From Verrucomicrobiota bacterium (lineage in GTDB: Bacteria > Verrucomicrobiota > Verrucomicrobiia > Chthoniobacterales > UBA6821): DNA of 64,000 nucleotides. Shown one piece after another: positions 1-64,000 of this stretch (position 1 is the first letter of the stretch; each line of letters begins with the position of its first letter). The notes beneath the pieces were generated by a model, which had not been told where the DNA came from, ran no database searches, and saw only the letters and a list, made by a program, of their open reading frames with translations. The DNA lies in contig JAIOPL010000006.1 in assembly GCA_021413925.1 (NCBI GenBank), forward strand, positions 62,001 through 126,000, read 5' to 3'. The translations under genes and the position numbers were made by a program.

Positions 1-1
1 G

Positions 2-946
2 GATCACCTCCCGGAGAAAAAGAAAGAGGCCACAGCCTTCATCTCCATCATGCAGGGATGCAACATGCACTGCACCTTCTGCATTGTCCCCACAACTCGG
101 GGCGAGGAACGAGGCAGGCCTATCAGCGAGATTGTTGAGGAGGCACGCAATCTTGTGGAGAAAGGGATTCGTGAAGTTACCCTCCTCGGACAGATCGTGA
201 ATCTCTACGGCCGGCACGAGTTTCCCAAGATAGGGGACAAAAGCCCTTTTGTGCAGCTCATCGAGGCTCTCCACGAGGTCGATGGACTCGAGCGTATCCG
301 CTTCACCTCGCCCCACCCGATGGGTTTCCGTAAGGACCTTGTGGAATGCTTCGGTCGACTTCCGAAGCTCATGGAACATGTCCATCTTCCCCTTCAGTCA
401 GGGTCCGACAAGATCCTGAAGGCCATGCACCGTCCCTACACGGCGGCATCGTACCGGAAGCTTGTCGCCGACCTACGCTCAAGCCGTCCCGGTATTGCGA
501 TCACTACAGACATTATTGTCGGCTTTCCGGGAGAGACAGAAAGTGATTACAAAGCATCCCGGGATCTGGCCGAGGAACTGGAATTCGACGGGGCCTTTAT
601 TTTCCGTTACTCTAAACGCGGGGACACCCCGGCAGCCCTGATGGAGGAACAGCTAAGCGAGGCTGAGAAAGAGGCACGCAACCAGGATCTTCTCTCCGTA
701 GTGAATGCATCAGCTTCCAGAAAGCTCGAAGCGTGCATTGGCACACGCCAGGAAATCCTCTGCGAGGGCACTAGCCGTAATGATCCCACCCGACTTACCG
801 GACGCACGAGGACCAACAAGATCCTCATCTTTGAAGGAGGAAGCCGTTTTCACGGGGAAATCTTCGATGTTTCCGTGACCTCTGCCAGCAGCTCAACCCT
901 CTACGGCGACCCAGCCATTCACGACGGAATCTCCCTGCCTTCATGA
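2..946 (+). CDS. miaB: tRNA-2-methylthio-N6-dimethylallyladenosine synthase MiaB (5' truncated)
   Basis: Radical-SAM methylthiotransferase that adds the ms2 group to i6A37 of tRNAs. The frame is already open at base 2, so the N-terminal UPF0004 domain lies outside the window. The visible part starts just before the radical-SAM cluster motif CNMHCTFC (CxxxCxxC), followed by the TTRGEERGR stretch typical of MiaB, the SAM-binding barrel with HLPLQSGSDKIL, and a C-terminal TRAM-like domain. The usual GQNVNSY motif reads GQIVNLY here, an unusual variant. The stop overlaps the rex start by 4 nt (ATGA), so it heads a tightly packed operon. MtaB/RimO are less likely because of the GEERGR context. Confidence 0.9.
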   Translation, partial: DHLPEKKKEATAFISIMQGCNMHCTFCIVPTTRGEERGRPISEIVEEARNLVEKGIREVTLLGQIVNLYGRHEFPKIGDKSPFVQLIEALHEVDGLERIRFTSPHPMGFRKDLVECFGRLPKLMEHVHLPLQSGSDKILKAMHRPYTAASYRKLVADLRSSRPGIAITTDIIVGFPGETESDYKASRDLAEELEFDGAFIFRYSKRGDTPAALMEEQLSEAEKEARNQDLLSVVNASASRKLEACIGTRQEILCEGTSRNDPTRLTGRTRTNKILIFEGGSRFHGEIFDVSVTSASSSTLYGDPAIHDGISLPS

Positions 947-1593
947 GTAAAAGTCCTGGGAAGGTGGAAGCGTCAGTCCGAATATCATCCGACATTCCCA
1001 AAAAAACCGTTTACCGCCTCTCCTTGTACCTCCGTTGCCTGGGTCTCATGGTCGCAAAAAGGGAGAGCATCGTCTCCTCGACTGCTCTGGCATGCGTGGC
1101 CGGAGTCCAGTCAGCACAACTCCGCAGGGATCTTGCCTACTGCGGTCCCCTTGGCAAACGCGGAACAGGCTACGAAGTCGTGATCCTAAGAAATAGGCTT
1201 GAGGAGATCCTGGGTCGCGCGAGCCTTCAGCCCGTCATCCTTGTGGGTGTGGGAAACCTGGGCCAGGCTCTTCTGAGCTATAAGGGATTCGCCCGCGAGG
1301 GGTTCGAGATTGTGGCGGCCTTTGATCTCAAAGCTCAAAAGCCAAAAGAGGGAAGATTAGGAGTCCGGGGAATGGGATCGATGAGAGGACTCGTCCGGCG
1401 TCGGGAGATAAGGATGGCGATCCTGTGCGTGCCTGGTTCTGCCGCACAAAGCGTGGCCGAACAGCTTACCGAGGCTGGAATCCAGGCGATCCTGAATTTT
1501 TCTCCTGCAGTGCTACATCTTCCCGAGACGGTTGCCGTGAATAATGTCAACCTCGCTATCGAATTGGAGAACCTCAGCTACTTTGCACGATGA
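943..1593 (+). CDS. rex: Redox-sensing transcriptional repressor Rex
   Basis: NAD(H)-responsive repressor of fermentation and respiratory genes. It has an N-terminal winged helix (about residues 15-80, with the family-typical VSSTALACVAGVQSAQLRRD and LRRDLAYCGPLGKRGTGY segments) and a Rossmann domain with GVGNLGQALL at about residue 100, followed by a C-terminal domain-swap helix (NLAIELENLSYF). Its 216 residues are the usual Rex length. It overlaps miaB and the following glycosylase gene by 4 nt each, so all three should be co-transcribed. I saw no clear Rex operator (TTGTGAAN8TTCACAA-like) in the window. Confidence 0.92.
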   Translation: MSKSPGKVEASVRISSDIPKKTVYRLSLYLRCLGLMVAKRESIVSSTALACVAGVQSAQLRRDLAYCGPLGKRGTGYEVVILRNRLEEILGRASLQPVILVGVGNLGQALLSYKGFAREGFEIVAAFDLKAQKPKEGRLGVRGMGSMRGLVRRREIRMAILCVPGSAAQSVAEQLTEAGIQAILNFSPAVLHLPETVAVNNVNLAIELENLSYFAR

Positions 1594-2531
1594 GTCGGGG
1601 TGAACTCTTTAAACAAGCAGACGGCAGTATCGCATGCCCTGAATTCGATCTCCGAATGACCTTGGAGAGTGGTCAGACCTTTCATTGGATGGAATTCGAG
1701 GGCGCCTATGCAGGATGTATCGGCGAGAGAGGGGTCATTCTTAGACAGGAGGGTGAAATCCTTCATTACCAGGGTATTGATTCCAAATCCCTAGAGCATT
1801 ATCTGACCTTTGATCATGATCTTGAGGCGATCCGTAAATCTTGCGTCTCTCATGCCGCCTCTTTCGAGGCATCACTGGCCTGTCGCGGTCTGCGCATCAT
1901 GAGGCAACCGCATTGGGAATGTCTGGCCTCCTTCATTCTTTCGCCGATGAAGCAGGTCTCCCATATCCGCCAGATGAGCATGGCCTTGAGGCATGCCTAT
2001 GGGAAAAAACTGGTGAATACCCCCGTCCCCGCCTTTCCAGAGCCAACCGCCCTAGCCTCCGCGACAGAAGCGGAGCTACGTTGCTGTGCCCTTGGTTTCC
2101 GTGCAAAGGGCCTTCTCGGCACGGCCCGACTGGTCACCGAGGGGAAATTCAACCCCGAAGCACTGGTCGGCATGAGCACCCGCGAAGCACGCGAAGCCCT
2201 CTGCACATTGCCAGGTATCGGAAGGAAGGTTGCCAACTGCATTCTTCTCTTTTCCTATGGCAGACTCGAGGCGGTTCCCGTGGATGTCTGGATCGGCAGG
2301 ATCCTGAACTCCTTCCGTTCTTCTCGGGCAAAGAAACTGACTCCGGTCGAGTTAGAGAATTATGGAGAAAAGGTCATGGGACCTTACGCCGGGTATATCC
2401 AGCAATACCTCTTTCATCAGGCACGTACAGGAAAGCTGAAAGTTTCTCATCCAATTCAGAGACCTCAGAAGAGAGCGACTACCAAACTTTCTCAACAAAC
2501 CTCCTCTCCGCAACTCACCTCCGTGCCATGA
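1590..2531 (+). CDS. ogg: OGG1-type 8-oxoguanine DNA glycosylase / AP lyase
   Basis: Base-excision repair enzyme removing oxidised guanine. An N-terminal OGG_N-like domain (FDLRMTLESGQTFHW, compare the eukaryotic OGG1 signature) precedes a helix-hairpin-helix GPD domain. The HhH reads LPGIGRKVANCILLFSYG, whose Lys matches the catalytic lysine, and VPVDVWIGRIL supplies the conserved Asp. At 313 aa it matches OGG1 rather than the smaller MutY/Nth, and no FeS cysteine cluster is present. Its place after rex in an overlapping operon suggests a redox-stress theme; that is inference. Confidence 0.88.
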   Translation: MSRGELFKQADGSIACPEFDLRMTLESGQTFHWMEFEGAYAGCIGERGVILRQEGEILHYQGIDSKSLEHYLTFDHDLEAIRKSCVSHAASFEASLACRGLRIMRQPHWECLASFILSPMKQVSHIRQMSMALRHAYGKKLVNTPVPAFPEPTALASATEAELRCCALGFRAKGLLGTARLVTEGKFNPEALVGMSTREAREALCTLPGIGRKVANCILLFSYGRLEAVPVDVWIGRILNSFRSSRAKKLTPVELENYGEKVMGPYAGYIQQYLFHQARTGKLKVSHPIQRPQKRATTKLSQQTSSPQLTSVP

Positions 2532-3607
2532 CAACTACCACGGATCAACGAACTTCCAGGCGAAGTCGCAGGAAGAAGAGCTTTCCCTTCTTCGTCATCC
2601 TCTCATGCCTGATCCATGGAGCATTGATCATCTTCCTGGCAATTCTCTTCGCCAGAAATCTGCTGAAAAAAGAGATTCATAAATCCCCTCCTCCACCCGA
2701 GGTAACTCTCGAAATCATCCCTCCTTCCAAAAACGAACGTCCCTTCATCGAGGCAAAGGAAGTCTCTGAAAAAGCACCCGAGAATTCCCCTTTCCAATCG
2801 GATCAGAACAGCAAAGCAGCCAGCGAACAAACCCCTGAAGGACAACTGCCTCTCCCCTCGCAGCAGGGCATTGAGCAAGCAGCGCTGGAACTTCAGAACC
2901 AGCGCCATACCCCAGGTGAAAAACCGGCCTCTCAGGCTGGCAACCCACTCCCAGCACAGCCTCCGACGCCCCCATCCACTTCTGCCAGACAATCCCCATC
3001 GCAGCAAAAACCCTCACAGTCTACCACCCCTGCGGCAACACCCAACACTACCCCCAATCCTCAACCAACGCCCCCCCCTCCACCTCCCAACAATATCAAG
3101 CTTCTCGAACCGCCTAAATCCCCAGTCGAGAGCTCTAAACAAACAGCGCAGACGGCCGACAAGGCATCGCCGGCCTCTACATCCCCGCCACGCCAGGCTT
3201 CCGTTCCAGGATCCCAGGGAATCACCAAGGGATACCAACCTGAGACTCGTCAAACCGTGATCCATGGAAATATCTCCAACCGTGGTCGCTCCTCTGTTGC
3301 CGCCGAGGCCACGCCGCTGGGCCGCTATCGCAAAGGCGTCTCCGATGCCATCGGTTCGAGGTGGTACTACTATGTGGATGAGCGGATGGGGGTTCTGAGC
3401 ATCGGGACAGTGGACGTCAGCTTCAAGGTCACCGCCAGCGGCAAGGTTAGCGGACTCCATGTCGTCTCCAGCAATGGGAATGAGTCTTTGACTGATTGTA
3501 GTCTTCGCTCGATCATGGATGCCAAGCTTCCGCCGATTCCTCCCGACGTTGCCAGAACACTCCAGAACGGGGTCTTGGAAATCGACTACAGCTTCACCGT
3601 TTACTAA
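2528..3607 (+). CDS. TonB-like energy transducer
   Basis: Predicted inner-membrane protein spanning the periplasm to energise outer-membrane transport. The start chosen at 2528 overlaps the glycosylase stop (ATGA). Residues 1-22 are basic (RRSRRKK), a transmembrane helix (FFVILSCLIHGALIIFLAILF) follows, then about 200 residues of Pro/Ser/Gln-rich spacer including PPPPPP and PTPPP runs, and a C-terminal TonB-type fold (VDVSFKVTASGKVSGLHVVSSNG, ending LEIDYSFTVY). TolA is an alternative given the TolQ neighbour; the C-terminal pattern fits TonB family form better. The first 229 codons of the longer open frame are antisense-like noise. Confidence 0.75.
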   Translation: MTTTTDQRTSRRSRRKKSFPFFVILSCLIHGALIIFLAILFARNLLKKEIHKSPPPPEVTLEIIPPSKNERPFIEAKEVSEKAPENSPFQSDQNSKAASEQTPEGQLPLPSQQGIEQAALELQNQRHTPGEKPASQAGNPLPAQPPTPPSTSARQSPSQQKPSQSTTPAATPNTTPNPQPTPPPPPPNNIKLLEPPKSPVESSKQTAQTADKASPASTSPPRQASVPGSQGITKGYQPETRQTVIHGNISNRGRSSVAAEATPLGRYRKGVSDAIGSRWYYYVDERMGVLSIGTVDVSFKVTASGKVSGLHVVSSNGNESLTDCSLRSIMDAKLPPIPPDVARTLQNGVLEIDYSFTVY

Positions 3608-3617
3608 GCTTCACTCC

Positions 3618-4253
3618 ATGTACCTGCACCCCTTCCTTGCCGCGATGCCCGGCTTTGTCGAGTTCTTCGTTAAAGGCGGCTTCTTCATGGCCGTTCTTCT
3701 CATCCTTTCGGTTTTCTCCCTGGCCGTGATTCTTCAAAGGGCGCTCATCATCAAGATGGATCGTGCGCTACCGCCCGATGTGATTCGCGCTCTCGATCGA
3801 TTCAAAGGCGGATCCCAAATCGAGAATCTTCAGAAATTTCTTCTCCAGGAACCTTCTCCATTGTCACGGGTTCTGCTGAGCGTTCTTCAGCACAGAGACT
3901 GGACACGCGCCGAGATCCTCGACGCCGTACAGACCCGTGCGAGGCATGAAGTTTCCCGACTCGAATCGGGTCTTGTCTTCCTGGAGATTACAACTGGCAT
4001 TTCTCCCCTGCTCGGATTGCTCGGAACCCTTTCGGGCCTTGTTGGTATCTTTGGTAATATCGGAGCGAGTGGAGATCCGCAGTTGGTCGCCAACGGTATC
4101 TCCGAAGCCCTGAACTGTACGATTGTCGGCCTTGGTGTCGCTGTTCCCAACCTAGTTGCCTATAACTACTTCACACGCCGTGTCGAAGTGGTCTCCATTG
4201 AGCTCGAATCAATGACGACTGACCTGATGGCAAAGCTCGCAATCGGAAGATAA
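3618..4253 (+). CDS. MotA/TolQ/ExbB proton channel family protein
   Basis: Proton-channel subunit that powers TonB or TolA. One N-terminal helix (GGFFMAVLLILSVFSLAVIL) is followed by a cytoplasmic segment, then the family signature pair of helices (ITTGISPLLGLLGTLSGLVGIFGN and EALNCTIVGLGVAVPNLVAYNYF). The start at 3618 is 10 nt after the tonB-like stop; upstream in-frame codons lie inside that gene. No ExbD/TolR partner follows: the next gene, fumC, is convergent. The leader CTTCACTCC before ATG has no Shine-Dalgarno and is identical to that of acyP at 31109. Confidence 0.85.
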   Translation: MYLHPFLAAMPGFVEFFVKGGFFMAVLLILSVFSLAVILQRALIIKMDRALPPDVIRALDRFKGGSQIENLQKFLLQEPSPLSRVLLSVLQHRDWTRAEILDAVQTRARHEVSRLESGLVFLEITTGISPLLGLLGTLSGLVGIFGNIGASGDPQLVANGISEALNCTIVGLGVAVPNLVAYNYFTRRVEVVSIELESMTTDLMAKLAIGR

Positions 4254-4304
4254 GCAGTCCGTCGTGATTTCGTGAGGGATTAAGCACGGTTCCCAAGGGG
4301 GTCC

Positions 4305-5723
4305 CTAGGGGTGGGTCATATTGGCGGCCACCACCCACTCATCAAATTGCTCCGGACTCAAATAACCGAGTTCAATGGCTGCCTCCTTGAGGCTGGAATG
4401 ATCCTTGTGAGCCTTCTTGGCGATCTGAGCTGACTTATCATAGCCGATATGCGGATTCAAGGCAGTGACTAGCATCAGAGAATTCTGGACATATCCTGCA
4501 ATCACCTCGCGGTTTGGCTCAATCCCCGTAACGCAGTGCTCCATGAAGGATCGGCAGGCATCGGAAAGGAGTCGGACGGAATGGAGAAAGTTGTGAATGA
4601 TAACAGGCTTGAAGACATTCAACTCGAAGTTCCCCTGGGAAGCAGCGATGCCGATTGCCGTATCGTTACCAATGACTTGGACGGCTACCATGGTAACGGC
4701 CTCACACTGCGTGGGATTCACCTTGCCGGGCATGATGGATGAGCCCGGTTCATTCTCAGGTAGGGAGAGCTCACCCAATCCGCAACGCGGCCCCGAGGCG
4801 AGCCAGCGGATGTCGTTGGCAATCTTCATGAGCGATGTGGCCAGGGATTTGAGCGCACCACTGGCAAAGACAAACTCGCCATGCGAAGAGAGGGCCATGA
4901 ATTTATTCTCAGCAGAGACAAACGGATAGCCGGTGATCTGAGCGATGTGGGAAGCGGCTGTCTCACCAAACTTCGGGTGGGAATTCAGCCCGGTACCGAC
5001 AGCCGTTCCGCCAATGGCCAGAGACTCAAGACCGGGAAGGCTCTCGGCAAGACGAGCCAGATCCGCGTCGAGCATCGCAACATAACCCGAGAATTCCTGG
5101 CCCAAGGTGATCGGAGTGGCATCTTGGAGATGGGTACGACCGATCTTGATAACATCTGCAAACTCAAGAGCCTTGGTATGCAAGGCTCCTCGCAGTGCTT
5201 TCACCGCAGGCAGTAGGCGCTCAAGAACGACCGTCACGGCCGCGATATTCATCGCGGTGGGGAAGGTATCGTTCGACGACTGCGACATATTCACGTCGTC
5301 ATTGGGATGAATGGGCTTCTTCGAGCCCATCTCACCCCCAGCCATCTCGATGGCGCGGTTAGAGATGACCTCGTTGGCGTTCATGTTGCTCTGAGTACCG
5401 CTTCCGGTCTGCCAGATACGGAGAGGGAAGTGGCCATTGAGCTTGCCTGAGATCACTTCGTCAGCCGCACGGACGATGAGATCGCATTTTTCCTGGGGAA
5501 GCTTGCCGAGATCCCTATTGGCCAAGGCACATGCCTTCTTGAGCTGGCCAAGGGCCATGATGAGTTCGGGGGGCTTCGTGTCGTTTCCGATATCGAAATG
5601 GATCAGTGACCTCGCGGTCTGGGCGCCATAATAGCGGTCATGGGGGACGGGAATCGCCCCCATGCTGTCAGTCTCCGATCGGTGAGTCGCCGGATCGGCG
5701 GTCGGAATCTCGTGGCCGCTCAT
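4305..5723 (-). CDS. fumC: Class II fumarate hydratase
   Basis: Catalyses reversible hydration of fumarate to malate in the TCA cycle. The full-length 472-aa protein contains the superfamily signature [13 protein letters not shown], the substrate motif [18 protein letters not shown], and [21 protein letters not shown]. The N-terminus has a short extension ([22 protein letters not shown]) before the conserved [10 protein letters not shown] start. Its ATG overlaps the mdh stop by 4 nt, so the two adjacent TCA enzymes are one transcription and probably one translational unit. Confidence 0.96.
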
Positions 5724-6706
5724 TTTGGCAGAAGGTCGGAAACCATCGCCTTCTCCTCAAGCAGTTCGTTGACGCTCAACTGGAACTTGGCCTTCCCGAA
5801 CTCACCGAGATCGACCCCCTGCACAATGGAGGCGGTGGTGCCGTTGGAACGGATAGGGAAGGAGCAGATAAGACCTTTCTCGACGCCATAGGATCCATCA
5901 GAGGCGATAGCGACACTGTGCCAGTCATCCATTGATGTCACCTCACGGAGGGACTGAACGGTCTCAATGGCGGCATGGGCTGCAGAAGCAGCGGAAGAAA
6001 GCCCCCGTGCCGCGATGATGGCGGCTCCACGCTGCTGGACATCCTTGATGAAATCACTCTCTAGCCAGGCGCGGTCGGGAATGTATTTGCTGACAGGCTC
6101 GCCGTTGATCAGGGCATTCTCGAAATCGGGATAGAGCGTGCTGGAGTGATTACCCCAGATAGCGAGCTTGGTGATGTCCCGGTTATGGCAACCGCCCTTC
6201 TCGGCGAGGGCACTCTTGGCACGATTCTCATCAAGACGAGTCATGGCATGCCAGCGATCCTCAGGAATGGAGGGGGCGTTCTTCATGGCGATCAGGCAGT
6301 TCGTGTTGCAGGGATTGCCGACCACAAGGACATTGACGTCTGCGGCGGCGTTCCGCTCGATGGCCTGCCCCTGCCCGATGAAGATCTTGCCATTGATGCC
6401 GAGGAGATCTTTGCGCTCCATACCGGCCTTGCGGGGAACGCTTCCGACGAGCAGCGCCCAGTTGGTTCCGCTGAAACCGTGATCAAGATCGGCAGTCGCC
6501 TCGATCGACTCAAGGAGAGGGAAGGCGCAGTCGTTGAGTTCCATGACCACACCGGCCAGGGCTTTCATGCCGGGTTCGATCTCGATGAGGCGGAGGGCGA
6601 CAGGCTGGTCATAGCCAAAGACTTGCCCGGAGGCGATGCGGGTAAGGAGTGAGTAGCCGATTTGTCCGGCAGCGCCGGTGACGGAGACAACGAGTGGTGA
6701 TTTCAT
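5720..6706 (-). CDS. mdh: Malate dehydrogenase (NAD-dependent, MDH/LDH superfamily)
   Basis: Oxidises malate to oxaloacetate. The start at 6706 ([21 protein letters not shown]) places the dinucleotide-binding motif [12 protein letters not shown] at residue 10; the longer open frame runs back into the hairpin and is not used. GNPCNTN and [13 protein letters not shown] (with the catalytic-loop arginines) and the active-site [12 protein letters not shown] histidine are all present. This is the cytosolic-type/Thermus-like MDH (group with malate dehydrogenases of about 328 aa). It is co-transcribed with fumC. Confidence 0.95.
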
Positions 6707-6745
6707 GGAACAACGACAATAACCGAATCGATACTGCAGAGAAAT

Positions 6746-6785
6746 GAGAAAACCCGTTATGCCAAACGGCATAACGGGTTTTCTC
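6746..6785 (-). terminator. Strong hairpin, terminator of the HU gene
   Basis: A perfect 18-bp stem (GAGAAAACCCGTTATGCC pairing with its complement) with a 4-nt loop AAAC lies between the HU stop and the mdh start. The arms carry A4 and T4 tracts, so it could end transcripts in either orientation. Functionally it most likely terminates hupB and separates it from mdh. Confidence 0.8.
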
Positions 6786-6810
6786 GGGCGGGGGGGAAAC
6801 CCTTTAAAAC

Positions 6811-7089
6811 TTAGAGAGACTGCTTGAAAGCCTTACCAGGTGTCAGGCGAACGCTCTTGGAAGCCTTGATCTGGATAGCCTTGCCGGTCTTAGGGTTGAT
6901 TCCCTTACGGGCCTTACGGTTGACAACCTTGAAAGTACCGAAGCCGATCAACTGAAGGCTCTTGTGCTTCTTGACGAGGGCTTTGATGCTTTCGATAACG
7001 GAAGCGACGACCTTTTCGGCGTGGGCCTTGGAGGTGTCTTTACCGAGTGCCTTCTGGACGGATTCAACGAGGTGGACTTTGCTGCTCAT
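6811..7089 (-). CDS. HU-family DNA-binding protein
   Basis: Small basic nucleoid protein. The start at 7089 (MSSKVHLVESVQKALG) gives 92 aa, typical HU length; upstream residues in the open frame overlap the promoter. The C-terminal region contains the DNA-binding arm signature IGFGTFKVVNRKARKGINPKTGKAIQI. HU and IHF subunits cannot be separated confidently from this alone. The strong hairpin at 6746-6785 follows it. Confidence 0.93.
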   Translation of the reverse strand: MSSKVHLVESVQKALGKDTSKAHAEKVVASVIESIKALVKKHKSLQLIGFGTFKVVNRKARKGINPKTGKAIQIKASKSVRLTPGKAFKQSL

Positions 7090-7119
7090 GGATTGTTGGG
7101 TTGGGTTATTTGGTTGGTT

Positions 7120-7167
7120 GTGTCGTATGACACTACTGATCCAAAAAAAACCTCCTCTTGCTGTCAA
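7120..7167 (-). promoter_or_regulatory. Candidate HU promoter with near-perfect palindrome
   Basis: On the minus strand TTGACA (7167-7162) is a consensus -35 box, with a weak -10 candidate TTGGAT 17 nt downstream (7144-7139). Between this and the start codon lies GTGTCATACGACAC (7133-7120), 5-bp arms GTGTC/GACAC plus an inner T-A pair. It could be an operator or a leader hairpin. Confidence 0.4.
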
Positions 7168-7210
7168 CACCCATTGTGAGAAAATCGTAAAAAAACCTTA
7201 TTCAAACCTC

Positions 7211-7834
7211 ATGAACACTCATCCCGCAGACGACCCTAGGACCGACCTTTCTCATCCGGAACACCTTGACTACTTCAAAAAGATCGTGACCGAGCACCTG
7301 GACCTCAGGCCCCTGGTCCATTCCGATGCCTATGTTGCACCTGGTGCATTCCTTGCCGGAGCGGTGCGGTTGGGCGCTCGGGCCAGCGTCTGGCCCTCTG
7401 CCTCGCTACGTGGAGACATCGCCCCGATCGAGATCGGCGAAGAGAGCAACGTGCAGGACAATGCCGTGATCCATGTTGCCACGGGGCTTGGCGTCTCAGT
7501 GGGGCGACGAGTCACTATCGGGCATGGTGCTATCGTCCATGCCTGCACGATTGGTGACGAGTCACTGATCGGCATGGGAGCGATCATCCTGGACGGTGCT
7601 ATCATTGGCGAAAGGTGCCTCATCGGCGCCCATGCCACAGTACTCATGAATACCGTTATCCCGTCTGGATCCATGGTGGTGGGATCGCCTGCCAGGATCG
7701 TTCGTACACTGAGTAGCGAGGAACAGCAGGGCCTAGGCTCCTGGGCGGATCATTATTTAATCGTTTCCGCAGAATACAAACGCCGAGGAATCGTCCACCC
7801 CGACTTTTCAGCCAGAAGCACGGACGATCAATAA
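7211..7834 (+). CDS. Gamma-class carbonic anhydrase-like hexapeptide-repeat protein
   Basis: Left-handed beta-helix protein of the gamma-CA/YrdA family. The start at 7211 (MNTHPADDPRT) lies downstream of the HU control region. Hexapeptide repeats run from about residue 45 to 160, and the zinc-ligand pattern is visible: NAVIHVATG, IGHGAIVHACTIG and IGMGAIILDGA, with the conserved R-G-D (LRGDIAPI) and Q-D-N (VQDN) residues. The catalytic role is uncertain, as many family members are inactive; zinc ligands are present. Divergent from the HU gene. Confidence 0.82.
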   Translation: MNTHPADDPRTDLSHPEHLDYFKKIVTEHLDLRPLVHSDAYVAPGAFLAGAVRLGARASVWPSASLRGDIAPIEIGEESNVQDNAVIHVATGLGVSVGRRVTIGHGAIVHACTIGDESLIGMGAIILDGAIIGERCLIGAHATVLMNTVIPSGSMVVGSPARIVRTLSSEEQQGLGSWADHYLIVSAEYKRRGIVHPDFSARSTDDQ

Positions 7835-7883
7835 GCGTAATTGCTTAGATGCGTAACGGCTCATTCTGGAACATAGTGGAACC

Positions 7884-8351
7884 ATGAGTCACATGAGCCC
7901 TAAAGAGGTCGTCCAGATTGATATCAAGGCAGTCATTCCTACGACCAGCGGGAGCGCTGTGTTTCTAGGCAACGATCAGAAGGTATTCGTCATCTATGTC
8001 GATCCCTTGGTAGGCAACGCCATCAGCATGATGATCCGGGAAACAAAGAACGAACGCCCCCTCACCCATGATCTGATGGGAATGATGCTTGCGGGCTTCG
8101 GTGCGAAAGTGGAGAGAGTGATCATCAATGATCTCAAGGGGGCTACCTACTACGGACGGATGATCGTGACCGCCGAGAATGAACTTCAGCAGCGCAAGGT
8201 GCTGGAGTTGGATGCTCGCCCAAGCGACTGCCTTGCGATGGCCGCTCAGCAGAAAGCTCCCATCTATGCCACTGGCGAAGTCTGGAATGAAGTGGAAGAC
8301 ATGTCCGAAGTCCTCAGGAAGATGATGGAGGAAGAGAAGGATGAAGGTTGA
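7884..8351 (+). CDS. Bifunctional nuclease family protein (DUF151)
   Basis: A 155-aa DUF151 protein. Family hallmarks visible are VFLGNDQKVFVIYVDPLVGNAI at the N-terminus, RPLTHDLMGMMLAGFGAKVERVIINDL in the middle, and LDARPSDCLAMAAQQKAPIYA towards the C-terminus. Plant and some bacterial members degrade DNA and RNA; in Thermotoga the family was structurally characterised. Cellular function here is not known. The C-terminal tail is acidic. It stands alone, with a C/T-rich repeat (family D) just beyond its stop. Confidence 0.85.
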   Translation: MSHMSPKEVVQIDIKAVIPTTSGSAVFLGNDQKVFVIYVDPLVGNAISMMIRETKNERPLTHDLMGMMLAGFGAKVERVIINDLKGATYYGRMIVTAENELQQRKVLELDARPSDCLAMAAQQKAPIYATGEVWNEVEDMSEVLRKMMEEEKDEG

Positions 8352-8406
8352 ATTATGAAGTATGAAACCCGGCCAAAAATGCAGCAGAGGCCACAGACAG
8401 CCTCAC

Positions 8407-8442
8407 TTTTTCATCTTTCATCATTCTGACTTCATCCTTTCG
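8407..8442 (+). repeat. Intergenic repeat family D, copy 1
   Basis: TTCATC-word repeat (TTTCATCATTC and TTCATCCTTT blocks) lying between two convergent stop codons. Related copies are at 33579-33610, 35994-36026 and 37193-37215. Because this copy is downstream of both neighbours it cannot be a promoter for either. Confidence 0.5.
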
Positions 8443-8444
8443 GC

Positions 8445-9014
8445 TCACATCCTTGGCACCGTGATGCCTCGCTGCTTCATGTACTTGCCGGCGCGATCGG
8501 CATAGCTCGTCTCACATGGTTCTGTCGCCTCGAAGAAGACGACCTGAGCCAAACCCTCGTTGGCATAGATTTTAGCCGGTAGCGGGGTTGTGTTGGAGAT
8601 CTCCAAGGTCACATGCCCCTCCCATTCAGGTTCGAAGGGAGTGACGTTCACAATGATGCCGCACCGGGCGTAGGTGGACTTGCCCACGCAAATCGTCAGG
8701 ACCTCACGTGGAATGCGGAAGTATTCCACACTACGTGCGAGAGCAAAGGAATTGGGCGGAACCACACAGACATCGGTCTTCAAATCGACAAAGGATTTCT
8801 CATCAAATTCCTTCGGATCGACCATGGCGCTGAAGACATTGGTGAAGACCTTGAACTCATCCGCGACACGGAGGTCGTAACCATAGCTTGAGAGACCATA
8901 GCTGATTACGCGCCCCCCATCTTCGGAGGCACGAATCTGACCATCGATGAACGGTTCGATCATTCCTTGTTCCAGCGACTTTTTGCGAATCCAGCGATCA
9001 GAGCAGACAGACAT
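8445..9014 (-). CDS. dcd: dCTP deaminase
   Basis: Converts dCTP to dUTP (or dUMP in bifunctional forms) for dTTP synthesis. Trimeric dUTPase fold. The 189-aa length, N-terminal [18 protein letters not shown], the active-site motif SSYGYDLRV, the nucleotide-binding [32 protein letters not shown] (containing the catalytic Glu) and a C-terminal [14 protein letters not shown] all match Dcd. Monofunctional versus dCTP-to-dUMP activity is not decidable by eye. Confidence 0.95.
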
Positions 9015-9076
9015 AGTGCGATTTAAGCGGATCCCCGATTGGCCGTCATCGTAAAATCTTCAAAAGGAAGAAAATG

Positions 9077-9207
9077 AATATGGAACTCATGAATTCAAGA
9101 ACTGAAGATGGTAAAAGTCATAGAACCAACTATTGAAACCATGAAATCTCCTATGTTCATGAGTAGAGAGTTGGATCAACATTGATTGGCTTCCTGAGTT
9201 CCATATT
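9077..9207. repeat. Inverted-repeat-bounded element, family B
   Basis: AATATGGAACTCA at 9077-9089 is the exact inverse complement of 9195-9207. It encloses 105 nt with no gene, in the gap between dcd and the SpmAB gene (9015-9265). The arms contain the GGAACTCATGAA word of family B, also found at 14865-14889, 27541-27565 and 35903-35920. The remainder of this 251-nt gap shows no gene; an upstream promoter for the SpmAB gene may lie beyond 9207. Confidence 0.6.
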
Positions 9208-9265
9208 TTCTCGGTTCGGCGTTTTTCTTTGGTAGCGGCGTTAAGTCTTTCGTAAAACTTCCCTT

Positions 9266-10564
9266 ATGCTGAATTATCTCTGGCTGGGCCTGATTCTCTG
9301 CGGCGTGGTCTTGGGTGTCTTGACCGGCAAAACTGAGGCCGTGACAGCCGCCACGTTCGATGCAGCCAAGGCATCACTGATGACCATCGCTCTCCCCCTT
9401 GGGGCTGTTATGGCTCTCTGGCTGGGCATCATGAGGCTTGCCGAGAAATCGGGTGCCGTGGAACGACTCTCGTCATTCCTCAAACCGCTACTCACCCGTC
9501 TCTTCCCCGACGTCCCGGCAGATCATCCTGCCATGGGGGCCATGGTGATGAATATTGCCGCCAATATGCTGGGACTCGGTAATGCCGCCACCCCTCTCGG
9601 TCTGCGCGCCATGCAGGGACTCGAATCACTGAATCCCCGCCCGGGTACTGCCACGAATGCCATGTGCACCTTCCTGGCCATCAATACGAGTTCCGTCCAG
9701 CTCATACCCGCAACCGCCGTGGGGCTTCTGGCTGCCGCCGGATCGATCCACCCGACCGCCATCATCGGGACGGCTCTTGTCGCCTCGACCTGCTCCTTCG
9801 TGACGGGCATCGTCTCGGTAAAACTGTTGCAACGACTCCCCATGTTTGCCATTCCTCCGATGCCTCCCGTCATGGCGAGTGATGCCAGTGAGGCATCCCT
9901 CCCATCTCCTGTGGAACCTCTCACGGAATTTCCGCTTTGGAAGAAGATCCTGCTTGGTGGCTACATGGCCCTCTTTGTCATCACGATCGGTCGCTTGGCT
10001 TTGTCAGGAGTCGAGGGACAGCACTCCTTGGCGATTGCCATCATCCAGAGCATCTCTCTCGTGGCGATTCCCTTCCTGATCGGATTCTTCCCCCTCTACG
10101 CAGCCCTGCGGGGAGTGGCCGTCTACGAAGAGTTCATCGAGGGTGCCAAGGAGGGCATTCAGGTCGCCCTGCGCATCTTCCCCTACCTCGTGGCGATCCT
10201 TGTCGCTGTCGGGATCTTTCGGGCTGCTGGGGGGATCGATATCCTGACCCGTCTTCTTTCTCCCGTTCTGGATCTGATTGGCTTACCTCCTCAAGTATTG
10301 CCACTAGTCCTTGTCCGGCCAATGAGCGGAAGTGCCGCCACAGGGCTCTTTGCCGAGATCGTCAAGGCCTGCGGACCTGACAGCTACGCAGCCCATCTAG
10401 CAGGAACGATCCTCGGGGGCACAGAGACCACACTTTATGTGCTGGCCGTCTACTTCGGCTCCGTAGCGATCCGCAAGGGACGCCATGCCCTGGCCGCTGG
10501 TCTACTTGCTGACGCTGCTGGCGTCGCGGCATCGCTGGTGATCTGCCGATTGGTCTTCAGGTAA
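9266..10564 (+). CDS. Nucleoside recognition domain membrane protein, SpmA-SpmB fusion
   Basis: A 432-aa polytopic membrane protein. Residues 1-190 resemble spore maturation protein A (MLNYLWLGLILCGVVLGVLTGK; MNIAANMLGLGNAATPLGLRAMQGL) and residues 225-432 resemble SpmB (FPYLVAILVAVGIFRAAGG; VRPMSGSAATGLFAEIV; AGTILGGTETTLYVLAVYFG). The two halves, separate genes in Bacillus, are fused by a short linker. In non-sporulating bacteria the role is unknown; the Gate/nucleoside-recognition domains suggest transport. Stands alone, no Shine-Dalgarno. Confidence 0.85.
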   Translation: MLNYLWLGLILCGVVLGVLTGKTEAVTAATFDAAKASLMTIALPLGAVMALWLGIMRLAEKSGAVERLSSFLKPLLTRLFPDVPADHPAMGAMVMNIAANMLGLGNAATPLGLRAMQGLESLNPRPGTATNAMCTFLAINTSSVQLIPATAVGLLAAAGSIHPTAIIGTALVASTCSFVTGIVSVKLLQRLPMFAIPPMPPVMASDASEASLPSPVEPLTEFPLWKKILLGGYMALFVITIGRLALSGVEGQHSLAIAIIQSISLVAIPFLIGFFPLYAALRGVAVYEEFIEGAKEGIQVALRIFPYLVAILVAVGIFRAAGGIDILTRLLSPVLDLIGLPPQVLPLVLVRPMSGSAATGLFAEIVKACGPDSYAAHLAGTILGGTETTLYVLAVYFGSVAIRKGRHALAAGLLADAAGVAASLVICRLVFR

Positions 10565-10570
10565 TATTTA

Positions 10571-10591
10571 CAGGGATAAAGGGGATGAAGG
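10571..10591 (-). repeat. Intergenic repeat family E, copy 1
   Basis: CAGGGATAAAGGGGATGAA at 10571-10589 is the exact inverse complement of 34311-34329, 19 nt. A rearranged version of the same words lies at 17236-17260. It begins 7 nt after the SpmAB stop codon. Confidence 0.6.
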
Positions 10592-10645
10592 AGATGGACG
10601 ATCCGATGTCATTGAGAAGGTGACATGATAGGCTCGACCGTTACA

Positions 10646-10710
10646 GGATAGCTAGGCGGGTAAGCGAAGCTGTGGTGAACTACTGCGAGCGGAGACCAAC
10701 GACGCTATCC
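10646..10710. other. 65-nt stem-bounded intergenic segment
   Basis: GGATAGC (10646-10652) pairs with GCTATCC (10704-10710), closing a purine-rich 51-nt interior. It has the size of a tRNA but lacks a T-arm (no GTTC-like loop) on either strand. It may be a small structured RNA, a terminator leader or a short mobile-element end; I cannot tell which. Confidence 0.3.
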
Positions 10711-10730
10711 GCGAAGATCACGAGTATTCT

Positions 10731-11150
10731 TTAGATCCCGATCAGACTCACCACAATGGTTCGACGATGGGGAGCGCTGCGGTGCTCAAACAGATAAATC
10801 CCCTGCCAGGTGCCGAGTTGGAGGCTTCCCGCGGCGATTGGAATGGATTCGCTTGTGCGAGTCAGCGCCATGCGAAGATGACTGGTGGAATCATCCGCCC
10901 CCTCGGCCGTATGGATGAGGTTGGGATGATCCTCCGGGACAAGATCCTCGAAAAAGCGGTGGAGATCGGCTCTCGCCGTCGGATCAGCATTCTCATAGAT
11001 CACCAGACTCGCGCTGGTATGATGGACCAAGACGGTGGCGAGTCCCGTTTTGATTCCGCTGCGGGCAAGCAAGGTTGCGACTTGGTCTGTGATCTCATAG
11101 GTCCCCTTCCCTCGAGTAGGGATAATAAAACTCTCGGTGAGCGCGATCAT
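10731..11150 (-). CDS. YjbQ/UPF0047 family protein
   Basis: A 139-aa single-domain protein of the YjbQ family, members of which show weak thiamine-phosphate-synthase activity (secondary ThiE-like). Family features visible: VLVHHTSASLVIYENADPTARADL, the acidic stretch EGADDSTSHLRMALTR, and the C-terminal GTWQGIYLFEHRSAPHRRTIVVS. The His, Asp and Gln residues expected in the metal/active-site pocket are present. Lies head to tail with the DUF423 gene, 27 nt apart, on the minus strand. Confidence 0.88.
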   Translation of the reverse strand: MIALTESFIIPTRGKGTYEITDQVATLLARSGIKTGLATVLVHHTSASLVIYENADPTARADLHRFFEDLVPEDHPNLIHTAEGADDSTSHLRMALTRTSESIPIAAGSLQLGTWQGIYLFEHRSAPHRRTIVVSLIGI

Positions 11151-11177
11151 CGTAAGATCAGAATGATCATCTGAGGA

Positions 11178-11561
11178 TCAGGAGGCTCGGGATTCCGGGC
11201 GCAACCCAATCCATGCAATCCAGGCCCAACCGACCATCAGCAGAAGTCCCCCGATGGGGGTGACGGCTCCGAGCCAGGTAATCCCTGTCACTGCCAGCAG
11301 ATAGAGACTTCCCGAGAAAATCAGAATTCCGAACGCAAAGCAGAGAAATGGGATTCTTGGAACGGACTGCTCACGGGCCAACAAGAGAAGGACGGGTGCA
11401 TGAACGAGTTGGTAAAGCACCGCCGTATTCCAAATCTCACGAGCATGATGCGCCTCAAGCAAACCCTTCAGGGCATGGGCACCGAAGGCTCCAAGCCCGA
11501 TCCCCAGAAAACCAGTCAAACCTGCCACAAAGAGCCCTGGGAGTGCGGCTCGACGGGACAT
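11178..11561 (-). CDS. DUF423 small membrane protein
   Basis: A 127-aa inner-membrane protein of the DUF423/YgdD family. The start at 11561 (MSRRAALPG) is preferred because upstream codons overlap the nuoF end. Four hydrophobic helices are visible: GLFVAGLTGFLGIGLGAFGAHAL, NTAVLYQLVHAPVLLLLA, IPFLCFAFGILIFSGSLYLLAV and AVTPIGGLLLMVGWAWIAW. The GAFGAHALK segment and the FSGSLY motif are family signatures. Function unknown. It follows nuoF by 11 nt and could be co-transcribed with it. Confidence 0.85.
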   Translation of the reverse strand: MSRRAALPGLFVAGLTGFLGIGLGAFGAHALKGLLEAHHAREIWNTAVLYQLVHAPVLLLLAREQSVPRIPFLCFAFGILIFSGSLYLLAVTGITWLGAVTPIGGLLLMVGWAWIAWIGLRPESRAS

Positions 11562-11572
11562 GAAGGAAGGAA

Positions 11573-12913
11573 TTACTTGGCCGCGATCTCGAACTCCTCG
11601 GGGAACTTCTGGAGAAAGCTCTGGACAGGCCATGAGGCCGCCTCACCGAAGGCGCAGACCGTGCGGCCGGCAATATTGTCGGCCACGTTCTTGAGAGTCG
11701 CTGGATCCTGGGAGATCCCCTCTCCGTTCACCATGCGGGTAGTCATCTTGTCGATCCAGAGCACACCCTCGCGGCAGGGGGTGCACTGACCGCAGCTCTC
11801 GTGGGCGTAGAATGTATTCAGGTTATTAAGAGCCCAGAGCATGTTGCGCGAGTCATCCATCACGATTACTCCGCCGCTTCCGATCATTGTGCCGGCTGCG
11901 GCAAGGCTGGCCGCATCCATCACAAGGTCGAGAAGGGGAACTTCTTTCTCAATCATTTCTCCGTCCGGGCCCTTCTCCTTCATCTTGAAGGTCTCCCCGG
12001 CACGCAGGATCTTGGAGGAACTGCCACCGGGAATGATCGCCTTGAGCTTACGACCGGGCTTCATGCCGCCGCAGACATCATTGATCAATTCACCAAGCGT
12101 CACTCCGCCGGCAGGAATCTCGTAAGGACCGGGACGCATGACATCACCCGAGACACACATCACTCGGGTACCACCGTCTCCGGCAGTGCCCATCTTTGCG
12201 TACTCGCCGCTGCCGATCTTGAAGATCTGCTTCACGTGGCAGAATGTCTCCACATTGTTGACGATAGTCGGAGACATGTAGAGACCGAGGACCGCGGGGA
12301 AGTAGGGAGGCTTGATGCGGGGATAAGGACGCTTACCCTCCAACGACTCGATCAGGCTGGTCTCCTCACCGCAAATATAGGCACCGGCTCCCTGGTGAAC
12401 ATACATATCGATGTCGAAGCCGCTACCCATGATGTTTTTTCCAAGGAATCCCTTGGCACGGGCTTCTTCGATAGCCTTAGTAACAATCCCAGCAGCCTTC
12501 GGGAACTCGCAACGGATGTAGATATAGGCAAGATTGACATTCAGAGCGAAGGCAGCGATCGCCATTCCCTCGATCAACTGATGGGGGTCGTTATGTAGAA
12601 TATACCGATCCTTGAAGGTACCGGGCTCCGACTCGTCAGCATTGCAGGTAATGTAGTGAGGCTTACCGTCGTCACGCTTGATGAAACCCCACTTCACACC
12701 GCATGGGAATCCCGCACCGCCGCGACCACGCAGGTTCGCCTTCTTGACCTCATCAATGATCTCCTCCGGCTTCATACCGAGAGCCTTCTTCAGTTCTTCA
12801 TAGCCCCCGTTCTTCACGTAGCAGTCGATGTCAGGGGTATAGCCCTGGGTCCAGGCGTTCTTGAAGACAATGCGGCGCTCTTTGGGATGTGGAGGAAGAA
12901 GAAGTGATTTCAT
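11573..12913 (-). CDS. nuoF: NADH-quinone oxidoreductase subunit F
   Basis: FMN- and NADH-binding subunit (51 kDa type) carrying the N3 4Fe-4S cluster. The glycine-rich NADH motif GRGGAGFPCGVKWGF is at about residue 60, the FMN region CNADESEPGTFKDR follows, and the cluster motif ESCGQCTPCREG is near residue 370 with the later cluster cysteine in GRTVCAFGEAA. Its 446 aa are full length. Pairs with nuoE immediately upstream, but no nuoG or membrane subunits follow; DUF423 does. The gap to nuoE contains two tandem copies of CTAGTGGAAT (12935-12954). An NADH module of a hydrogenase or formate dehydrogenase is an alternative. Confidence 0.9.
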   Translation of the reverse strand: MKSLLLPPHPKERRIVFKNAWTQGYTPDIDCYVKNGGYEELKKALGMKPEEIIDEVKKANLRGRGGAGFPCGVKWGFIKRDDGKPHYITCNADESEPGTFKDRYILHNDPHQLIEGMAIAAFALNVNLAYIYIRCEFPKAAGIVTKAIEEARAKGFLGKNIMGSGFDIDMYVHQGAGAYICGEETSLIESLEGKRPYPRIKPPYFPAVLGLYMSPTIVNNVETFCHVKQIFKIGSGEYAKMGTAGDGGTRVMCVSGDVMRPGPYEIPAGGVTLGELINDVCGGMKPGRKLKAIIPGGSSSKILRAGETFKMKEKGPDGEMIEKEVPLLDLVMDAASLAAAGTMIGSGGVIVMDDSRNMLWALNNLNTFYAHESCGQCTPCREGVLWIDKMTTRMVNGEGISQDPATLKNVADNIAGRTVCAFGEAASWPVQSFLQKFPEEFEIAAK

Positions 12914-12957
12914 GGTCGTGGGCCTTGTTGGTACCTAGTGGAATCTAGTGGAATCGA

Positions 12958-13494
12958 TCAGTTGTACTGGCTCAGGATAACGGCGGTGCCTTCCGGGGTA
13001 ATGTCCTCGAGGAGATCATCATTGACTAGGGCCACGGGAGCCGAACCGCAGCTCGCGAGACACTCCACGAACTCGACACTGAATTTTCCATCCGCGCTGA
13101 CAGGAGGAGTGTGCCCGTGCGTTGGGGCCTTAGGATCGATTCCGGCAGCCTTGCAGAAGGCATCCCGGACCTCGTAGCTTCCGGCCAAGGCGCATGAGAG
13201 AGTGCGGCAGACGCGGATGCAAACCTTGCCGGCAGCCTGCTGACGGAACCATGGATAGAAGGTAACCAGTTCCAGGATATTGATAGGCTGAAGCTCCAGA
13301 CGGTTCGCGATCCAATCCACGCCGCTGTCATCGACGAAACCGAAGTGGTTTTGCCAGAGATGGAGGAGAGGAAGGGACGCACTCCTCTTGGAGACGGGGT
13401 AGTGAGTCACCGCCTCGTCGATCTTGGAAAGGAGGTCCGCAGGAATCAATTCAGCCTGTTTGGGACCGGTGGAAGGAGCTGCATGAGTATGCAT
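12958..13494 (-). CDS. nuoE: NADH-quinone oxidoreductase subunit E
   Basis: Thioredoxin-like 24-kDa subunit holding the N1a 2Fe-2S cluster. Cluster ligands are visible as CRTLSC near residue 100 and CLASC near residue 140, in the family contexts VCRTLSCALAGSYEV and VEFVECLASCGSAPVALVN. There is an extra GIDPKAPTHGHTPPVSADGK insertion between them. An N-terminal helical domain carries LLHLWQNHFGFVD. Forms the dehydrogenase module with NuoF; 44 nt separate the two genes. Confidence 0.9.
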   Translation of the reverse strand: MHTHAAPSTGPKQAELIPADLLSKIDEAVTHYPVSKRSASLPLLHLWQNHFGFVDDSGVDWIANRLELQPINILELVTFYPWFRQQAAGKVCIRVCRTLSCALAGSYEVRDAFCKAAGIDPKAPTHGHTPPVSADGKFSVEFVECLASCGSAPVALVNDDLLEDITPEGTAVILSQYN

Positions 13495-13642
13495 GAAGAG
13501 ATGTAAGAGATCAAAAACGAGCTGTCTCGGAAAGCAGGAAATCGGTAAATTCGATAGTGAGGGGCATCAAGGGCCCGATGACGGGCGGTGATTGCCAAGA
13601 CTCTGTGATCCTGCTTCGCTCTCTTTTCCGACTTTTCAAGCT

Positions 13643-14752
13643 ATGGGATTCTTCACCCCCCGATTCATCAAGGAAGCCCGTATCCTCTCCGAGGGGGCCT
13701 CCAAGACCCTTCACCACCATCGTGACCTGCTGGGAGAGGGACAGATCGCCAGCCTTCAGGAACTCATTTCCTCACTGAATCACGCGATCCGCGGAAAGAA
13801 AGAGCAGGAGATCGATCAAACAACCCGAATGCTGGAAACCGGTTTTGCCTCCGTCATTCCTGCCAGACCCCACCCCGTCTGGGCGGAGAACATCGAGGCC
13901 ATCGTGGTCGCCATCGCCCTGGCCGTTGGATTCCAAGCCTACTTTCTGAAGCCATTCAAGATCCCTACCGGATCAATGCAGCCGACTCTCTACGGGATGC
14001 TGGGACATCCTTCGGAAGATTCCCTTCCGGGACCGATCATCCGTGCCATGGATTTCATCCGCCTCGGGCGCACCCACCTTGACCTCAAGGCCGCAGTAAA
14101 AGAGGAAGTCCTGGGACTTAACGAGCACACCAAGCTCAACTTCTTCACCTTCACAGAAGTAGTCACCACGGAGGGAAAGTTCTCGATCTTTGCACCTCGC
14201 GATGTCGTGGCGCGGGATTTCGGAGTGAGACCAGGCAGAGTCTATGAGCTAGGGGAAACGATCGTCCACGGCTATGTCCAGGCGGGCGACCAGGTCTTTG
14301 TCGACCGCATGACCTACCAGTTCAGGAACCCATCGCGTTCAGATGTCTTTGTCTTCAAGACCACGGGAATCCGCCGCATCGAGATGAATCTCGACCCTGC
14401 CCTGGGTTCCCAGTTCTACATCAAGCGACTCGCCGGCGTCCCGGGAGACACCCTGCGAATAGATGCCCCAAAGCTCTTCCTGAACGGTTCACTCGCCACA
14501 CAAACTCCCTTCCAACGCGTCATGAGCTGCGAGAACGGCTATCGGGGATACTCCAATCCCAGCGCCGCGCAATACCTGACGACACCGGAGGAGACCTTCA
14601 CGGTGCCCTCCAACGCATTCTTCGCCATGGGCGATAACAGCTACAACTCCAGCGACAGCCGCTACTGGGGCATCGTTCCGGAGCGGAACGTCATCGGTCG
14701 CGGCTACTTCGTCTACTGGCCCTTCTCCGAGCGGTGGGGCTTCATTCGGTGA
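13643..14752 (+). CDS. lepB: Signal peptidase I
   Basis: Membrane-bound serine protease that removes signal peptides. The start at 13643 (MGFFTPRFIKEARIL) is chosen because upstream codons have no support. About 85 cytoplasmic residues precede one transmembrane helix (IEAIVVAIALAVGFQAYFL). The catalytic Ser is in IPTGSMQPTLYG and the general-base Lys in YIKRLAGVPGDTLRI; the C-terminal box GDNSYNSSDSRYWG is present. At 369 aa it is longer than typical SPase I; an insertion follows the Ser box (about residues 125-180). The stop is followed directly by a family A repeat. Confidence 0.93.
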   Translation: MGFFTPRFIKEARILSEGASKTLHHHRDLLGEGQIASLQELISSLNHAIRGKKEQEIDQTTRMLETGFASVIPARPHPVWAENIEAIVVAIALAVGFQAYFLKPFKIPTGSMQPTLYGMLGHPSEDSLPGPIIRAMDFIRLGRTHLDLKAAVKEEVLGLNEHTKLNFFTFTEVVTTEGKFSIFAPRDVVARDFGVRPGRVYELGETIVHGYVQAGDQVFVDRMTYQFRNPSRSDVFVFKTTGIRRIEMNLDPALGSQFYIKRLAGVPGDTLRIDAPKLFLNGSLATQTPFQRVMSCENGYRGYSNPSAAQYLTTPEETFTVPSNAFFAMGDNSYNSSDSRYWGIVPERNVIGRGYFVYWPFSERWGFIR

Positions 14753-14754
14753 AT

Positions 14755-14792
14755 CTAAGACTATTAGCCTTTTAGGCTGTTGGACTATTAGG
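14755..14792 (+). repeat. Intergenic repeat family A, solitary copy
   Basis: Words AGACTATTAG, AGGCTGTTGGACTATTAG and TTTTAGG occur directly after the lepB stop. They match the words at 32262-32297 around the four-helix-bundle cassette. No ORF or opposite-strand partner copy lies nearby, so it may be a scar. Confidence 0.6.
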
Positions 14793-14864
14793 AAGGCGTA
14801 ACGGAGAGATTACCCAATTACTCTAGGCACCTACGGCCATAGTAAAAACATCCCCTGCAGTTTC

Positions 14865-14889
14865 TTCCTGAGTTCATGAGTTCCAGATT
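14865..14889 (-). repeat. Intergenic repeat family B, copy 2
   Basis: Minus strand reads AATCTGGAA CTCATGAA CTCAGGAA; the copy at 27541-27565 has the same words in a different order. Lies in the 172-nt gap between lepB and argG, together with the family A copy. Confidence 0.6.
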
Positions 14890-14924
14890 GAAGCTGGATC
14901 CCTTGGCCTCTGCGGGAGACTTTC

Positions 14925-16202
14925 TTATTTCCGCTTCTTGGCAGTCGTCCTCTTACTCACAGGCTTCTTCCCGCCGGCGGCAACTTTTGCCGCGACCTTA
15001 GAAGCGACTTTTAGCCTGAGGGCATTTAGTCTGATGAAGCCGGTGGCATCACCCTGATCGTAGGCCTGGGTCGGGTCGGCCTCCATTGTGGCGATATCGG
15101 GACGGTAGAGGCTGACCGGGCTCTTACGGCCAGCGGCCATGATATTCCCCTTGTAGAGACGTAGGCGGACAGTGCCGGTCACATTCTGCTGGGATTCCGT
15201 GATCAGCGCCTGGAGTGCCAGACGCTCGGGTGCAAACCAGAATCCGTTATATACCAGCGTGCTGTATTTCGGGATCAGGCCATCACGCAGGTGCATCACC
15301 TCACGGTCCATCGTGAGGGACTCCATCTGGCGGTGGGCGAAGTGCAGGATCGAGCCGCCGGGGGTCTCATAGACACCGCGGCTCTTCATTCCTACAAAGC
15401 GATTTTCGACCATGTCGACGCGCCCGACGCCATGACGGCCGCCGATCTTGTTCAACGTCTTCATGACGGCCAGCGGATCGAGTGGCTTACCATTCACGGC
15501 CACGCAGTTTCCCTGGATGAAATCGAGCGTGACCATCTCGGACTTGTCAGGTGCCTCTTCGGGACTGGCCGAGAGCTTGAACATCCCCCTATTTGCAGGG
15601 GCAAAAGCGTCGAACCAAGGATCCTCCAGGATTCCGCTCTCATAGCTGATATGGAGCAGATTGCGATCCATCGAGTAGGGCTTCTTGGCACTGGCCTCGA
15701 CCGGCACCTTGTGGCGCTCGCAGTAGGCGATCATCTCGGCGCGACCCGGGAATTCGGAGCGGAATCTCTCCTCGCGCCATGGGGCGATCACCTGGAGATC
15801 CGGGGAGAGAGCGGCAGCAGCCAACTCGAACCTGACCTGATCGTTCCCCTTTCCTGTGGCACCATGAGCCACCGCATCGGCACCCTCGGCAGTCGCGATC
15901 TCGACCATGCGTTGCGCGATCAGTGGACGGGCAATGCTAGTTCCGAGAAAATACTCACCCTCGTAGAGAGAACCGGCCTGCATCATGGGGAAGATGAAAT
16001 CGCGCGCGAACTCTTCCTGCAGATCATCGACATAGCACTTGGAGGCTCCCGTGCGGAGCGCCTTCGGCTTCAGCCCCTTCAGTTCCTCTTCTTGACCGAT
16101 GTCCGCGCAAAAAGCGATGACCTCTGCGGAGTAGGTCTCTTTGATCCAGTTCAGAATGACGGAGGTATCCAGACCCCCAGAGTAGGCGACAACGATTTTC
16201 AT
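14925..16202 (-). CDS. argG: Argininosuccinate synthase
   Basis: Joins citrulline and aspartate with ATP hydrolysis in arginine synthesis. The N-terminal P-loop-like motif [16 protein letters not shown], the second signature [15 protein letters not shown] and the residues around [20 protein letters not shown] are intact. The core matches the usual ~400 aa. The C-terminus has an added Lys/Ala-rich tail ([24 protein letters not shown] in two halves of 12) not typical for the enzyme. Transcribed on the same strand as tRNA-Lys, which ends 55 nt upstream. Confidence 0.96.
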
Positions 16203-16257
16203 GAACCTGTGGGATACAGCACCACGTGCTTTGTTGCACGCCGATTTGCGAAAAGAG

Positions 16258-16329
16258 TGGGTTGACTGGGACTCGAACCCAGAACCAATACCTTAAAAGG
16301 GTACTGCTCTACCATTGAGCTATCAACCC
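16258..16329 (-). tRNA. trnK-UUU: tRNA-Lys(UUU)
   Basis: A full cloverleaf on the minus strand: acceptor GGGTTGA/TCAACCC, D-arm GCTC...GAGC, anticodon stem GTACC/GGTAT with loop CTTTTAA (anticodon TTT at the centre), T-arm CTGGG-TTCGAGT-CCCAG, discriminator A. No CCA is encoded in the next bases. It lies between msrA (upstream on the same strand) and argG. Confidence 0.95.
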
Positions 16330-16498
16330 AGAGGAAGAATGTTTCGGCCCGGCCATCCGGCCTCCCGGTCTATTCGGGCTAAGAAACAATCAGCAGTCTA
16401 TTATGCAAGATTCCCCATTCAGGGGAAGTGCATTTTCCTCACTCCTGGCCCCATGACCTTGGCTGCTCAGTTATTGAGAATAGAAAGAAGCTGGAAAG

Positions 16499-17113
16499 TT
16501 ACTGGGGCAGCCCGAGCTTCTTGAGCTTCGGCGCGATCACCACCTGACAGTACGGATTCCGATCCTTGTTATTCTGGTAGTAGTTCTGGTGATACGACTC
16601 GGCTGGGTAGAAGGTTTTGAGAGGAGCAATCTCGGTCACAATCGGATCGTCAAACTGAGCCTGTGCTTTCTTCTTCGATGCCTGGGCCTCAGCAGCCTCC
16701 TCCGGTGTGGCGGTCAGAATGATGGAGCGGTACTGGGTGCCAGAGTCAGCCCCCTGACGGTTCAGCGTCGTCGGATCATGTGCCTTCCAGAAGAGATCGA
16801 GCAGCTGGTTGTAACTCACCTTCGCTGGGTCATAAGTTATCTGGATCACCTCGGCATGACCGGTGCGCCCACTGCAGACCTGATCATAGGTCGGGTCTGC
16901 TTTGGCACCACCCGCAAATCCGGAAGTGATCTTGATGACTCCGGGTAGATTCTGGAACACGGCATCGATACACCAGAAACAACCTCCCCCGAACATCGCG
17001 GTCTTTACTGAAGAGGTGGGAGTCGGCGACGGAGTGGCGTTGGCGTTCATGAGTGGAGAAAACAGGCTGGAAGCAAAGAGGGAAAGCAGCATTGCCGGAA
17101 AGAAGGGTCTCAT
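16499..17113 (-). CDS. msrA: Peptide methionine-S-sulfoxide reductase MsrA, exported form
   Basis: Reduces methionine-S-sulfoxide. The start at 17113 (MRPFFPAMLLSL) gives a signal peptide ending near LMNANA-TPSPTPT, so the enzyme probably acts outside the cytoplasm. The catalytic GGGCFWC motif is at about residue 43, followed by GVIKITSGFAGG, GHAEVIQITYDP, YRSIIL and the C-terminal YHQNYYQNNKDRNPYCQVVIAPK. No MsrB is adjacent or fused. The upstream GTG (17128) is an alternative start. Confidence 0.93.
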   Translation of the reverse strand: MRPFFPAMLLSLFASSLFSPLMNANATPSPTPTSSVKTAMFGGGCFWCIDAVFQNLPGVIKITSGFAGGAKADPTYDQVCSGRTGHAEVIQITYDPAKVSYNQLLDLFWKAHDPTTLNRQGADSGTQYRSIILTATPEEAAEAQASKKKAQAQFDDPIVTEIAPLKTFYPAESYHQNYYQNNKDRNPYCQVVIAPKLKKLGLPQ

Positions 17114-17235
17114 ACGGCCAATCTCCACCCTGCAGGCGGAATTGCCAGTGCAAATGTGATCCAGCCCAACGCCGGTGGCTCAATCAATCGTCAGGACGTC
17201 TTGAGATTTTCTCCAGATTTCCATTCCCACTTAAA

Positions 17236-17260
17236 CCCTTTTATCCGCTTCATCCCTGTG
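17236..17260 (+). repeat. Intergenic repeat family E, rearranged copy
   Basis: CCTTTTATCC followed by GCTTCATCCCTGTG, the same words as at 10571-10591 and 34309-34330 but in another order. Lies between msrA start and the transporter stop. Confidence 0.5.
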
Positions 17261-17317
17261 AGCTTTCTCCCTCACTCCTAAGAACGATGCTCATGCCTTT
17301 TTTCTCTGTCAGGCAGT

Positions 17318-18595
17318 CTATTTCAACGGCTTTTTCCCTGTCTCTCTAGTCCCGAGAACCATCAGAAGGCTAACCGCTGAGGCGACGATAAGGAAAAGCG
17401 CCGGAACCATTCGGTTGTGAGTGATCGCAATAAGCGAGACGCAGATCAGGGGGGTGGTTCCCCCGAGAATGCCTGCCGAGACATTGTAGGAAATTCCCAA
17501 TCCTGTAGCCCGAAGTGTCCTTGGAAAGATTTCGGCAAGCCATACCTGGTAGGTAGCTGATCCCAAGGTGACGAAAAGCATAAAGATCACCATGGCGGCT
17601 AGCGCGACGGCATTATTGCCCATATTCACAAGGTGAAGCAGGGGGTACGCCCCGAGAAGTATCCCGATCAATGAGATGATAGCGATCGGTTTGCGTCCAA
17701 AACGGTCGGAAAGATAGCCCGCTAGAGGAGCCATGAAAAGAGCCGCCCCGAGGCAGGCAGATTGAAGTCCCAGCGCCGTGGACTCCAAAAAAATCTTTCC
17801 GGTGACAAGATACGAGGACATGAAAATAGCAATGGTGTAGAAACCTGTCTGGAAGGCCCATCCCCCGAGAGCACCTCTGATCATGGCCCAGGGATGCTCG
17901 ATAAGAACATGGAGGACACTGGATCGCCTGTGTCGCGATCCCACATGCTGATCCGGCTTCTCTTCCTGTGGCAGGCTTGTGCGAAGGACAGCAATCGAGA
18001 GTCCAAGTGGGATGGATGCCAGAAAAGGAATGCGCCAAGCCCAGTTGATAACCTGCTCATGACTGAAGATCGAAAAAAGGATGGTGGCCGCAGCGGAACC
18101 GAGTAGAAGTCCCACGCATGCCGAAGATCCCGCCAGGGTTCCTATAAGACCTCTTCTTTGAGGGGGCGCGTTCTCAACTAGATAAGTGATAGAGGTGATG
18201 AATTCCCCACCCGTGGAGAGTCCTTGGATAAGACGCAGAACCACAAGCAGAAGCGGGGCACCTATTCCAATAATGGCATAGGTCGGCAGGAAGCCAACAA
18301 GTGAAGTCGTGATGGCCATGAGGGTTGCTGAGATAAGCAGAGCAATGCGCCTACCGTAATGGTCGGCGATATGTCCAAAGAAAGCTCCTCCGCCGAGCCG
18401 CATGATATAACCAGCGGCAAAGACGCCGAAAACCGATAGAATGGATATGAGGTGATTACTCTGAGGAAAAAAGAGTTTTCCAAGCGTCGGGGCCATGACT
18501 CCGTAGAGGGCGAAATCATACCACTCCATCATATTGCCAGCCATTCCGGCTATGACTGCGATCGGCTTCAGGGGAGGTGTCGGGGGACGATGCAT
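17318..18595 (-). CDS. MFS transporter of the metabolite:H+ symporter (MHS) type
   Basis: A 425-aa, 12-helix major facilitator. The N-terminus (AGMAGNMMEWYDFALYGVMAPTLGKLFFP) is the hallmark of the MHS subfamily (ProP, KgtP, ShiA), as is LIQGLSTGGEFITSITYLVENAPPQRRG. The first cytoplasmic-loop motif GHIADHYGRRIALLIS and the second GYLSDRFGRKPI are both present. Substrate cannot be assigned; osmolytes such as proline/betaine or dicarboxylates are typical. Single gene, divergent from nothing obvious upstream. Confidence 0.85.
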   Translation of the reverse strand: MHRPPTPPLKPIAVIAGMAGNMMEWYDFALYGVMAPTLGKLFFPQSNHLISILSVFGVFAAGYIMRLGGGAFFGHIADHYGRRIALLISATLMAITTSLVGFLPTYAIIGIGAPLLLVVLRLIQGLSTGGEFITSITYLVENAPPQRRGLIGTLAGSSACVGLLLGSAAATILFSIFSHEQVINWAWRIPFLASIPLGLSIAVLRTSLPQEEKPDQHVGSRHRRSSVLHVLIEHPWAMIRGALGGWAFQTGFYTIAIFMSSYLVTGKIFLESTALGLQSACLGAALFMAPLAGYLSDRFGRKPIAIISLIGILLGAYPLLHLVNMGNNAVALAAMVIFMLFVTLGSATYQVWLAEIFPRTLRATGLGISYNVSAGILGGTTPLICVSLIAITHNRMVPALFLIVASAVSLLMVLGTRETGKKPLK

Positions 18596-18859
18596 TCCCG
18601 AGTCTCTCTGATGATTTCTGATCGTATAGGAAAATTTCCATCTTAGATGGTATCCGCTAATGGCTCCGCCCTATGAACCCAATTTCCCCCAGACGTTCTG
18701 CAATTTCAAAAACAGATCAACAAAGCGACCTGCGAAATCATACGATCCTCTCCAGTAATCCAGCGACCTCGGCATGCAGGAACCGAGCTTCCTGTTTCCG
18801 ATCAGACAGTGGCATTCGTGTCTGCCCGAAGGAGAGCCGGGCCTGAAAGGATGTCTTAC

Positions 18860-19210
18860 TCAATAGATGGTGTCGGCCCGCGAAGCCAGCCATCCGAAGA
18901 CAGGCCAATCAAGAACATCGCTCTTGGCCACGAAGATGGCCGAGCAAACGGAGCCGAGCACCAGGATATCGACATACCCCAGATGGTTGCAGGCGATCAG
19001 TCCTCCCAAGGGAATCTCTCCCGAAACCGTGACATGGCAATGCAGCACTGCGAGGAAGCGGCTACTCATCCACTGCATCCAGGCACTCCCCGCAGCAGTC
19101 TCTCCAAGCTTTCCTGAGCGCAGGAAGCAAGCCAGGGCGATCATGCCCGAGATGATTACCCAACCAAACCTTAGAAGTAGGAAACAACCCCGAACAGGAC
19201 GACGCCCCAT
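18860..19210 (-). pseudogene. Truncated 1-acyl-glycerol-3-phosphate acyltransferase (PlsC-like)
   Basis: Only the N-terminal half of a PlsC-family enzyme is readable. The membrane helix (LLLRFGWVIISGMIALACFL), the acyltransferase block I as NHLGYVD (HxxxxD) and block II-like IFVAKSDVLDWPVFGWLASRADTIY are present, then a stop at residue 117. The EGT motif and C-terminal half normally following are not found in the same frame, and the 260 nt downstream show no convincing continuation in the other two frames I translated. Probably a decaying gene; sequencing error is possible. The remainder of 18596-18859 shows no other gene. Confidence 0.7.
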
Positions 19211-19464
19211 CAACGATCTGTCCCGGTGCCAATCTGCGTACCACTTATTCCCATGCCGTTCATTCTGGCGGCCTTCGGCCGCTCACCGGTTGCTAATTGA
19301 GCTATTCTTGTTCTTGGAGAGGCGCATGCTTGGCTTGAAACCATCAGGGATTTTTTCCAAGCCCCTTTTGGGATATCTACAGAATTTCCATGACGATTTT
19401 GTCACAATTCCTCTCCCGCTTGATTTCACGTTGAATCCCCCGCCCGCAACGGGGATGCTGACCC

Positions 19465-19980
19465 TTATTTTCCCAAAGAATCGAGAGCGCTCTGAACTTC
19501 TTTGGCTGCTCCCGAGGTCTGGGCGCTCAACGAAGACCATGCGACCTTTCCATCCTTGATGATAAAGGACTGTCTCATCGGGATACCGACGAAGGGGATC
19601 ATCGGCACATGGAAGGCCTCAGCGACCTTGCCGTCGGTATCGGCAATCAGAGTGAAGGGCAGATTCTGGTGCTCCTTGAACTTCTTTTGGGCCGCCGGTG
19701 TGTCACAGCTGACCCCTAGGATCTGAAGCCCGTTGCCGTTGAGCGTCGCGTAGGAATCACGCAGCGAGCAGGCCTCCTTCGTACAACCCGGAGTCTCTGC
19801 CTTGGGGTAGAAATAAACGAGTGTGATCCCCTTCGAGTAGACCTCACCAAAGATCACATCCTGTGCATCCTGATTTTTCGCGGTGATCTTGGGAGCTGGT
19901 GTTCCGACGGCCAGAGGTTCGGCACGAGCGAAGAGTGAAAAAAGATTCATGGTGAGTAGAAGAAGAAACGTTTGCTTCAT
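19465..19980 (-). CDS. Exported peroxiredoxin (AhpC/TSA, Bcp-like)
   Basis: Thiol peroxidase of the Bcp/PrxQ type. A signal peptide (MKQTFLLLLTMNLFSLFARA) precedes the mature domain. The peroxidatic Cys lies in YPKAETPGCTKEACSLRDSY, where the second Cys five residues on is the PrxQ resolving position. The conserved Arg is in IPMRQSFIIKDGKVAW. The ATG at 19980 is preferred to the TTG two codons upstream. Export of a Bcp-type enzyme fits the exported MsrA nearby, suggesting envelope oxidative protection (inference). Confidence 0.9.
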   Translation of the reverse strand: MKQTFLLLLTMNLFSLFARAEPLAVGTPAPKITAKNQDAQDVIFGEVYSKGITLVYFYPKAETPGCTKEACSLRDSYATLNGNGLQILGVSCDTPAAQKKFKEHQNLPFTLIADTDGKVAEAFHVPMIPFVGIPMRQSFIIKDGKVAWSSLSAQTSGAAKEVQSALDSLGK

Positions 19981-20036
19981 AGCCAAGGGATAGCATCATC
20001 GGCATTGAGAGCAAGCGTTTGGACCTTTCCGGCCTC

Positions 20037-21137
20037 ATGACAAACAATACTCGGATTCTCCTCCTCATCCTTTCCAGTTGCGTAACGATTCCTCTGATCG
20101 CGGCGCTTGGATTCTCCATCCTCCAAAAGGGAAATCCTCCCGATCTGCGATCATCGGCCCCGGTGAAACAGATCTCCCTTCTCGAGAAGGCACTAGGTCA
20201 ACATCAGAGCGTCTTTCTTTCGCCCGAATACTACCCCATCGTTCCTGCGCAGGATCTGAAGTCTCTTCCGACACAAGCGGAAGCCGTTACCGCAACAGCT
20301 GACACATCTGATTTTTACAGACTCAACAGAAAAAGGCATTTCTCGCTTCTCATCCTGGGGACACTCCCATCCTCAGCAACGATGGTCCGCGAGTTGATCG
20401 ATTCCCCACTCTGGCTCCTGAGCGATGTTTCCCCCTGGGGCTACATTCTCTCTCCCAATCTGCCCAGTACATCGGCCAAGGCATCTTGGAGTCCCCCGAC
20501 CATGGAAACGCTGACACGGGAATATCCGGATGCAGCCCAGAGAACCGAATGGCAGATAGCGACCGCCGAGAATCTCATTGCCATCAGGCGTATGCAGCTT
20601 GCGGATACTCTCCTCAGATCCGCAGCCTCGAGCGGAAAATGCCATACTGCTCTGCTTGCCGTGCAAGCCTCGCTGGCCGCCGCCCAAGGACGCTGGAACG
20701 AAGCACTGACCTCGGCAAGGGAGGCTCACCATTCGGATCCCAGAAACATGGCGGCAACAGAGATCCTGATCCGCGCCCTCACCGAGTGCGGCCACCCAAA
20801 CGAAGCTCTGGAAGTAGCCCGACAACTCACGGAACAGACCAAGAACCAGGAAACCCTCTTCCTTCTCGCCCGGGCCGCATACGCCTCCAACTCGAAAGCT
20901 GAAGAGATCGTGGCTCTACGCTCGCTCGTCAGTATGGCCCGGACACAACACCAGCAACTCGGCGCCAGTCTCACCTATCTCGGACAGGCTTATGCACGAG
21001 ACGGAGATCGGGCTAATGCATTGCGTTCCTTTCAGGAAGCCGTCTCCCAACCGGAACTCAACCAGGAGCAACGCGCACTGCTCGATCACCTCATCGATCA
21101 CTTGATGCCGGATGAAGGTATTCCTTCGAAAAACTGA
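20037..21137 (+). CDS. Membrane-anchored tetratricopeptide-repeat protein
   Basis: A 366-aa protein with an N-terminal anchor (ILLLILSSCVTIPLIAALGFSIL), an undefined region to about residue 175 and TPR-like repeats from there (EALTSAREAHHSDPRNMAATEIL; EALEVARQLTEQTKNQETLFLLARAAY; SLTYLGQAYARDGDRANALRSFQEAV). Probably faces the periplasm. No enzymatic motif. The start at 20037 (MTNNTRI) is preferred over the TTG six codons upstream. Divergent from the peroxiredoxin gene, so the two share a 56-nt control region. Confidence 0.7.
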   Translation: MTNNTRILLLILSSCVTIPLIAALGFSILQKGNPPDLRSSAPVKQISLLEKALGQHQSVFLSPEYYPIVPAQDLKSLPTQAEAVTATADTSDFYRLNRKRHFSLLILGTLPSSATMVRELIDSPLWLLSDVSPWGYILSPNLPSTSAKASWSPPTMETLTREYPDAAQRTEWQIATAENLIAIRRMQLADTLLRSAASSGKCHTALLAVQASLAAAQGRWNEALTSAREAHHSDPRNMAATEILIRALTECGHPNEALEVARQLTEQTKNQETLFLLARAAYASNSKAEEIVALRSLVSMARTQHQQLGASLTYLGQAYARDGDRANALRSFQEAVSQPELNQEQRALLDHLIDHLMPDEGIPSKN

Positions 21138-21207
21138 CCTCTCTCCGAAGAATCTCAGAGGGCTCGATGTTTTCTTTATCCCTATTGACCGCCTCTGCTA
21201 GCTTTTC

Positions 21208-22962
21208 ATGATGAGTTCCAGCTCCCGCAAAAAATCCTCTGCCGCTTCCAGTAAATCTGCCAAGCCTGCCAAAAAGACAGCCTCGCTAGAGCGCGTCCAT
21301 TCCTCGCTCCTTCTCGACGGACCGAGCCGCGCTGCCAGCCGTGCAATGCTCTATCCCGTGGGATTCAGCGACAAAGACTTCAGCAAGTCGATTGTTGGGG
21401 TTGCCTCGACCTGGAGCATGGTCACCCCGTGCAACATGCACATCGACGCCCTCGCCCGCGAATCCGCTCTCGGCATCGACAAGGCGGGCGGCAAGGCGAT
21501 CATCTTTAACACCATCACCATCTCCGACGGCATCTCCATGGGAACCGAAGGGATGAAATACTCCCTTGTCTCTCGCGAGGTCATCGCCGACTCCATCGAG
21601 ACCGTGGCCGGATGCCAGGGCTTCGACGGTCTTGTGGCGATCGGCGGCTGTGACAAGAACATGCCCGGGTGCATGATCGCCATCGCGCGACTGAACCGCC
21701 CCGCGGTCTTTGTCTACGGAGGCACCATTCTTCCCGGATGCCTGAACGGAAAACTCATCGATGTCGTCTCCGTCTTCGAGGCCGTCGGTCAGGAAGCAGC
21801 GGGCGTCATCTCGGCCGAGGAGCGCCAGGCCGTGGAGTCGTGCGCCATCCCCGGACCCGGCTCCTGCGGCGGCATGTACACTGCCAACACCATGGCCTCA
21901 GCCATCGAGGCTATGGGCATGAGTCTCCCGAACAGCTCCGCCCAAGCCGCCGTCTCCTCGCATAAAGTGCAGGATTGCCGAGAGGCCGGAGCCGCCGTCC
22001 TAAACTTGCTCAAGAAAGGCATCCGTCCCCTCGACATCATGACCCGTGAGGCGTTCGAAAACGCGATTACCGTCGTGATCGCCCTCGGCGGATCGACCAA
22101 TGCTGTCCTCCACCTCCTCGCCCTCGCCCACACGGCCGGCGTCAAGCTGACCATCGATGACTTCACCAAGATCGGCAAACGGGTTCCCGTTCTCGCCGAC
22201 CTCAAGCCGAGCGGCAAATACCTGATGTCCCAGCTCATCGAGATCGGCGGCATCGTCCCCTTGATGAAGGATCTGCTGGCAGCGGGGCTCCTCCACGGCG
22301 ACTGCATGACCGTCACCGGAAAGACACTCCGGGAGAACCTGGCCGCATTCAAGCCCTACCCCAAGGGACAGCAGATCATCCGCCCCATCTCCGACCCGAT
22401 CAAAAAAGAGAGTCACCTCGTCATTCTCAAGGGTAACCTCGCCCCGGGCGGCGGCGTCGCAAAAATCTCCGGCAAAGAGGGACTCCGCTTTGAAGGAAAG
22501 GCCCGTGTATTTGACTCAGAGGAAAAGGCCCTGCAGTCCATCCTGGCCAGGAAGATCAGGAAGGGTGATGTCATCGTGATCCGCTACGAGGGACCAAAGG
22601 GAGGACCAGGTATGCGCGAGATGCTCTCACCAACCAGTGCAGTGATGGGACTTGGACTCGGCAAGGATGTCGCCCTGATCACAGACGGACGCTTCTCGGG
22701 AGGCACCCATGGCTTTGTCGTCGGCCACATCACCCCGGAAGCCATCTCCGGCGGACCGATCGCCCTCGTCAAGGAGGGGGACATCATCACCATCGATGCC
22801 AGCAAGCGAACCCTCTCAAGCAACGTCACCGCCGCCGAACTCGCCAAGAGGAAGAAGGCATGGAAACAGCCGGCACCTCGTTACCGCCGTGGCGTCCTAG
22901 CCAAGTATGCTTCCCATGTCACCGACGCCTCCCATGGCGCCGTGACCGACGCGGGGTTATAG
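21208..22962 (+). CDS. ilvD: Dihydroxy-acid dehydratase
   Basis: FeS-dependent dehydratase in valine, leucine and isoleucine synthesis. Cluster-region cysteines are in [16 protein letters not shown] and [16 protein letters not shown]; the C-terminal [19 protein letters not shown] signature is intact. At 584 aa it carries an N-terminal Ser/Lys/Ala-rich extension ([20 protein letters not shown]) ahead of the conserved core. No other branched-chain genes are adjacent, so it is an isolated pathway gene. No Shine-Dalgarno precedes the ATG. Confidence 0.96.
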
Positions 22963-22971
22963 AATTCATTA

Positions 22972-23128
22972 TCTCGCGCAGAGGCGCAGAGAACGCAGAG
23001 GTTTTGATTCAATCCTCAATCCATTGATGGAAAAATTGCCTATTTTGAAGCAGGTCAATCTGTCGCGATCATCATTATCCCGCTGCTCGCCCCTTATTTT
23101 CACCGCGCCTCTGTGCTTCTGCGCGAGA
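22972..23128. repeat. Inverted-repeat-bounded element, family C
   Basis: TCTCGCGCAGAGGCGCAGAG at 22972-22991 matches the inverse complement of 23109-23128 at 18 of 20 positions. The left arm continues with further GCAGAG words. The element starts 10 nt after the ilvD stop and its right end is 15 nt from the ppk2 stop, between convergent genes. The 117-nt interior has no ORF. Arms of this GCGCAGAG type look like dispersed repetitive elements. Confidence 0.65.
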
Positions 23129-23142
23129 CTTTTGACAATACT

Positions 23143-23886
23143 CTAAACTCCCAACTTCGCTTCGGGAAATTCCTTGGCGACCGACTCAAAGACGGTTTTG
23201 GCAAACTGGACCCGAGCATACCACTTATAGTCTCCCGCGATGAGCGTCCAGGGAGCAAACTTCGTGGAGGTTTTCTGGAACATCATCTCGGCCGCCTCGT
23301 TGTGCGGTTTCCACTTGCGGCGGTTGCGCCAGTCTTCGTCGTTGATTTTCCAGTGCTTGTAGGGATCGGCCTGACGTTCCTTGAAGCGCTTGAGTTGCTC
23401 CGCCTTGGAAACCTGTAAGAAGAGCTTGATCATGATAGCCCCACCCTCGACGAGGGTCTGTTCGAATTCATTGATCTCGCGGTAGGCACGTGAGTACTCC
23501 GCCGTTGTGGCGAATTTCTCGACTCTCTCCACAAGTACGCGCCCGTACCAGGAGCGGTCAAAGACGGCTAACTCTCCCGCCGGCGGGATCTTGTTCCAGA
23601 AACGCCACATGTAGTGGTGACGGTATTCTTCCGCTGTCGGCTTCTGGGTGGAGTAGACTCGCACCAGACGGGGATCGAGTCGCTCCAGCGTTCGCTTGAT
23701 GGCTCCACCCTTGCCGGCGGCATCTGGCCCCTCGAGCACAATGATGACCGTCCGCTTGCTCTCCTTGAGTCGCAGCTGGAGATTCAGCAACCCAAGTTGA
23801 TACTTCTTAAGATCGCGCGCATAAGACTCCTTGGTGATCTGCTGATTTTGGTCGAGTTGATCGAGTTTGAGAGTCTTGAAGTTCAT
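23143..23886 (-). CDS. ppk2: Polyphosphate kinase 2 family protein
   Basis: Transfers phosphate between polyphosphate and nucleotides. Walker A EGPDAAGKGGAIKR is at about residue 52, DRSWYGRVLVERVE forms the Walker B/lid region, and PTAEEYRHHYMWRFWNKIPPAG and KHWKINDEDWRNRRKW are family signatures. The 247-aa single domain corresponds to class I/III PPK2; whether it phosphorylates ADP, GDP or AMP is not visible. Start at 23886 (MNFKTLKL) is preferred over the TTG three codons upstream. Confidence 0.92.
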   Translation of the reverse strand: MNFKTLKLDQLDQNQQITKESYARDLKKYQLGLLNLQLRLKESKRTVIIVLEGPDAAGKGGAIKRTLERLDPRLVRVYSTQKPTAEEYRHHYMWRFWNKIPPAGELAVFDRSWYGRVLVERVEKFATTAEYSRAYREINEFEQTLVEGGAIMIKLFLQVSKAEQLKRFKERQADPYKHWKINDEDWRNRRKWKPHNEAAEMMFQKTSTKFAPWTLIAGDYKWYARVQFAKTVFESVAKEFPEAKLGV

Positions 23887-23914
23887 GGAATGCAAAAGAA
23901 ATTTAATAGGGAAC

Positions 23915-25993
23915 TCACTTCACTAAAGCCTCAAATACGATTTTTTCAGTCAGCAATTCCGGAAGAACGACAGGATCACTTCCCTTGCCCGGCGGATAAT
24001 AGACAGCCAGCGGGACTCCGACGCGATCGAACGACTTGAGCGCCGCCGTGATTGCTGGGTCTGCATTCGTCCAGTCCCCTTTCATTGCAGTGATACCCTT
24101 TTCCTTGATGAGCTGCCTGACAGCAGGGACATTGATCGCCGTGCGTTCGTTGAACTGGCAGGTTAGACACCAAGAGGCTGTGAAATCGAGAAACACAGGC
24201 TTTCCCTCGGCTCGGAGAGAGGCGAGGGCGTCCGGCGTGTAAGGAACCCAAGCAATTCCATCTACTGCGCCGCTTGTCTTGAGCGTCGCGGGTTGTGTAA
24301 CCCTGATCCGTTGCGCGGTGAAAGCAATGGCGGCAAGTGCTAGAAGACCAATCAGAGAGAGATAGACCACGCGGGCCCGCGAGCCCGCGACAGAAAGAAT
24401 CCCGAAGAGCCAAGCGCAGAATCCCAGGATCAGAAACAGCGCCAGCAGGCTGAGAACGGCATCATTCCCACGCTGATTTTGAAGAACCCAGAGCAGCCAG
24501 AGATTGGTCGCGAGTAGAGGAAAACCCATGAACTGCTTCAGGCGCTCCATCCAGACTCCCTGCTTTGGAATCCATCTTCTCCAGCCCGGTTGCGCCGAGA
24601 GCAGCAGGTAGGGAAGCGACATGCCGAGGGCCACCGCGGCGAACATAGCCAAGATCACAAGGGAGCTCTGTCCGAAAGCGAACCCCAGCGCACTTCCAAG
24701 GAAAGGAGCTGTGCAGGGAGTGGCAAGCAGGGTGGCAAACAACCCTTGGAAGAACGATCCCCCGTAGCCTTCCCGGCGCGCTGCCTGGTCCAGGGAGTTT
24801 GTGGCGTTACCCGGCAATGTGACCTCGTAGAGACCAAAGAGATTCAGGGCAAAGAGAAAAACCAGGACACTCAGCCCTACCACAAAAAGAGGATTCTGAA
24901 ATTGGAAGGCTCCCCAGGTCACTTGCGATCCGCCAGCCTTCAGGGCGATCACCAACAGACCAAGTCCCAGGAACCAAAGGAAGATACCCGCGGCGAATGT
25001 GAGTCCATGGCGGAAGATACGCTTCGGGGACTCACCGGCCTGGGCTATGAAGCTAAAGATCTTCAGAGAGATCACCGGCAAGACGCACGGCATCAGATTC
25101 AGGATCAGCCCCCCGAGAAAGCCGGAGAAAAGAGCAGCAAGGAGTACAAAGAGCGATGCTTTATCCGCTTTTTCATCAGTGACTTGAAAATCATTATTAA
25201 GCATCCACCATCCCTTCCTTTGCCCGCCGTTCTGCTCCACAAGAAGCCCACGGAACGGAGCCGGCCCCTCCCAAGGAATCGAGAAGACCAGAGCCGGGCC
25301 CTTGGCACCTTGGGAAGAAATCCGGGTCACATGCCCGACCGTCGTTCCTTCACCAGGATCGGGATAGAATTCGTAGGTTGCGCCTACCTGACCTGTGAAC
25401 GAAACAAGCTTGGTGCCGTTCTTACCGGAAACGGAAACGGGGAAAGGGGGCTTTCCGGAAAGAGGCCACTCGCCTTCGGGAACAGAAGCTGATTGCCAAT
25501 CAATTGGCCTATCCGTGGGGCCCAGCACCCTGAGTTCCACATCGGCAGAACCAGGCACGCAGAGTTCCTTGCAGGCGAGCCATGTGAGTGAAGCCTTGAT
25601 TTCGAAGGTCTGATTCCTAGGAAGCTCCTTGGGTGGTGTGATCACGGCTCGCAGAAGCTGCTGCTTCTCGTAGCCATACACAATCATGTCACCCGATTCG
25701 GAGAACTGATGCGGAATCGCGAACTCGATGGGACCGGCCCTCCATCCCTCGGGAAGATGCCATGTGACCTTGGGGGCAAGACCCGAGTCTCCCGGATATT
25801 GCCAGTAGGTGTGAAAACCGGACTGAAAATCGAGCACCACCGTCGCCGTGAACGGCTTGCCTGCTTGTATCGGCACCGTCGCATCCGTCGCGATCCACGC
25901 ATTCACCCCCTCGCCCGTGCCAGCGAACAGAGCCATGTGGGGCAGAAAACACCCCGCCAGTACAAGACATAGCAACCTCTTCATGCCCTTCAT
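23915..25993 (-). CDS. Thiol:disulfide interchange protein DsbD-like
   Basis: Carries electrons from cytoplasmic thioredoxin to the periplasm. The signal peptide (KRLLCLVLAGCFLPHMALFA) is followed by an N-terminal DsbD-alpha-like domain with a cysteine pair in WLACKELCVPG, an eight-helix membrane domain with paired cysteines in NLMPCVLPVISLK and ATPCTAPFLG, and a C-terminal thioredoxin-like domain with ASWCLTCQFNE. The 692 aa is larger than E. coli DsbD (565). It overlaps the ABC ATPase gene by 4 nt. Its likely clients include envelope redox enzymes such as the exported MsrA. Confidence 0.9.
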   Translation of the reverse strand: MKGMKRLLCLVLAGCFLPHMALFAGTGEGVNAWIATDATVPIQAGKPFTATVVLDFQSGFHTYWQYPGDSGLAPKVTWHLPEGWRAGPIEFAIPHQFSESGDMIVYGYEKQQLLRAVITPPKELPRNQTFEIKASLTWLACKELCVPGSADVELRVLGPTDRPIDWQSASVPEGEWPLSGKPPFPVSVSGKNGTKLVSFTGQVGATYEFYPDPGEGTTVGHVTRISSQGAKGPALVFSIPWEGPAPFRGLLVEQNGGQRKGWWMLNNDFQVTDEKADKASLFVLLAALFSGFLGGLILNLMPCVLPVISLKIFSFIAQAGESPKRIFRHGLTFAAGIFLWFLGLGLLVIALKAGGSQVTWGAFQFQNPLFVVGLSVLVFLFALNLFGLYEVTLPGNATNSLDQAARREGYGGSFFQGLFATLLATPCTAPFLGSALGFAFGQSSLVILAMFAAVALGMSLPYLLLSAQPGWRRWIPKQGVWMERLKQFMGFPLLATNLWLLWVLQNQRGNDAVLSLLALFLILGFCAWLFGILSVAGSRARVVYLSLIGLLALAAIAFTAQRIRVTQPATLKTSGAVDGIAWVPYTPDALASLRAEGKPVFLDFTASWCLTCQFNERTAINVPAVRQLIKEKGITAMKGDWTNADPAITAALKSFDRVGVPLAVYYPPGKGSDPVVLPELLTEKIVFEALVK

Positions 25994-27000
25994 GGTAAGG
26001 ACTCTAGTCGATGTTCCTCCTGCTGACTCCCAAAGACCCTTCGAATGACCTCCTCGATCGGCACCTCCTGCACCGAGAGGTCGATCACCTGACCACCCGA
26101 GAGGAGAGCCGTGCAGGCCCTGGGAACTTCGGCGCGGGGCACCTCTATCTTGATCTGCAGGGGATTATGTGCCAGCACCTTCCCAGGCGGGAGGAACCCC
26201 TCCGGCAGCGGTGCACTGAACTCCGCCTCGATGATCTTCGTCGAAGTAAAGCGGGAGACCACTTCCACTAGCGACCCATCAAAAAAAAGTCGTCCGTGGT
26301 CGATCAGAATAACCCGCTCGCACAGCTCCTCGATATCCTGCATGTAGTGGCTGGTCAGCAGGGTCACGACTTTGTAACGGCGGTTGTACTCCCGCAGGAA
26401 CTCCCGGACTTTTTTCTGACTCATCACATCCAGACCGATTGTCGGCTCATCAAGGAAGAGAACTTTCGGACGGTGCAGCAGGGCGGCGATCAGCTCCATC
26501 TTCATCCTCTCCCCGAGACTCAGCTCACGCACCATGACACCCATCTTGTCGCGAACATCGAGCAGCTCGATCAGTTCCCCGACCGTCGCCTCGAACTCCT
26601 TCCGGTCTATCCCGTAGATCGCGCGGTTCAGTTCCAACGATTCGCGGGCAGGGAGATCCCACCAGAGGGCGTTCTTCTGACCCATCAGCAGGGCAAACTG
26701 GCGCTTCAGCTCAACAGGACGCTTTGCCGGATTGAATCCCAGGACGCTGGCACTTCCCGAAGTCGGCTGGAGAAGGCCGGAGAGCATCTTGAGCACGGTT
26801 GTCTTGCCAGCCCCGTTCGGCCCGAGAAAGCCCACAAATTCACCCTCCCCGACGGAAAAGCTCACTCTGTCAGCAGCCTTTGTCTCAGTGTAGGTCCGGT
26901 GGAAGAGCCCACGCACCGCCCCCATCAATCCCTCCTCCTTCCTATAGGTACGGAAGGACTTGGTCAGATCTTTGACTTCGATGATGGGGGAAGGATTCAT
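25990..27000 (-). CDS. ABC transporter ATP-binding protein (ABC-2 export type)
   Basis: ATPase subunit with Walker A GPNGAGKTT, signature LSLGERMKMELIAALLHRP, Walker B VLFLDEPTIGLD and an H-loop TSHYMQD. The N-terminal FRTYRKEEGLMGAVRGLFHRTYTE insert before the P-loop is typical of the YadG/NatA-like subgroup that pairs with ABC-2 permeases. No permease is adjacent; dsbD overlaps its 3' end. Transport substrate unknown. Confidence 0.88.
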   Translation of the reverse strand: MNPSPIIEVKDLTKSFRTYRKEEGLMGAVRGLFHRTYTETKAADRVSFSVGEGEFVGFLGPNGAGKTTVLKMLSGLLQPTSGSASVLGFNPAKRPVELKRQFALLMGQKNALWWDLPARESLELNRAIYGIDRKEFEATVGELIELLDVRDKMGVMVRELSLGERMKMELIAALLHRPKVLFLDEPTIGLDVMSQKKVREFLREYNRRYKVVTLLTSHYMQDIEELCERVILIDHGRLFFDGSLVEVVSRFTSTKIIEAEFSAPLPEGFLPPGKVLAHNPLQIKIEVPRAEVPRACTALLSGGQVIDLSVQEVPIEEVIRRVFGSQQEEHRLESLP

Positions 27001-27002
27001 TT

Positions 27003-27485
27003 CTATTGCCTCTGACCGAGGTGCAGTTGCCCCTTACAAACGTGCAGTTGCCGTAGCGCCTCGTACAGGACAATTCCCGTCGAGGTGGAGAGATTGATAC
27101 TGCGCGTTCCCGCGGTCATCGGAATGGTGACTGCCTCTTCCGGATGCGCGGCCAGCAGGGAAGACGGCAATCCCTTAGACTCTCGTCCGAAGACCAGACA
27201 ATCCCCGTCCCGGAACTCCACATCCCAGTAGGGACGCTCCACCTTACTACTCAGATACCAGAAACGAGCCTCCGGCATCGCGGCCTGCAAATCCTCCAGT
27301 CGATCCCATGTTCTGAAATCCAAGCTGTTCCAGTAATCGAGTCCCGAACGGCGGATCTGCTTTTCCTCGAGCGAGAATCCGAGAGGCCCCACCAGATGCA
27401 ACCGCGCCCCCGCGGCAACGCAGAGTCGGCCGATATTGCCGGTATTCTGTGGGATCTCGGGTTCGATCAGGACAATGTGAAGCAT
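27003..27485 (-). CDS. trmL: tRNA (cytidine/uridine-2'-O-)-methyltransferase TrmL
   Basis: SPOUT methyltransferase modifying the wobble position 34 of tRNA-Leu. The N-terminal IVLIEPEIPQNTGNIGRLC, the central LVFGRESKGLP and the C-terminal IPMTAGTRSINLSTSTGIVLYEALRQL form the complete knotted SPOUT core. The 160 aa match TrmL. Ends 2 nt before the ABC ATPase start, so trmL, the ATPase and dsbD are one operon. Confidence 0.92.
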   Translation of the reverse strand: MLHIVLIEPEIPQNTGNIGRLCVAAGARLHLVGPLGFSLEEKQIRRSGLDYWNSLDFRTWDRLEDLQAAMPEARFWYLSSKVERPYWDVEFRDGDCLVFGRESKGLPSSLLAAHPEEAVTIPMTAGTRSINLSTSTGIVLYEALRQLHVCKGQLHLGQRQ

Positions 27486-27540
27486 GGGTAATCGGGAATC
27501 GCGGGATAAGGAATGGGGATGGGAACTCCAGAGGGGATTA

Positions 27541-27565
27541 AATCTGGAAATCAGGAACTCATGAA
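27541..27565 (+). repeat. Intergenic repeat family B, copy 3
   Basis: Reads AATCTGGAA ATCAGGAA CTCATGAA. Positions 27541-27558 are identical to 35903-35920. Lies within the 177-nt gap between trmL and the membrane protein gene. Confidence 0.6.
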
Positions 27566-27610
27566 GCTGAATCAGGAAGTGCGCTTTACTAAAAGCGGTG
27601 GAAAAAACCT

Positions 27611-27666
27611 CCCTCGACTATGGACCCTCGACTCCAGTCACTCGATTTGGCACCCTCGATTTATGA
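27611..27666 (+). repeat. Four tandem 14-bp repeats running into a start codon
   Basis: Units start at 27611, 27625, 27639 and 27653 and read CCCTCGACTATGGA, CCCTCGACTCCAGT, CACTCGATTTGGCA and CCCTCGATTTATGA. The last unit contains the ATG at 27663. The 14-bp period is exact, with a conserved half (C[CA]CTCGA[CT]T) and a variable half. May be a regulatory array or the residue of a repetitive element. Confidence 0.65.
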
Positions 27667-28058
27667 ACTCCATGTCTGCAATCAGCATCATTTTCGGAAT
27701 CCTTCTCAATGTGGTCGGTCTTATCGGTTTCTTCGGAACCGGCGCGGCCCATCCCACGTCCCTCATTCCCTGCGGACTCGGCCTCCTGCTGGTGATCTGC
27801 GGCTTGCTGGCACGCATCGAGAAGATTCGCATGCATGTAATGCATGTGGCGGTCCTGGTCGGCCTGCTTGGATTCGGAGCCACCGTTTCGGCTTACGGAA
27901 TGCTTCTTGCCGTGCTGAAGCAGACGGCCGGAGACAAGACCAACTCCTCCATCGCGAAGATGGCCACAGCCCTTATCTGCGGACTCTACGTGGCTCGATG
28001 CATCCAGTCCTTTGTTCAAGCCCGCCTGCTCAAGAAGCAGGGCAAGAAGGCTTATTGA
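27663..28058 (+). CDS. Small four-helix membrane protein, unknown function
   Basis: A 131-aa hydrophobic protein. Helices are visible at about residues 3-25 (SAISIIFGILLNVVGLIGFFGTG), 31-48 (LIPCGLGLLLVICGLLA), 56-82 (HVMHVAVLVGLLGFGATVSAYGMLLAVL) and 97-112. The tail is basic (RLLKKQGKKAY). I do not recognise a family; short proteins like this occur widely in PVC genomes. The ATG at 27663 is chosen for hydrophobic onset; ATG 27672 is possible. Its stop overlaps that of the convergent DUF885 gene by 7 nt. Four 14-bp tandem repeats lead into it. Confidence 0.55.
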   Translation: MNSMSAISIIFGILLNVVGLIGFFGTGAAHPTSLIPCGLGLLLVICGLLARIEKIRMHVMHVAVLVGLLGFGATVSAYGMLLAVLKQTAGDKTNSSIAKMATALICGLYVARCIQSFVQARLLKKQGKKAY

Positions 28059-29710
28059 AGTTCGGATTGCTCAATCCAGCGCCAAGGCACCGCGCCATAT
28101 CCGAGGGCCCAGTCGTGGAACTTCCGCAGTGACCATCCCCCTTTGTTAATCCGGGCATCCTTGACCCTCTTGAGTTCAAGCCTTCCAAGCAGATAGCTCA
28201 TCGGGACGGTCGGGGCCGCCGTGTACCAATTCACATCGGCACGGGCGCGGGCGGGCGTGAAACCGACACCCTTGACCAGCATCTGTGCGGCAGCCTCATG
28301 GGTCAGCTTCCCTGAGTGTAGGCCGCAGTCGATGACGATGCGGTAGGCGCGCCAGAGGGCATCGTGAAGTTGCTGGAGCCGCGCATGGGGCCCCCTCACC
28401 CATCCCTTCTCCACGGCCAGTTTCTCGCACCACATGGTCCATCCCTCGTAGAAGATGGCATGGCCGCAGAGTCGCCGGATATGACTTGGATGACGGTTCT
28501 GGATCGCAAACTGGAGATGATGACCCGGATACCCCTCGTGGGCGCTGGTGAGTTCCAGGCCGAAGTGCTGACGCTCCTCGCGAAGCTTTTCCTCGGGATC
28601 GCGCTTGGTCGCTCCGAGATCATTCACCCAGAAGATACCTTGCTGTTTTTTCTCGAAGGCTCCGGGTGAGCTATAGGCGGCTGTGGGGAAATGCTCCCGC
28701 ATGAAGTCGGGCACCGCCTTTACCTGCAGGGACTCGCCGGGAGGGACCGGATAGAGGCCGCTCTTCACGACGCGCTGGCGCCACTCCTCGGAGGATCGGG
28801 TGTAGATTTCCAGAAGCGGAGCCTCTGGCGTCCAGGAATCCCTCGCTGCTTCCAGAATTTGCTTGGCAGTTTTCTTTCCCTTACCCCCAAGCCGCTGGGC
28901 TGACTTTTTAGCTTCCAGCTCGAGTTCCGCGGAGAGTTTCTGAATTAGTCGGTGCCCTTCGGCCTCGATCTCGCGAAGGCTCCAGTCCAGCCCTGTCTTC
29001 TCACGCACGAGATACTCGAATCGCTCGCGCCCGATGGCAAAGTCACCCGCCTTCCCCTGCTTCTTGGCAGTAATCGTCTTTGCATAACTTGCGAAGGCTT
29101 TGGCTGCCGCAGCGGCAATTTTCCGCGTCCTTGCAGCGTCCGGAGAGAGTTCCGCTAGAGTCTCCCCGATGGTCATCACAAACTCCGCTGCCCCTTTGCA
29201 CGACTGGACAGCCAGCTTGGTCCAAAGCGGAACAGGATTCCTGACGGCAGTGGCCCCGTGCTTAAGAAAATCCGGGATGGCCGCGAGCCGTGCCTCGATA
29301 GCAGGTCTGGCCTTCTTCAGGTTCTCAGAATGACGGATGATCAGTTCGAAGACCGCCCCGACCGCGCTGTCGCAGCATTCCTGGGGATTCGTCCGGTAGC
29401 GCTCCAAATCACGGCTCTGCAGGAGCTCCGTACGCAGCAGGGAAAGGAAGCAACGGCGGTCAAGCCAGTCGTCCTTGGCAAGCTCTCCGGCAGGGAGCGC
29501 TTCCGTTTCTGAGAGGAGCTTTTCCAGAAAGGCGGTCCGGGCAGTCCTGGTCTTCAGATCACTGCCGCCGAGCAGTGACTCATATTTGGAGAATCCCAAG
29601 CCGCTCCCCCACTGGGGAAAATCGGAACAGGTCCTCTCAATGTAGCGTTCACCCAGAGAGCGGAGTTTAGCGTTGGATCCTTGAGTAGAGGAATTTTTAA
29701 GAGCCATCAT
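28052..29710 (-). CDS. DUF885 family protein, predicted metallo-carboxypeptidase
   Basis: A 552-aa DUF885 member. The family metal motif appears as SAHEGYPGHHLQFAIQ near residue 400, with the HExxxGHH arrangement seen in these proteins and in related M32-like enzymes. Conserved context: FWVNDLGATKRDPEEKL before it and FYEGWTMWCEKLAVEKGW after it; the C-terminal MSYLLGRLELKRVKDARI is also typical. No signal peptide, so predicted cytoplasmic. Substrate unknown. It overlaps the convergent membrane protein gene by 7 nt at the stop. Confidence 0.83.
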   Translation of the reverse strand: MMALKNSSTQGSNAKLRSLGERYIERTCSDFPQWGSGLGFSKYESLLGGSDLKTRTARTAFLEKLLSETEALPAGELAKDDWLDRRCFLSLLRTELLQSRDLERYRTNPQECCDSAVGAVFELIIRHSENLKKARPAIEARLAAIPDFLKHGATAVRNPVPLWTKLAVQSCKGAAEFVMTIGETLAELSPDAARTRKIAAAAAKAFASYAKTITAKKQGKAGDFAIGRERFEYLVREKTGLDWSLREIEAEGHRLIQKLSAELELEAKKSAQRLGGKGKKTAKQILEAARDSWTPEAPLLEIYTRSSEEWRQRVVKSGLYPVPPGESLQVKAVPDFMREHFPTAAYSSPGAFEKKQQGIFWVNDLGATKRDPEEKLREERQHFGLELTSAHEGYPGHHLQFAIQNRHPSHIRRLCGHAIFYEGWTMWCEKLAVEKGWVRGPHARLQQLHDALWRAYRIVIDCGLHSGKLTHEAAAQMLVKGVGFTPARARADVNWYTAAPTVPMSYLLGRLELKRVKDARINKGGWSLRKFHDWALGYGAVPWRWIEQSELQ

Positions 29711-29811
29711 TCAAGGATTACCAATTCCCATGATTTCTATAAACTCCCATATTACTGATCAACCATGAGAGCGATTGCCGTTTATCCCTGGCTCGACTAG
29801 AAAAGAGACTC

Positions 29812-31098
29812 ATGGCCGATGACCTGACAGAACAACTCCACGCGATCGGAGCCGCAGCGCGCTCTGCCGCCCGCATCCTGGCCGTCACCTCCGCAGAGGC
29901 CAAGAATGCCGCCCTGCGTGCGATGGCCAGCAAGCTTCTGGAATCGAGCGCAGCCATTATCGATGCTAATGCTCAGGACGTGGAGGGCGGGAAAAAGAAT
30001 GGGCTTTCCGATGCGATGCTCGACCGCCTCCGTCTGGATGAAAAGCGTCTGGAAGCCATGGCTACGGGCATCAGAACCGCCGCGTCGCTACCCGACCCCG
30101 TCAACCGGGTGCTGAAGGAATGGACCAAGGAAAACGGCCTAGCCTTCCAGAAAATCAGCGTCCCCATCGGCGTTATCGGCATCATCTACGAATCCCGTCC
30201 CAATGTGACCAGCGATGCGGCCGTGCTTTGCCTGAAGGCGGGCAATGCCGTCATCCTGCGAGGAGGCAGCGAGGCGATCCACTCGAACAAGGCTATCGCC
30301 ACCGCCCTGCAAGCCGGGGCGGCTCACGCAGGACTCCCAGCCGCCGCTATCCAGCTTGTGCAGGTCACAGACCGCGAGGCCGTCCGCATCCTCTGCGAGA
30401 TGGACCAGTATCTCGACTGCATGATCCCCCGTGGAGGAAAAGGTTTGATCGAGACAGTCTCCCGTCATTCCCGCATGCCCGTGATCAAGCATTACGACGG
30501 CATCTGCGCAGTCTATGTCGATCAAGCGGCCGATCTCTCGATGGCCCGCGACATCATCCTGAATGCCAAGTGCCAGCGCCCCGGCGTCTGCAACGCCGCC
30601 GAGACCCTGCTATTGCACCGCGACATCGCCGCAACTTTCCTTAGCGAGGGAGCCAAAGCCCTGCTCGATCAGGGAGTCGAGCTCCGCTGCGATAAGGAGA
30701 CCCTTGGATTAATTCCTGAGTCCTTGATAGCCGCTCATCCCGACCTGCTAAAGGAGGCCACCGAGGTCGACTTCCGCACGGAGTTCCTTGAACTGATCCT
30801 AGCAGTCAAGATCGTCGGTTCCGAGGATGAGGCGATCGCTCACATCGAGTCCCACGGTTCCCATCACAGCGACGTGATCGTCACGGCCGATACCGCGACG
30901 GCCGAGAAATTCCTGCAGAATGTCGACAGCGCCACGGTCTACTGGAATGCCTCCACCCGCTTCACCGATGGCGCGGAGTTCGGCTTCGGTTGCGAGATCG
31001 GGATCAGCACGGACAAGCTGCATGCACGCGGCCCGATGGCCCTCGAAGAGCTAACCAGCTACAAGTATCTCATCCGGGGATCCGGACAGGTCCGCTGA
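29812..31098 (+). CDS. proA: Glutamate-5-semialdehyde dehydrogenase (gamma-glutamyl phosphate reductase)
   Basis: NADPH-dependent reduction of glutamyl phosphate in proline synthesis. Aldehyde dehydrogenase superfamily, 428 aa. Visible are VPIGVIGIIYESRPNVTSDAA, LRGGSEAIHSNKA, the catalytic cysteine in AKCQRPGVCNAAETLL and the C-terminal FGFGCEIGISTDKLHARGPMALEELTSYKY. proB is not adjacent. Followed closely by acyP and an ABC ATPase. Confidence 0.96.
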   Translation: MADDLTEQLHAIGAAARSAARILAVTSAEAKNAALRAMASKLLESSAAIIDANAQDVEGGKKNGLSDAMLDRLRLDEKRLEAMATGIRTAASLPDPVNRVLKEWTKENGLAFQKISVPIGVIGIIYESRPNVTSDAAVLCLKAGNAVILRGGSEAIHSNKAIATALQAGAAHAGLPAAAIQLVQVTDREAVRILCEMDQYLDCMIPRGGKGLIETVSRHSRMPVIKHYDGICAVYVDQAADLSMARDIILNAKCQRPGVCNAAETLLLHRDIAATFLSEGAKALLDQGVELRCDKETLGLIPESLIAAHPDLLKEATEVDFRTEFLELILAVKIVGSEDEAIAHIESHGSHHSDVIVTADTATAEKFLQNVDSATVYWNASTRFTDGAEFGFGCEIGISTDKLHARGPMALEELTSYKYLIRGSGQVR

Positions 31099-31108
31099 CC
31101 TTCACTCC

Positions 31109-31381
31109 ATGATTACCGTCAGCGTCTGCTATAAGGGAAAGGTCCAGGGAGTCGGCTTCCGTGCTTCCGTGCTCTCACTGGCAAAAGGATTTGAAGTGAC
31201 CGGCTGGGTGAAGAACCTTCCCGACAGCCGCGTTGAACTTTTGGCCACCGGGGAGAAAGACGAGGTCGAGGAGTTCCTCCAGAGTATTCGCGAGAGTCAT
31301 TTGGCGGGTCATATCGAGAGTGAGTCAGTCCTCCCCACGAACCCGGATCCAGGCATCAAGGGCTTTCGTATCCTTGATTAA
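31109..31381 (+). CDS. acyP: Acylphosphatase
   Basis: Hydrolyses acyl phosphates; 90 aa, a single alpha/beta sandwich. The catalytic Arg is in GKVQGVGFRASV and the catalytic Asn in VTGWVKNLPDSRVEL, both at canonical spacing. The gene starts 10 nt after proA, whose pathway uses an acyl phosphate; whether this is functional or chance is unknown. The start context CTTCACTCC-ATG equals that of the tolQ gene at 3618. Confidence 0.95.
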   Translation: MITVSVCYKGKVQGVGFRASVLSLAKGFEVTGWVKNLPDSRVELLATGEKDEVEEFLQSIRESHLAGHIESESVLPTNPDPGIKGFRILD

Positions 31382-31389
31382 GAAACACT

Positions 31390-32265
31390 ATGGAAACGAC
31401 TCCCTCCCATATTCCAGCTGTCAGCATCCGCGATCTCGAAAAGATCTTTCCCGTTCCCCTGCGTCGCCGTCAGGTTGTGGCACTGCGCGGTCTCTCCCTC
31501 GAGATTGCCCCGGGAAGTGTTTACGGACTGCTAGGCCCCAATGGATCAGGCAAGAGCACCACGCTGAAGATCCTGCTGGGTCTGGTCACCGCCACCTCGG
31601 GCACCTCGGAAATCTTCGGAGTGCCGAGTTCACATGTCGCCAGTCGTGTGGATGTCGGTTTCCTACCCGAGAATCCCTACTTTTATAAATTTCTCACCGG
31701 TGCGGAAACGATCGCCTTCTACGGGAAGCTCTGCGGTCTTACTGGAAGCAAACTCAAGGCACGCACCACCGAACTCCTCGACCTCGTCGGTCTCACCGAG
31801 GCGGGGGATCGCCGCGTCGGGAGCTATTCCAAGGGTATGCTTCAGCGCATTGGTCTCGCCCAGGCCATGGTCCATGACCCTCGCCTTCTGATTCTGGATG
31901 AACCGACCGCCGGTGTTGATCCCTCCGGATCTCGCCAAATCCGCAACCTGATCCTTCAGCTTAAGGCCCGCGGTAAGACGATCCTGCTGACCTCTCATCT
32001 ACTGGAGCAAGTGCAGGAAGTCTGCGACCGCGTCGGCATCTTAGCAAAGGGGCATATGGTTCGGGAGGGCTCGCTCGATATCCTGACAGGCGTCAGCGGA
32101 CAGACGGAATATATTATAGAGAACGCCTCACCTGATCTCCAGGAAGAGATCGCGCGTCTCGCGGCGTCCCGGGGAGCTCGTCTTATCACAGCCCGCCAAC
32201 CTCAGATGGATCTGGAGACCGTCTTTCTGCAGGCCACGGAGGCGGCGAAGCCGCCGGGAGTTTAG
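31390..32265 (+). CDS. ABC transporter ATP-binding protein, stop codon within a repeat
   Basis: ATPase with Walker A GPNGSGKST, signature YSKGMLQRIGLAQAMVHDP, Walker B LLILDEPTAGVDP and H-loop TSHLLEQ. Resembles ABC-2 exporters (CcmA/NatA class). The final residues are AAKPPGV, and the TAG stop (32263-32265) belongs to the 19-nt left arm of the repeat at 32262-32280. No permease gene follows; instead comes the four-helix-bundle cassette and bioD. The extreme C-terminus may therefore have been altered. Substrate unknown. Confidence 0.85.
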   Translation: METTPSHIPAVSIRDLEKIFPVPLRRRQVVALRGLSLEIAPGSVYGLLGPNGSGKSTTLKILLGLVTATSGTSEIFGVPSSHVASRVDVGFLPENPYFYKFLTGAETIAFYGKLCGLTGSKLKARTTELLDLVGLTEAGDRRVGSYSKGMLQRIGLAQAMVHDPRLLILDEPTAGVDPSGSRQIRNLILQLKARGKTILLTSHLLEQVQEVCDRVGILAKGHMVREGSLDILTGVSGQTEYIIENASPDLQEEIARLAASRGARLITARQPQMDLETVFLQATEAAKPPGV

Positions 32266-32297
32266 ACTGAAGACTGTTAGACTATTAGACTTTTAGG
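32262..32297 (+). repeat. Family A repeat, left arm of S23 cassette
   Basis: TTAGACTGAAGACTGTTAG (32262-32280) is the perfect inverse complement of 32684-32702. It continues with ACTATTAGACTTTTAGG, repeating the same words, as in the solitary copy at 14755-14792. Confidence 0.85.
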
Positions 32298-32305
32298 ATC
32301 CATCC

Positions 32306-32662
32306 GTGAGAGATCACTCCAAACTCAGAGCGTTTGAACTGGCTGATGAAGTGACCCTCCATGTTTATCGAATTACACAGAAGTTCCCAAAAGAAGAGAT
32401 ATACGGTCTGACCTCCCAAATGAGAAGGGCAGCCGTTTCTGTGCCTTCGAATATCGTGGAAGGATGTGCTCGAGAAAGTGAAACAGAGTATCTGCGATTC
32501 CTCGAAATTGCTTTTGGCTCATTAAGGGAACTTCACTATCAATTAGGCCTATCCATGCGCTTGGGCTACTCCGAAGCACTTGAATATTCTGCCTGTGAAG
32601 CAAAGGTTATTGAGACAGAAAAAGTGCTGAGTGCACTGATCCGCTCACTCCGTAAAAGCTAA
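32306..32662 (+). CDS. Four-helix-bundle protein (S23/IVP, Avd-like family)
   Basis: A 118-aa protein of the S23 family, first noted in intervening sequences of 23S rRNA genes and related to Avd of diversity-generating retroelements. Typical signature: LRAFELADEVTLHVYRITQKFPKEEIYGLTSQMRRAAVSVPSNIVEGCAR, followed by LRFLEIAFGSLRELHYQL and a basic C-terminus. GTG start at 32306, no Shine-Dalgarno. It is the only gene between perfect 19-nt inverted arms (32262-32280 and 32684-32702). No reverse transcriptase or rRNA is present here. GC content is visibly lower than its neighbours, supporting transfer. Confidence 0.88.
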   Translation: MRDHSKLRAFELADEVTLHVYRITQKFPKEEIYGLTSQMRRAAVSVPSNIVEGCARESETEYLRFLEIAFGSLRELHYQLGLSMRLGYSEALEYSACEAKVIETEKVLSALIRSLRKS

Positions 32663-32672
32663 CTCCCCCACC

Positions 32673-32823
32673 CCACTAACAGCCTAACAGTCTTCAGTCT
32701 AACAACCTTTTCAGCCTTCAGCCATCGCTTCTTCAGGATCCTCCTAACAGCCTAATAGCCTTTTCAGCCTTAAGTTCTCCTGCCTCTCCCTAACAGTCTA
32801 ACAGCCTTCAGTCTAACAGCCTA
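32673..32823 (-). repeat. Family A repeat cluster, right arm and further copies
   Basis: After the S23 stop come three blocks: 32676-32702 with the perfect right arm at 32684-32702, 32743-32772 (CTAACAGCCTAATAGCC) and 32790-32822 (CTAACAGTCTAACAGCC). Words CTAACAGYC, CTAATAGCC and TTCAGYC are shuffled. The cluster ends 9 nt before the bioD ATG. Confidence 0.85.
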
Positions 32824-32831
32824 TCTCACCA

Positions 32832-33458
32832 ATGAACTTCTTCATCACCGGCACCGATACCGACGCGGGAAAAACCTTCGTCACTGCCCTTCTCACCCGC
32901 AGCCTTAGGAAGGCTGGATTCGACACCGTGGCGATGAAGCCTATCTCCTGCGGGGAGCCAGGCGATACAGAGGCGCTCCGTGCGGCGGCGGACGACGAAC
33001 TCTCAACCGAGGAAGTCACACCACTCTCCTACTCAGCTCCCCTCGCCCCGATTGAGGCTGCCCGTCTGGAGGGGAGGACTTTCAACCCCGCCGAGGTCAT
33101 GCAGGCATTCCATCATCTCCGCAGTACCCACCGTTCCCTTCTCGTGGAGGGAGTCGGGGGATGGCTCGTGCCGCTATCGTCAACCTATGACGCCGCCGAT
33201 CTCGCCAAGGAGATGAATCTTCCCGTCCTGCTTGTCGTCCGCAACAAGCTGGGCACCCTCAATCATGCCCTGCTCACCCTCGAGTCCATCAAGGCACGCG
33301 GACTGACCTGCGCGGGAATTGTTCTCAACAACCACCCCTCCGACGTGGCGGATCCGGCCCGCGAGGGGAACGGCCGCCTCCTTGCCGAACTCAGCGGAGT
33401 CCCGATCCTCTTCGAGATCTTCCCGGGACAGACCGACCTGGAACTCGCCGTAGCCTGA
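32832..33458 (+). CDS. bioD: Dethiobiotin synthetase
   Basis: ATP-dependent ring closure forming dethiobiotin. Walker A variant FFITGTDTDAGKT at the N-terminus, the substrate lysine in MKPISCG, and VEGVGGWLVPL are all standard. 208 aa, a little shorter than the E. coli enzyme. No other bio gene adjacent. Preceded directly by the repeat cluster (stop of repeat to start 9 nt), with no visible Shine-Dalgarno, so its promoter may be in or before the cassette. Confidence 0.93.
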   Translation: MNFFITGTDTDAGKTFVTALLTRSLRKAGFDTVAMKPISCGEPGDTEALRAAADDELSTEEVTPLSYSAPLAPIEAARLEGRTFNPAEVMQAFHHLRSTHRSLLVEGVGGWLVPLSSTYDAADLAKEMNLPVLLVVRNKLGTLNHALLTLESIKARGLTCAGIVLNNHPSDVADPAREGNGRLLAELSGVPILFEIFPGQTDLELAVA

Positions 33459-33578
33459 ATTCAAATTAGTTTGGAACTCAGCAATAACCGATGCGAAGTA
33501 CCGGCCGGGCAAGCCAACTCAAGAAATAAGAAGTTACTATTTTTTTACCACTTCTTCAGCTTTTATCCCCTCTTCCCG

Positions 33579-33610
33579 ATTCATCATTCTTAATTCAAAC
33601 CTCATCCTTT
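33579..33610 (+). repeat. Intergenic repeat family D, copy 2
   Basis: ATTCATCATTCTTAATTC and CTCATCCTTT blocks directly before the histidine phosphatase start codon (33618). Confidence 0.5.
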
Positions 33611-33617
33611 CCCTGCC

Positions 33618-34244
33618 ATGCGCTCCTCAGGTCCCCAGATCGTTCTTGTCCGCCACGGTGAAACCGAGTGGAGCAAAAACGGCAGACATACTTCCTACAG
33701 CGAAATCCCCCTGACATTGGAGGGAGAGCGCCAAGCGGCTGCGCTCAAGCAGAAGCTCTCCGACTGGGACTTCAAACTGGTACTCTGCAGCCCGTACAAG
33801 AGGGCACAGCGCACCTGCGAGCTAGCCGGTCTGCTGGAGCATGCGGAGATCACTGAGGACCTGACCGAGTGGCACTACGGTGACTACGAGGGGATCACTA
33901 CCAAGGAAATCCGCGTGAAGGATCCCAACTGGACCGTCTTCACCCATCCGACGCCGAACGGTGACTCCGCAGAGCAGGTTGCCGAGCGCTGCGACCGGGT
34001 TATTGCCCGCGCCAAGGCAGTCGGGGATGATGTCGTTCTCTTCGCCCATGGTCATGTCCTGCGTGTCCTGATAGCACGCTGGCTGGAGCTCCCTCCCATC
34101 GAGGGCCGTCATTTTGTGCTTCAGACCGGGATGATCAACATCCTGGGTTACGAGCACGAATCGACGGTCATCGTTTCGCTCAACGCCGAGTCCTTCCGCA
34201 ACGATCCCCGCCGCGATTTTCATTCGCATTCAACAAGGCACTGA
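33618..34244 (+). CDS. Histidine phosphatase superfamily protein (phosphoglycerate mutase-like)
   Basis: 208-aa member of the PGM-like histidine phosphatases. The phosphohistidine site is VLVRHGETEW near the N-terminus; the second Arg is in CSPYKRAQRTCE, Glu in LTEWHYGDYEG, and the second His in LFAHGHVLRVLIARW. These are the complete catalytic set. Broad-specificity phosphatase (GpmB/CobC-type) is more likely than a glycolytic mutase because the cap is short. Substrate unknown. Sits alone behind a D-family repeat. Confidence 0.87.
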   Translation: MRSSGPQIVLVRHGETEWSKNGRHTSYSEIPLTLEGERQAAALKQKLSDWDFKLVLCSPYKRAQRTCELAGLLEHAEITEDLTEWHYGDYEGITTKEIRVKDPNWTVFTHPTPNGDSAEQVAERCDRVIARAKAVGDDVVLFAHGHVLRVLIARWLELPPIEGRHFVLQTGMINILGYEHESTVIVSLNAESFRNDPRRDFHSHSTRH

Positions 34245-34308
34245 GGAGAGAGGCTCTCACTGGGATTAAGGAGACTAGGGAGATTGAGGGAACAGCTAAC
34301 AGCATCTC

Positions 34309-34330
34309 TTTCATCCCCTTTATCCCTGTG
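34309..34330 (+). repeat. Intergenic repeat family E, copy 3
   Basis: TTCATCCCCTTTATCCCTG (34311-34329 core) is the exact inverse complement of 10571-10589. Ends 33 nt before the GTG of the RelE-like gene. Confidence 0.6.
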
Positions 34331-34362
34331 CTTTTTTCCTGATTCCGTTATCCTCTCAGATC

Positions 34363-34743
34363 GTGTTTCAAGTCATCTTCAACCCCGTGAGCGCCTCAGA
34401 AATGAGCGCCCTGCCCAAGGACCTCCAGCTCGACCTGTTAGCTGAGTTTCAGATTCTACCCGAGGACCTCAACACGCTGGATGGAGCCAGTTTCAGCACG
34501 ATCCAGCGAGACGGACGCACCCTCCACCGCTTCCGCTGCCGGGATCACCGGATCTACTTCGAGCGTCATGCCGAGGGGATCTTGATTCGCCGGGTCCTGC
34601 ACAAGAACACCATCCGCGATTTCCTCTTCCGCTCGAAGCTCCCCATGAATGAAGCCGAGGATAACGGAGATCAGGCGGAAACTACCGACCAGTTTTGGAA
34701 GATGATTCACGAGACATCGAGCGAAAGCGTGGACAAGGTCTGA
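34363..34743 (+). CDS. RelE/ParE-fold-like protein without visible antitoxin
   Basis: A 126-aa protein starting with GTG. The first ~85 residues have the pattern of RelE-fold proteins: VIFNPVSASEMSALPKDLQLDLLAEFQIL (helical), then RDGRTLHRFRCRDHRIYFERHAEGILIRRVLHKNTIRDFLFRS, typical of the beta-sheet and C-terminal helix. A further ~40 acidic residues follow. No small antitoxin ORF precedes it. It overlaps the downstream aminotransferase start by 1 nt (TGATG). It is probably not an active toxin, but that is inference. Confidence 0.6.
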   Translation: MFQVIFNPVSASEMSALPKDLQLDLLAEFQILPEDLNTLDGASFSTIQRDGRTLHRFRCRDHRIYFERHAEGILIRRVLHKNTIRDFLFRSKLPMNEAEDNGDQAETTDQFWKMIHETSSESVDKV

Positions 34744-35900
34744 TGAATCCCTTCAACGGTGAAGCAGAACGACTGGCATCCTTCCCGGTCGCAAAGAAGC
34801 GTATCTTCCTCGGCCATGCAGGAGTGACGGCCCTGCCTGCCTGCGCGGCGCAGGCGATGAAGAGCTACATCGACTCCAGCAGCGAGGATCAGCAGGAGTT
34901 CGGAGGTGTGCTCAAGGAAGTGGCCCGTACTCGGGCGGACTCCGCAGACCTTCTGGGAGTCTCGGCGGAGGAGATAGCCCTACTCGGCCCTACATCCCTA
35001 GGACTCAGCCTCTTTGCTAACGGAATCGACTGGAAGAGCGGAGACGAAGTTGTCGTCTACGGCGACGACTATCCAGCCAATGTCTATCCCTGGCTGAACC
35101 TCCAGAGCCGTGGTGTCGTGATCAAGTGGCTGAAGACCGAATCCCTCGGCAAGATCACTCCCGAGAGCGTCGAGGCAGTCCTCACGCCGGCCACGCGACT
35201 CGTGGCGCTCGCCTCCTGTCATTTCCAGACCGGCTGGAGGATCGATATTTCTGCCATCAGCGCTCTTCTGCGCAAGCGGGGCATCCTCTTCTCGCTCGAC
35301 GCTATCCAGACGCTCGGCGCCTTCCCCACCCCGGCGCGTGAGGTCGATTTCCTCTCGGCCGATGCCCACAAATGGCTACTCGGACCTCTGGCTGCCGGCA
35401 TCGTCTATGTGGCGAAGGAACATTTCGAGACCTGCCGCCCCACGCTTCTCGGCTCCTGGAATATCAAGTCTCCCGACTTCCTGGCCCAGCGGACGATCGA
35501 GTTCGAGGAGGGAGGTCGCCGCTACGAACCGGGTGTCCTGAATGTGGCCGGCATCTACGGGATGAGGGCCTCGATCAGTCTCATCAGCGAGCAGGGGATC
35601 CCCGCCATCTCCGCGCTTATCCTAGAGCGGCGCGATCGTCTGGAAGTCGGTCTTGCAGGACTTGGCTTCGAGTTTCTTTCACCCCGAAGCCACGAGCCCC
35701 TCCGTTCCGGCATCCTTACCACGCGTTATCCTGCCAAGGATCCTGCCGAACTGATCGCGACCTTGGAGCAAGCCAGCATCTCGGCCTCCTATCGGAAGAC
35801 CCGAGACCATGGCTTCTGGCTCCGATTCAGCCCTCACTTCTACAACACCGTCGAAGAGATCGACCGCGTCCTAGACGTCCTCTCGGAAGCCATAAAGTGA
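34743..35900 (+). CDS. Class V aminotransferase (cysteine desulfurase/epimerase-like)
   Basis: PLP-dependent fold type I enzyme, 385 aa from ATG 34743. Motifs: ALLGPTSLGLSLFANGI, SCHFQTGWRIDISAISALLRKRGILFSLDAIQTLGAFP (cofactor Asp), SADAHKWLLGPLAAGIVYV (PLP lysine), and RRYEPGVLNVAGIYGMRAS. It lacks the desulfurase active-site cysteine loop seen in the NifS-type gene at 44073. Isopenicillin-N-epimerase-like or kynureninase-like families are alternatives; substrate unknown. Translation-coupled to the RelE-like gene. Confidence 0.82.
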   Translation: MNPFNGEAERLASFPVAKKRIFLGHAGVTALPACAAQAMKSYIDSSSEDQQEFGGVLKEVARTRADSADLLGVSAEEIALLGPTSLGLSLFANGIDWKSGDEVVVYGDDYPANVYPWLNLQSRGVVIKWLKTESLGKITPESVEAVLTPATRLVALASCHFQTGWRIDISAISALLRKRGILFSLDAIQTLGAFPTPAREVDFLSADAHKWLLGPLAAGIVYVAKEHFETCRPTLLGSWNIKSPDFLAQRTIEFEEGGRRYEPGVLNVAGIYGMRASISLISEQGIPAISALILERRDRLEVGLAGLGFEFLSPRSHEPLRSGILTTRYPAKDPAELIATLEQASISASYRKTRDHGFWLRFSPHFYNTVEEIDRVLDVLSEAIK

Positions 35901-35902
35901 CA

Positions 35903-35920
35903 AATCTGGAAATCAGGAAC
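35903..35920 (+). repeat. Intergenic repeat family B, copy 4
   Basis: AATCTGGAAATCAGGAAC is identical to 27541-27558. It follows the aminotransferase stop by 2 nt. Confidence 0.6.
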
Positions 35921-35993
35921 ACAGAAAAAGAGTTTGAAAGCTTCAAGGGTTACCTTCAAATCCCGGCTCCGTCCGCTTTTCGGATTCTCTAGA

Positions 35994-36026
35994 TTTCATC
36001 ATTCATAATTCATCCTTCATCCTTTT
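35994..36026 (+). repeat. Intergenic repeat family D, copy 3
   Basis: Clearest D copy: TTTCATCATTCATAATTC followed by ATCCTTCATCCTTTT, immediately before the start codon at 36032. Confidence 0.55.
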
Positions 36027-36031
36027 TTCCC

Positions 36032-37132
36032 ATGCTTCCCGTCGAGCACAACGACCCCGTAAACGCGGCCATCCTAACCATCTCCGAAGACAAGATCGCC
36101 GGATTCCATGAGGATCCTTTTGCCTTGGTGGCCGAGCGGTCAGGGCAACCCCTGGAGACCGTCTTGACAAGGATCCGGGCCATGCTCGAGGCAGGCACCA
36201 TCCGCCGAGTCCGCCAGACCCTGATTGCGAACAACCTCGCCGAGGGCGCTCTGATAGCCTGGCGCGTTCCCGAGGAGAAGCTCGAAGCGGCGTTTGAATT
36301 CCTCTTTAAGTTGGATCCCTTCTCAGGCCATGTCGTGGTGCGCTCCACCGATGCCCGCATCGAGGGAGGGGCCTTCCGTCTCTGGACTACCCTCAAGGTC
36401 CCGGCGGGATTCTCCCTGATGGAGCATTGTGAACTGCTTGCGCAAAAAATCGGTGCTGACGCCTATCGCATCATGCAGGCCAAGGGGATATTCACTCTGG
36501 GAGTCGGACATGTTCGCCGCAAGAACTCCCCTCCCGGTGAACGCTCCGAAGCACCCGCCACAATGATGAGCCCTGCTGTCGTCCATCTCACGGATCTGGA
36601 ATGGCGCGTCCTCCTGGAGCTGAAGCGCGAGTTCACACCCGAGGAGATCATTTCCTTTCCCTGGCTGAAGAGAGCAGAAGCAGCAGGCGTCACCCCTGAG
36701 GAGTTCTATGAGGTCGCCCGCTCCTTCCTGGATCGCAAGCTACTGGGCCGCTTCTCCACCTTCCTGGAGCATGTGAAGCCCTCGGCCACCGGTGTGCGCG
36801 TCACCAGATTCAATGCACTCTTCCACTGGGCCGTACCTCCCGGTCGCGAAGCGGAGGCCGGCGCCGAGATCGGACGTCACGATATCATGACTCACTGCTA
36901 CTGGCGCGAGGGTGGCCCGGAATTCAACAACGTGAACATCATGGGTGTGGCCCACGGCACCGACAAGGAACGCGTCCTGGAGCACAAGGCCGCCATGGAC
37001 CGCCATCTTCAGGAAGCCGGCATCCCTCTCCTCTATACCAATGTCTTCTGGGGAGGGCGCAGCGAGATCAAGCCCTCCGAGATCTCACCGCTCATCTACA
37101 GGGAATGGTTGGAAAGTATGAGTGAGGTATGA
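36032..37132 (+). CDS. Two-domain Lrp/AsnC-like protein resembling siroheme decarboxylase (AhbA/AhbB)
   Basis: A 366-aa protein built of two winged-helix plus ferredoxin-like units. Unit one spans about 1-165 (RSGQPLETVLTRIRAMLEAGTIRRVRQTLIANNL...GHVVVRSTDARIEGGAFRLWTTLKVP). Unit two spans about 175-366 (LTDLEWRVLLELKREFTPEEIISFPWLKRAEAAGV...HDIMTHCYWR). The arrangement and the HxCY/RR patterns resemble siroheme decarboxylase subunits, separate genes in sulfate reducers. No heme genes are nearby, so the role is uncertain; a transcriptional regulator is the alternative. Stands alone behind a D repeat. Confidence 0.5.
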   Translation: MLPVEHNDPVNAAILTISEDKIAGFHEDPFALVAERSGQPLETVLTRIRAMLEAGTIRRVRQTLIANNLAEGALIAWRVPEEKLEAAFEFLFKLDPFSGHVVVRSTDARIEGGAFRLWTTLKVPAGFSLMEHCELLAQKIGADAYRIMQAKGIFTLGVGHVRRKNSPPGERSEAPATMMSPAVVHLTDLEWRVLLELKREFTPEEIISFPWLKRAEAAGVTPEEFYEVARSFLDRKLLGRFSTFLEHVKPSATGVRVTRFNALFHWAVPPGREAEAGAEIGRHDIMTHCYWREGGPEFNNVNIMGVAHGTDKERVLEHKAAMDRHLQEAGIPLLYTNVFWGGRSEIKPSEISPLIYREWLESMSEV

Positions 37133-37192
37133 AGGAGGGATCCCCTGAATCCTTGTTACTCGTTCGGGATGATTTCCCTGCCTTATCCCCAT

Positions 37193-37215
37193 TCTCATCA
37201 TTCATCCTTTTTATT
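37193..37215 (+). repeat. Intergenic repeat family D, copy 4
   Basis: TCTCATCATTCATCCTTTTTATT, 39 nt before the rpmE start. Confidence 0.5.
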
Positions 37216-37254
37216 TGCCTCCCGGGTCTCATTCCTGCATTCTAACCGACTCTT

Positions 37255-37497
37255 ATGAAAGCCGGTCTTCATCCCAACTACAACCCGACGACGATCATCT
37301 GCGCCTGCGGCACCGCTTACCAGACCCGCTCGACCCGAGATAATATCAAGATCGGTATCTGCTCCGCCTGCCACCCTTACTTCACCGGTGAGCAGAAGTT
37401 CATCGACACGGCAGGACGTATCGAGAAGTTCACACGCCGCTACGGCAATGTCCGCGCCACCCGCGCGACCAAGCCGAAGCTCGCCACCAAGGCCTAG
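37255..37497 (+). CDS. rpmE: 50S ribosomal protein L31
   Basis: 80-aa zinc-containing L31 (C+ form): cysteines in ICACGTAYQTRS and ICSACHPYFTGEQ complete a zinc site, followed by FIDTAGRIEKFTRRYG, the family signature. The C-terminal tail is basic and repetitive (RATRATKPKLATKA). It precedes prfA by 95 nt, a gene order common in bacteria, and is probably expressed with prfA, prmC and murA. Confidence 0.95.
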   Translation: MKAGLHPNYNPTTIICACGTAYQTRSTRDNIKIGICSACHPYFTGEQKFIDTAGRIEKFTRRYGNVRATRATKPKLATKA

Positions 37498-37592
37498 CTT
37501 CCTACTTCCCGGCCACCAGTCGGGAGGACGATTGGCACCGGAATAGGCCGGTGCCGGGCGGCTCCCGATATCCTTGATCGGGAAAAAACGCC

Positions 37593-38684
37593 ATGAATCT
37601 GGATTTTAAACCGCTGATCGCCAAGAGGCGTCAGCGCTTCGAGGAGCTTGAGAAGGAGATCACCGATCCCTCCCTCTTCGACGATGCCAAGAAAGCCCGC
37701 GAGGTGCTCAAGGAGCATGCCCGGGTGAAGGAACTCATCTCCACCTGGGACGAGATGGAGAGCTGCCGCGCCCAGCTTATTGAGAATCAGGAGCTGGCCT
37801 CCGGGACCGACGTCGAGATGGCGGAGCTGGCCAAGGCCGAGATCGAGGAGATCAATGCCAGGATTCCCAAGCTCGAGCAGATGGTCCTCGTGTCACTCCT
37901 GCCGCCCCAACCCGACGACGACCGAGACGCCATCGTCGAAATCCGTGCCGGAGCCGGTGGTTCCGAGGCCGCTATCTTCGCCGGGGATCTTTACCGGATG
38001 TACACTCGCTATGCTGAGGCCGCAGGACTCCGCTACGAACTGATCGAGGCCAGTCCAAACGATGCCGGCGGCTTCAAGGAAGTGATCTTCCAGATCTTCG
38101 GCAATGATGTCTTCCGCAGGCTCCGTTACGAGAGCGGCGTGCACAGAGTCCAGCGTGTCCCCGCGACCGAGGCCCAGGGCCGCATTCATACCTCCACGGC
38201 TACAGTCGCTGTCCTTCCCGAGGCAGAGGAGGTTGATTTCGAGCTTCGCCCTCAGGATCTCCGCATCGAGGTCTGCCGCTCGGGCGGTCCCGGAGGTCAG
38301 GGGGTCAATACAACCGACTCGGCCGTCCAGGTCATGCACATCCCCACGGGCAAGATCGTCCGCTGCCAGGATGGCCGGAGCCAGCAGAAGAACAAGGAGA
38401 AGGCCCTCACCATCCTGCGTTCGAGACTGCTTGAGGAGAAGCGCGAGGAGGAGGCTCAGAAATACGCCGCCCACCGTAAGAGCCAGATCGGCTCCGGGGG
38501 ACGCGAGGAGAAGATCCGTACCTACAACTTCCCGCAAAACCGACTCACTGAGCACCGCATCGGAGTGACCCTCTACAATCTCGACCGCTTTATGGAGGGA
38601 GAGATCGCCGACCTGATCGCCGCCATCGGGGCCGCCGACACCCAGCAGCGTCTGGAAGCATCGGCAGCATCGGACTCCCAGTAG
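37593..38684 (+). CDS. prfA: Peptide chain release factor 1
   Basis: Terminates translation at UAA/UAG. The GGQ catalytic motif is in SGGPGGQGVNTTDSAVQ, and the codon-recognition tripeptide PAT is in VQRVPATEAQGRIHTSTATVAVLPE, which marks RF1 rather than RF2. 363 aa, full length, with normal N-terminal helical domain. The stop is 1 nt before the ATG of prmC, the enzyme that methylates its GGQ glutamine, so the pair is a functional operon. Confidence 0.97.
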   Translation: MNLDFKPLIAKRRQRFEELEKEITDPSLFDDAKKAREVLKEHARVKELISTWDEMESCRAQLIENQELASGTDVEMAELAKAEIEEINARIPKLEQMVLVSLLPPQPDDDRDAIVEIRAGAGGSEAAIFAGDLYRMYTRYAEAAGLRYELIEASPNDAGGFKEVIFQIFGNDVFRRLRYESGVHRVQRVPATEAQGRIHTSTATVAVLPEAEEVDFELRPQDLRIEVCRSGGPGGQGVNTTDSAVQVMHIPTGKIVRCQDGRSQQKNKEKALTILRSRLLEEKREEEAQKYAAHRKSQIGSGGREEKIRTYNFPQNRLTEHRIGVTLYNLDRFMEGEIADLIAAIGAADTQQRLEASAASDSQ

Positions 38685-38685
38685 C

Positions 38686-39549
38686 ATGGCGACCGCCATG
38701 ATGTCCCTGCTGGAAGTGCTCAAGGGAGCCTCCGAGTTCCTAGGCAAGCAGGGTGTGGAATCACCCCGACTGAACGCCGAGCATCTGCTAGCCCATGTCC
38801 TAGGCCTCAAGCGCATGGATCTCTACCTGCAGTTCGATAGGCCTCTGGGTGAGACCGAGCGAGCTCCCCTGCGGGATCTTATCCGCAGGCGCGGCACCGG
38901 CATCCCTCTCCAGCATCTCCTCGGCACCGTCGAGTTCTGCGGACGTACGTTCAAGAGCGACGCCAGAGCCCTGATCCCCCGCCCCGAGACCGAGCAGTTG
39001 GTCGAGCGCGCCCTGACCTACACCAATCTAGGCTCCAAGAATTCTTCTATTCTGGATGTCGCCACGGGCAGCGGCGTGATTCCCCTCACACTGGCCCTGG
39101 AGCGTCCCGACGCTATGATCAGCGCTACTGACATTTCCCCCGATGCGCTGACACTTGCCCGAGAGAATGCAGTACTGCTCGGAGTCGATCGCATTATCTT
39201 TCACGAAGCGGATCTCATTCCTGAGACATTGAGTCAAAACTCCTTCGATTTGATCACAGCCAACCTCCCCTACATTCCCTCCGCAGAGATCTCCACACTC
39301 AGCCGAGAGGTGCAACACGACCCTCTGCTGGCGCTCGACGGTGGTGCTGATGGACTTGATCTGGTTCGCAGACTGGCACCCCTGGCCTACAAGTGCCTTA
39401 CCCCCGGAGGACACCTCCTGCTGGAGATCGGAATCGATCAGTCGGACGAGGTCACGACGTGCCTCGCAGGGCATAATTATCGCGACATTACCGCCCTCCC
39501 CGATTACCAAGGAATCTTGCGTTTCATCGAAGCGATGAAGGGCAATTGA
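38686..39549 (+). CDS. prmC: Peptide chain release factor N5-glutamine methyltransferase
   Basis: Methylates the Gln of the GGQ motif in release factors. SAM-binding motif VATGSGVIPLTLALE, catalytic region ANLPYIPSAE, N-terminal helical bundle with ESPRLNAEHLLAHVLGLKR and PLQHLLGTVEFCGRTF are all present. The usual NPPY motif reads NLPY, a tolerated variant. 287 aa. Translationally coupled to prfA and 21 nt before murA. Confidence 0.93.
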   Translation: MATAMMSLLEVLKGASEFLGKQGVESPRLNAEHLLAHVLGLKRMDLYLQFDRPLGETERAPLRDLIRRRGTGIPLQHLLGTVEFCGRTFKSDARALIPRPETEQLVERALTYTNLGSKNSSILDVATGSGVIPLTLALERPDAMISATDISPDALTLARENAVLLGVDRIIFHEADLIPETLSQNSFDLITANLPYIPSAEISTLSREVQHDPLLALDGGADGLDLVRRLAPLAYKCLTPGGHLLLEIGIDQSDEVTTCLAGHNYRDITALPDYQGILRFIEAMKGN

Positions 39550-39570
39550 TCAGGAAAAAAGAAACGCATT

Positions 39571-40830
<1,260 letters not shown>

Positions 40831-40837
40831 GCTAGGC

Positions 40838-41030
40838 CATTTGGTGCTGAGTGGTGTTGGTCACTGCGGTTGCAAAGCCGAGTGCTGGGAAGCATGGATT
40901 AGCCTATGTCTTGTCATAGCCCGGAGAGCGAGACCGTCGGGAGACGTCGAGGCAATAGCTGTACTACAGATCCCTTGACCGCATGACTCTTCCCTCAAAG
41001 TACCGTCGCTCTAGCACCAAAGTGCTTTTT
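40838..41030 (+). ncRNA. Candidate structured RNA with intrinsic terminator
   Basis: Gene-free stretch after murA with nested complementarity. TTTGGTGCT (40840-40848) pairs with AGCACCAAA (41013-41021). Inside, GTCACTGCGGT (40860-40870) pairs with ACCGCATGAC (40978-40987) with one bulged C. Two hairpins carry GGGA (GNRA) tetraloops: TGCT-GGGA-AGCA (40883-40894) and CGTC-GGGA-GACG (40935-40946). CTATG/CATAG closes a third hairpin (40904-40919). The 3' end AGCAC-CAAA-GTGCT-TTTT (41013-41030) is a short terminator competing with the outer stem. About 190 nt, 6S-like in size, but no recognised family. Confidence 0.5.
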
Positions 41031-41349
41031 GACCCCCAAACCGAGCCTCAGTTGTCTTTGGGGACGGGTTGACTCTGTAGTGGAGTCTGTTTTCGGTCGC
41101 GGCGGTTTGTGAGGCAACAGGGATCTTGGATACATCCCGCCCAGCAGCCGGTTGGTCTTGGGAGGGGTCGGGTGAAGGGCCCTTGTCCGTAAGCAGGTGA
41201 CAAAACATCCTCTCTTTTATCCGCAAGGATTTCGGGAGGCAGTGTGTCTTCCTGTTGCTTTGAACCCTTTGCCATAACGGGGTATTTACTCCTTCTCCAT
41301 ATCCAGAAAAAGCAGAATCTTTGCAGAGTCGTTCGGAAGGAAGGGTTTA
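41031..41349. other. Gene-poor stretch between candidate RNA and acsA terminator
   Basis: About 320 nt with no convincing gene. A minus-strand 75-codon frame (41275-41048) begins plausibly (MAKGSKQQEDTLPPEILADK) then turns Cys/Pro-rich without recognisable domain, and a second frame overlaps it (41226-41011). They could reflect a frameshifted small protein, or nothing. A leader for the candidate RNA on the minus strand is another possibility. Confidence 0.35.
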
Positions 41350-41373
41350 CCCATCTCCGATGAAGGAGATGGG
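41350..41373. terminator. 9-bp hairpin terminator downstream of acsA
   Basis: CCCATCTCC (41350-41358) pairs perfectly with GGAGATGGG (41365-41373) across loop GATGAA, followed on the plus strand by TGTTCCTTTTT. It is probably the acsA terminator (minus strand) and could also stop plus-strand transcripts from the candidate RNA side. Confidence 0.7.
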
Positions 41374-41397
41374 TGTTCCTTTTTAAGTTTTGAGGGA

Positions 41398-43344
<1,947 letters not shown>

Positions 43345-43437
43345 TCTATGGAGGGGTTAAAATTTTTACTACGGAGCGAATCTCCTTTTCATCAGAAAGC
43401 GGGAAAAAGAAAAAGGATAACCTATACAGACACTTCA

Positions 43438-44076
43438 TCACTCTCCGATTTCTCTCTCCATGAGCTGGAAGCGGAATCGCTCGTCGTAGGAACCGTTGTT
43501 GTGAGTACGGCAGCAGGCAAGGCAGGCGATCCTCTTCCTTGGCCTGCGGACACGCGAGTGGCTCACTCCGCAACCCGGGCAACTCAGCAGGTAGCGACGC
43601 CTCATCCGACGACTCACAAAGGGAAGCTGGTGGGTGCGCTTCTCATCGGGAATCCCAAGATCGCAGCAGGCCTCGCGCCACTCCAAGCCGTGAGGCGCAA
43701 GACGGCGACGCCCATAACGATGCTGGGCCAGCAAATGGGCCAGCTCATGGAGCAGGGTCATCTCCACTTCGGACTCGGAGATTTCACGCAGGGCCGGGTT
43801 CAGCCAGACCTCCCAGCGTGAAGTGATGGCGACACCGGCAGTGGTCCTCATCCGGGAATTCCAGCCGACGATGACTAGGGGCGAGAGCTTGGGAGCGATC
43901 GGATGAAGGAGTGCCCGAGCCTGCTCCTCAAGGAACGGATCGCGTTTGCGGGAATTCCCCGAAGAGTGGGGCTTTCGGGAGGAGAAAGGATTCACTGATG
44001 CGGGAGCGCTGTGTCCGAACAGGAGCTTCAGCTGATCTGTTAGTTGACCTTTCAACTGACCCACGAGTGATGTCAT
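43438..44076 (-). CDS. SprT-like zinc metalloprotease domain protein
   Basis: 212-aa SprT/Spartan-like protein. The metal-binding motif is TLLHELAHLLAQ with a third ligand likely in HGLEWREACCDLG. A C-terminal zinc ribbon is visible as CPGCGVSHSRVRRPRKRIACLACC. The first ~45 residues are low-complexity. Spartan-family proteins cleave DNA-protein crosslinks in eukaryotes; the bacterial role is less clear. Start overlaps the nifS-type stop by 4 nt. Confidence 0.82.
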   Translation of the reverse strand: MTSLVGQLKGQLTDQLKLLFGHSAPASVNPFSSRKPHSSGNSRKRDPFLEEQARALLHPIAPKLSPLVIVGWNSRMRTTAGVAITSRWEVWLNPALREISESEVEMTLLHELAHLLAQHRYGRRRLAPHGLEWREACCDLGIPDEKRTHQLPFVSRRMRRRYLLSCPGCGVSHSRVRRPRKRIACLACCRTHNNGSYDERFRFQLMEREIGE

Positions 44077-45230
44077 ATCTGCCGCGGCCGGGCTTGACGT
44101 CTCAGAACACGGCTCAGTGCCGCAAGAGTTCCATCAATCGCCTCCGGCGTCGTCTCCTGTCCGAGTGAGAAGCGGACTGTCGCGCGGGCTAGATCCTCGG
44201 ATGCCCCCATGGCTAGCAGCACGTGCGAAGCCTGGATCGATCCCACCATGCAGGCGGACCCGCTGGAGGCGGCAACCCCTTCGAGATCAAGACCCATCAG
44301 CAGAGTCTCCCCATCGCAACCGGGAAAGCTGACATTGAGCGTGTTGGCAAGAGAGGGAGCCGAGGCGGCATTCCGGAATGCCGAGGGGTCGATAGTCCGA
44401 ATGCCTTGCCAAAGACGATCCCGAAGCTCTGACTCGCGGGCTTGTTTCTTCGTACCAAAAGCTTCTCTCACCGCGACTTCAGCGGCGGCGGCCATGCCGG
44501 CGATGGCCGGGACATTCTCGGTGCCAGGACGACGTTCGTTCTCATGAAAGCCCCCGTGCTGGATCGCCTCGATGGAGACCCCCGAGCGGAGCCAGAGGAA
44601 TCCAGCACCATGGGGTCCATGGAACTTGTGCGCTGTCGCCGAGAGTGCATCGACGCCAAGATCAACGGGCTTGCAGGGAATCTTGCCAAAAGCCTGGACG
44701 GCATCGCTATGAAAAAAGATACCCCGCTCCCGGCAGAGAGCTGAGAGTTCGGCAATCGGCTGGATGACACCCGTCTCGTTGTTGGCGATCATCACCGAAG
44801 CAAGCAAAGTCTCGGGCCGCAGGGCAGCAGCAAAAACCTCCGGATCGATCACTCCTTGAACATCGACAGGAACCTCGGTCAGCTCGAATCCTTCCCGCTC
44901 AGCCAAGGAGCGCATGGTATGAAGCACGGCATGATGCTCGGTGGAGGCGGTAACCAAGTGGTTTTTCGCAGAGGTGCGGTGGTGCCTTGCCAGTCCCAGG
45001 ATCGCCAGATTGCAGCTCTCCGTACCGCCGGAAGTGAAGATAATCTCATGGGATTTGGCCCCGAGCAGTGCGGCGATCCGGTCACGCGCCTCATCGACGG
45101 CAGCACGGGCGACCCTAGCAGAGGCATGGATGCCGGAGGGATTGCCCAGTAGATCCCCCAGAAGGGGCAGCATGGCATTCCTGGCTTCGGGAGAGAGCGG
45201 TGTGGTTGCGTTGTGATCGAGATAGATCAT
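44073..45230 (-). CDS. Cysteine desulfurase (NifS/IscS family)
   Basis: PLP enzyme releasing sulfur from cysteine for FeS clusters and tRNA thiolation. Start 45230 (MIYLDHNATTPLSPEA) gives 385 aa. SGGTESCNLAILGLAR, SATAHKFHGPHGAGFLWL (PLP Lys in HK), and the catalytic-cysteine loop SSGSACMVGSIQASHVLLAMG are all present; the loop is group I (NifS/IscS) like. No iscU is nearby. Overlaps the sprT-like gene by 4 nt. Confidence 0.93.
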   Translation of the reverse strand: MIYLDHNATTPLSPEARNAMLPLLGDLLGNPSGIHASARVARAAVDEARDRIAALLGAKSHEIIFTSGGTESCNLAILGLARHHRTSAKNHLVTASTEHHAVLHTMRSLAEREGFELTEVPVDVQGVIDPEVFAAALRPETLLASVMIANNETGVIQPIAELSALCRERGIFFHSDAVQAFGKIPCKPVDLGVDALSATAHKFHGPHGAGFLWLRSGVSIEAIQHGGFHENERRPGTENVPAIAGMAAAAEVAVREAFGTKKQARESELRDRLWQGIRTIDPSAFRNAASAPSLANTLNVSFPGCDGETLLMGLDLEGVAASSGSACMVGSIQASHVLLAMGASEDLARATVRFSLGQETTPEAIDGTLAALSRVLRRQARPRQI

Positions 45231-45374
45231 GAAGAAAAGATTGGATGAATATTCCCTCAATCGGATGCGCTCGGCAATGCCTCAAAAGCTCGCCTACTCG
45301 AATCCGAACAACCTCATCGTACGCTGATGCTCTCCTTGCCATCGTCCTTAGGCTGTAACAGCATGGGGCTTCTT

Positions 45375-45794
45375 ATGACCGCCGATTCGATTATTCCAGA
45401 CCTTCAGGCCGCAATCCTCTGCGAGGATGTCCGGGCCGAAATTAGCGGCCAACAGACACTCATCGGCGTGATCGGGGCGATCCCGACGCCCACTCTACCG
45501 ATCGCCTTCTTCAAGCTCTGCCTCTGGACCCGCTGGTGTGGCGGTAGCGGCGACTTCATTCAGAAGTGCCTCATCTATGATCCAGAGGAGGATCAGGCGA
45601 TTGCGCAGGCGGAGGTTCCCTTTAGCCTGTCCGATCTGAGCGCGCATGCCACCAATGTGCATTTCTTCGGCGGAGTCCAGTTCCAGAAATACGGGACCTA
45701 CCATGTCGAGGTCCTGATCGACGATCAGATACAGCTCAGGATCCCCGTACCCGTGCTCCAGATGGAAGCCCCCCGACCACCGGGCAATTACTAA
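45375..45794 (+). CDS. Conserved hypothetical protein, DUF6941-like
   Basis: 139 aa from ATG 45375 (MTADSIIPDLQAAILCEDVRAEISGQQTLIGVIGAI); ATG 45363 is an alternative start. The opening 'LCEDVR.E..GQQTLIGV' pattern matches DUF6941, a family of unknown function common in PVC bacteria. Ends with a proline-rich tail (LQMEAPRPPGNY). Faces the convergent MBL gene, sharing a palindrome at the stop. Confidence 0.65.
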   Translation: MTADSIIPDLQAAILCEDVRAEISGQQTLIGVIGAIPTPTLPIAFFKLCLWTRWCGGSGDFIQKCLIYDPEEDQAIAQAEVPFSLSDLSAHATNVHFFGGVQFQKYGTYHVEVLIDDQIQLRIPVPVLQMEAPRPPGNY

Positions 45795-45798
45795 GGCC

Positions 45799-45816
45799 TA
45801 GCATCCTAGGATGCTA
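45799..45816. terminator. 18-nt perfect palindrome between convergent genes
   Basis: TAGCATCCTAGGATGCTA, readable as a 7-bp stem with CTAG loop, ends in AAAA on the plus strand. It includes the minus-strand MBL gene stop codon (45814-45816). Possibly a bidirectional terminator. Confidence 0.5.
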
Positions 45817-46602
45817 AAAATCGAGAATCTCACCATCCTCGGGAATAAAAATGTCGGAGATGCGAGGCAGGAGTTCCTCCATCTTCGCATGAAGTTCCTC
45901 CCGATCATCTGCCACATCCTCCGAAAGATGGATCAGGCAGAGCGCATTTAGGTTGGCCTCGCGGAGAACCCCTACAAGTTCATTCTTGCTGACATGGGAG
46001 AGTTCGCAAACGAGGACATTCGCAGGCGTTGACACGAGTTCCACAAGATCGTCAGCAGATGAAAGATCACCACTAAAGATGGCCCGGAAATCACCAGCCA
46101 TGATCTCCAGTGAGTAGGAGTTGCACGGGAGCGCGGCATCCGCACCGGGAAGAGAACGGTAGCACTGCTCGAGATGACGATTGGAAAACGGCGTCACGGA
46201 GATGCTCCCATCGGCCAGCATCAGCGACTCCCGATCCTTCCATGCAAGCCAGACAGGCGGGAATCCCATCCCCTCCTCCGTGAGATAGAGGGCACTGATC
46301 CAGGCACGGATCGGGGCGATCATCTCCTCAGGAAGAGCGATCTCGAGAGGCTTCGTTCGTTCTAGGAGCATCGCCCCCTGAAGCAGGGAGGGCAGGCCTC
46401 CGATGTGATCGACATGGCCGTGAGTAATCAGGACGGCGTCTAGATCCCGAATCAAGGTTCCACGATCGCGCAGGGAATGGACGCACGGCTCGCCGGCATC
46501 GATAAGCAGATGTTTCCCCTCCAGGAGCAGAAGAGAACTGGCGAAAAAGCGGTCGGCCTGAGGAACGCCGGAACCTGTACCGAGAAAGCTGATGGATGGC
46601 AT
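45814..46602 (-). CDS. MBL-fold hydrolase
   Basis: 262-aa metallo-beta-lactamase-fold protein. Metal motif THGHVDHIGG (HxHxDH) at about residue 60, a later histidine in NRHLEQ, Asp in FSGDLSS and His in LIHLSEDV. N-terminal FLGTGSGVPQADR resembles RNase Z-like and phosphodiesterase MBL proteins, but the exosite arm of RNase Z is absent. Substrate unknown. Single gene. Confidence 0.82.
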   Translation of the reverse strand: MPSISFLGTGSGVPQADRFFASSLLLLEGKHLLIDAGEPCVHSLRDRGTLIRDLDAVLITHGHVDHIGGLPSLLQGAMLLERTKPLEIALPEEMIAPIRAWISALYLTEEGMGFPPVWLAWKDRESLMLADGSISVTPFSNRHLEQCYRSLPGADAALPCNSYSLEIMAGDFRAIFSGDLSSADDLVELVSTPANVLVCELSHVSKNELVGVLREANLNALCLIHLSEDVADDREELHAKMEELLPRISDIFIPEDGEILDF

Positions 46603-46677
46603 GTCTGGAGAAGGTTGTCCGACGTGACTGAAAAGCGAGTGTAAAGGGGCCTCTAGTAAAAAAACACTTTTTCCTCT

Positions 46678-46706
46678 TTGACACCTATCGCGTCACTCCC
46701 TACTCT
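46678..46706 (+). promoter_or_regulatory. Candidate promoter for rplM-rpsI
   Basis: TTGACA (46678-46683), 17-nt spacer, TACTCT (46701-46706) 24 nt ahead of the rplM ATG. Perfect -35, weak -10. Preceded by an A/T-rich stretch around 46655-46675 that might act as an UP-like element. Confidence 0.45.
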
Positions 46707-46729
46707 TCATCTCCTTTCCCGAAATCCGT

Positions 46730-47155
46730 ATGAAGACTTTTTCCGCTAAAGCCCCCGAGGTTAAACGCCAGTGGTGGGTGATCGATGCTAAGAACCAATA
46801 CCTCGGCCATGTTGCCGTGCAAGCCGCCAATCTGCTCCGCGGCAAGCATAAAGCGATCTGGACGCCCCATGTGGACACCGGCGATTTTGTCGTCGTGATC
46901 AATGCGGCTGAAATCCAAATCGGCGGCAAGAAAGAGACCCAGAAGAGCTACATGAGCTTCTCCGGATTCGTCGGGGGTCATAAGTCCGAGACCTTCCGCC
47001 AGCGCCGCGAGCGCCGCCCTGAACTTCTCATCGAGCGTGCAGTCAAGGGAATGATCCCACACAACCGTCTCGGAAGCACGGTCTACCGGAAACTGAAGGT
47101 TTACAAGGGTTCCGAACATCCTCACACAGCTCAGAATCCTCAGCCTGCCAAGTAA
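46730..47155 (+). CDS. rplM: 50S ribosomal protein L13
   Basis: 141 aa, standard bacterial L13. N-terminal KTFSAKAPEVKRQWWVIDAKNQYLGHVA, the AANLLRGKHKAIWTPHVDTGD core, and HNRLGSTVYRKLKVYKGSEHPHTAQNP at the C-terminus match the family. Followed 35 nt later by rpsI, the conserved rplM-rpsI pair. No Shine-Dalgarno before either. Confidence 0.97.
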   Translation: MKTFSAKAPEVKRQWWVIDAKNQYLGHVAVQAANLLRGKHKAIWTPHVDTGDFVVVINAAEIQIGGKKETQKSYMSFSGFVGGHKSETFRQRRERRPELLIERAVKGMIPHNRLGSTVYRKLKVYKGSEHPHTAQNPQPAK

Positions 47156-47190
47156 CTCCATTTTTCCAAAAAAAGATCTCTAAATATCTC

Positions 47191-47592
47191 ATGGCCACCG
47201 CTAAAACACCTACAACAGGTACGACTGGACGCCGCAAGACGGCTGTCGCCCGCATTAATATAGCTCCGGGTTCCGGCAAGATCAGCGTCAACGGCAAGAA
47301 CTTCGAGGATTACTTCACCACCATCTCGATGCAGAACACCGTCCTCAAGCCTCTTGAGGTCGTGAATGCGATCAAATCCTATGATGTCGAAGCAAAGACC
47401 TCCGGTGGTGGTCTTCAGGGTCAGGCTGGTGCACTCAGCCTTGCGATTGCCCGCGCTCTCAACGAATTCAACGAAGCCAACCGTCCTCTACTCAAAGCGG
47501 ATGGCCTCCTGACCCGCGACTCCCGCAGGCGTGAGCGTAAGAAGCCAGGCCGCCCTGGTGCCCGCAAGCGCTTCCAGTTCTCCAAGCGTTAA
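47191..47592 (+). CDS. rpsI: 30S ribosomal protein S9
   Basis: 133 aa. Signature GRRKTAVARINIAPGSGKISVNGK at the N-terminus, GGGLQGQAGALSLAIARAL in the middle and the basic tail ending RKFQ-like RKRFQFSKR, which enters the decoding region of the ribosome. N-terminal 12 residues are a short Thr/Lys-rich extension. Ends before a strong 14-bp terminator hairpin. Confidence 0.97.
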   Translation: MATAKTPTTGTTGRRKTAVARINIAPGSGKISVNGKNFEDYFTTISMQNTVLKPLEVVNAIKSYDVEAKTSGGGLQGQAGALSLAIARALNEFNEANRPLLKADGLLTRDSRRRERKKPGRPGARKRFQFSKR

Positions 47593-47632
47593 TTCGCCCA
47601 TTACTTTTGGCACGGTTTTTGTGCCACCTTTC

Positions 47633-47664
47633 AAGAAGAGCTTCCTGCAAAGGAAGCTCTTCTT
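47633..47664 (+). terminator. Intrinsic terminator after rpsI
   Basis: 14-bp perfect stem AAGAAGAGCTTCCT / AGGAAGCTCTTCTT with loop GCAA, then CTTTAT. A smaller GGCAC/GTGCC hairpin precedes it (47610-47625). Confidence 0.85.
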
Positions 47665-47700
47665 CTTTATAGCCCAGGCCTAGCAGACAATTCCCGAGAC

Positions 47701-48399
47701 ATGAAGCATCATCAGAACCACGTGATCCGTGCAGCATGGAAAGAATCCCTGACTGCACTCCGTGAAAATCTGATCCCCGGACTGCTCCTTCAACTCCTCA
47801 TGGCCTTCATGGCCGCAGCCTACTTCCTGAATCCCGACGCCAGAGCCGCCTTTGAAAAACTGACGCTTCTGCGCTCCCACTGGGGACTACTTTTTTCCTT
47901 TGTCGGCACCTCAGCGGCGTCGGCGGTCCTGCCCGAATTCCTGCGACTCCTTTTTCTGGGAAAACCCAGCACAAACTCTAGCACTCTTGGACAACGTCTT
48001 CTCTTCGCAGTTCCTTTCTGGGGACTCATCGGCATGCAGGTCGATCTTTTTTATCGTCTGCAATATGCTCTTTTCGGCCCTTCGGATACGGCCTTGGTGA
48101 TAACGAGAAAGGTCCTTGTCGATGCCTTTCTCTATTGTCCTCTTCTGGCGATTCCCCAGGCTGTCTGTGTCTTCCTCTGGAGAGATCACGGCTTCACTCT
48201 TCACGGATTCAGAGGCCATCATCCAGTGGCATTCTATGCTTTAAGGATTTTCCCTGTCCTGATGGCGAACTGGATGGTCTGGATTCCGCTTGTCACAATT
48301 ATCTACTCGCTGCCTGCAGCGCTCGGAATCCCGTTCTTTATCGTGGCTCAATCGTTCTGGGTCATGGTCTTCACAACCCTCTCAGAGAGGAAGAAATAG
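47701..48399 (+). CDS. Mpv17/PMP22-like membrane protein
   Basis: A 232-aa polytopic protein with about five hydrophobic segments. From residue 100 on it follows the Mpv17/PMP22 layout: PFWGLIGMQVDLFYRLQYALFG (GPxxHxWYxxL-like), a K-x-x-x-D helix VLVDAFLYCPLLAIPQ, and a C-terminal FPVLMANWMVWIPLVTIIYSL...FWVMVFTTLSERKK (compare ANWxxWP and final W). The family is mainly eukaryotic (mitochondrial/peroxisomal channels). Judged by eye only. Location between rpsI and uppP gives no functional hint. Confidence 0.6.
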   Translation: MKHHQNHVIRAAWKESLTALRENLIPGLLLQLLMAFMAAAYFLNPDARAAFEKLTLLRSHWGLLFSFVGTSAASAVLPEFLRLLFLGKPSTNSSTLGQRLLFAVPFWGLIGMQVDLFYRLQYALFGPSDTALVITRKVLVDAFLYCPLLAIPQAVCVFLWRDHGFTLHGFRGHHPVAFYALRIFPVLMANWMVWIPLVTIIYSLPAALGIPFFIVAQSFWVMVFTTLSERKK

Positions 48400-48475
48400 C
48401 CTCTCGTACTGCTTCGCACGATTGCCAACGGCTTCCCTTATCTCTTAATTACCCAACACCGACACAACACACACC

Positions 48476-49336
48476 ATGGAACCCAACCTTCTTCAGATTC
48501 TCTTTCTCGGCCTCGTACAGGGAGCAGCCGAACTCCTCCCGGTCTCGAGCTCAGCCCACGTGATTGTGGCTGAAAAGCTCATGGGATTGGATCCTTCGAG
48601 CCCAGCGATGACCTTCCTTCTTGTGATGCTTCACACCGGAACCATGGTCGCGGTCATCGCTTACTTCTGGAATGCCTGGAAGAGGACCTTCTTTGCTAGC
48701 GCCGCAAGTCTCCGGGAGACGGCAGTGAATGTCATCGTGGCTACCGTTGCGACCCTAGTCGTCGGTTTGGCTCTGAAGGTCCTTATCGAGAAGGTCTTCA
48801 TGCACGGCAGTAGCAAGGGCGAGATGGAAGATCTTTTCGGGCACCTTCCGCTAGTCGGCGGAGCACTCCTTACCGCAGGATTGCTGATCCTGGTAGCGGG
48901 ACATCTGCGCGGAAGTCAGGGCACCCGCTCACTGGGGATTCTCTCCTCGGTCTGGATCGGCATCTCGCAGGGCTTCTGCCTGCCGTTCCGTGGACTCTCA
49001 CGATCAGGCACCACTATCTCCGTGGGTATGCTTCAGGGCATCAACCGCCAACGCGTCGAGGAATTCAGCTTCGCCCTGGCGGTGATCATCACTCCACCCG
49101 CCGTGGCCAAGGAGCTCATGAGACTGCTCAAGTCCCATGCCGAGGCGGCCTCCCCACATCACCTTCTCCATCTGATCGGCCCAGGTCTCTTCGGCATGAT
49201 TGGTGCCTTTGTGGCGGGCCTGCTCGCTCTCCGGCTGCTCTCCTCCTGGTTGGAGAAAGGTCACTGGGCATGGTTCGGCTATTACTGCATCGCCTTCTCG
49301 GGCTTTGTTTTCTTTCTCGCCTCCCGCGGATACTAA
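48476..49336 (+). CDS. uppP: Undecaprenyl-diphosphate phosphatase
   Basis: BacA-type phosphatase recycling the lipid carrier of cell-wall synthesis. Both active motifs are present: GLVQGAAELLPVSSSAHVIV near the N-terminus and GISQGFCLPFRGLSRSGTTIS near residue 165; in most family members the latter reads PGxSRSG, here FRGLSRSG. 286 aa with about eight transmembrane helices. Gives bacitracin tolerance when overproduced in other bacteria. Followed directly by two small lipoproteins. Confidence 0.94.
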   Translation: MEPNLLQILFLGLVQGAAELLPVSSSAHVIVAEKLMGLDPSSPAMTFLLVMLHTGTMVAVIAYFWNAWKRTFFASAASLRETAVNVIVATVATLVVGLALKVLIEKVFMHGSSKGEMEDLFGHLPLVGGALLTAGLLILVAGHLRGSQGTRSLGILSSVWIGISQGFCLPFRGLSRSGTTISVGMLQGINRQRVEEFSFALAVIITPPAVAKELMRLLKSHAEAASPHHLLHLIGPGLFGMIGAFVAGLLALRLLSSWLEKGHWAWFGYYCIAFSGFVFFLASRGY

Positions 49337-49352
49337 CGATACATCACAACTC

Positions 49353-49751
49353 ATGAAGTTCTTCACCCTTCCCCTCTTATCTCTCCTATTGGCGGCTCTT
49401 GTCTTGTCCGGCTGCTCGTCAGGCCAGAACAAGGAGACACTGCTGAGTGCTGCCGGATTCCGCACGGTCGTGCCGACCACTCCCAAGCAGATCGCCCAAC
49501 TCAAGACCCTCCCCCAGCTGAAGGTCACCCCAGTCACAAAGAACGGAAAGACGGCTTTCCTGTTTGCGGATGCCTCTCGCAACACCCTCTTGATCGGAAA
49601 CCAAAAACAGTACACCGCTTATCAGCAGTATGCCCTCCAGTATAAAATGCAGCAGGACAAGGAGGCGACCGCCGCTCTCAATGCCGATGCCTCGCAGTGG
49701 GGCTGCTGGGGTGGGATGGATGGACCGTTCTGGGGACCGGGCTTCTATTAA
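49353..49751 (+). CDS. Small lipoprotein, paralog 1
   Basis: 132 aa. Signal peptide with lipobox LVLSGC (Cys about residue 20). The mature part: NKETLLSAAGFRTVVPTTPKQIAQLKTLP, then KNGKTAFLFADASRNTLLIGNQKQYTAYQQY, and a Trp/Gly-rich end (WGCWGGMDGPFWGPGFY). Closely similar to the next gene (shared AAGF...TP.Q...L, FAD...TLL.GN..QY.AY). Function unknown. 17 nt downstream of uppP. Confidence 0.78.
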   Translation: MKFFTLPLLSLLLAALVLSGCSSGQNKETLLSAAGFRTVVPTTPKQIAQLKTLPQLKVTPVTKNGKTAFLFADASRNTLLIGNQKQYTAYQQYALQYKMQQDKEATAALNADASQWGCWGGMDGPFWGPGFY

Positions 49752-49778
49752 TCGTTACAAGTCCCCATCTTGGACCCA

Positions 49779-50183
49779 ATGTTCGTGAAGCACTCAGCGA
49801 TCCTACTTCTCTGTATGGCCGGACTGGTGGCCTGCTCGAATCTGAGCGATAAAAGGACCCTCTTGGCCGCTGCAGGATTCAAGACGATTCCAGCGACGAC
49901 TCCAGCTCAGTTAGCAAAGCTCAATTCCCTGAAATCCGGGAAAGTGGTTCCCTTGGTTGGCAAGAAAGGAACTGTTTATGTCTTCGCTGATACGGCGCGT
50001 AAGACTCTTTTGGCAGGGAATTCATCCCAATATGAGGCATACCGCAAGCTGAAAGTAAGTCAGCAGAAAATCGATGCGAAGCTCTTGGATGCCCAGGTCA
50101 ACATGGATGATAGCGACTGGAACGCTTGGGGACCAGCGCTTGGCTATGGTAACGGTTGGACCGTGGCTTCCGATCCTCTCTAA
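49779..50183 (+). CDS. Small lipoprotein, paralog 2
   Basis: 134 aa from ATG 49779; lipobox LVAC. Same architecture as its neighbour: KRTLLAAAGFKTIPATTPAQLAKLNSL, GTVYVFADTARKTLLAGNSSQYEAYRKL, and a W/G-rich end (DWNAWGPALGYGNGW). By eye roughly 35-40 % identity, so an old tandem duplication. Function unknown; outer-membrane localisation likely since no Asp follows the lipobox Cys (Ser-Asn instead). Confidence 0.78.
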   Translation: MFVKHSAILLLCMAGLVACSNLSDKRTLLAAAGFKTIPATTPAQLAKLNSLKSGKVVPLVGKKGTVYVFADTARKTLLAGNSSQYEAYRKLKVSQQKIDAKLLDAQVNMDDSDWNAWGPALGYGNGWTVASDPL

Positions 50184-50272
50184 TTAGTCAAACTGACGCC
50201 CGCCCCCACATTCTCTCCCCTTCTCATGATAGCTCATGAGTAATGGCAAAAGAGAGAACCTATTAAGCCAAA

Positions 50273-50830
50273 CTACTCGCTAGGAGTAAACTGGGTGATC
50301 TTTGTACCCTGAATGCCCAGTCCGGCCATCAACCCCTTCTGGCCGAAGAAGAAGGCGAAAATTCCCTTCTGCATGGTGGTGGTGGACATAGAAGAAGTGA
50401 ATCCCTCATCGGCAACGACCAGTGATGGAGCGCCACCAAGCTCAAATCCTCCGCTCTTGTTAAGATAATGAAGGGAGTGTTCGTCCATGAAGAAGAGGGC
50501 GTAGGAAAACTTCTGGATGCCCGCCTGCAGTCCATAGGAGACGGCCGACGTATTGAAGTATCCGGCGACATGACCATCCTTGAAAAGAACTCCGTTGCCA
50601 GTCTGCGCCCCGCCGATGAATCCTGCCTTGTAAACAGCGGGAAAAATTAAGACCGCAATCGATTTCTCGCTGATCGCCCGGGCCCCGGGGTTATTCCTGT
50701 AAAGTCTGTGGAGTGCTTTCTCCGACTGATACCTGAGTTCCGAAGCCGTCTCGGCCTTGGCTTGAGGAATCAGCAGCAGGGTGGCGACGACAGCTAAGGC
50801 GGCAATGAAACTGAGATGAAGTGTCTTCAT
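50273..50830 (-). CDS. SYLF (YSC84-like) domain exported protein
   Basis: 185 aa with signal peptide (HLSFIAALAVVATLLLIPQAKA). The SYLF/YSC84 domain follows: ARAISEKSIAVLIFPAVYKAGFIGGAQTGNGVLF, YGLQAGIQKFSYALFFMDEH, ending KGLMAGLGIQGTKITQ. SYLF domains bind phosphoinositides or lipids. Bacterial members are exported and unstudied in most cases. Downstream of the DUF4174 gene, same strand. Confidence 0.85.
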   Translation of the reverse strand: MKTLHLSFIAALAVVATLLLIPQAKAETASELRYQSEKALHRLYRNNPGARAISEKSIAVLIFPAVYKAGFIGGAQTGNGVLFKDGHVAGYFNTSAVSYGLQAGIQKFSYALFFMDEHSLHYLNKSGGFELGGAPSLVVADEGFTSSMSTTTMQKGIFAFFFGQKGLMAGLGIQGTKITQFTPSE

Positions 50831-50864
50831 GGATGATATTGGTATAGGGTTATAGAAAATTCAA

Positions 50865-51380
50865 TCAGCGCCGGAGTTGCATCTGGACCTCGGCATTGTT
50901 CATGGAGAGATCAAGGATGCGCTGGCCCGGCAGCGTCTTGGTGCTGAGGCAATCGAGGTTCCCGTCACGACCAATAACAATAACGGCAAATCCTTTGGTC
51001 ACATCATAAACGGACGCCACGGCCGCAGGGTCATCCACAAGAATGAACGGGATATTGGAGGGGATGCGCCCTCCCTCCGAGGTAAAAGCGGCAAAGAAAA
51101 GCATCCCTTGGGAAGCAAGGCGCTCGTAGCGGCCCTTGAGTTCCTTCATCTGGGAACGGAAAGCTCGGTCCTTGGGCGAAGATGCAATGAGCAGAACGAC
51201 AGGTTTACCCTTGAGTGAGGCAAGCGTGATCTTGCGACCGGCCGATGCACCTCCGGTAAAACCCGGTGCGGCGTTGACCACCAGAGAATCCTTCGCGAGC
51301 AGCTTTATCCCATTTGCTTCCAGGATCAGCGATGTGATCAGGAAGAGAACGATACTCCTGAAACGTGCGGCACTCTTCAT
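50865..51380 (-). CDS. DUF4174-like thioredoxin-fold exported protein
   Basis: 171 aa with N-terminal hydrophobic signal (SIVLFLITSLILEANG). The body reads LASLKGKPVVLLIASSPKDRAFRSQMKELKGRYERLASQGMLFFAAF, a thioredoxin-like pattern with no CxxC, as in DUF4174. KGFAVIVIGRDGNLDCLSTKTLPGQRILDLSMN at the end resembles the family's Asp-phosphate-like loop. Function unknown. Confidence 0.7.
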   Translation of the reverse strand: MKSAARFRSIVLFLITSLILEANGIKLLAKDSLVVNAAPGFTGGASAGRKITLASLKGKPVVLLIASSPKDRAFRSQMKELKGRYERLASQGMLFFAAFTSEGGRIPSNIPFILVDDPAAVASVYDVTKGFAVIVIGRDGNLDCLSTKTLPGQRILDLSMNNAEVQMQLRR

Positions 51381-51418
51381 GAAGGATCGGCAGCTAGTAA
51401 AGTAAAACCCGTGACGAC

Positions 51419-51979
51419 TTAGACAGTCATGAGCTCGGCTTCCTTGTGGGAGACGTGCTTGTCAATCGACTCGACCTGCTTGTCGGTGAGCTTCTGGATC
51501 TCCTTCTCGGAGCGCTCAAGATCATCCTCGGTGATGACTCCCTCCTTCTGAAGTTTTTTTGCACCCTCCATCGCCTCACGGCGGCAAGCACGCACACGGA
51601 CACGCGTCTCTTCGGCGATCTTGTTAATGGTCTTCACAAGATCCTTCCGACGCTCCTCGGAAAGCTCGGGAATGCGCAGGCGGATGAGCTTTCCGTCGAC
51701 TGCGGGATTAATGCCGATCTTGCTTTCCTGGAGGGCCCGCTCGATATCCTGGACGGTTCCAGCATCGAAGGGCTGGATCACGAGTAACCTGGGCTCGGGA
51801 GAGGTAATGAGGGCAAGTTGCTTCAGCTTCATGCTGCTGCCGTAGGCTGTGACATCGATGTTCTCAACAAGGGCCGGTGAGGCCTTTCCGGTGCGGATCG
51901 CATTGAACTCATGCATCATGAATTCTCCGGCTTTCTCCATGCCGGCTTCGGCTTCAAAAAGGACTTCTTCTGCGCTCAT
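51419..51979 (-). CDS. frr: Ribosome recycling factor
   Basis: Splits post-termination ribosomes with EF-G. 186 aa, with EFNAIRTGKASPALVENIDVTAYGSSMKLKQLA, ERALQESKIGINPAVDGKLIRLRIPELSEERRKDLVK and the C-terminal helix DKHVSHKEAELMTV. Directly downstream of pyrH (39-nt gap), the conserved pyrH-frr order. Confidence 0.97.
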   Translation of the reverse strand: MSAEEVLFEAEAGMEKAGEFMMHEFNAIRTGKASPALVENIDVTAYGSSMKLKQLALITSPEPRLLVIQPFDAGTVQDIERALQESKIGINPAVDGKLIRLRIPELSEERRKDLVKTINKIAEETRVRVRACRREAMEGAKKLQKEGVITEDDLERSEKEIQKLTDKQVESIDKHVSHKEAELMTV

Positions 51980-52018
51980 AGTCTGTGGTGTGGTGAAGGG
52001 TGAATTAGGGAAATTTCC

Positions 52019-52768
52019 CTAGAGGGCTGGCGTGGTATCCGACACGAGGGTTCCGATAGCTTCGCCGCGTACAGCACGCAGGATATTCGCGGGATCGGAC
52101 ATGTCAAAAACGATGATCGGCATGGCATTGTCCATGCAGAGGGAAAAAGCCGTCGAGTCCATCACCTCCAGGCGGCGACTCAAGGCTTCCGAGTAAGTCA
52201 GGGTATCGAAACGCTTCGCCTCAGGGTTCTTCATGGGATCGGAGTCGTAGATTCCGTCAACCTTGGTTGCCTTGAGGATGATATCGGCACCGATCTCATT
52301 GGCACGGAGCGCGGCGGTCGTGTCGGTCGAGAAGAAAGGATTGCCGGTACCCGCGACGAAAATAACGATGTGGCCGTTCTCCAGATGGCGGATAGCCCGG
52401 CGAACAATGAAGGGTTCCGCAACGTTGTTCATCTGGATGGCGGTCTGGACGCGCGTGGAATGGCCCAGATCCTCCAGGGCACTCATCAGCGCCATCCCAT
52501 TGATCACCGTGGCAAGCATCCCCATGTAATCCGCCGTGGCACGATTCATCCCCCGATGGCTTGCAGCGAGTCCGCGCCAGATGTTCCCTCCCCCAACGAC
52601 AACAGCAACCTCCACACCCATCTTGCTGACCTCGGCAATGGAGGCCGCCACTTTCTGCACGATCTGGGGCGAGACGCTGTCAGAACTCCCCTTCTCCTTC
52701 AGTGCCTCACCACTGATCTTGAGGACGATGCGGCTGTATTTCGGCGAAGACGACAAGGTATCGGACAT
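52019..52768 (-). CDS. pyrH: Uridylate kinase
   Basis: Phosphorylates UMP, bacterial amino-acid-kinase-fold type. [18 protein letters not shown] at the N-terminus, [74 protein letters not shown] and [22 protein letters not shown] are all family signatures. 249 aa. In operon with fmt upstream and frr downstream. Confidence 0.96.
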
Positions 52769-52842
52769 GAGGACAAATCAAACCGCAGGAGAGGCCCGAG
52801 GCAAAGTCAAATCGGCACCATCAAATCCTTCCAACCATGCCT

Positions 52843-53778
52843 TTACGGGCCAGTTTTCAGCGCTCGACCGCGCGCAAAGGCGGCCGAATGCATCCGTGCC
52901 TTTCCCTCGGGCTGGATCATTCGAAGCAGAAGCCCCCCCTCACCGCAGGCGACAAGCACTCCTCGTTCATCGACCCGGAGAATGCTGCCCGGCTTTCCCG
53001 AGGCCTTCCGGGCAAGGATTGCCGAATGAATCTTGAGAGAAATCACCTCTCCAGTGGCCGCATGAAGAGTCGCGACGGCAGCAGGCCTCGGTTGAAGGGA
53101 GCGGATTTTCTGTTCGAGCCCGACTGCGGGTTGACTCCAGTCGATCAATGACTCTTCCCTTCCGATTTTACCGGTGACGGTAGCCAGTGCATGATCCTGC
53201 TGGAAACGCGGAGCATTCCCATGGGAGAGAAGTTCCAGAGCCTCGGACAGGGCAAGCGGGGCCAAATTGGCAAGTTTTTCCGAAAGCGAACCGGCAGTCT
53301 CGCGTCTCGCGAGAGTAATGCTTTTTTCAAGAATGACATCGCCGGTGTCGAGTCCCTCGGCCATATGCATGATGGTGACGCCGCTTGTCCGGTCTCCCGA
53401 GGCAATGGCTGCCTGGATCGGGGAGGCTCCACGATGGCGCGGAAGCACCGAGGCATGGATATTCAGGCAGGCAAGGGAAGGCGCCTCGAGAAGCTCCTTG
53501 GGTAGGATCCGTCCGTAAGCCATCGTGACCATCACTTCCGGGGCAAGTTGCCGAACCCAGGAAATGGCCTCGGGAAGTCGTGGGGATTCCGGTTGGAGCA
53601 TCGGAATTTTGGGAGCCAGTTTGAGTATCTCCTCCTTGATCGCGGGAGCCTTGAGTTCGCGGTGTCGCCCGGCCGGGCGGTCTGGCTGAGTCAGGACGCC
53701 TACCAAGGTGTGGTGAGCCATCAGATAGTTCAGGGTCGGAATCCCGATATCCCCAGTGCCGGCGAAAAGTACGCGCAT
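52843..53778 (-). CDS. fmt: Methionyl-tRNA formyltransferase
   Basis: Formylates initiator Met-tRNA. N-terminal FAGTGDIGIPTLNYLMAHH, the catalytic ASVLPRHRGASPIQAAIASGD (Asn/His loop with NIHASVLP), and the IMHMAEGLDTGDVI signature; C-terminal OB-like domain from about residue 205. 311 aa. No adjacent def gene. In the minus-strand run from adk to frr. Confidence 0.95.
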   Translation of the reverse strand: MRVLFAGTGDIGIPTLNYLMAHHTLVGVLTQPDRPAGRHRELKAPAIKEEILKLAPKIPMLQPESPRLPEAISWVRQLAPEVMVTMAYGRILPKELLEAPSLACLNIHASVLPRHRGASPIQAAIASGDRTSGVTIMHMAEGLDTGDVILEKSITLARRETAGSLSEKLANLAPLALSEALELLSHGNAPRFQQDHALATVTGKIGREESLIDWSQPAVGLEQKIRSLQPRPAAVATLHAATGEVISLKIHSAILARKASGKPGSILRVDERGVLVACGEGGLLLRMIQPEGKARMHSAAFARGRALKTGP

Positions 53779-53799
53779 TCGTATGGGGCAATCAGGCCT

Positions 53800-54048
53800 T
53801 TAGTACCCGAAGGAAGACGGGATTCCTGAGTTACGGCGGCCTTTCATCGCTGTCTTGGACACCTTAGACATTCTAAGATCTCCCGCACTTACCTCACGGC
53901 TGCCAAGTGATGCCGAGCACCCGGTGCAGAGATAGTCGTAGATCTCCTTGTCCGGTAGAACCAGCAAGAGCATTTCCCTCACCGGCATCGCCTTGGCGCA
54001 TTTATTGCAATAGAGCGAGGAGGCCCGCAGGTTCTCGAACTGGCTCAT
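53800..54048 (-). CDS. Small zinc-ribbon-like protein, unknown
   Basis: 82 aa. Two cysteine pairs, LYCNKCAKAMP and YLCTGCSASLG, suggest a zinc ribbon. The rest is basic and low complexity (KVSKTAMKGRRNSGIPSSFGY). I do not recognise a family. Located 19 nt after adk's stop and 21 nt before fmt's start on the same strand, so part of the operon. Confidence 0.6.
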   Translation of the reverse strand: MSQFENLRASSLYCNKCAKAMPVREMLLLVLPDKEIYDYLCTGCSASLGSREVSAGDLRMSKVSKTAMKGRRNSGIPSSFGY

Positions 54049-54067
54049 GAACCTGTGATCTGACTAC

Positions 54068-54685
54068 CTATCGGGGAGTCAGAGTGGAACTCTCGGCAGA
54101 TGTTTCCTCCAGGAGTCCTTCCAAAACCTTGTGGAGCACTTCCAGCGGCGTCATCGAGGCATCAATATCATGACGCTTCACCGACGAGTAGTGGCTCAGC
54201 ATCGGCTTGGACTCGGAATCATAGGTGCCAAGACGGTTGCGGATGACCTCCTCGTTGGCGTCGTCAAGTCGGTTATCGCGCAGCGCACGCTTCTTGAGAC
54301 GGGCAACCAGCTTATCCCGATCGGGACAGGAAAGATGAAAGACCCTGCGGACCTCGATATGAGTCTCCATGAGCACGGCTTGGGCGACATTACGCGGAAT
54401 TCCGTCCAGGATGAGGTGATCGCGCTCAGGTTTGAACTTTCCGGATTCCACAGTCTTGCGGATCGACTCATGCCAGAGCCTGACGGTCATCTCATCGGGA
54501 ACAAGCTCTCCCTTGCTGGAGTACTCAAGGAACTGGGCGCCTAGTTCACTAGTGGGATCGAGCGACCGGAAGACATCGCCGCAAGCGAAGTGGTAGAAGC
54601 CGGGTATCTTACCAAGGATCTTGCCTTGGGTTCCCTTGCCGCTTCCAGGAGCGCCAAAAATCAGGATAGTGCGGTAACGTGACAT
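54068..54685 (-). CDS. Adenylate kinase family protein
   Basis: Nucleoside monophosphate kinase. From ATG 54685: MSRYRTILIFGAPGSGKGTQ (Walker A), GFYHFACGDVFRSLD, LILDGIPRNVAQAVL and the RLKKRALRDNRLDDANEEVIRNRL lid region. The 205 aa lacks the zinc-type long LID insertion. Similar to Adk but with reduced DGFPR (here DGIPR) and a shorter lid; UMP/CMP kinase-like specificity cannot be excluded. Upstream codons in the same frame are ignored as the ATG fits the P-loop. Confidence 0.85.
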   Translation of the reverse strand: MSRYRTILIFGAPGSGKGTQGKILGKIPGFYHFACGDVFRSLDPTSELGAQFLEYSSKGELVPDEMTVRLWHESIRKTVESGKFKPERDHLILDGIPRNVAQAVLMETHIEVRRVFHLSCPDRDKLVARLKKRALRDNRLDDANEEVIRNRLGTYDSESKPMLSHYSSVKRHDIDASMTPLEVLHKVLEGLLEETSAESSTLTPR

Positions 54686-54753
54686 AATACTTATCAGAGC
54701 GATTCTAGGGCAGCGTTCATGGAAAATCAACGGCCCAATGCACGGAGAGCGCG

Positions 54754-54811
54754 TTGACAAAGAAATAAAGGGAGAGATGATATGCCACCTCCCTTGATCA
54801 TCCCACGATAA
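54754..54811 (+). promoter_or_regulatory. pilB upstream region: -35 box or translated leader
   Basis: TTGACA (54754-54759) with weak TGATAT (54778-54783) could be a promoter. Alternatively AAAGGGAG (54767-54774) is one of the few Shine-Dalgarno-like sequences in this window and leads a 9-codon ORF (54782-54811, MPPPLIIPR) whose TAA overlaps the pilB ATG as TAATG. The two readings exclude each other. Confidence 0.35.
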
Positions 54812-56472
54812 TGCCAGCCAACGACGAATATGTAATCGAGATCCTGAAGGATGTGGGTCTCATGACCCAGGCGCAGGGGGAGGATCTCGCAGGCAGAACG
54901 GGTGGACTCCACATGGTGGAGACACTCATCAAGGAGGGTACGGTGAGCGCAGAGGATGTTGCCCGGACACTCGCCTCCCAGAACGGCATGGATTTTGTCG
55001 ACCTCTCCCTGGTGACCCCCAGCCCTGAACTGATCAATCTCCTGTCGCCGGAAACTGCACGGCGTTACAAGACGGTACCCGTTTATGAACATGATGGCTC
55101 GCTTGTGCTTGCGATAGCCGATCCGATGGATTTCGAGGCATTCGACAGCATCGGATTCCTGCTCAAGAGACCCGTGGAATTCGTCTGCGCCGTCCCGACA
55201 CAGATCCAAGATAAGCTCGACCGCCTCTATCCCCAGGGTCTCGAGGAACTCGGCAAAGCAGCCATTACCGAAGAGGAGGAAGACTATACGGGCGACGATG
55301 ATGCACCGATCATCCGCCTGGTCTCCAGCCTACTGATCGAAGCCCAGAACCATAGGGCAAGCGATATTCACATTGAGCCGATGGAGAAGCGCCTGAGAAT
55401 CCGCTATCGTATCGATGGAAATCTTCAGGAGATGCAGAGCCCTCCAAAAAAGCTCCAGGGAGCGATCATCAGCCGCTTGAAGATCATGACTGCCTCCATG
55501 AACATCGCCGAAAAGCGCGTTCCCCAAGACGGACGTATCCAGATAAAGATGGGTGAAAAGACGATCGATCTGCGCGTCAGCAGCGTTCCCACCGTCCATG
55601 GGGAAAGTATTGTCATGCGTATCCTCGATAAGTCCTCGCTGATGCTTGGCCTACCCGAGCTCGGTTTCATGAGCGATGACCAGGCAACCTTTGAACGGTT
55701 GGTACAGATGCCGGACGGCATCATCCTGGTTACGGGTCCGACAGGGTCGGGAAAAACAACTACCCTCTACGGTTGCCTCAACTACATGAACCGACCTGAC
55801 CGCAAGATCATCACGGTCGAGGAACCGGTCGAGTACCAGATGACCGGCATTAACCAAGTACAGGTTAACGCAGAGGTTGGGATGACCTTTGCGGCGGCGC
55901 TCCGATCCATGCTGCGCCAGGCACCCAACATTGTGATGCTAGGTGAGATTCGAGACAAGGAGACCGCCGAGATCGCAATCAACGCCTCACTGACTGGACA
56001 TCTTGTGCTCTCCACCCTTCACACTAACGACGCCCCGGCAGCGGTTGCCCGTCTCGTGGACATCGGAGTGCAACCTTTCCTCGTTTCGAGTGCCGTGCGC
56101 GGCATCATAGCCCAGCGCCTTGTCAGGAAGCTGTGTGCGAATTGCAAGGTGCCCGGGGAAATGAGCGAGTACGAGGCAAGGGTTCTTAACCTCGATGCCT
56201 CACAGCTCTCCAAGGCAACACTCATGCGTGCCGTGGGATGCGAAAAATGCCGCGGCAAGGGCTTCCGCGGACGCATGGGAATCTTCGAAATCTTCGTGGC
56301 TGACGACGAAATCCGCCAGATGATCAACCGTAATGCTACCACCCTCCAACTCCGCCACAGAACCAGGGAAATGGGCATGAGAACCCTACGAGAGGATGGC
56401 ATTCGCAAGGTTCTTGCCGGTCTCACCACTCCGGAAGAGGTCATTTCCAGCACCATGGGTGAAAGCCATTAG
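54811..56472 (+). CDS. GspE/PilB-family assembly ATPase, paralog 1
   Basis: 553-aa secretion/pilus ATPase. N-terminal T2SSE_N-like domains (two, about residues 1-150), then Walker A VTGPTGSGKTTTLYGCLNYM, Asp box, Walker B MLGEIRDKETAEIAI and His box TGHLVLSTLHTNDAP. The tetracysteine zinc motif CANCK...CEKCRGKGFRGRMGI is present. It drives type II secretion or type IV pilus extension. Followed 6 nt later by a second, similar gene. Confidence 0.88.
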   Translation: MPANDEYVIEILKDVGLMTQAQGEDLAGRTGGLHMVETLIKEGTVSAEDVARTLASQNGMDFVDLSLVTPSPELINLLSPETARRYKTVPVYEHDGSLVLAIADPMDFEAFDSIGFLLKRPVEFVCAVPTQIQDKLDRLYPQGLEELGKAAITEEEEDYTGDDDAPIIRLVSSLLIEAQNHRASDIHIEPMEKRLRIRYRIDGNLQEMQSPPKKLQGAIISRLKIMTASMNIAEKRVPQDGRIQIKMGEKTIDLRVSSVPTVHGESIVMRILDKSSLMLGLPELGFMSDDQATFERLVQMPDGIILVTGPTGSGKTTTLYGCLNYMNRPDRKIITVEEPVEYQMTGINQVQVNAEVGMTFAAALRSMLRQAPNIVMLGEIRDKETAEIAINASLTGHLVLSTLHTNDAPAAVARLVDIGVQPFLVSSAVRGIIAQRLVRKLCANCKVPGEMSEYEARVLNLDASQLSKATLMRAVGCEKCRGKGFRGRMGIFEIFVADDEIRQMINRNATTLQLRHRTREMGMRTLREDGIRKVLAGLTTPEEVISSTMGESH

Positions 56473-56478
56473 CATCCC

Positions 56479-58170
56479 ATGAATCCTCATCAGGTCATCG
56501 ACATTTTCAAGCGCGCCGGAGTCCTTAACGAGATCACCGGAGAGGAACTCTTGGTGGAGACCATGAATTCAGGTCGCCCCATCGAGGAGATCCTGGTCGA
56601 ACAGAACTTCGTCACCGAGGAGTCCTTTGCCCAGACCATCGCTGCGGAGTTGGGAGTTGATGCCGTTGACCTCACCGGTTTTGAGCCACTCCCCGCCCTC
56701 CTTCATCTGCTGCCGGCGGGCATGGCCCGACTTCACGAGGTGATGCCCATAACGGCCTCCGGTAATGTGATGACCGTCGCCCTGGGAAATCCCCTAGACT
56801 CCCAGGCCCTCGAGGATCTCCGCTTCACACTGAACCGAGAGATCGTCCAAGTCGTCGCCCCCTGCAATCAGGTCAGGAACCTCATCGTGACACATTATGG
56901 TTCCGAGGAGACCTCCATGGAGGATGTCCTCCAGCAACTCACAGCCACGGATGTTACGGAGATTGAAACCGGAGAGGATGAATTCAATGCCGCTGCAGCG
57001 GCGGCCGAGGCTAACGCCACTCCGATCATCCGCTATGTCGACCTGATCCTTGATCGTGCCGTTCAAGCACAAGCTAGTGACATACATTTCGAGCCCTTCG
57101 AGAAAGAGTTCAAGATCCGCTACCGTGTTGACGGAGCCCTCTACGAGATGGAGCCACCGCCACGCCATCTGGCGATCCCCGTCACTTCGCGTCTCAAGGT
57201 CATGGCCAACCTCAACATCGCGGAACGGCGCGTTCCCCAGGATGGTCGTATCCAGCGTCAGATCGGCGACAAGACGGTCGACCTGCGTGTTTCCTGCCTC
57301 CCGACGCAGTTCGGCGAAAGCGTCGTGCTACGCGTGCTCGACAGGAGCGCCGTAAAGCTCGATCTGGAGACCCTCCAGATGCCGCAAGATATCTACGAGT
57401 ACATCATCGAAGTCATCGAGAAGCCGAACGGCATCTTCATCGTCTGCGGCCCCACAGGATCAGGAAAGACCACCACCCTCTACGCCTGCCTGAACAAGAT
57501 CAACACCATCGATTCGAAGCTGCTCACCGCTGAGGATCCGGTGGAGTACGAGATCGACGGAATCCTTCAGGTGCCGATCAACGAGGCGGCAGGACTCTCC
57601 TTCGCTAGGGTGCTCAGGGCCTTCCTCCGTCAGGATCCCGACCGCATCATGATCGGGGAAACGCGTGATCTGGAAACGGCCCAGATCGCAATCCAGGCAT
57701 CGCTCACCGGACATCTGGTCTTCACCACCCTGCATGCCAATGATTCCACCGGTGTTGTCTCCCGTCTCATCGATATGGGGGTCGAGCCATTCATGCTTTC
57801 CGCATCGCTTGAGGCAGTGCTGGCCCAGCGTCTGGTGCGCCGCATCTGTAACCGCTGCAAAACAGCCTATGAGCCGGACGAGGCACTTCTCTCCCAACTC
57901 GGACTCTCTCCCTACGACATTGGCGACAAGACCTTCTACTTCGGCAAAGGATGCTCCGAATGCAACCAAACGGGGTACAAGGGAAGGAAGGGTCTCTATG
58001 AACTCCTCAAGGTCACAGATCCTATCCGTGCGATGATCAACGAAAAGGCCCCGGGCGTCGTCATCAGGCAGAAGGCCATGGAACTCGGCATGGCGACACT
58101 TCGAGCAGACGGGCTTCGGTGCATCTTTGATGGCATCACAACGATCGAAGAAGTCCTGAAGTACACCTGA
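56479..58170 (+). CDS. GspE/PilB-family assembly ATPase, paralog 2
   Basis: 563-aa paralog, same architecture: N-terminal MshEN-like domains, Walker A CGPTGSGKTTTLYACLNKI, Walker B IMIGETRDLETAQIAIQ, His box TGHLVFTTLHANDSTG, zinc site CNRCK...CSECNQTGYKGRKGLYE. An acidic linker with polyalanine (about residues 155-180) differs from paralog 1. Two adjacent assembly ATPases suggest a specialised type IV pilus/secretion apparatus; pilC/pilT are not in the window. Confidence 0.88.
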   Translation: MNPHQVIDIFKRAGVLNEITGEELLVETMNSGRPIEEILVEQNFVTEESFAQTIAAELGVDAVDLTGFEPLPALLHLLPAGMARLHEVMPITASGNVMTVALGNPLDSQALEDLRFTLNREIVQVVAPCNQVRNLIVTHYGSEETSMEDVLQQLTATDVTEIETGEDEFNAAAAAAEANATPIIRYVDLILDRAVQAQASDIHFEPFEKEFKIRYRVDGALYEMEPPPRHLAIPVTSRLKVMANLNIAERRVPQDGRIQRQIGDKTVDLRVSCLPTQFGESVVLRVLDRSAVKLDLETLQMPQDIYEYIIEVIEKPNGIFIVCGPTGSGKTTTLYACLNKINTIDSKLLTAEDPVEYEIDGILQVPINEAAGLSFARVLRAFLRQDPDRIMIGETRDLETAQIAIQASLTGHLVFTTLHANDSTGVVSRLIDMGVEPFMLSASLEAVLAQRLVRRICNRCKTAYEPDEALLSQLGLSPYDIGDKTFYFGKGCSECNQTGYKGRKGLYELLKVTDPIRAMINEKAPGVVIRQKAMELGMATLRADGLRCIFDGITTIEEVLKYT

Positions 58171-58235
58171 TTCTTGATAAACCCCGCGACCCTATGAAGG
58201 GGAAACCGCTCTAACACCTCGGAACAAACCTCGGA

Positions 58236-58619
58236 CTATCGAGGGATACCGGCGGCAGCTGAAGGAGTCTCGACAGATCCAGCCTTAGCACCGGGAATGT
58301 TTTGGGCCGGGACACCCAGCACAGGCAGGGAAACCGGCGGTGCTGGAGTCGGTGTCGGGCGTGAGCCAGAAACCGGCGGAATCCAGAGGCTCTGGGCAAT
58401 CAGTCCCTTATTGATCGGAGCAATGATGCTGTAGCTTCCCTTGCCGTCAGGGAGCATCGGCGTTCCCCATCGGTCACGGCAGACCACCTCCCTGGCGGGG
58501 ATCTTCTCACCCGCAAGGGTATGGTTGATCATGTCGGGCGAGGGAGGCAGTTCCAGAGTTCCCAGAAAGGAGGATCCGCCAGCGATGAGAAGTTTGGGGA
58601 GGAGCAGCAGGAAAGTCAT
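58236..58619 (-). CDS. Exported Pro-rich protein, unknown function
   Basis: 127 aa from ATG 58619. Signal peptide MTFLLLLPKLLIAGG, then a ~60-residue folded-looking part (REVVCRDRWGTPMLPDGKGSYSIIAPINKG) and a Pro/Ala-rich C-terminal half (SRPTPTPAPPVSLPVLGVPA). No recognisable domain. It is on the opposite strand to the ATPases and just upstream (by strand) of nothing else; tail-to-tail with paralog 2. Confidence 0.55.
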   Translation of the reverse strand: MTFLLLLPKLLIAGGSSFLGTLELPPSPDMINHTLAGEKIPAREVVCRDRWGTPMLPDGKGSYSIIAPINKGLIAQSLWIPPVSGSRPTPTPAPPVSLPVLGVPAQNIPGAKAGSVETPSAAAGIPR

Positions 58620-58715
58620 GAGGTAAATACCTTTCAAATTAATGCTAACAACCTACGCACGGAAGACAAGTCCTGCTCGAAAGCACTGCCCACAGCACTC
58701 CTTTCTAGAATTGCT

Positions 58716-59339
58716 CTAGTTTCCGCCGGGATAGTTCCAGAAAGCTTGGAGTTCCTTCCAGCAGCTCGAAATAATCCGTGTGGGCAATGGACGTAAATCG
58801 GCAACTGACGGAGCTGGGTCGGGCTTCGGTGCTTTCTGTGGAGCATTCTTCATTACCTCCTCACTCAGGGAGGAGGTAAGATTGACTGCACGGGCAAGCT
58901 CACCAGATGTCAGCACGGGGGCTTCGCCCTTGAGCGAAACACGGAGTATCAGCGGAGCCGTCCTTGTGTATGTGGACGCCGATGCATCCGTCACGGTGAT
59001 CGGAGGAATCTCAAAGTCCCCGGTTTCGGTGGGAATTATCTGGTAACGGAAAAGCCAGACATCCCCTTCCTCGGTCTTGAGTAGCCTTGGTTTGCGGAGC
59101 GTCCGCATGCGGAAAGAGGATGGCCTCTCGACCGAGGCGATCACCGGATGAAGAGCATTCCGAACAGTAACGACCAACTCCACACGGGCACCCGGTTTGA
59201 CCCCTCGGCAGGAAAGCGTGGCCACCGCGGAGAGTCGCGGCGTCAACGGATGGCTCGAGGCTTTGAGAGACCGTGGAATAAAGAGCAAAACAGCTACCAG
59301 AAGAAGAGTGCCGAGACAGGATGTCGGGATATGTTTCAT
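58716..59339 (-). CDS. Exported BatD-like domain protein
   Basis: 207 aa with signal peptide (CLGTLLLVAVLLFIPRSLKA). The mature domain has a beta-sandwich pattern similar to the oxygen-tolerance BatD N-terminal region: LSAVATLSCRGVKPGARVELVVTVRNALHPVIASVERPSSF, RYQIIPTETGDFEIPPITVTDASASTYTRTAPLILRV. Ends with a short unusual Pro-rich/Trp-containing tail (WNYPGGN). No C-terminal transmembrane helix, unlike full BatD (about 550 aa), so a reduced relative at most. Confidence 0.6.
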   Translation of the reverse strand: MKHIPTSCLGTLLLVAVLLFIPRSLKASSHPLTPRLSAVATLSCRGVKPGARVELVVTVRNALHPVIASVERPSSFRMRTLRKPRLLKTEEGDVWLFRYQIIPTETGDFEIPPITVTDASASTYTRTAPLILRVSLKGEAPVLTSGELARAVNLTSSLSEEVMKNAPQKAPKPDPAPSVADLRPLPTRIISSCWKELQAFWNYPGGN

Positions 59340-59423
59340 CAGCCAGTGAGGGTGTAGCTCTTCCTGAAGAAATCCAAGCCCGGTAGCGTTACAAATTCGG
59401 AAAAAACCGTCTCTTCCCGAACC

Positions 59424-59792
59424 CTACCACTCTCCGAAAAGATCAACCTGGACCGCCTGACCCGGAAGTGGAGCCTTGGGTGGCTTGGGTTTCTTGGCCG
59501 GCGGCACTTTCTTCTTGGGCGGCTCAAAGGTCTGCTTCCATTGTTTCTGGACATCCTTGATCACGACATTGGCGCGTTTGAAGTGATTCTTGCGCCGATT
59601 CGTGGCGATGGATGGAGTTAAGCGGAGTGCTTTTCTAGCACGCTGAACACGGGCTTCTGTGAGTTTTCCACGCAGACGCCAATGACCGCCTTTGGTTGTA
59701 TAAACCCCGACGATTTTCCCCTCTTCGGCGTAGCGGCGAAGCTGCCGATCCGAGATTCCTAAAAGGGAAGCCAGTTGCTTGAAAGTGGACAT
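59424..59792 (-). CDS. HTH (MerR/excisionase-like) protein with C-terminal QVDLF
   Basis: 122 aa. The N-terminal 45 residues form a helix-turn-helix of the MerR/excisionase type (TFKQLASLLGISDRQLRRYAEEGKIVGVYTTKGGHWRL). A basic middle follows, then a Lys/Pro-rich linker (PPKKKVPPAKKPKPPKAPLP), and the last residues are QAVQVDLFGEW. QVDLF fits the bacterial sliding-clamp (beta) binding pattern Qx[LDS]LF, and its place at the end of a flexible tail is typical. Function unknown; replication-linked regulation is inference. Confidence 0.7.
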   Translation of the reverse strand: MSTFKQLASLLGISDRQLRRYAEEGKIVGVYTTKGGHWRLRGKLTEARVQRARKALRLTPSIATNRRKNHFKRANVVIKDVQKQWKQTFEPPKKKVPPAKKPKPPKAPLPGQAVQVDLFGEW

Positions 59793-59874
59793 AAGAAACT
59801 TTTGAATTCGTAGCCCATCGCAGCAGGAAGAGCAAGCCCAAGAAGCACCATTAACCGGACATCATCTGTCCAGT

Positions 59875-60312
59875 TCAGTGTATTCCTTTATTCGATCCCT
59901 GTTTGATTTTTTCGAGCAAATCGGGGTGACAAGTGAGTTGCTGACAGAGCCGTTCGATAGCTTCTAGCGATTTCAGGCTCAAGTGATGCTCCATCCCCTC
60001 CACATCGCGCTCCACTTCTTCGCTAGAGACACCCAACTGGCTCAAAAAATCAGTCAGGATACGATGCCGACGCGCGATCTCCTTGGCGATGCGCTCCCCC
60101 TCGGGCGTCAGCACCAATCCTCTGTATTTTTCATAGAGGACAAATCCTTCGGCATCGAGCCGCTTAACCATGTTAGTAACGCTAGCTTGGGAGATTCCCA
60201 GACTTGCCGCGATATCCACCATCCTGGCGTAGCCCTTAGCCTCTATCAGCTCCTGGATACGCTCGAGATAGTCCTCAGCTGCCGATGATGACCGGTTTGA
60301 GGTTTTAACCAT
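59875..60312 (-). CDS. mntR: DtxR/MntR-family metal-dependent regulator
   Basis: 145 aa from ATG 60312 (MVKTSNRSSSAAEDYLERI). HTH ARMVDIAASLGISQASVTNMVKRLDAEGFVLYEKYRG and dimerisation domain with metal-ligand-type RRHRILTDFLSQLGVSSEEVERDVEGMEHHLS (Glu/His) match MntR; no SH3-like C-terminal domain. Divergent from mntH across 88 nt that contain a palindrome. Represses mntH when Mn(II) is sufficient, by family knowledge. Confidence 0.93.
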   Translation of the reverse strand: MVKTSNRSSSAAEDYLERIQELIEAKGYARMVDIAASLGISQASVTNMVKRLDAEGFVLYEKYRGLVLTPEGERIAKEIARRHRILTDFLSQLGVSSEEVERDVEGMEHHLSLKSLEAIERLCQQLTCHPDLLEKIKQGSNKGIH

Positions 60313-60350
60313 GGAGGATTTTAGAGGATTCGCCGTTAGGGTTTTTCCCT

Positions 60351-60397
60351 TTGCATAGTACTCATAGCATCGTATAAATATATTAGCCAAGGCTAAT
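60351..60397 (+). promoter_or_regulatory. mntH promoter with MntR-type operator
   Basis: TTGCAT (60351-60356), 16-nt spacer, TATAAA (60373-60378), then ATTAGCCAAGGCTAAT (60382-60397), a palindrome with 7-bp arms. It overlaps the expected transcription start and ends 3 nt before the mntH ATG, ideal for repression. TTAGCC/GGCTAA is similar to DtxR-family boxes. Confidence 0.75.
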
Positions 60398-60400
60398 TTA

Positions 60401-61711
60401 ATGACTCCACCCGTTTCCCAGACCCTGCCGGACGTTCATCGCTCAGTGCACGTCCCCTCTCAGAGTGGGTTTTGGAGAAAACTTCTCGCCTTTGTAGGGC
60501 CCGGATACCTGGTGGCGGTTGGTTACATGGATCCCGGAAACTGGGCCACCGATCTGGCCGGAGGATCGAAATACAATTACTCCCTGCTCTCGGTCATCCT
60601 CCTCTCGAGTATACTGGCCATGTTCCTGCAATATCTCGCCCTGAAGCTCGGCATCGCTACCGGCGCCGATCTGGCCCAACTTTGCCGCAGACACTACGGA
60701 AAAAAAGCCTCTGTGTGTCTTTGGATCTTTGCGGAAATCGCCATCGCCGCCTGCGATCTGGCCGAGGTGCTCGGCTCAGCCATCGCGCTGAACCTCCTCT
60801 TCCACCTCCCCCTGCTGGTTGGCGTGGTCATCACAACCCTGGATGTCCTGCTCCTACTGCTGCTTCAGCAGAAAGGATTCCGCTACATTGAGGCGATCGT
60901 GATCACCCTGATCGCCACCATCGCGGGATGCTTCGCCCTAGAACTCTTTTTCTCCAAACCAGAGATCCTACCGATCCTCCACGGCTTCTTCCCGACAGCA
61001 ACGATCGTCACGGATCCTGGGAAGCTTTTCATCGCCATGGGCATCATCGGCGCCACGGTCATGCCCCATAACCTCTACCTGCATTCCTCGATCGTACAGA
61101 CCAGACGCTACCCGCTGGACTCCATGGGCAAGAAGGAGGCGATCCGCTTCGCAACCATCGATTCCAATATTGCGCTGACCCTAGCCCTCGCAGTCAACGC
61201 TGCCATCCTTATCCTGGCAGCCGCTACGTTCTACAGGGCCGGACGCACGGATGTGGCTGAAATCCAGGATGCCTTCAAGTTGCTGACTCCGATGCTAGGC
61301 GTTGCAGGAGCAGGCACCCTCTTTGCCGTGGCTCTTCTGGCCTCGGGTCAGAACAGCACGCTGACAGGCACCCTTGCCGGGCAGATCATCATGGAGGGAT
61401 TTGTCCATATCCGGATCGCCCCCTGGATGCGGCGCCTGATTACCCGGATGTTGGCGATTATTCCTGCTTTCATCGTCATTGCGATCGCGGGAGAGGGAGC
61501 CACCACCCGCCTTCTGCTTCTCAGCCAGGTGGTACTCAGCATGCAGCTCAGCTTTGCTGTCATTCCGCTGGTGCAGTTCACTGGGAATATCTCGATCATG
61601 GGAGAATTTGTGAATGCAGTTTGGGTACGTCTCATCGGTTGGGTCATGGCCATCGTGATTGCCGGACTCAATCTCTGGCTTCTGATAGTCCAGTTTCGGA
61701 CAGGATTCTAA
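60401..61711 (+). CDS. mntH: Nramp-family divalent metal transporter MntH
   Basis: Proton-coupled Mn(II)/Fe(II) importer. 436 aa with 11-12 helices. The metal-binding motif in helix 1 is [16 protein letters not shown] (DPGN) and in helix 6 [17 protein letters not shown] (MPH). Divergent mntR and the operator support Mn control. The start ATG 60401 fits the operator geometry. Confidence 0.95.
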
Positions 61712-61726
61712 GGAACCGCTGATTAG

Positions 61727-62611
61727 ATGACCTCTCCGATCAACCATCCAGCTTGGAACGGTTACGAACTCCTGGCATCCGGCGACGGACAGCGACTGGA
61801 GCGATGGAACAACACAGTGATTCTCCGCCCTGAATCCGCCGCATTGTGGTCTTGGAAAGACCGCTCGTCACTTCCTGCTTGGGCGGGTTGCTACTCCGGC
61901 GACCGTGCCACCGGGGGCATCTGGAACTGGCGGCATAACCTTCCCGATCACTCCACGGTCAGCTATGGCGAGCTCTCCTTCTTCATTCGCCCCACCAACT
62001 CGAAACACCTCGGCCTCTTTCCTGAACAGTCAATGAACTGGGATTGGATCCGGGAGCTCATCAGCGCCCGGAAGCAAAGAGACAAGAGCCCAGAGGTCCG
62101 GATCCTTAATCTCTTCGGTTACACCGGCGGGGCAAGTATTGCCGCCGCCGCGGCTGGGGCCCTTGTCACTCATGTCGATGCCGCCAAGGCCATGGTCGGC
62201 TGGTGTTCCGAAAATGCATGCCTTTCCGGTCTTGCTGAGGCCCCCATCCGTTACATAGCTGATGACGCTCTCACCTTCCTTCAGCGGGAAATCCGCCGGG
62301 GCAACCGCTATGACGGCATTATCATGGATCCCCCCTCCTTTGGACGTGGCAAGAAAGGTGAACTCTGGAAACTCTCCGAGCATCTTCCCTTCCTGATCGA
62401 CACGGCTCAGGAGGCGCTCTCCGAGCAACCCCTCTTTCTCCTGCTGAATACCTACAGCGACACTCTGGACGACATTGCCCAATCCATGATCTCCAAACGC
62501 CTTTCCCGCCTCGGCGGATCAGTGGAGACCATGCAACTCTCGTTAATCGGAACAAGGGATCACCAAATGCTCCCTTGCGGACTCTCACACCGATGGAGGG
62601 GGATGCCTTGA
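61727..62611 (+). CDS. Class I SAM-dependent methyltransferase, RlmI/RlmK-like
   Basis: 294 aa. Rossmann SAM motif ILNLFGYTGGASIAAAAAGALVTHVDAAKAMVGWC, catalytic-type IIMDPPSFGRGKKGELWKL (DPPSF) and a preceding FFIRPTNSKHLGLFPEQSMNWDWI, typical for the rRNA-methyltransferase group (COG1092-like). PUA domain absent. Likely an rRNA methyltransferase, target unknown. Follows mntH by 15 nt, possibly co-transcribed. Confidence 0.78.
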   Translation: MTSPINHPAWNGYELLASGDGQRLERWNNTVILRPESAALWSWKDRSSLPAWAGCYSGDRATGGIWNWRHNLPDHSTVSYGELSFFIRPTNSKHLGLFPEQSMNWDWIRELISARKQRDKSPEVRILNLFGYTGGASIAAAAAGALVTHVDAAKAMVGWCSENACLSGLAEAPIRYIADDALTFLQREIRRGNRYDGIIMDPPSFGRGKKGELWKLSEHLPFLIDTAQEALSEQPLFLLLNTYSDTLDDIAQSMISKRLSRLGGSVETMQLSLIGTRDHQMLPCGLSHRWRGMP

Positions 62612-62693
62612 TGACGCCTTGCCAACAAGCTCACTTCTGCGATTCTTAAATCAACATCTCCCTACTCCAACTCCTATTCAACTCCGCAAAACC

Positions 62694-63131
62694 ATGACTG
62701 ACTCCACGAATTACTCCAGCGCCTCCGAAAAGCTCGAAAGCAGCCAGGCCCACGCCAAAAAAGCCCTTGAGACCACCGCCGCGGCCGCCCGCGAAGTGGC
62801 TGAAGTAGCCAAGTCCAGCGCCCGCTCAGCCTACGCAACTGGACGAGTGGAGCTCGAAGCCGCCGCTAAGGATCTTAAGGAAGCCGCACGCTCCACCTAC
62901 GCCGATCTTTCCCAGACAGCCAAAGCCAAGTACGGAGATCTCTCCCAAGAAGCTATCGATCGTTATGGCAATATTGCTCATCGTGCCGAAGAGGCAGCAT
63001 TGGAGTACCGCGACCAGTTCGAGGAACTCGCCAACCAGGCCGAGGATTATGTCCGGGACAATCCTTTCCGTGCTGTCGGCATCACCTTTGCCGCAGGGCT
63101 CGTGTTAGGACTGCTCCTGCGTCGCCGCTAG
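62694..63131 (+). CDS. DUF883 (YqjD/ElaB-like) protein
   Basis: 145 aa from ATG 62694 (MTDSTNYSSASEKLESSQ). A long amphipathic helix region rich in Ala/Lys/Glu (heptad-like) ends in a C-terminal membrane anchor VGITFAAGLVLGLLLRRR. Same plan as E. coli YqjD/ElaB, which bind ribosomes in stationary phase. Upstream in-frame codons are noncoding-looking. First of a three-gene set. Confidence 0.85.
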   Translation: MTDSTNYSSASEKLESSQAHAKKALETTAAAAREVAEVAKSSARSAYATGRVELEAAAKDLKEAARSTYADLSQTAKAKYGDLSQEAIDRYGNIAHRAEEAALEYRDQFEELANQAEDYVRDNPFRAVGITFAAGLVLGLLLRRR

Positions 63132-63185
63132 AGTGGAGCTTTTCTTTTATTTTTTCTTTTCACAGCACGATCAGGTTCACCCGTT

Positions 63186-63641
63186 ATGAGGAATTCCCAG
63201 GATCTGCCGGGCGGCATTCCCTCCAGAGTGACGGGACTTGCCGCCGGATTGTTGCGCCATCTCTTCTCTCTTGGCTCCCTGGCTGCACTGGAAGGTCGTC
63301 TTTTTGTCCGTCAGAGCATCGCGGGAGTCATTCTCCTGATGGCGATCGTCCTGGTGGCCATGATCTCCTATATCGCCCTGATCGGAGCCTTGATTGCACT
63401 GCTGGCCACCTACCTCAAGTGGGGATGGCCGGTCTCGCTCGCCGCTGCCGGACTGCTCCATCTGGGAATCTTGGGTATACTCTATCAGATGCTACGCGCC
63501 CGGGTGATCAATCCGCGCCCCTTTGAGGCGACCACAGCGGAACTGCGTCGCGATATCGAGGCCTTGGGAAGCACCACCGGCAACGACCCATTCTCAACTT
63601 CTACTACGCCCCACACTTCCAACTTTCCCACAACACGATGA
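63186..63641 (+). CDS. Phage-holin-X / YqjE-like membrane protein
   Basis: 151 aa with two hydrophobic hairpin helices: SIAGVILLMAIVLVAMISYIALIGALIALLATYL and WPVSLAAAGLLHLGILGILYQML, then a soluble tail with a repeat-poor Thr/Ser end. Layout equals YqjE-type proteins following DUF883 genes. Function unknown. Overlaps the next gene by 4 nt. Confidence 0.8.
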   Translation: MRNSQDLPGGIPSRVTGLAAGLLRHLFSLGSLAALEGRLFVRQSIAGVILLMAIVLVAMISYIALIGALIALLATYLKWGWPVSLAAAGLLHLGILGILYQMLRARVINPRPFEATTAELRRDIEALGSTTGNDPFSTSTTPHTSNFPTTR

Positions 63642-64000
63642 ATGCACCGGAGACTGAACTTTTCAAACTCCAGCAGAGCGTCCGGGAAAGCCGGATTGTT
63701 ATCTCCCGCCAGTACGCCGGACTCCTCTCGGATCTGGACATCCAGAAGCGCTTTACCGAATCCGTCCGCCATCATCCCCTGCGTTGGGTCGGCGGGGCCG
63801 CGACGGCGGGATTGATCGCCACGCTCTTTGGTGGCCGTGGTGGCCGTGGTGGACATCGAAGCCGATTAGGCCGTCAAGAGACATCTCCCGGCACAAAACA
63901 AAAGACCTCCGAGACAGTCGCCTCTGCCTCCGTGCAAACAGTCGGTGCCCTTACCACGCTGAGCAAGGTCGGATGGATCTCCGGAGCGCTGGAAGTGGGG
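63638..64000 (+). CDS. YqjK/DUF3618-like protein (3' truncated by window)
   Basis: ATG at 63638 overlaps the previous stop (ATGA) and the frame stays open to base 64000. Residues: MNAPETELFKLQQSVRESRIVISRQYAGLL, a membrane-proximal FTESVRHHPLRWVGGAATAGLIATLFGGRG, then a Gly/Arg and Ser/Thr-rich stretch. The sequence around 63832-63855 is a short GGTGGCCGT repeat. Completes a yqjD-yqjE-yqjK-like set; its end is unknown. Confidence 0.65.
   Translation, partial: MNAPETELFKLQQSVRESRIVISRQYAGLLSDLDIQKRFTESVRHHPLRWVGGAATAGLIATLFGGRGGRGGHRSRLGRQETSPGTKQKTSETVASASVQTVGALTTLSKVGWISGALEVG

Follow-up and report, generated by a model that had tools for sequence, protein, structure and literature searches.

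The element that directly follows murA in the window, that is, in the whole 64,000-nt stretch of Verrucomicrobiota DNA analysed here, is, on comparison of its copies, a composite of two nested, dispersed, non-coding hairpin repeats: a palindrome that we call H and a module, M, lying inside the top of H. The composite appears to be a kind of small non-autonomous palindromic mobile element, and the M family is absent from Rfam. The explanation as a whole, namely that a mobile M sits in H, that it would travel by a single-stranded DNA route and that the two would form a passive 3′ end at murA, seems to us probable. The first-pass annotation had proposed a possible new structured RNA of about 190 nt between murA and acs. 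That the element is structured, shows compensatory changes and is outside Rfam holds, whereas a dedicated RNA gene or switch is not supported: in some species a genome holds dozens of copies, which follow unrelated genes, and the stretch taken for one RNA of 190 nt consists of two repeats, one nested in the other. The features of the region are as follows (positions in the window).

39571–40830, + strand: murA, 419 aa (from the ORF list); its stop codon is immediately 5′ of the element
40835–40874, + strand: left arm of H, a diverged copy of the outer palindrome (compared with the empty H copies L016 and L121)
40840–40848, + strand: 5′ strand of the outer stem, TTTGGTGCT; other copies have GGCTTGG, and the H consensus stem has compensatory pairs
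40875–40954, + strand: M, read as an inserted mobile module of 80 nt (covariance-model match; filled and empty orthologous sites), in the order hairpin 1, TAG, hairpins A, B and C, with GAGGCA at the end
40882–40895, + strand: hairpin 1 of M, GTGCT-GGGA-AGCAT (helix 2 of the covariation test)
40899–40902, + strand: TTAG, corresponding to the GTAG tag that marks the foot of the branched part (copy alignments)
40904–40919, + strand: hairpin A of M, CTATG-TCTTGT-CATAG; the usual loop is a GNA triloop (helix 4; loop counts)
40920–40931, + strand: hairpin B of M, degenerate in the window copy; consensus CCC-GNA/GNNA-GGG (alignment, loop counts)
40933–40948, + strand: hairpin C of M, ACCGTC-GGGA-GACGTC, with one mismatch and a perfect core at 40935–40946 (helix 6)
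40955–41021, + strand: right arm of H (comparison of copies)
41013–41030, + strand: weak hairpin AGCAC-CAAA-GTGCT with T4 behind it, resembling a terminator; overlaps the outer stem and is below the terminator-scan threshold
41048–41275, − strand: conserved small ORF of 75 aa with the motif GPFTRPLPRPTGCWAGC..PCCLTNR.DRK; one open conserved frame in 11 genomes, outside the repeat
41398–43344, − strand: acs, encoding a 648-aa acetyl-CoA synthetase-like protein and convergent with murA (identity read from sequence)

The mobility of M is deduced from sites and nesting rather than from watched movement: M is a mobile module because orthologous sites occur with and without it and because it lies nested in other copies of itself. 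Although all 16 genus genomes have murA, M is lacking downstream of it in 13, two of which encode a 98% identical MurA; the locus carries an empty H in G014 and G003 and H with M in G001, G005 and the present genome. Downstream of a TPR-repeat-like gene, H is empty in G009, G002 and G004 and filled in G001, and in the present genome it holds an M with a second module inside the hairpin-1 tetraloop of the first. The junctions at occupied sites are precise. At a further locus (L142 compared with L014; G003 filled, G000 empty) the empty site reads GCTCGCA^GTAG and the filled one GCTCGCA-[M]-ATAG, an exact insertion of ~81 bp. GCA flanks the insertion in H on both sides, which may be a micro-homology of 2–3 nt instead of a target-site duplication. 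Nesting is also seen in hairpin-C tetraloops, where five loci (L074, L157, L158, L160 and L176) can be compared with the intact hosts L044 and L155. Complementary flanks showed no general excess over 116 copies in a permutation test (mean 3.58 against 3.50); general loop targeting through flank complementarity was thus rejected, and insertion into hairpin loops is claimed for particular documented hosts only.

Seven loci (L070, L172, L058, L159, L185, L091 and L065) present another arrangement, in which partial copies of a tRNA-Gly 3′ end (GGAGCGGGTRRAGGGAA^TCGAACC, antisense) stand in tandem behind the intact tRNA-Gly, with M exactly at the T-loop position in each; it looks as if insertion brings a replacement tRNA 3′ end. 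That M could be an intron of tRNA genes was considered and discarded, given that the joined flanks yield no tRNA and that an intact tRNA-Gly adjoins the M-bearing partial copies. In-frame insertion in genes was likewise set aside: the apparent in-ORF copies that were checked, L173 and L068, sit at gene ends or in fragments. To the right of M at L098 and L038 there is a TCCC-loop stretch (GGCACTTTGC-TCCC-GCAAAGCCGTGCC), which looks like a related module lying the other way round in the same H element.

How widespread are these repeats? A DNA search of same-genus genomes disclosed two separate conserved stretches in the murA–acs gap, the first of which (40831–41010) has several copies per genome in the genus. 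With a covariance model of M built from 21 copies, whose counts are lower bounds, we found at least 21 copies in the own genome and at least 66 in the relative G006, M being present in every one of the 16 genus genomes and in 30 of the 213 from the order; of 387 genomes sampled across the phylum beyond the order, one has matches. The window copy is a diverged one, scoring 77 bits over 40852–40957 against 127 for the best copy. Exact core matches in database records come from Spartobacteria MAGs, one of them named UBA6821, and a record titled Proteobacteria is apparently the identical contig to one from a genus genome. H is a dispersed palindrome of ~97 bp with more than 100 matches in 16 of the 16 genomes, mostly without M. 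The genus bearing both repeats comprises freshwater Spartobacteria of the UBA6821 type. No match to M was obtained in phage, plasmid and viral contig collections. In the Rfam covariance search of the window and 39 distinct loci, tRNAs alone scored above gathering thresholds; the families without a match include 6S, SRP, tmRNA and RNase P, for which the first-pass annotation had seen no diagnostic motif, and at permissive E-values the matches other than tRNAs were chance ones.

M follows murA, purB, the TPR-like gene, tRNA-Gly and many more genes. Its copies show no conserved link to a gene class of the kind expected of a riboswitch or cis-regulatory element, and they lie preferentially downstream of a co-oriented gene (42 against 19, p 0.004, a rough, ORF-based count). 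At L101, L152, L155, L159, L167, L182 and L187, module-in-module runs contain many GNNA hairpins; such runs form long branched intergenic structures, mainly in G006. Downstream of murA in G001 (L109, G001:C50), repeats of ~36 bp (GCTTTGCCTTGATTCCAATTCAGGGGCAGAGAAACT) with spacers of ~30 bp come directly after H and M and look like a CRISPR array.

Contrary to what had been assumed, the remainder of the gap does contain a gene-like feature, as the minus-strand ORF at 41048–41275 is conserved in 11 genomes of the genus, at about one copy per genome and in changing gene neighbourhoods. It encodes a cysteine-containing product with no Pfam match, and the core aligns without gaps among relatives, with one frame kept. 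The block at 41075–41324 was considered as a second RNA and rejected, its nearly gap-free alignment and single conserved frame being those of the small ORF. Further on, a terminator hairpin at 41348–41381 (TACCCATCTCC-GATGAA-GGAGATGGGTG followed by a T tract) has a core of 25–33 nt that recurs at several sites in genus genomes.

Of the pairings noticed at the outset in the murA-downstream element, the following are present. The 9-bp outer stem joins TTTGGTGCT (40840–40848) to AGCACCAAA (41013–41021), both GGGA hairpins are found at 40882–40895 and 40933–40948, and the T-tailed hairpin at 41013–41030, which is weak and unlisted by the terminator scan, has one strand in common with the outer stem; nothing was found in support of the mutually exclusive folds proposed for them. 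Taken alone, the 195-nt sequence gives a fold z of −1.22, with 19 of 200 shuffles equally good, and in the minimum free energy fold of the window copy the middle is paired to the outer arms. Comparison of copies contradicts this fold, in that the middle folds independently. The compensatory changes looked for in relatives are present: in M they affect 9 pairs, with 20 cells changed on both sides, which none of 500 shuffles matched (the structure being fixed beforehand), and shifting the partners by 1–3 columns abolishes pairing; in the H palindrome they affect 12 of 23 pairs.

Does this structure act as RNA or as DNA? An RNA GNRA loop needs a purine at the third loop position. In hairpins A and B of M, purines and pyrimidines are about equally frequent there; GNA accounts for 97 of the 129 triloops of the two hairpins, and GNNA for 38 of the 43 tetraloops of hairpin B, yet just 19 are GNRA. 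In the well-aligned helices of M, namely those of hairpin 1, hairpin A and the closing stem, Watson-Crick pairs make up 92% of the cells and G-U pairs 2.7%. Loops of the form C-GNA-G and C-GNNA-G are extraordinarily stable DNA mini-hairpins (PMC4686876). Because the loops of A and B fit this rule better than GNRA and G-U pairs are few, we read loop rule and stem pairing, with moderate confidence, as the trace of selection acting on a single strand of DNA in its folded state. The comparative structure was recovered in 22 of 112 M copies with DNA energy parameters against 14 with RNA parameters, a difference too slight to decide between the two. What counts against the DNA reading is that in hairpin 1 G-U pairs exceed A-C pairs (22 against 4), as expected from RNA-level selection.

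A model of how M may spread can be outlined. M would travel as a folded single DNA strand, either the lagging strand or another exposed one, and would enter the loop or the upper part of a pre-existing hairpin. The source strand would display the very stable C-GNA-G and C-GNNA-G mini-hairpins, which might serve a trans-acting enzyme or replication-coupled template switching. At murA, the element would be a passive part of the 3′ end, lending it structure and a weak terminator in the way suggested for REP repeats, and this is the simplest reading, rather than a dedicated regulatory RNA. We advance only tentatively the more specific proposal that M is a self-nesting DNA mini-hairpin module that enters hairpin loops, whether those of palindromes, those of other M copies or the T-loop in tRNA-Gly 3′-end copies, and whose mover is neither RAYT nor a known transposase. 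A search of the 16 genomes for RRXRR (IscB), the gene linked to an IscB/HEARO omega RNA, gave no match, its controls being silent too.

Two other routes of mobility have to be weighed, and we think both unlikely. In the first, M would be transcribed, joined as RNA to the loops of other structured RNAs by ligation or reverse splicing, and then converted into DNA again. Such a route has been proposed for the GC clusters of yeast mitochondria (PMC4478555), and it would suit the nesting of M precisely in tetraloops and at the T-loop-like ends of tRNA-Gly copies; against it, the loop rule is that of DNA mini-hairpins, G-U pairs are very few and no ribozyme family was matched. In the second, which we hold to be similarly improbable, M would be a GTAG-tagged REP of the Opitutus terrae type, mobilised by a RAYT, that is, a Y1 HUH transposase. 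GTAG repeats are known in Verrucomicrobia (PMC3733652), M is extragenic and downstream of genes, and a (G)TAG is conserved at the foot of its branched palindrome, the majority consensus before the branched stem being GTAG and the window copy TTAG. However, REPs of this class are single stem-loops of 20–40 bp and M, with 80–84 nt and four hairpins, is ~2–4 times as long, and the repeat-flanked RAYT of such systems is almost missing from the genus: of the order's 213 genomes, 173 carry Y1/RAYT transposases, as against only 2 of the 16 in the genus. These enzymes have therefore either been lost or are not the mover of M, and no M copy adjoins any of the three Y1 genes found, in the flanks examined. 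A RAYT partner for M was rejected on this distribution, M being present in 16 of 16 genomes.

A dedicated structured RNA gene or a cis-regulatory element of murA or acs, favoured by the compensatory changes, the G-U pairs tolerated in hairpin 1 and the presence of M after murA in three species, is highly improbable, since M is missing at murA in most of the genus, including the relatives closest by MurA, and has no tie to a gene class, and dozens of copies after unrelated genes, a promoter scan showing no promoter-like site nearby and the lack of an Rfam match speak against it as well.

Small palindromic elements are common, and how those without a recognisable transposase spread is a long-standing question. 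Here, a single lineage combines occupied and empty sites, nested insertions, a loop rule suggestive of single-stranded DNA and the near-loss of the usual transposase, and this conjunction makes competing models of mobility testable. The case also calls for caution, because what seems a new structured RNA with covariation can be a DNA hairpin that is mobile.

How does the composite of H and M compare with known systems? Rickettsia palindromic elements are mobile palindromes of ~100 nt scattered in the genome that insert in frame in genes, whereas the apparent in-gene M copies that were checked lie at gene ends or in gene fragments. Integron attC sites, which occur in cassette arrays as single long hairpins with extrahelical bases and R″/R′ boxes, differ by inspection from the four-hairpin M. 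Non-autonomous MITEs of the IS200/IS605 type resemble M in their short subterminal hairpins, their non-coding nature, the CAA at the module end and a possible single-stranded DNA route, but 14 of the 16 genomes have no Y1 partner for M. The GC clusters, such as yeast GC42, and double-hairpin elements of mitochondria (PMC4478555) are likewise short, GC-rich, non-coding hairpins with presence/absence polymorphism at homologous sites, which merge into one another and have no known enzyme; they also have short direct repeats at the junction, with which the GCA on both sides of M may compare. Being organellar, and of other sequence and architecture, they offer an analogy only. Compared with the GTAG-tagged REP/BIME repeats described by Di Nocera et al. 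(2013), who also name the Rickettsia elements, O. terrae being among the Verrucomicrobia that carry such repeats (PMC3733652), M differs in its GNA/GNNA loops and in inserting into hairpins, both those of other repeats and those of M itself, and it shares with them a dispersed, extragenic, palindromic and lineage-restricted occurrence downstream of genes, a GTAG-like tag at the 5′ foot and stems that vary while the architecture is conserved.
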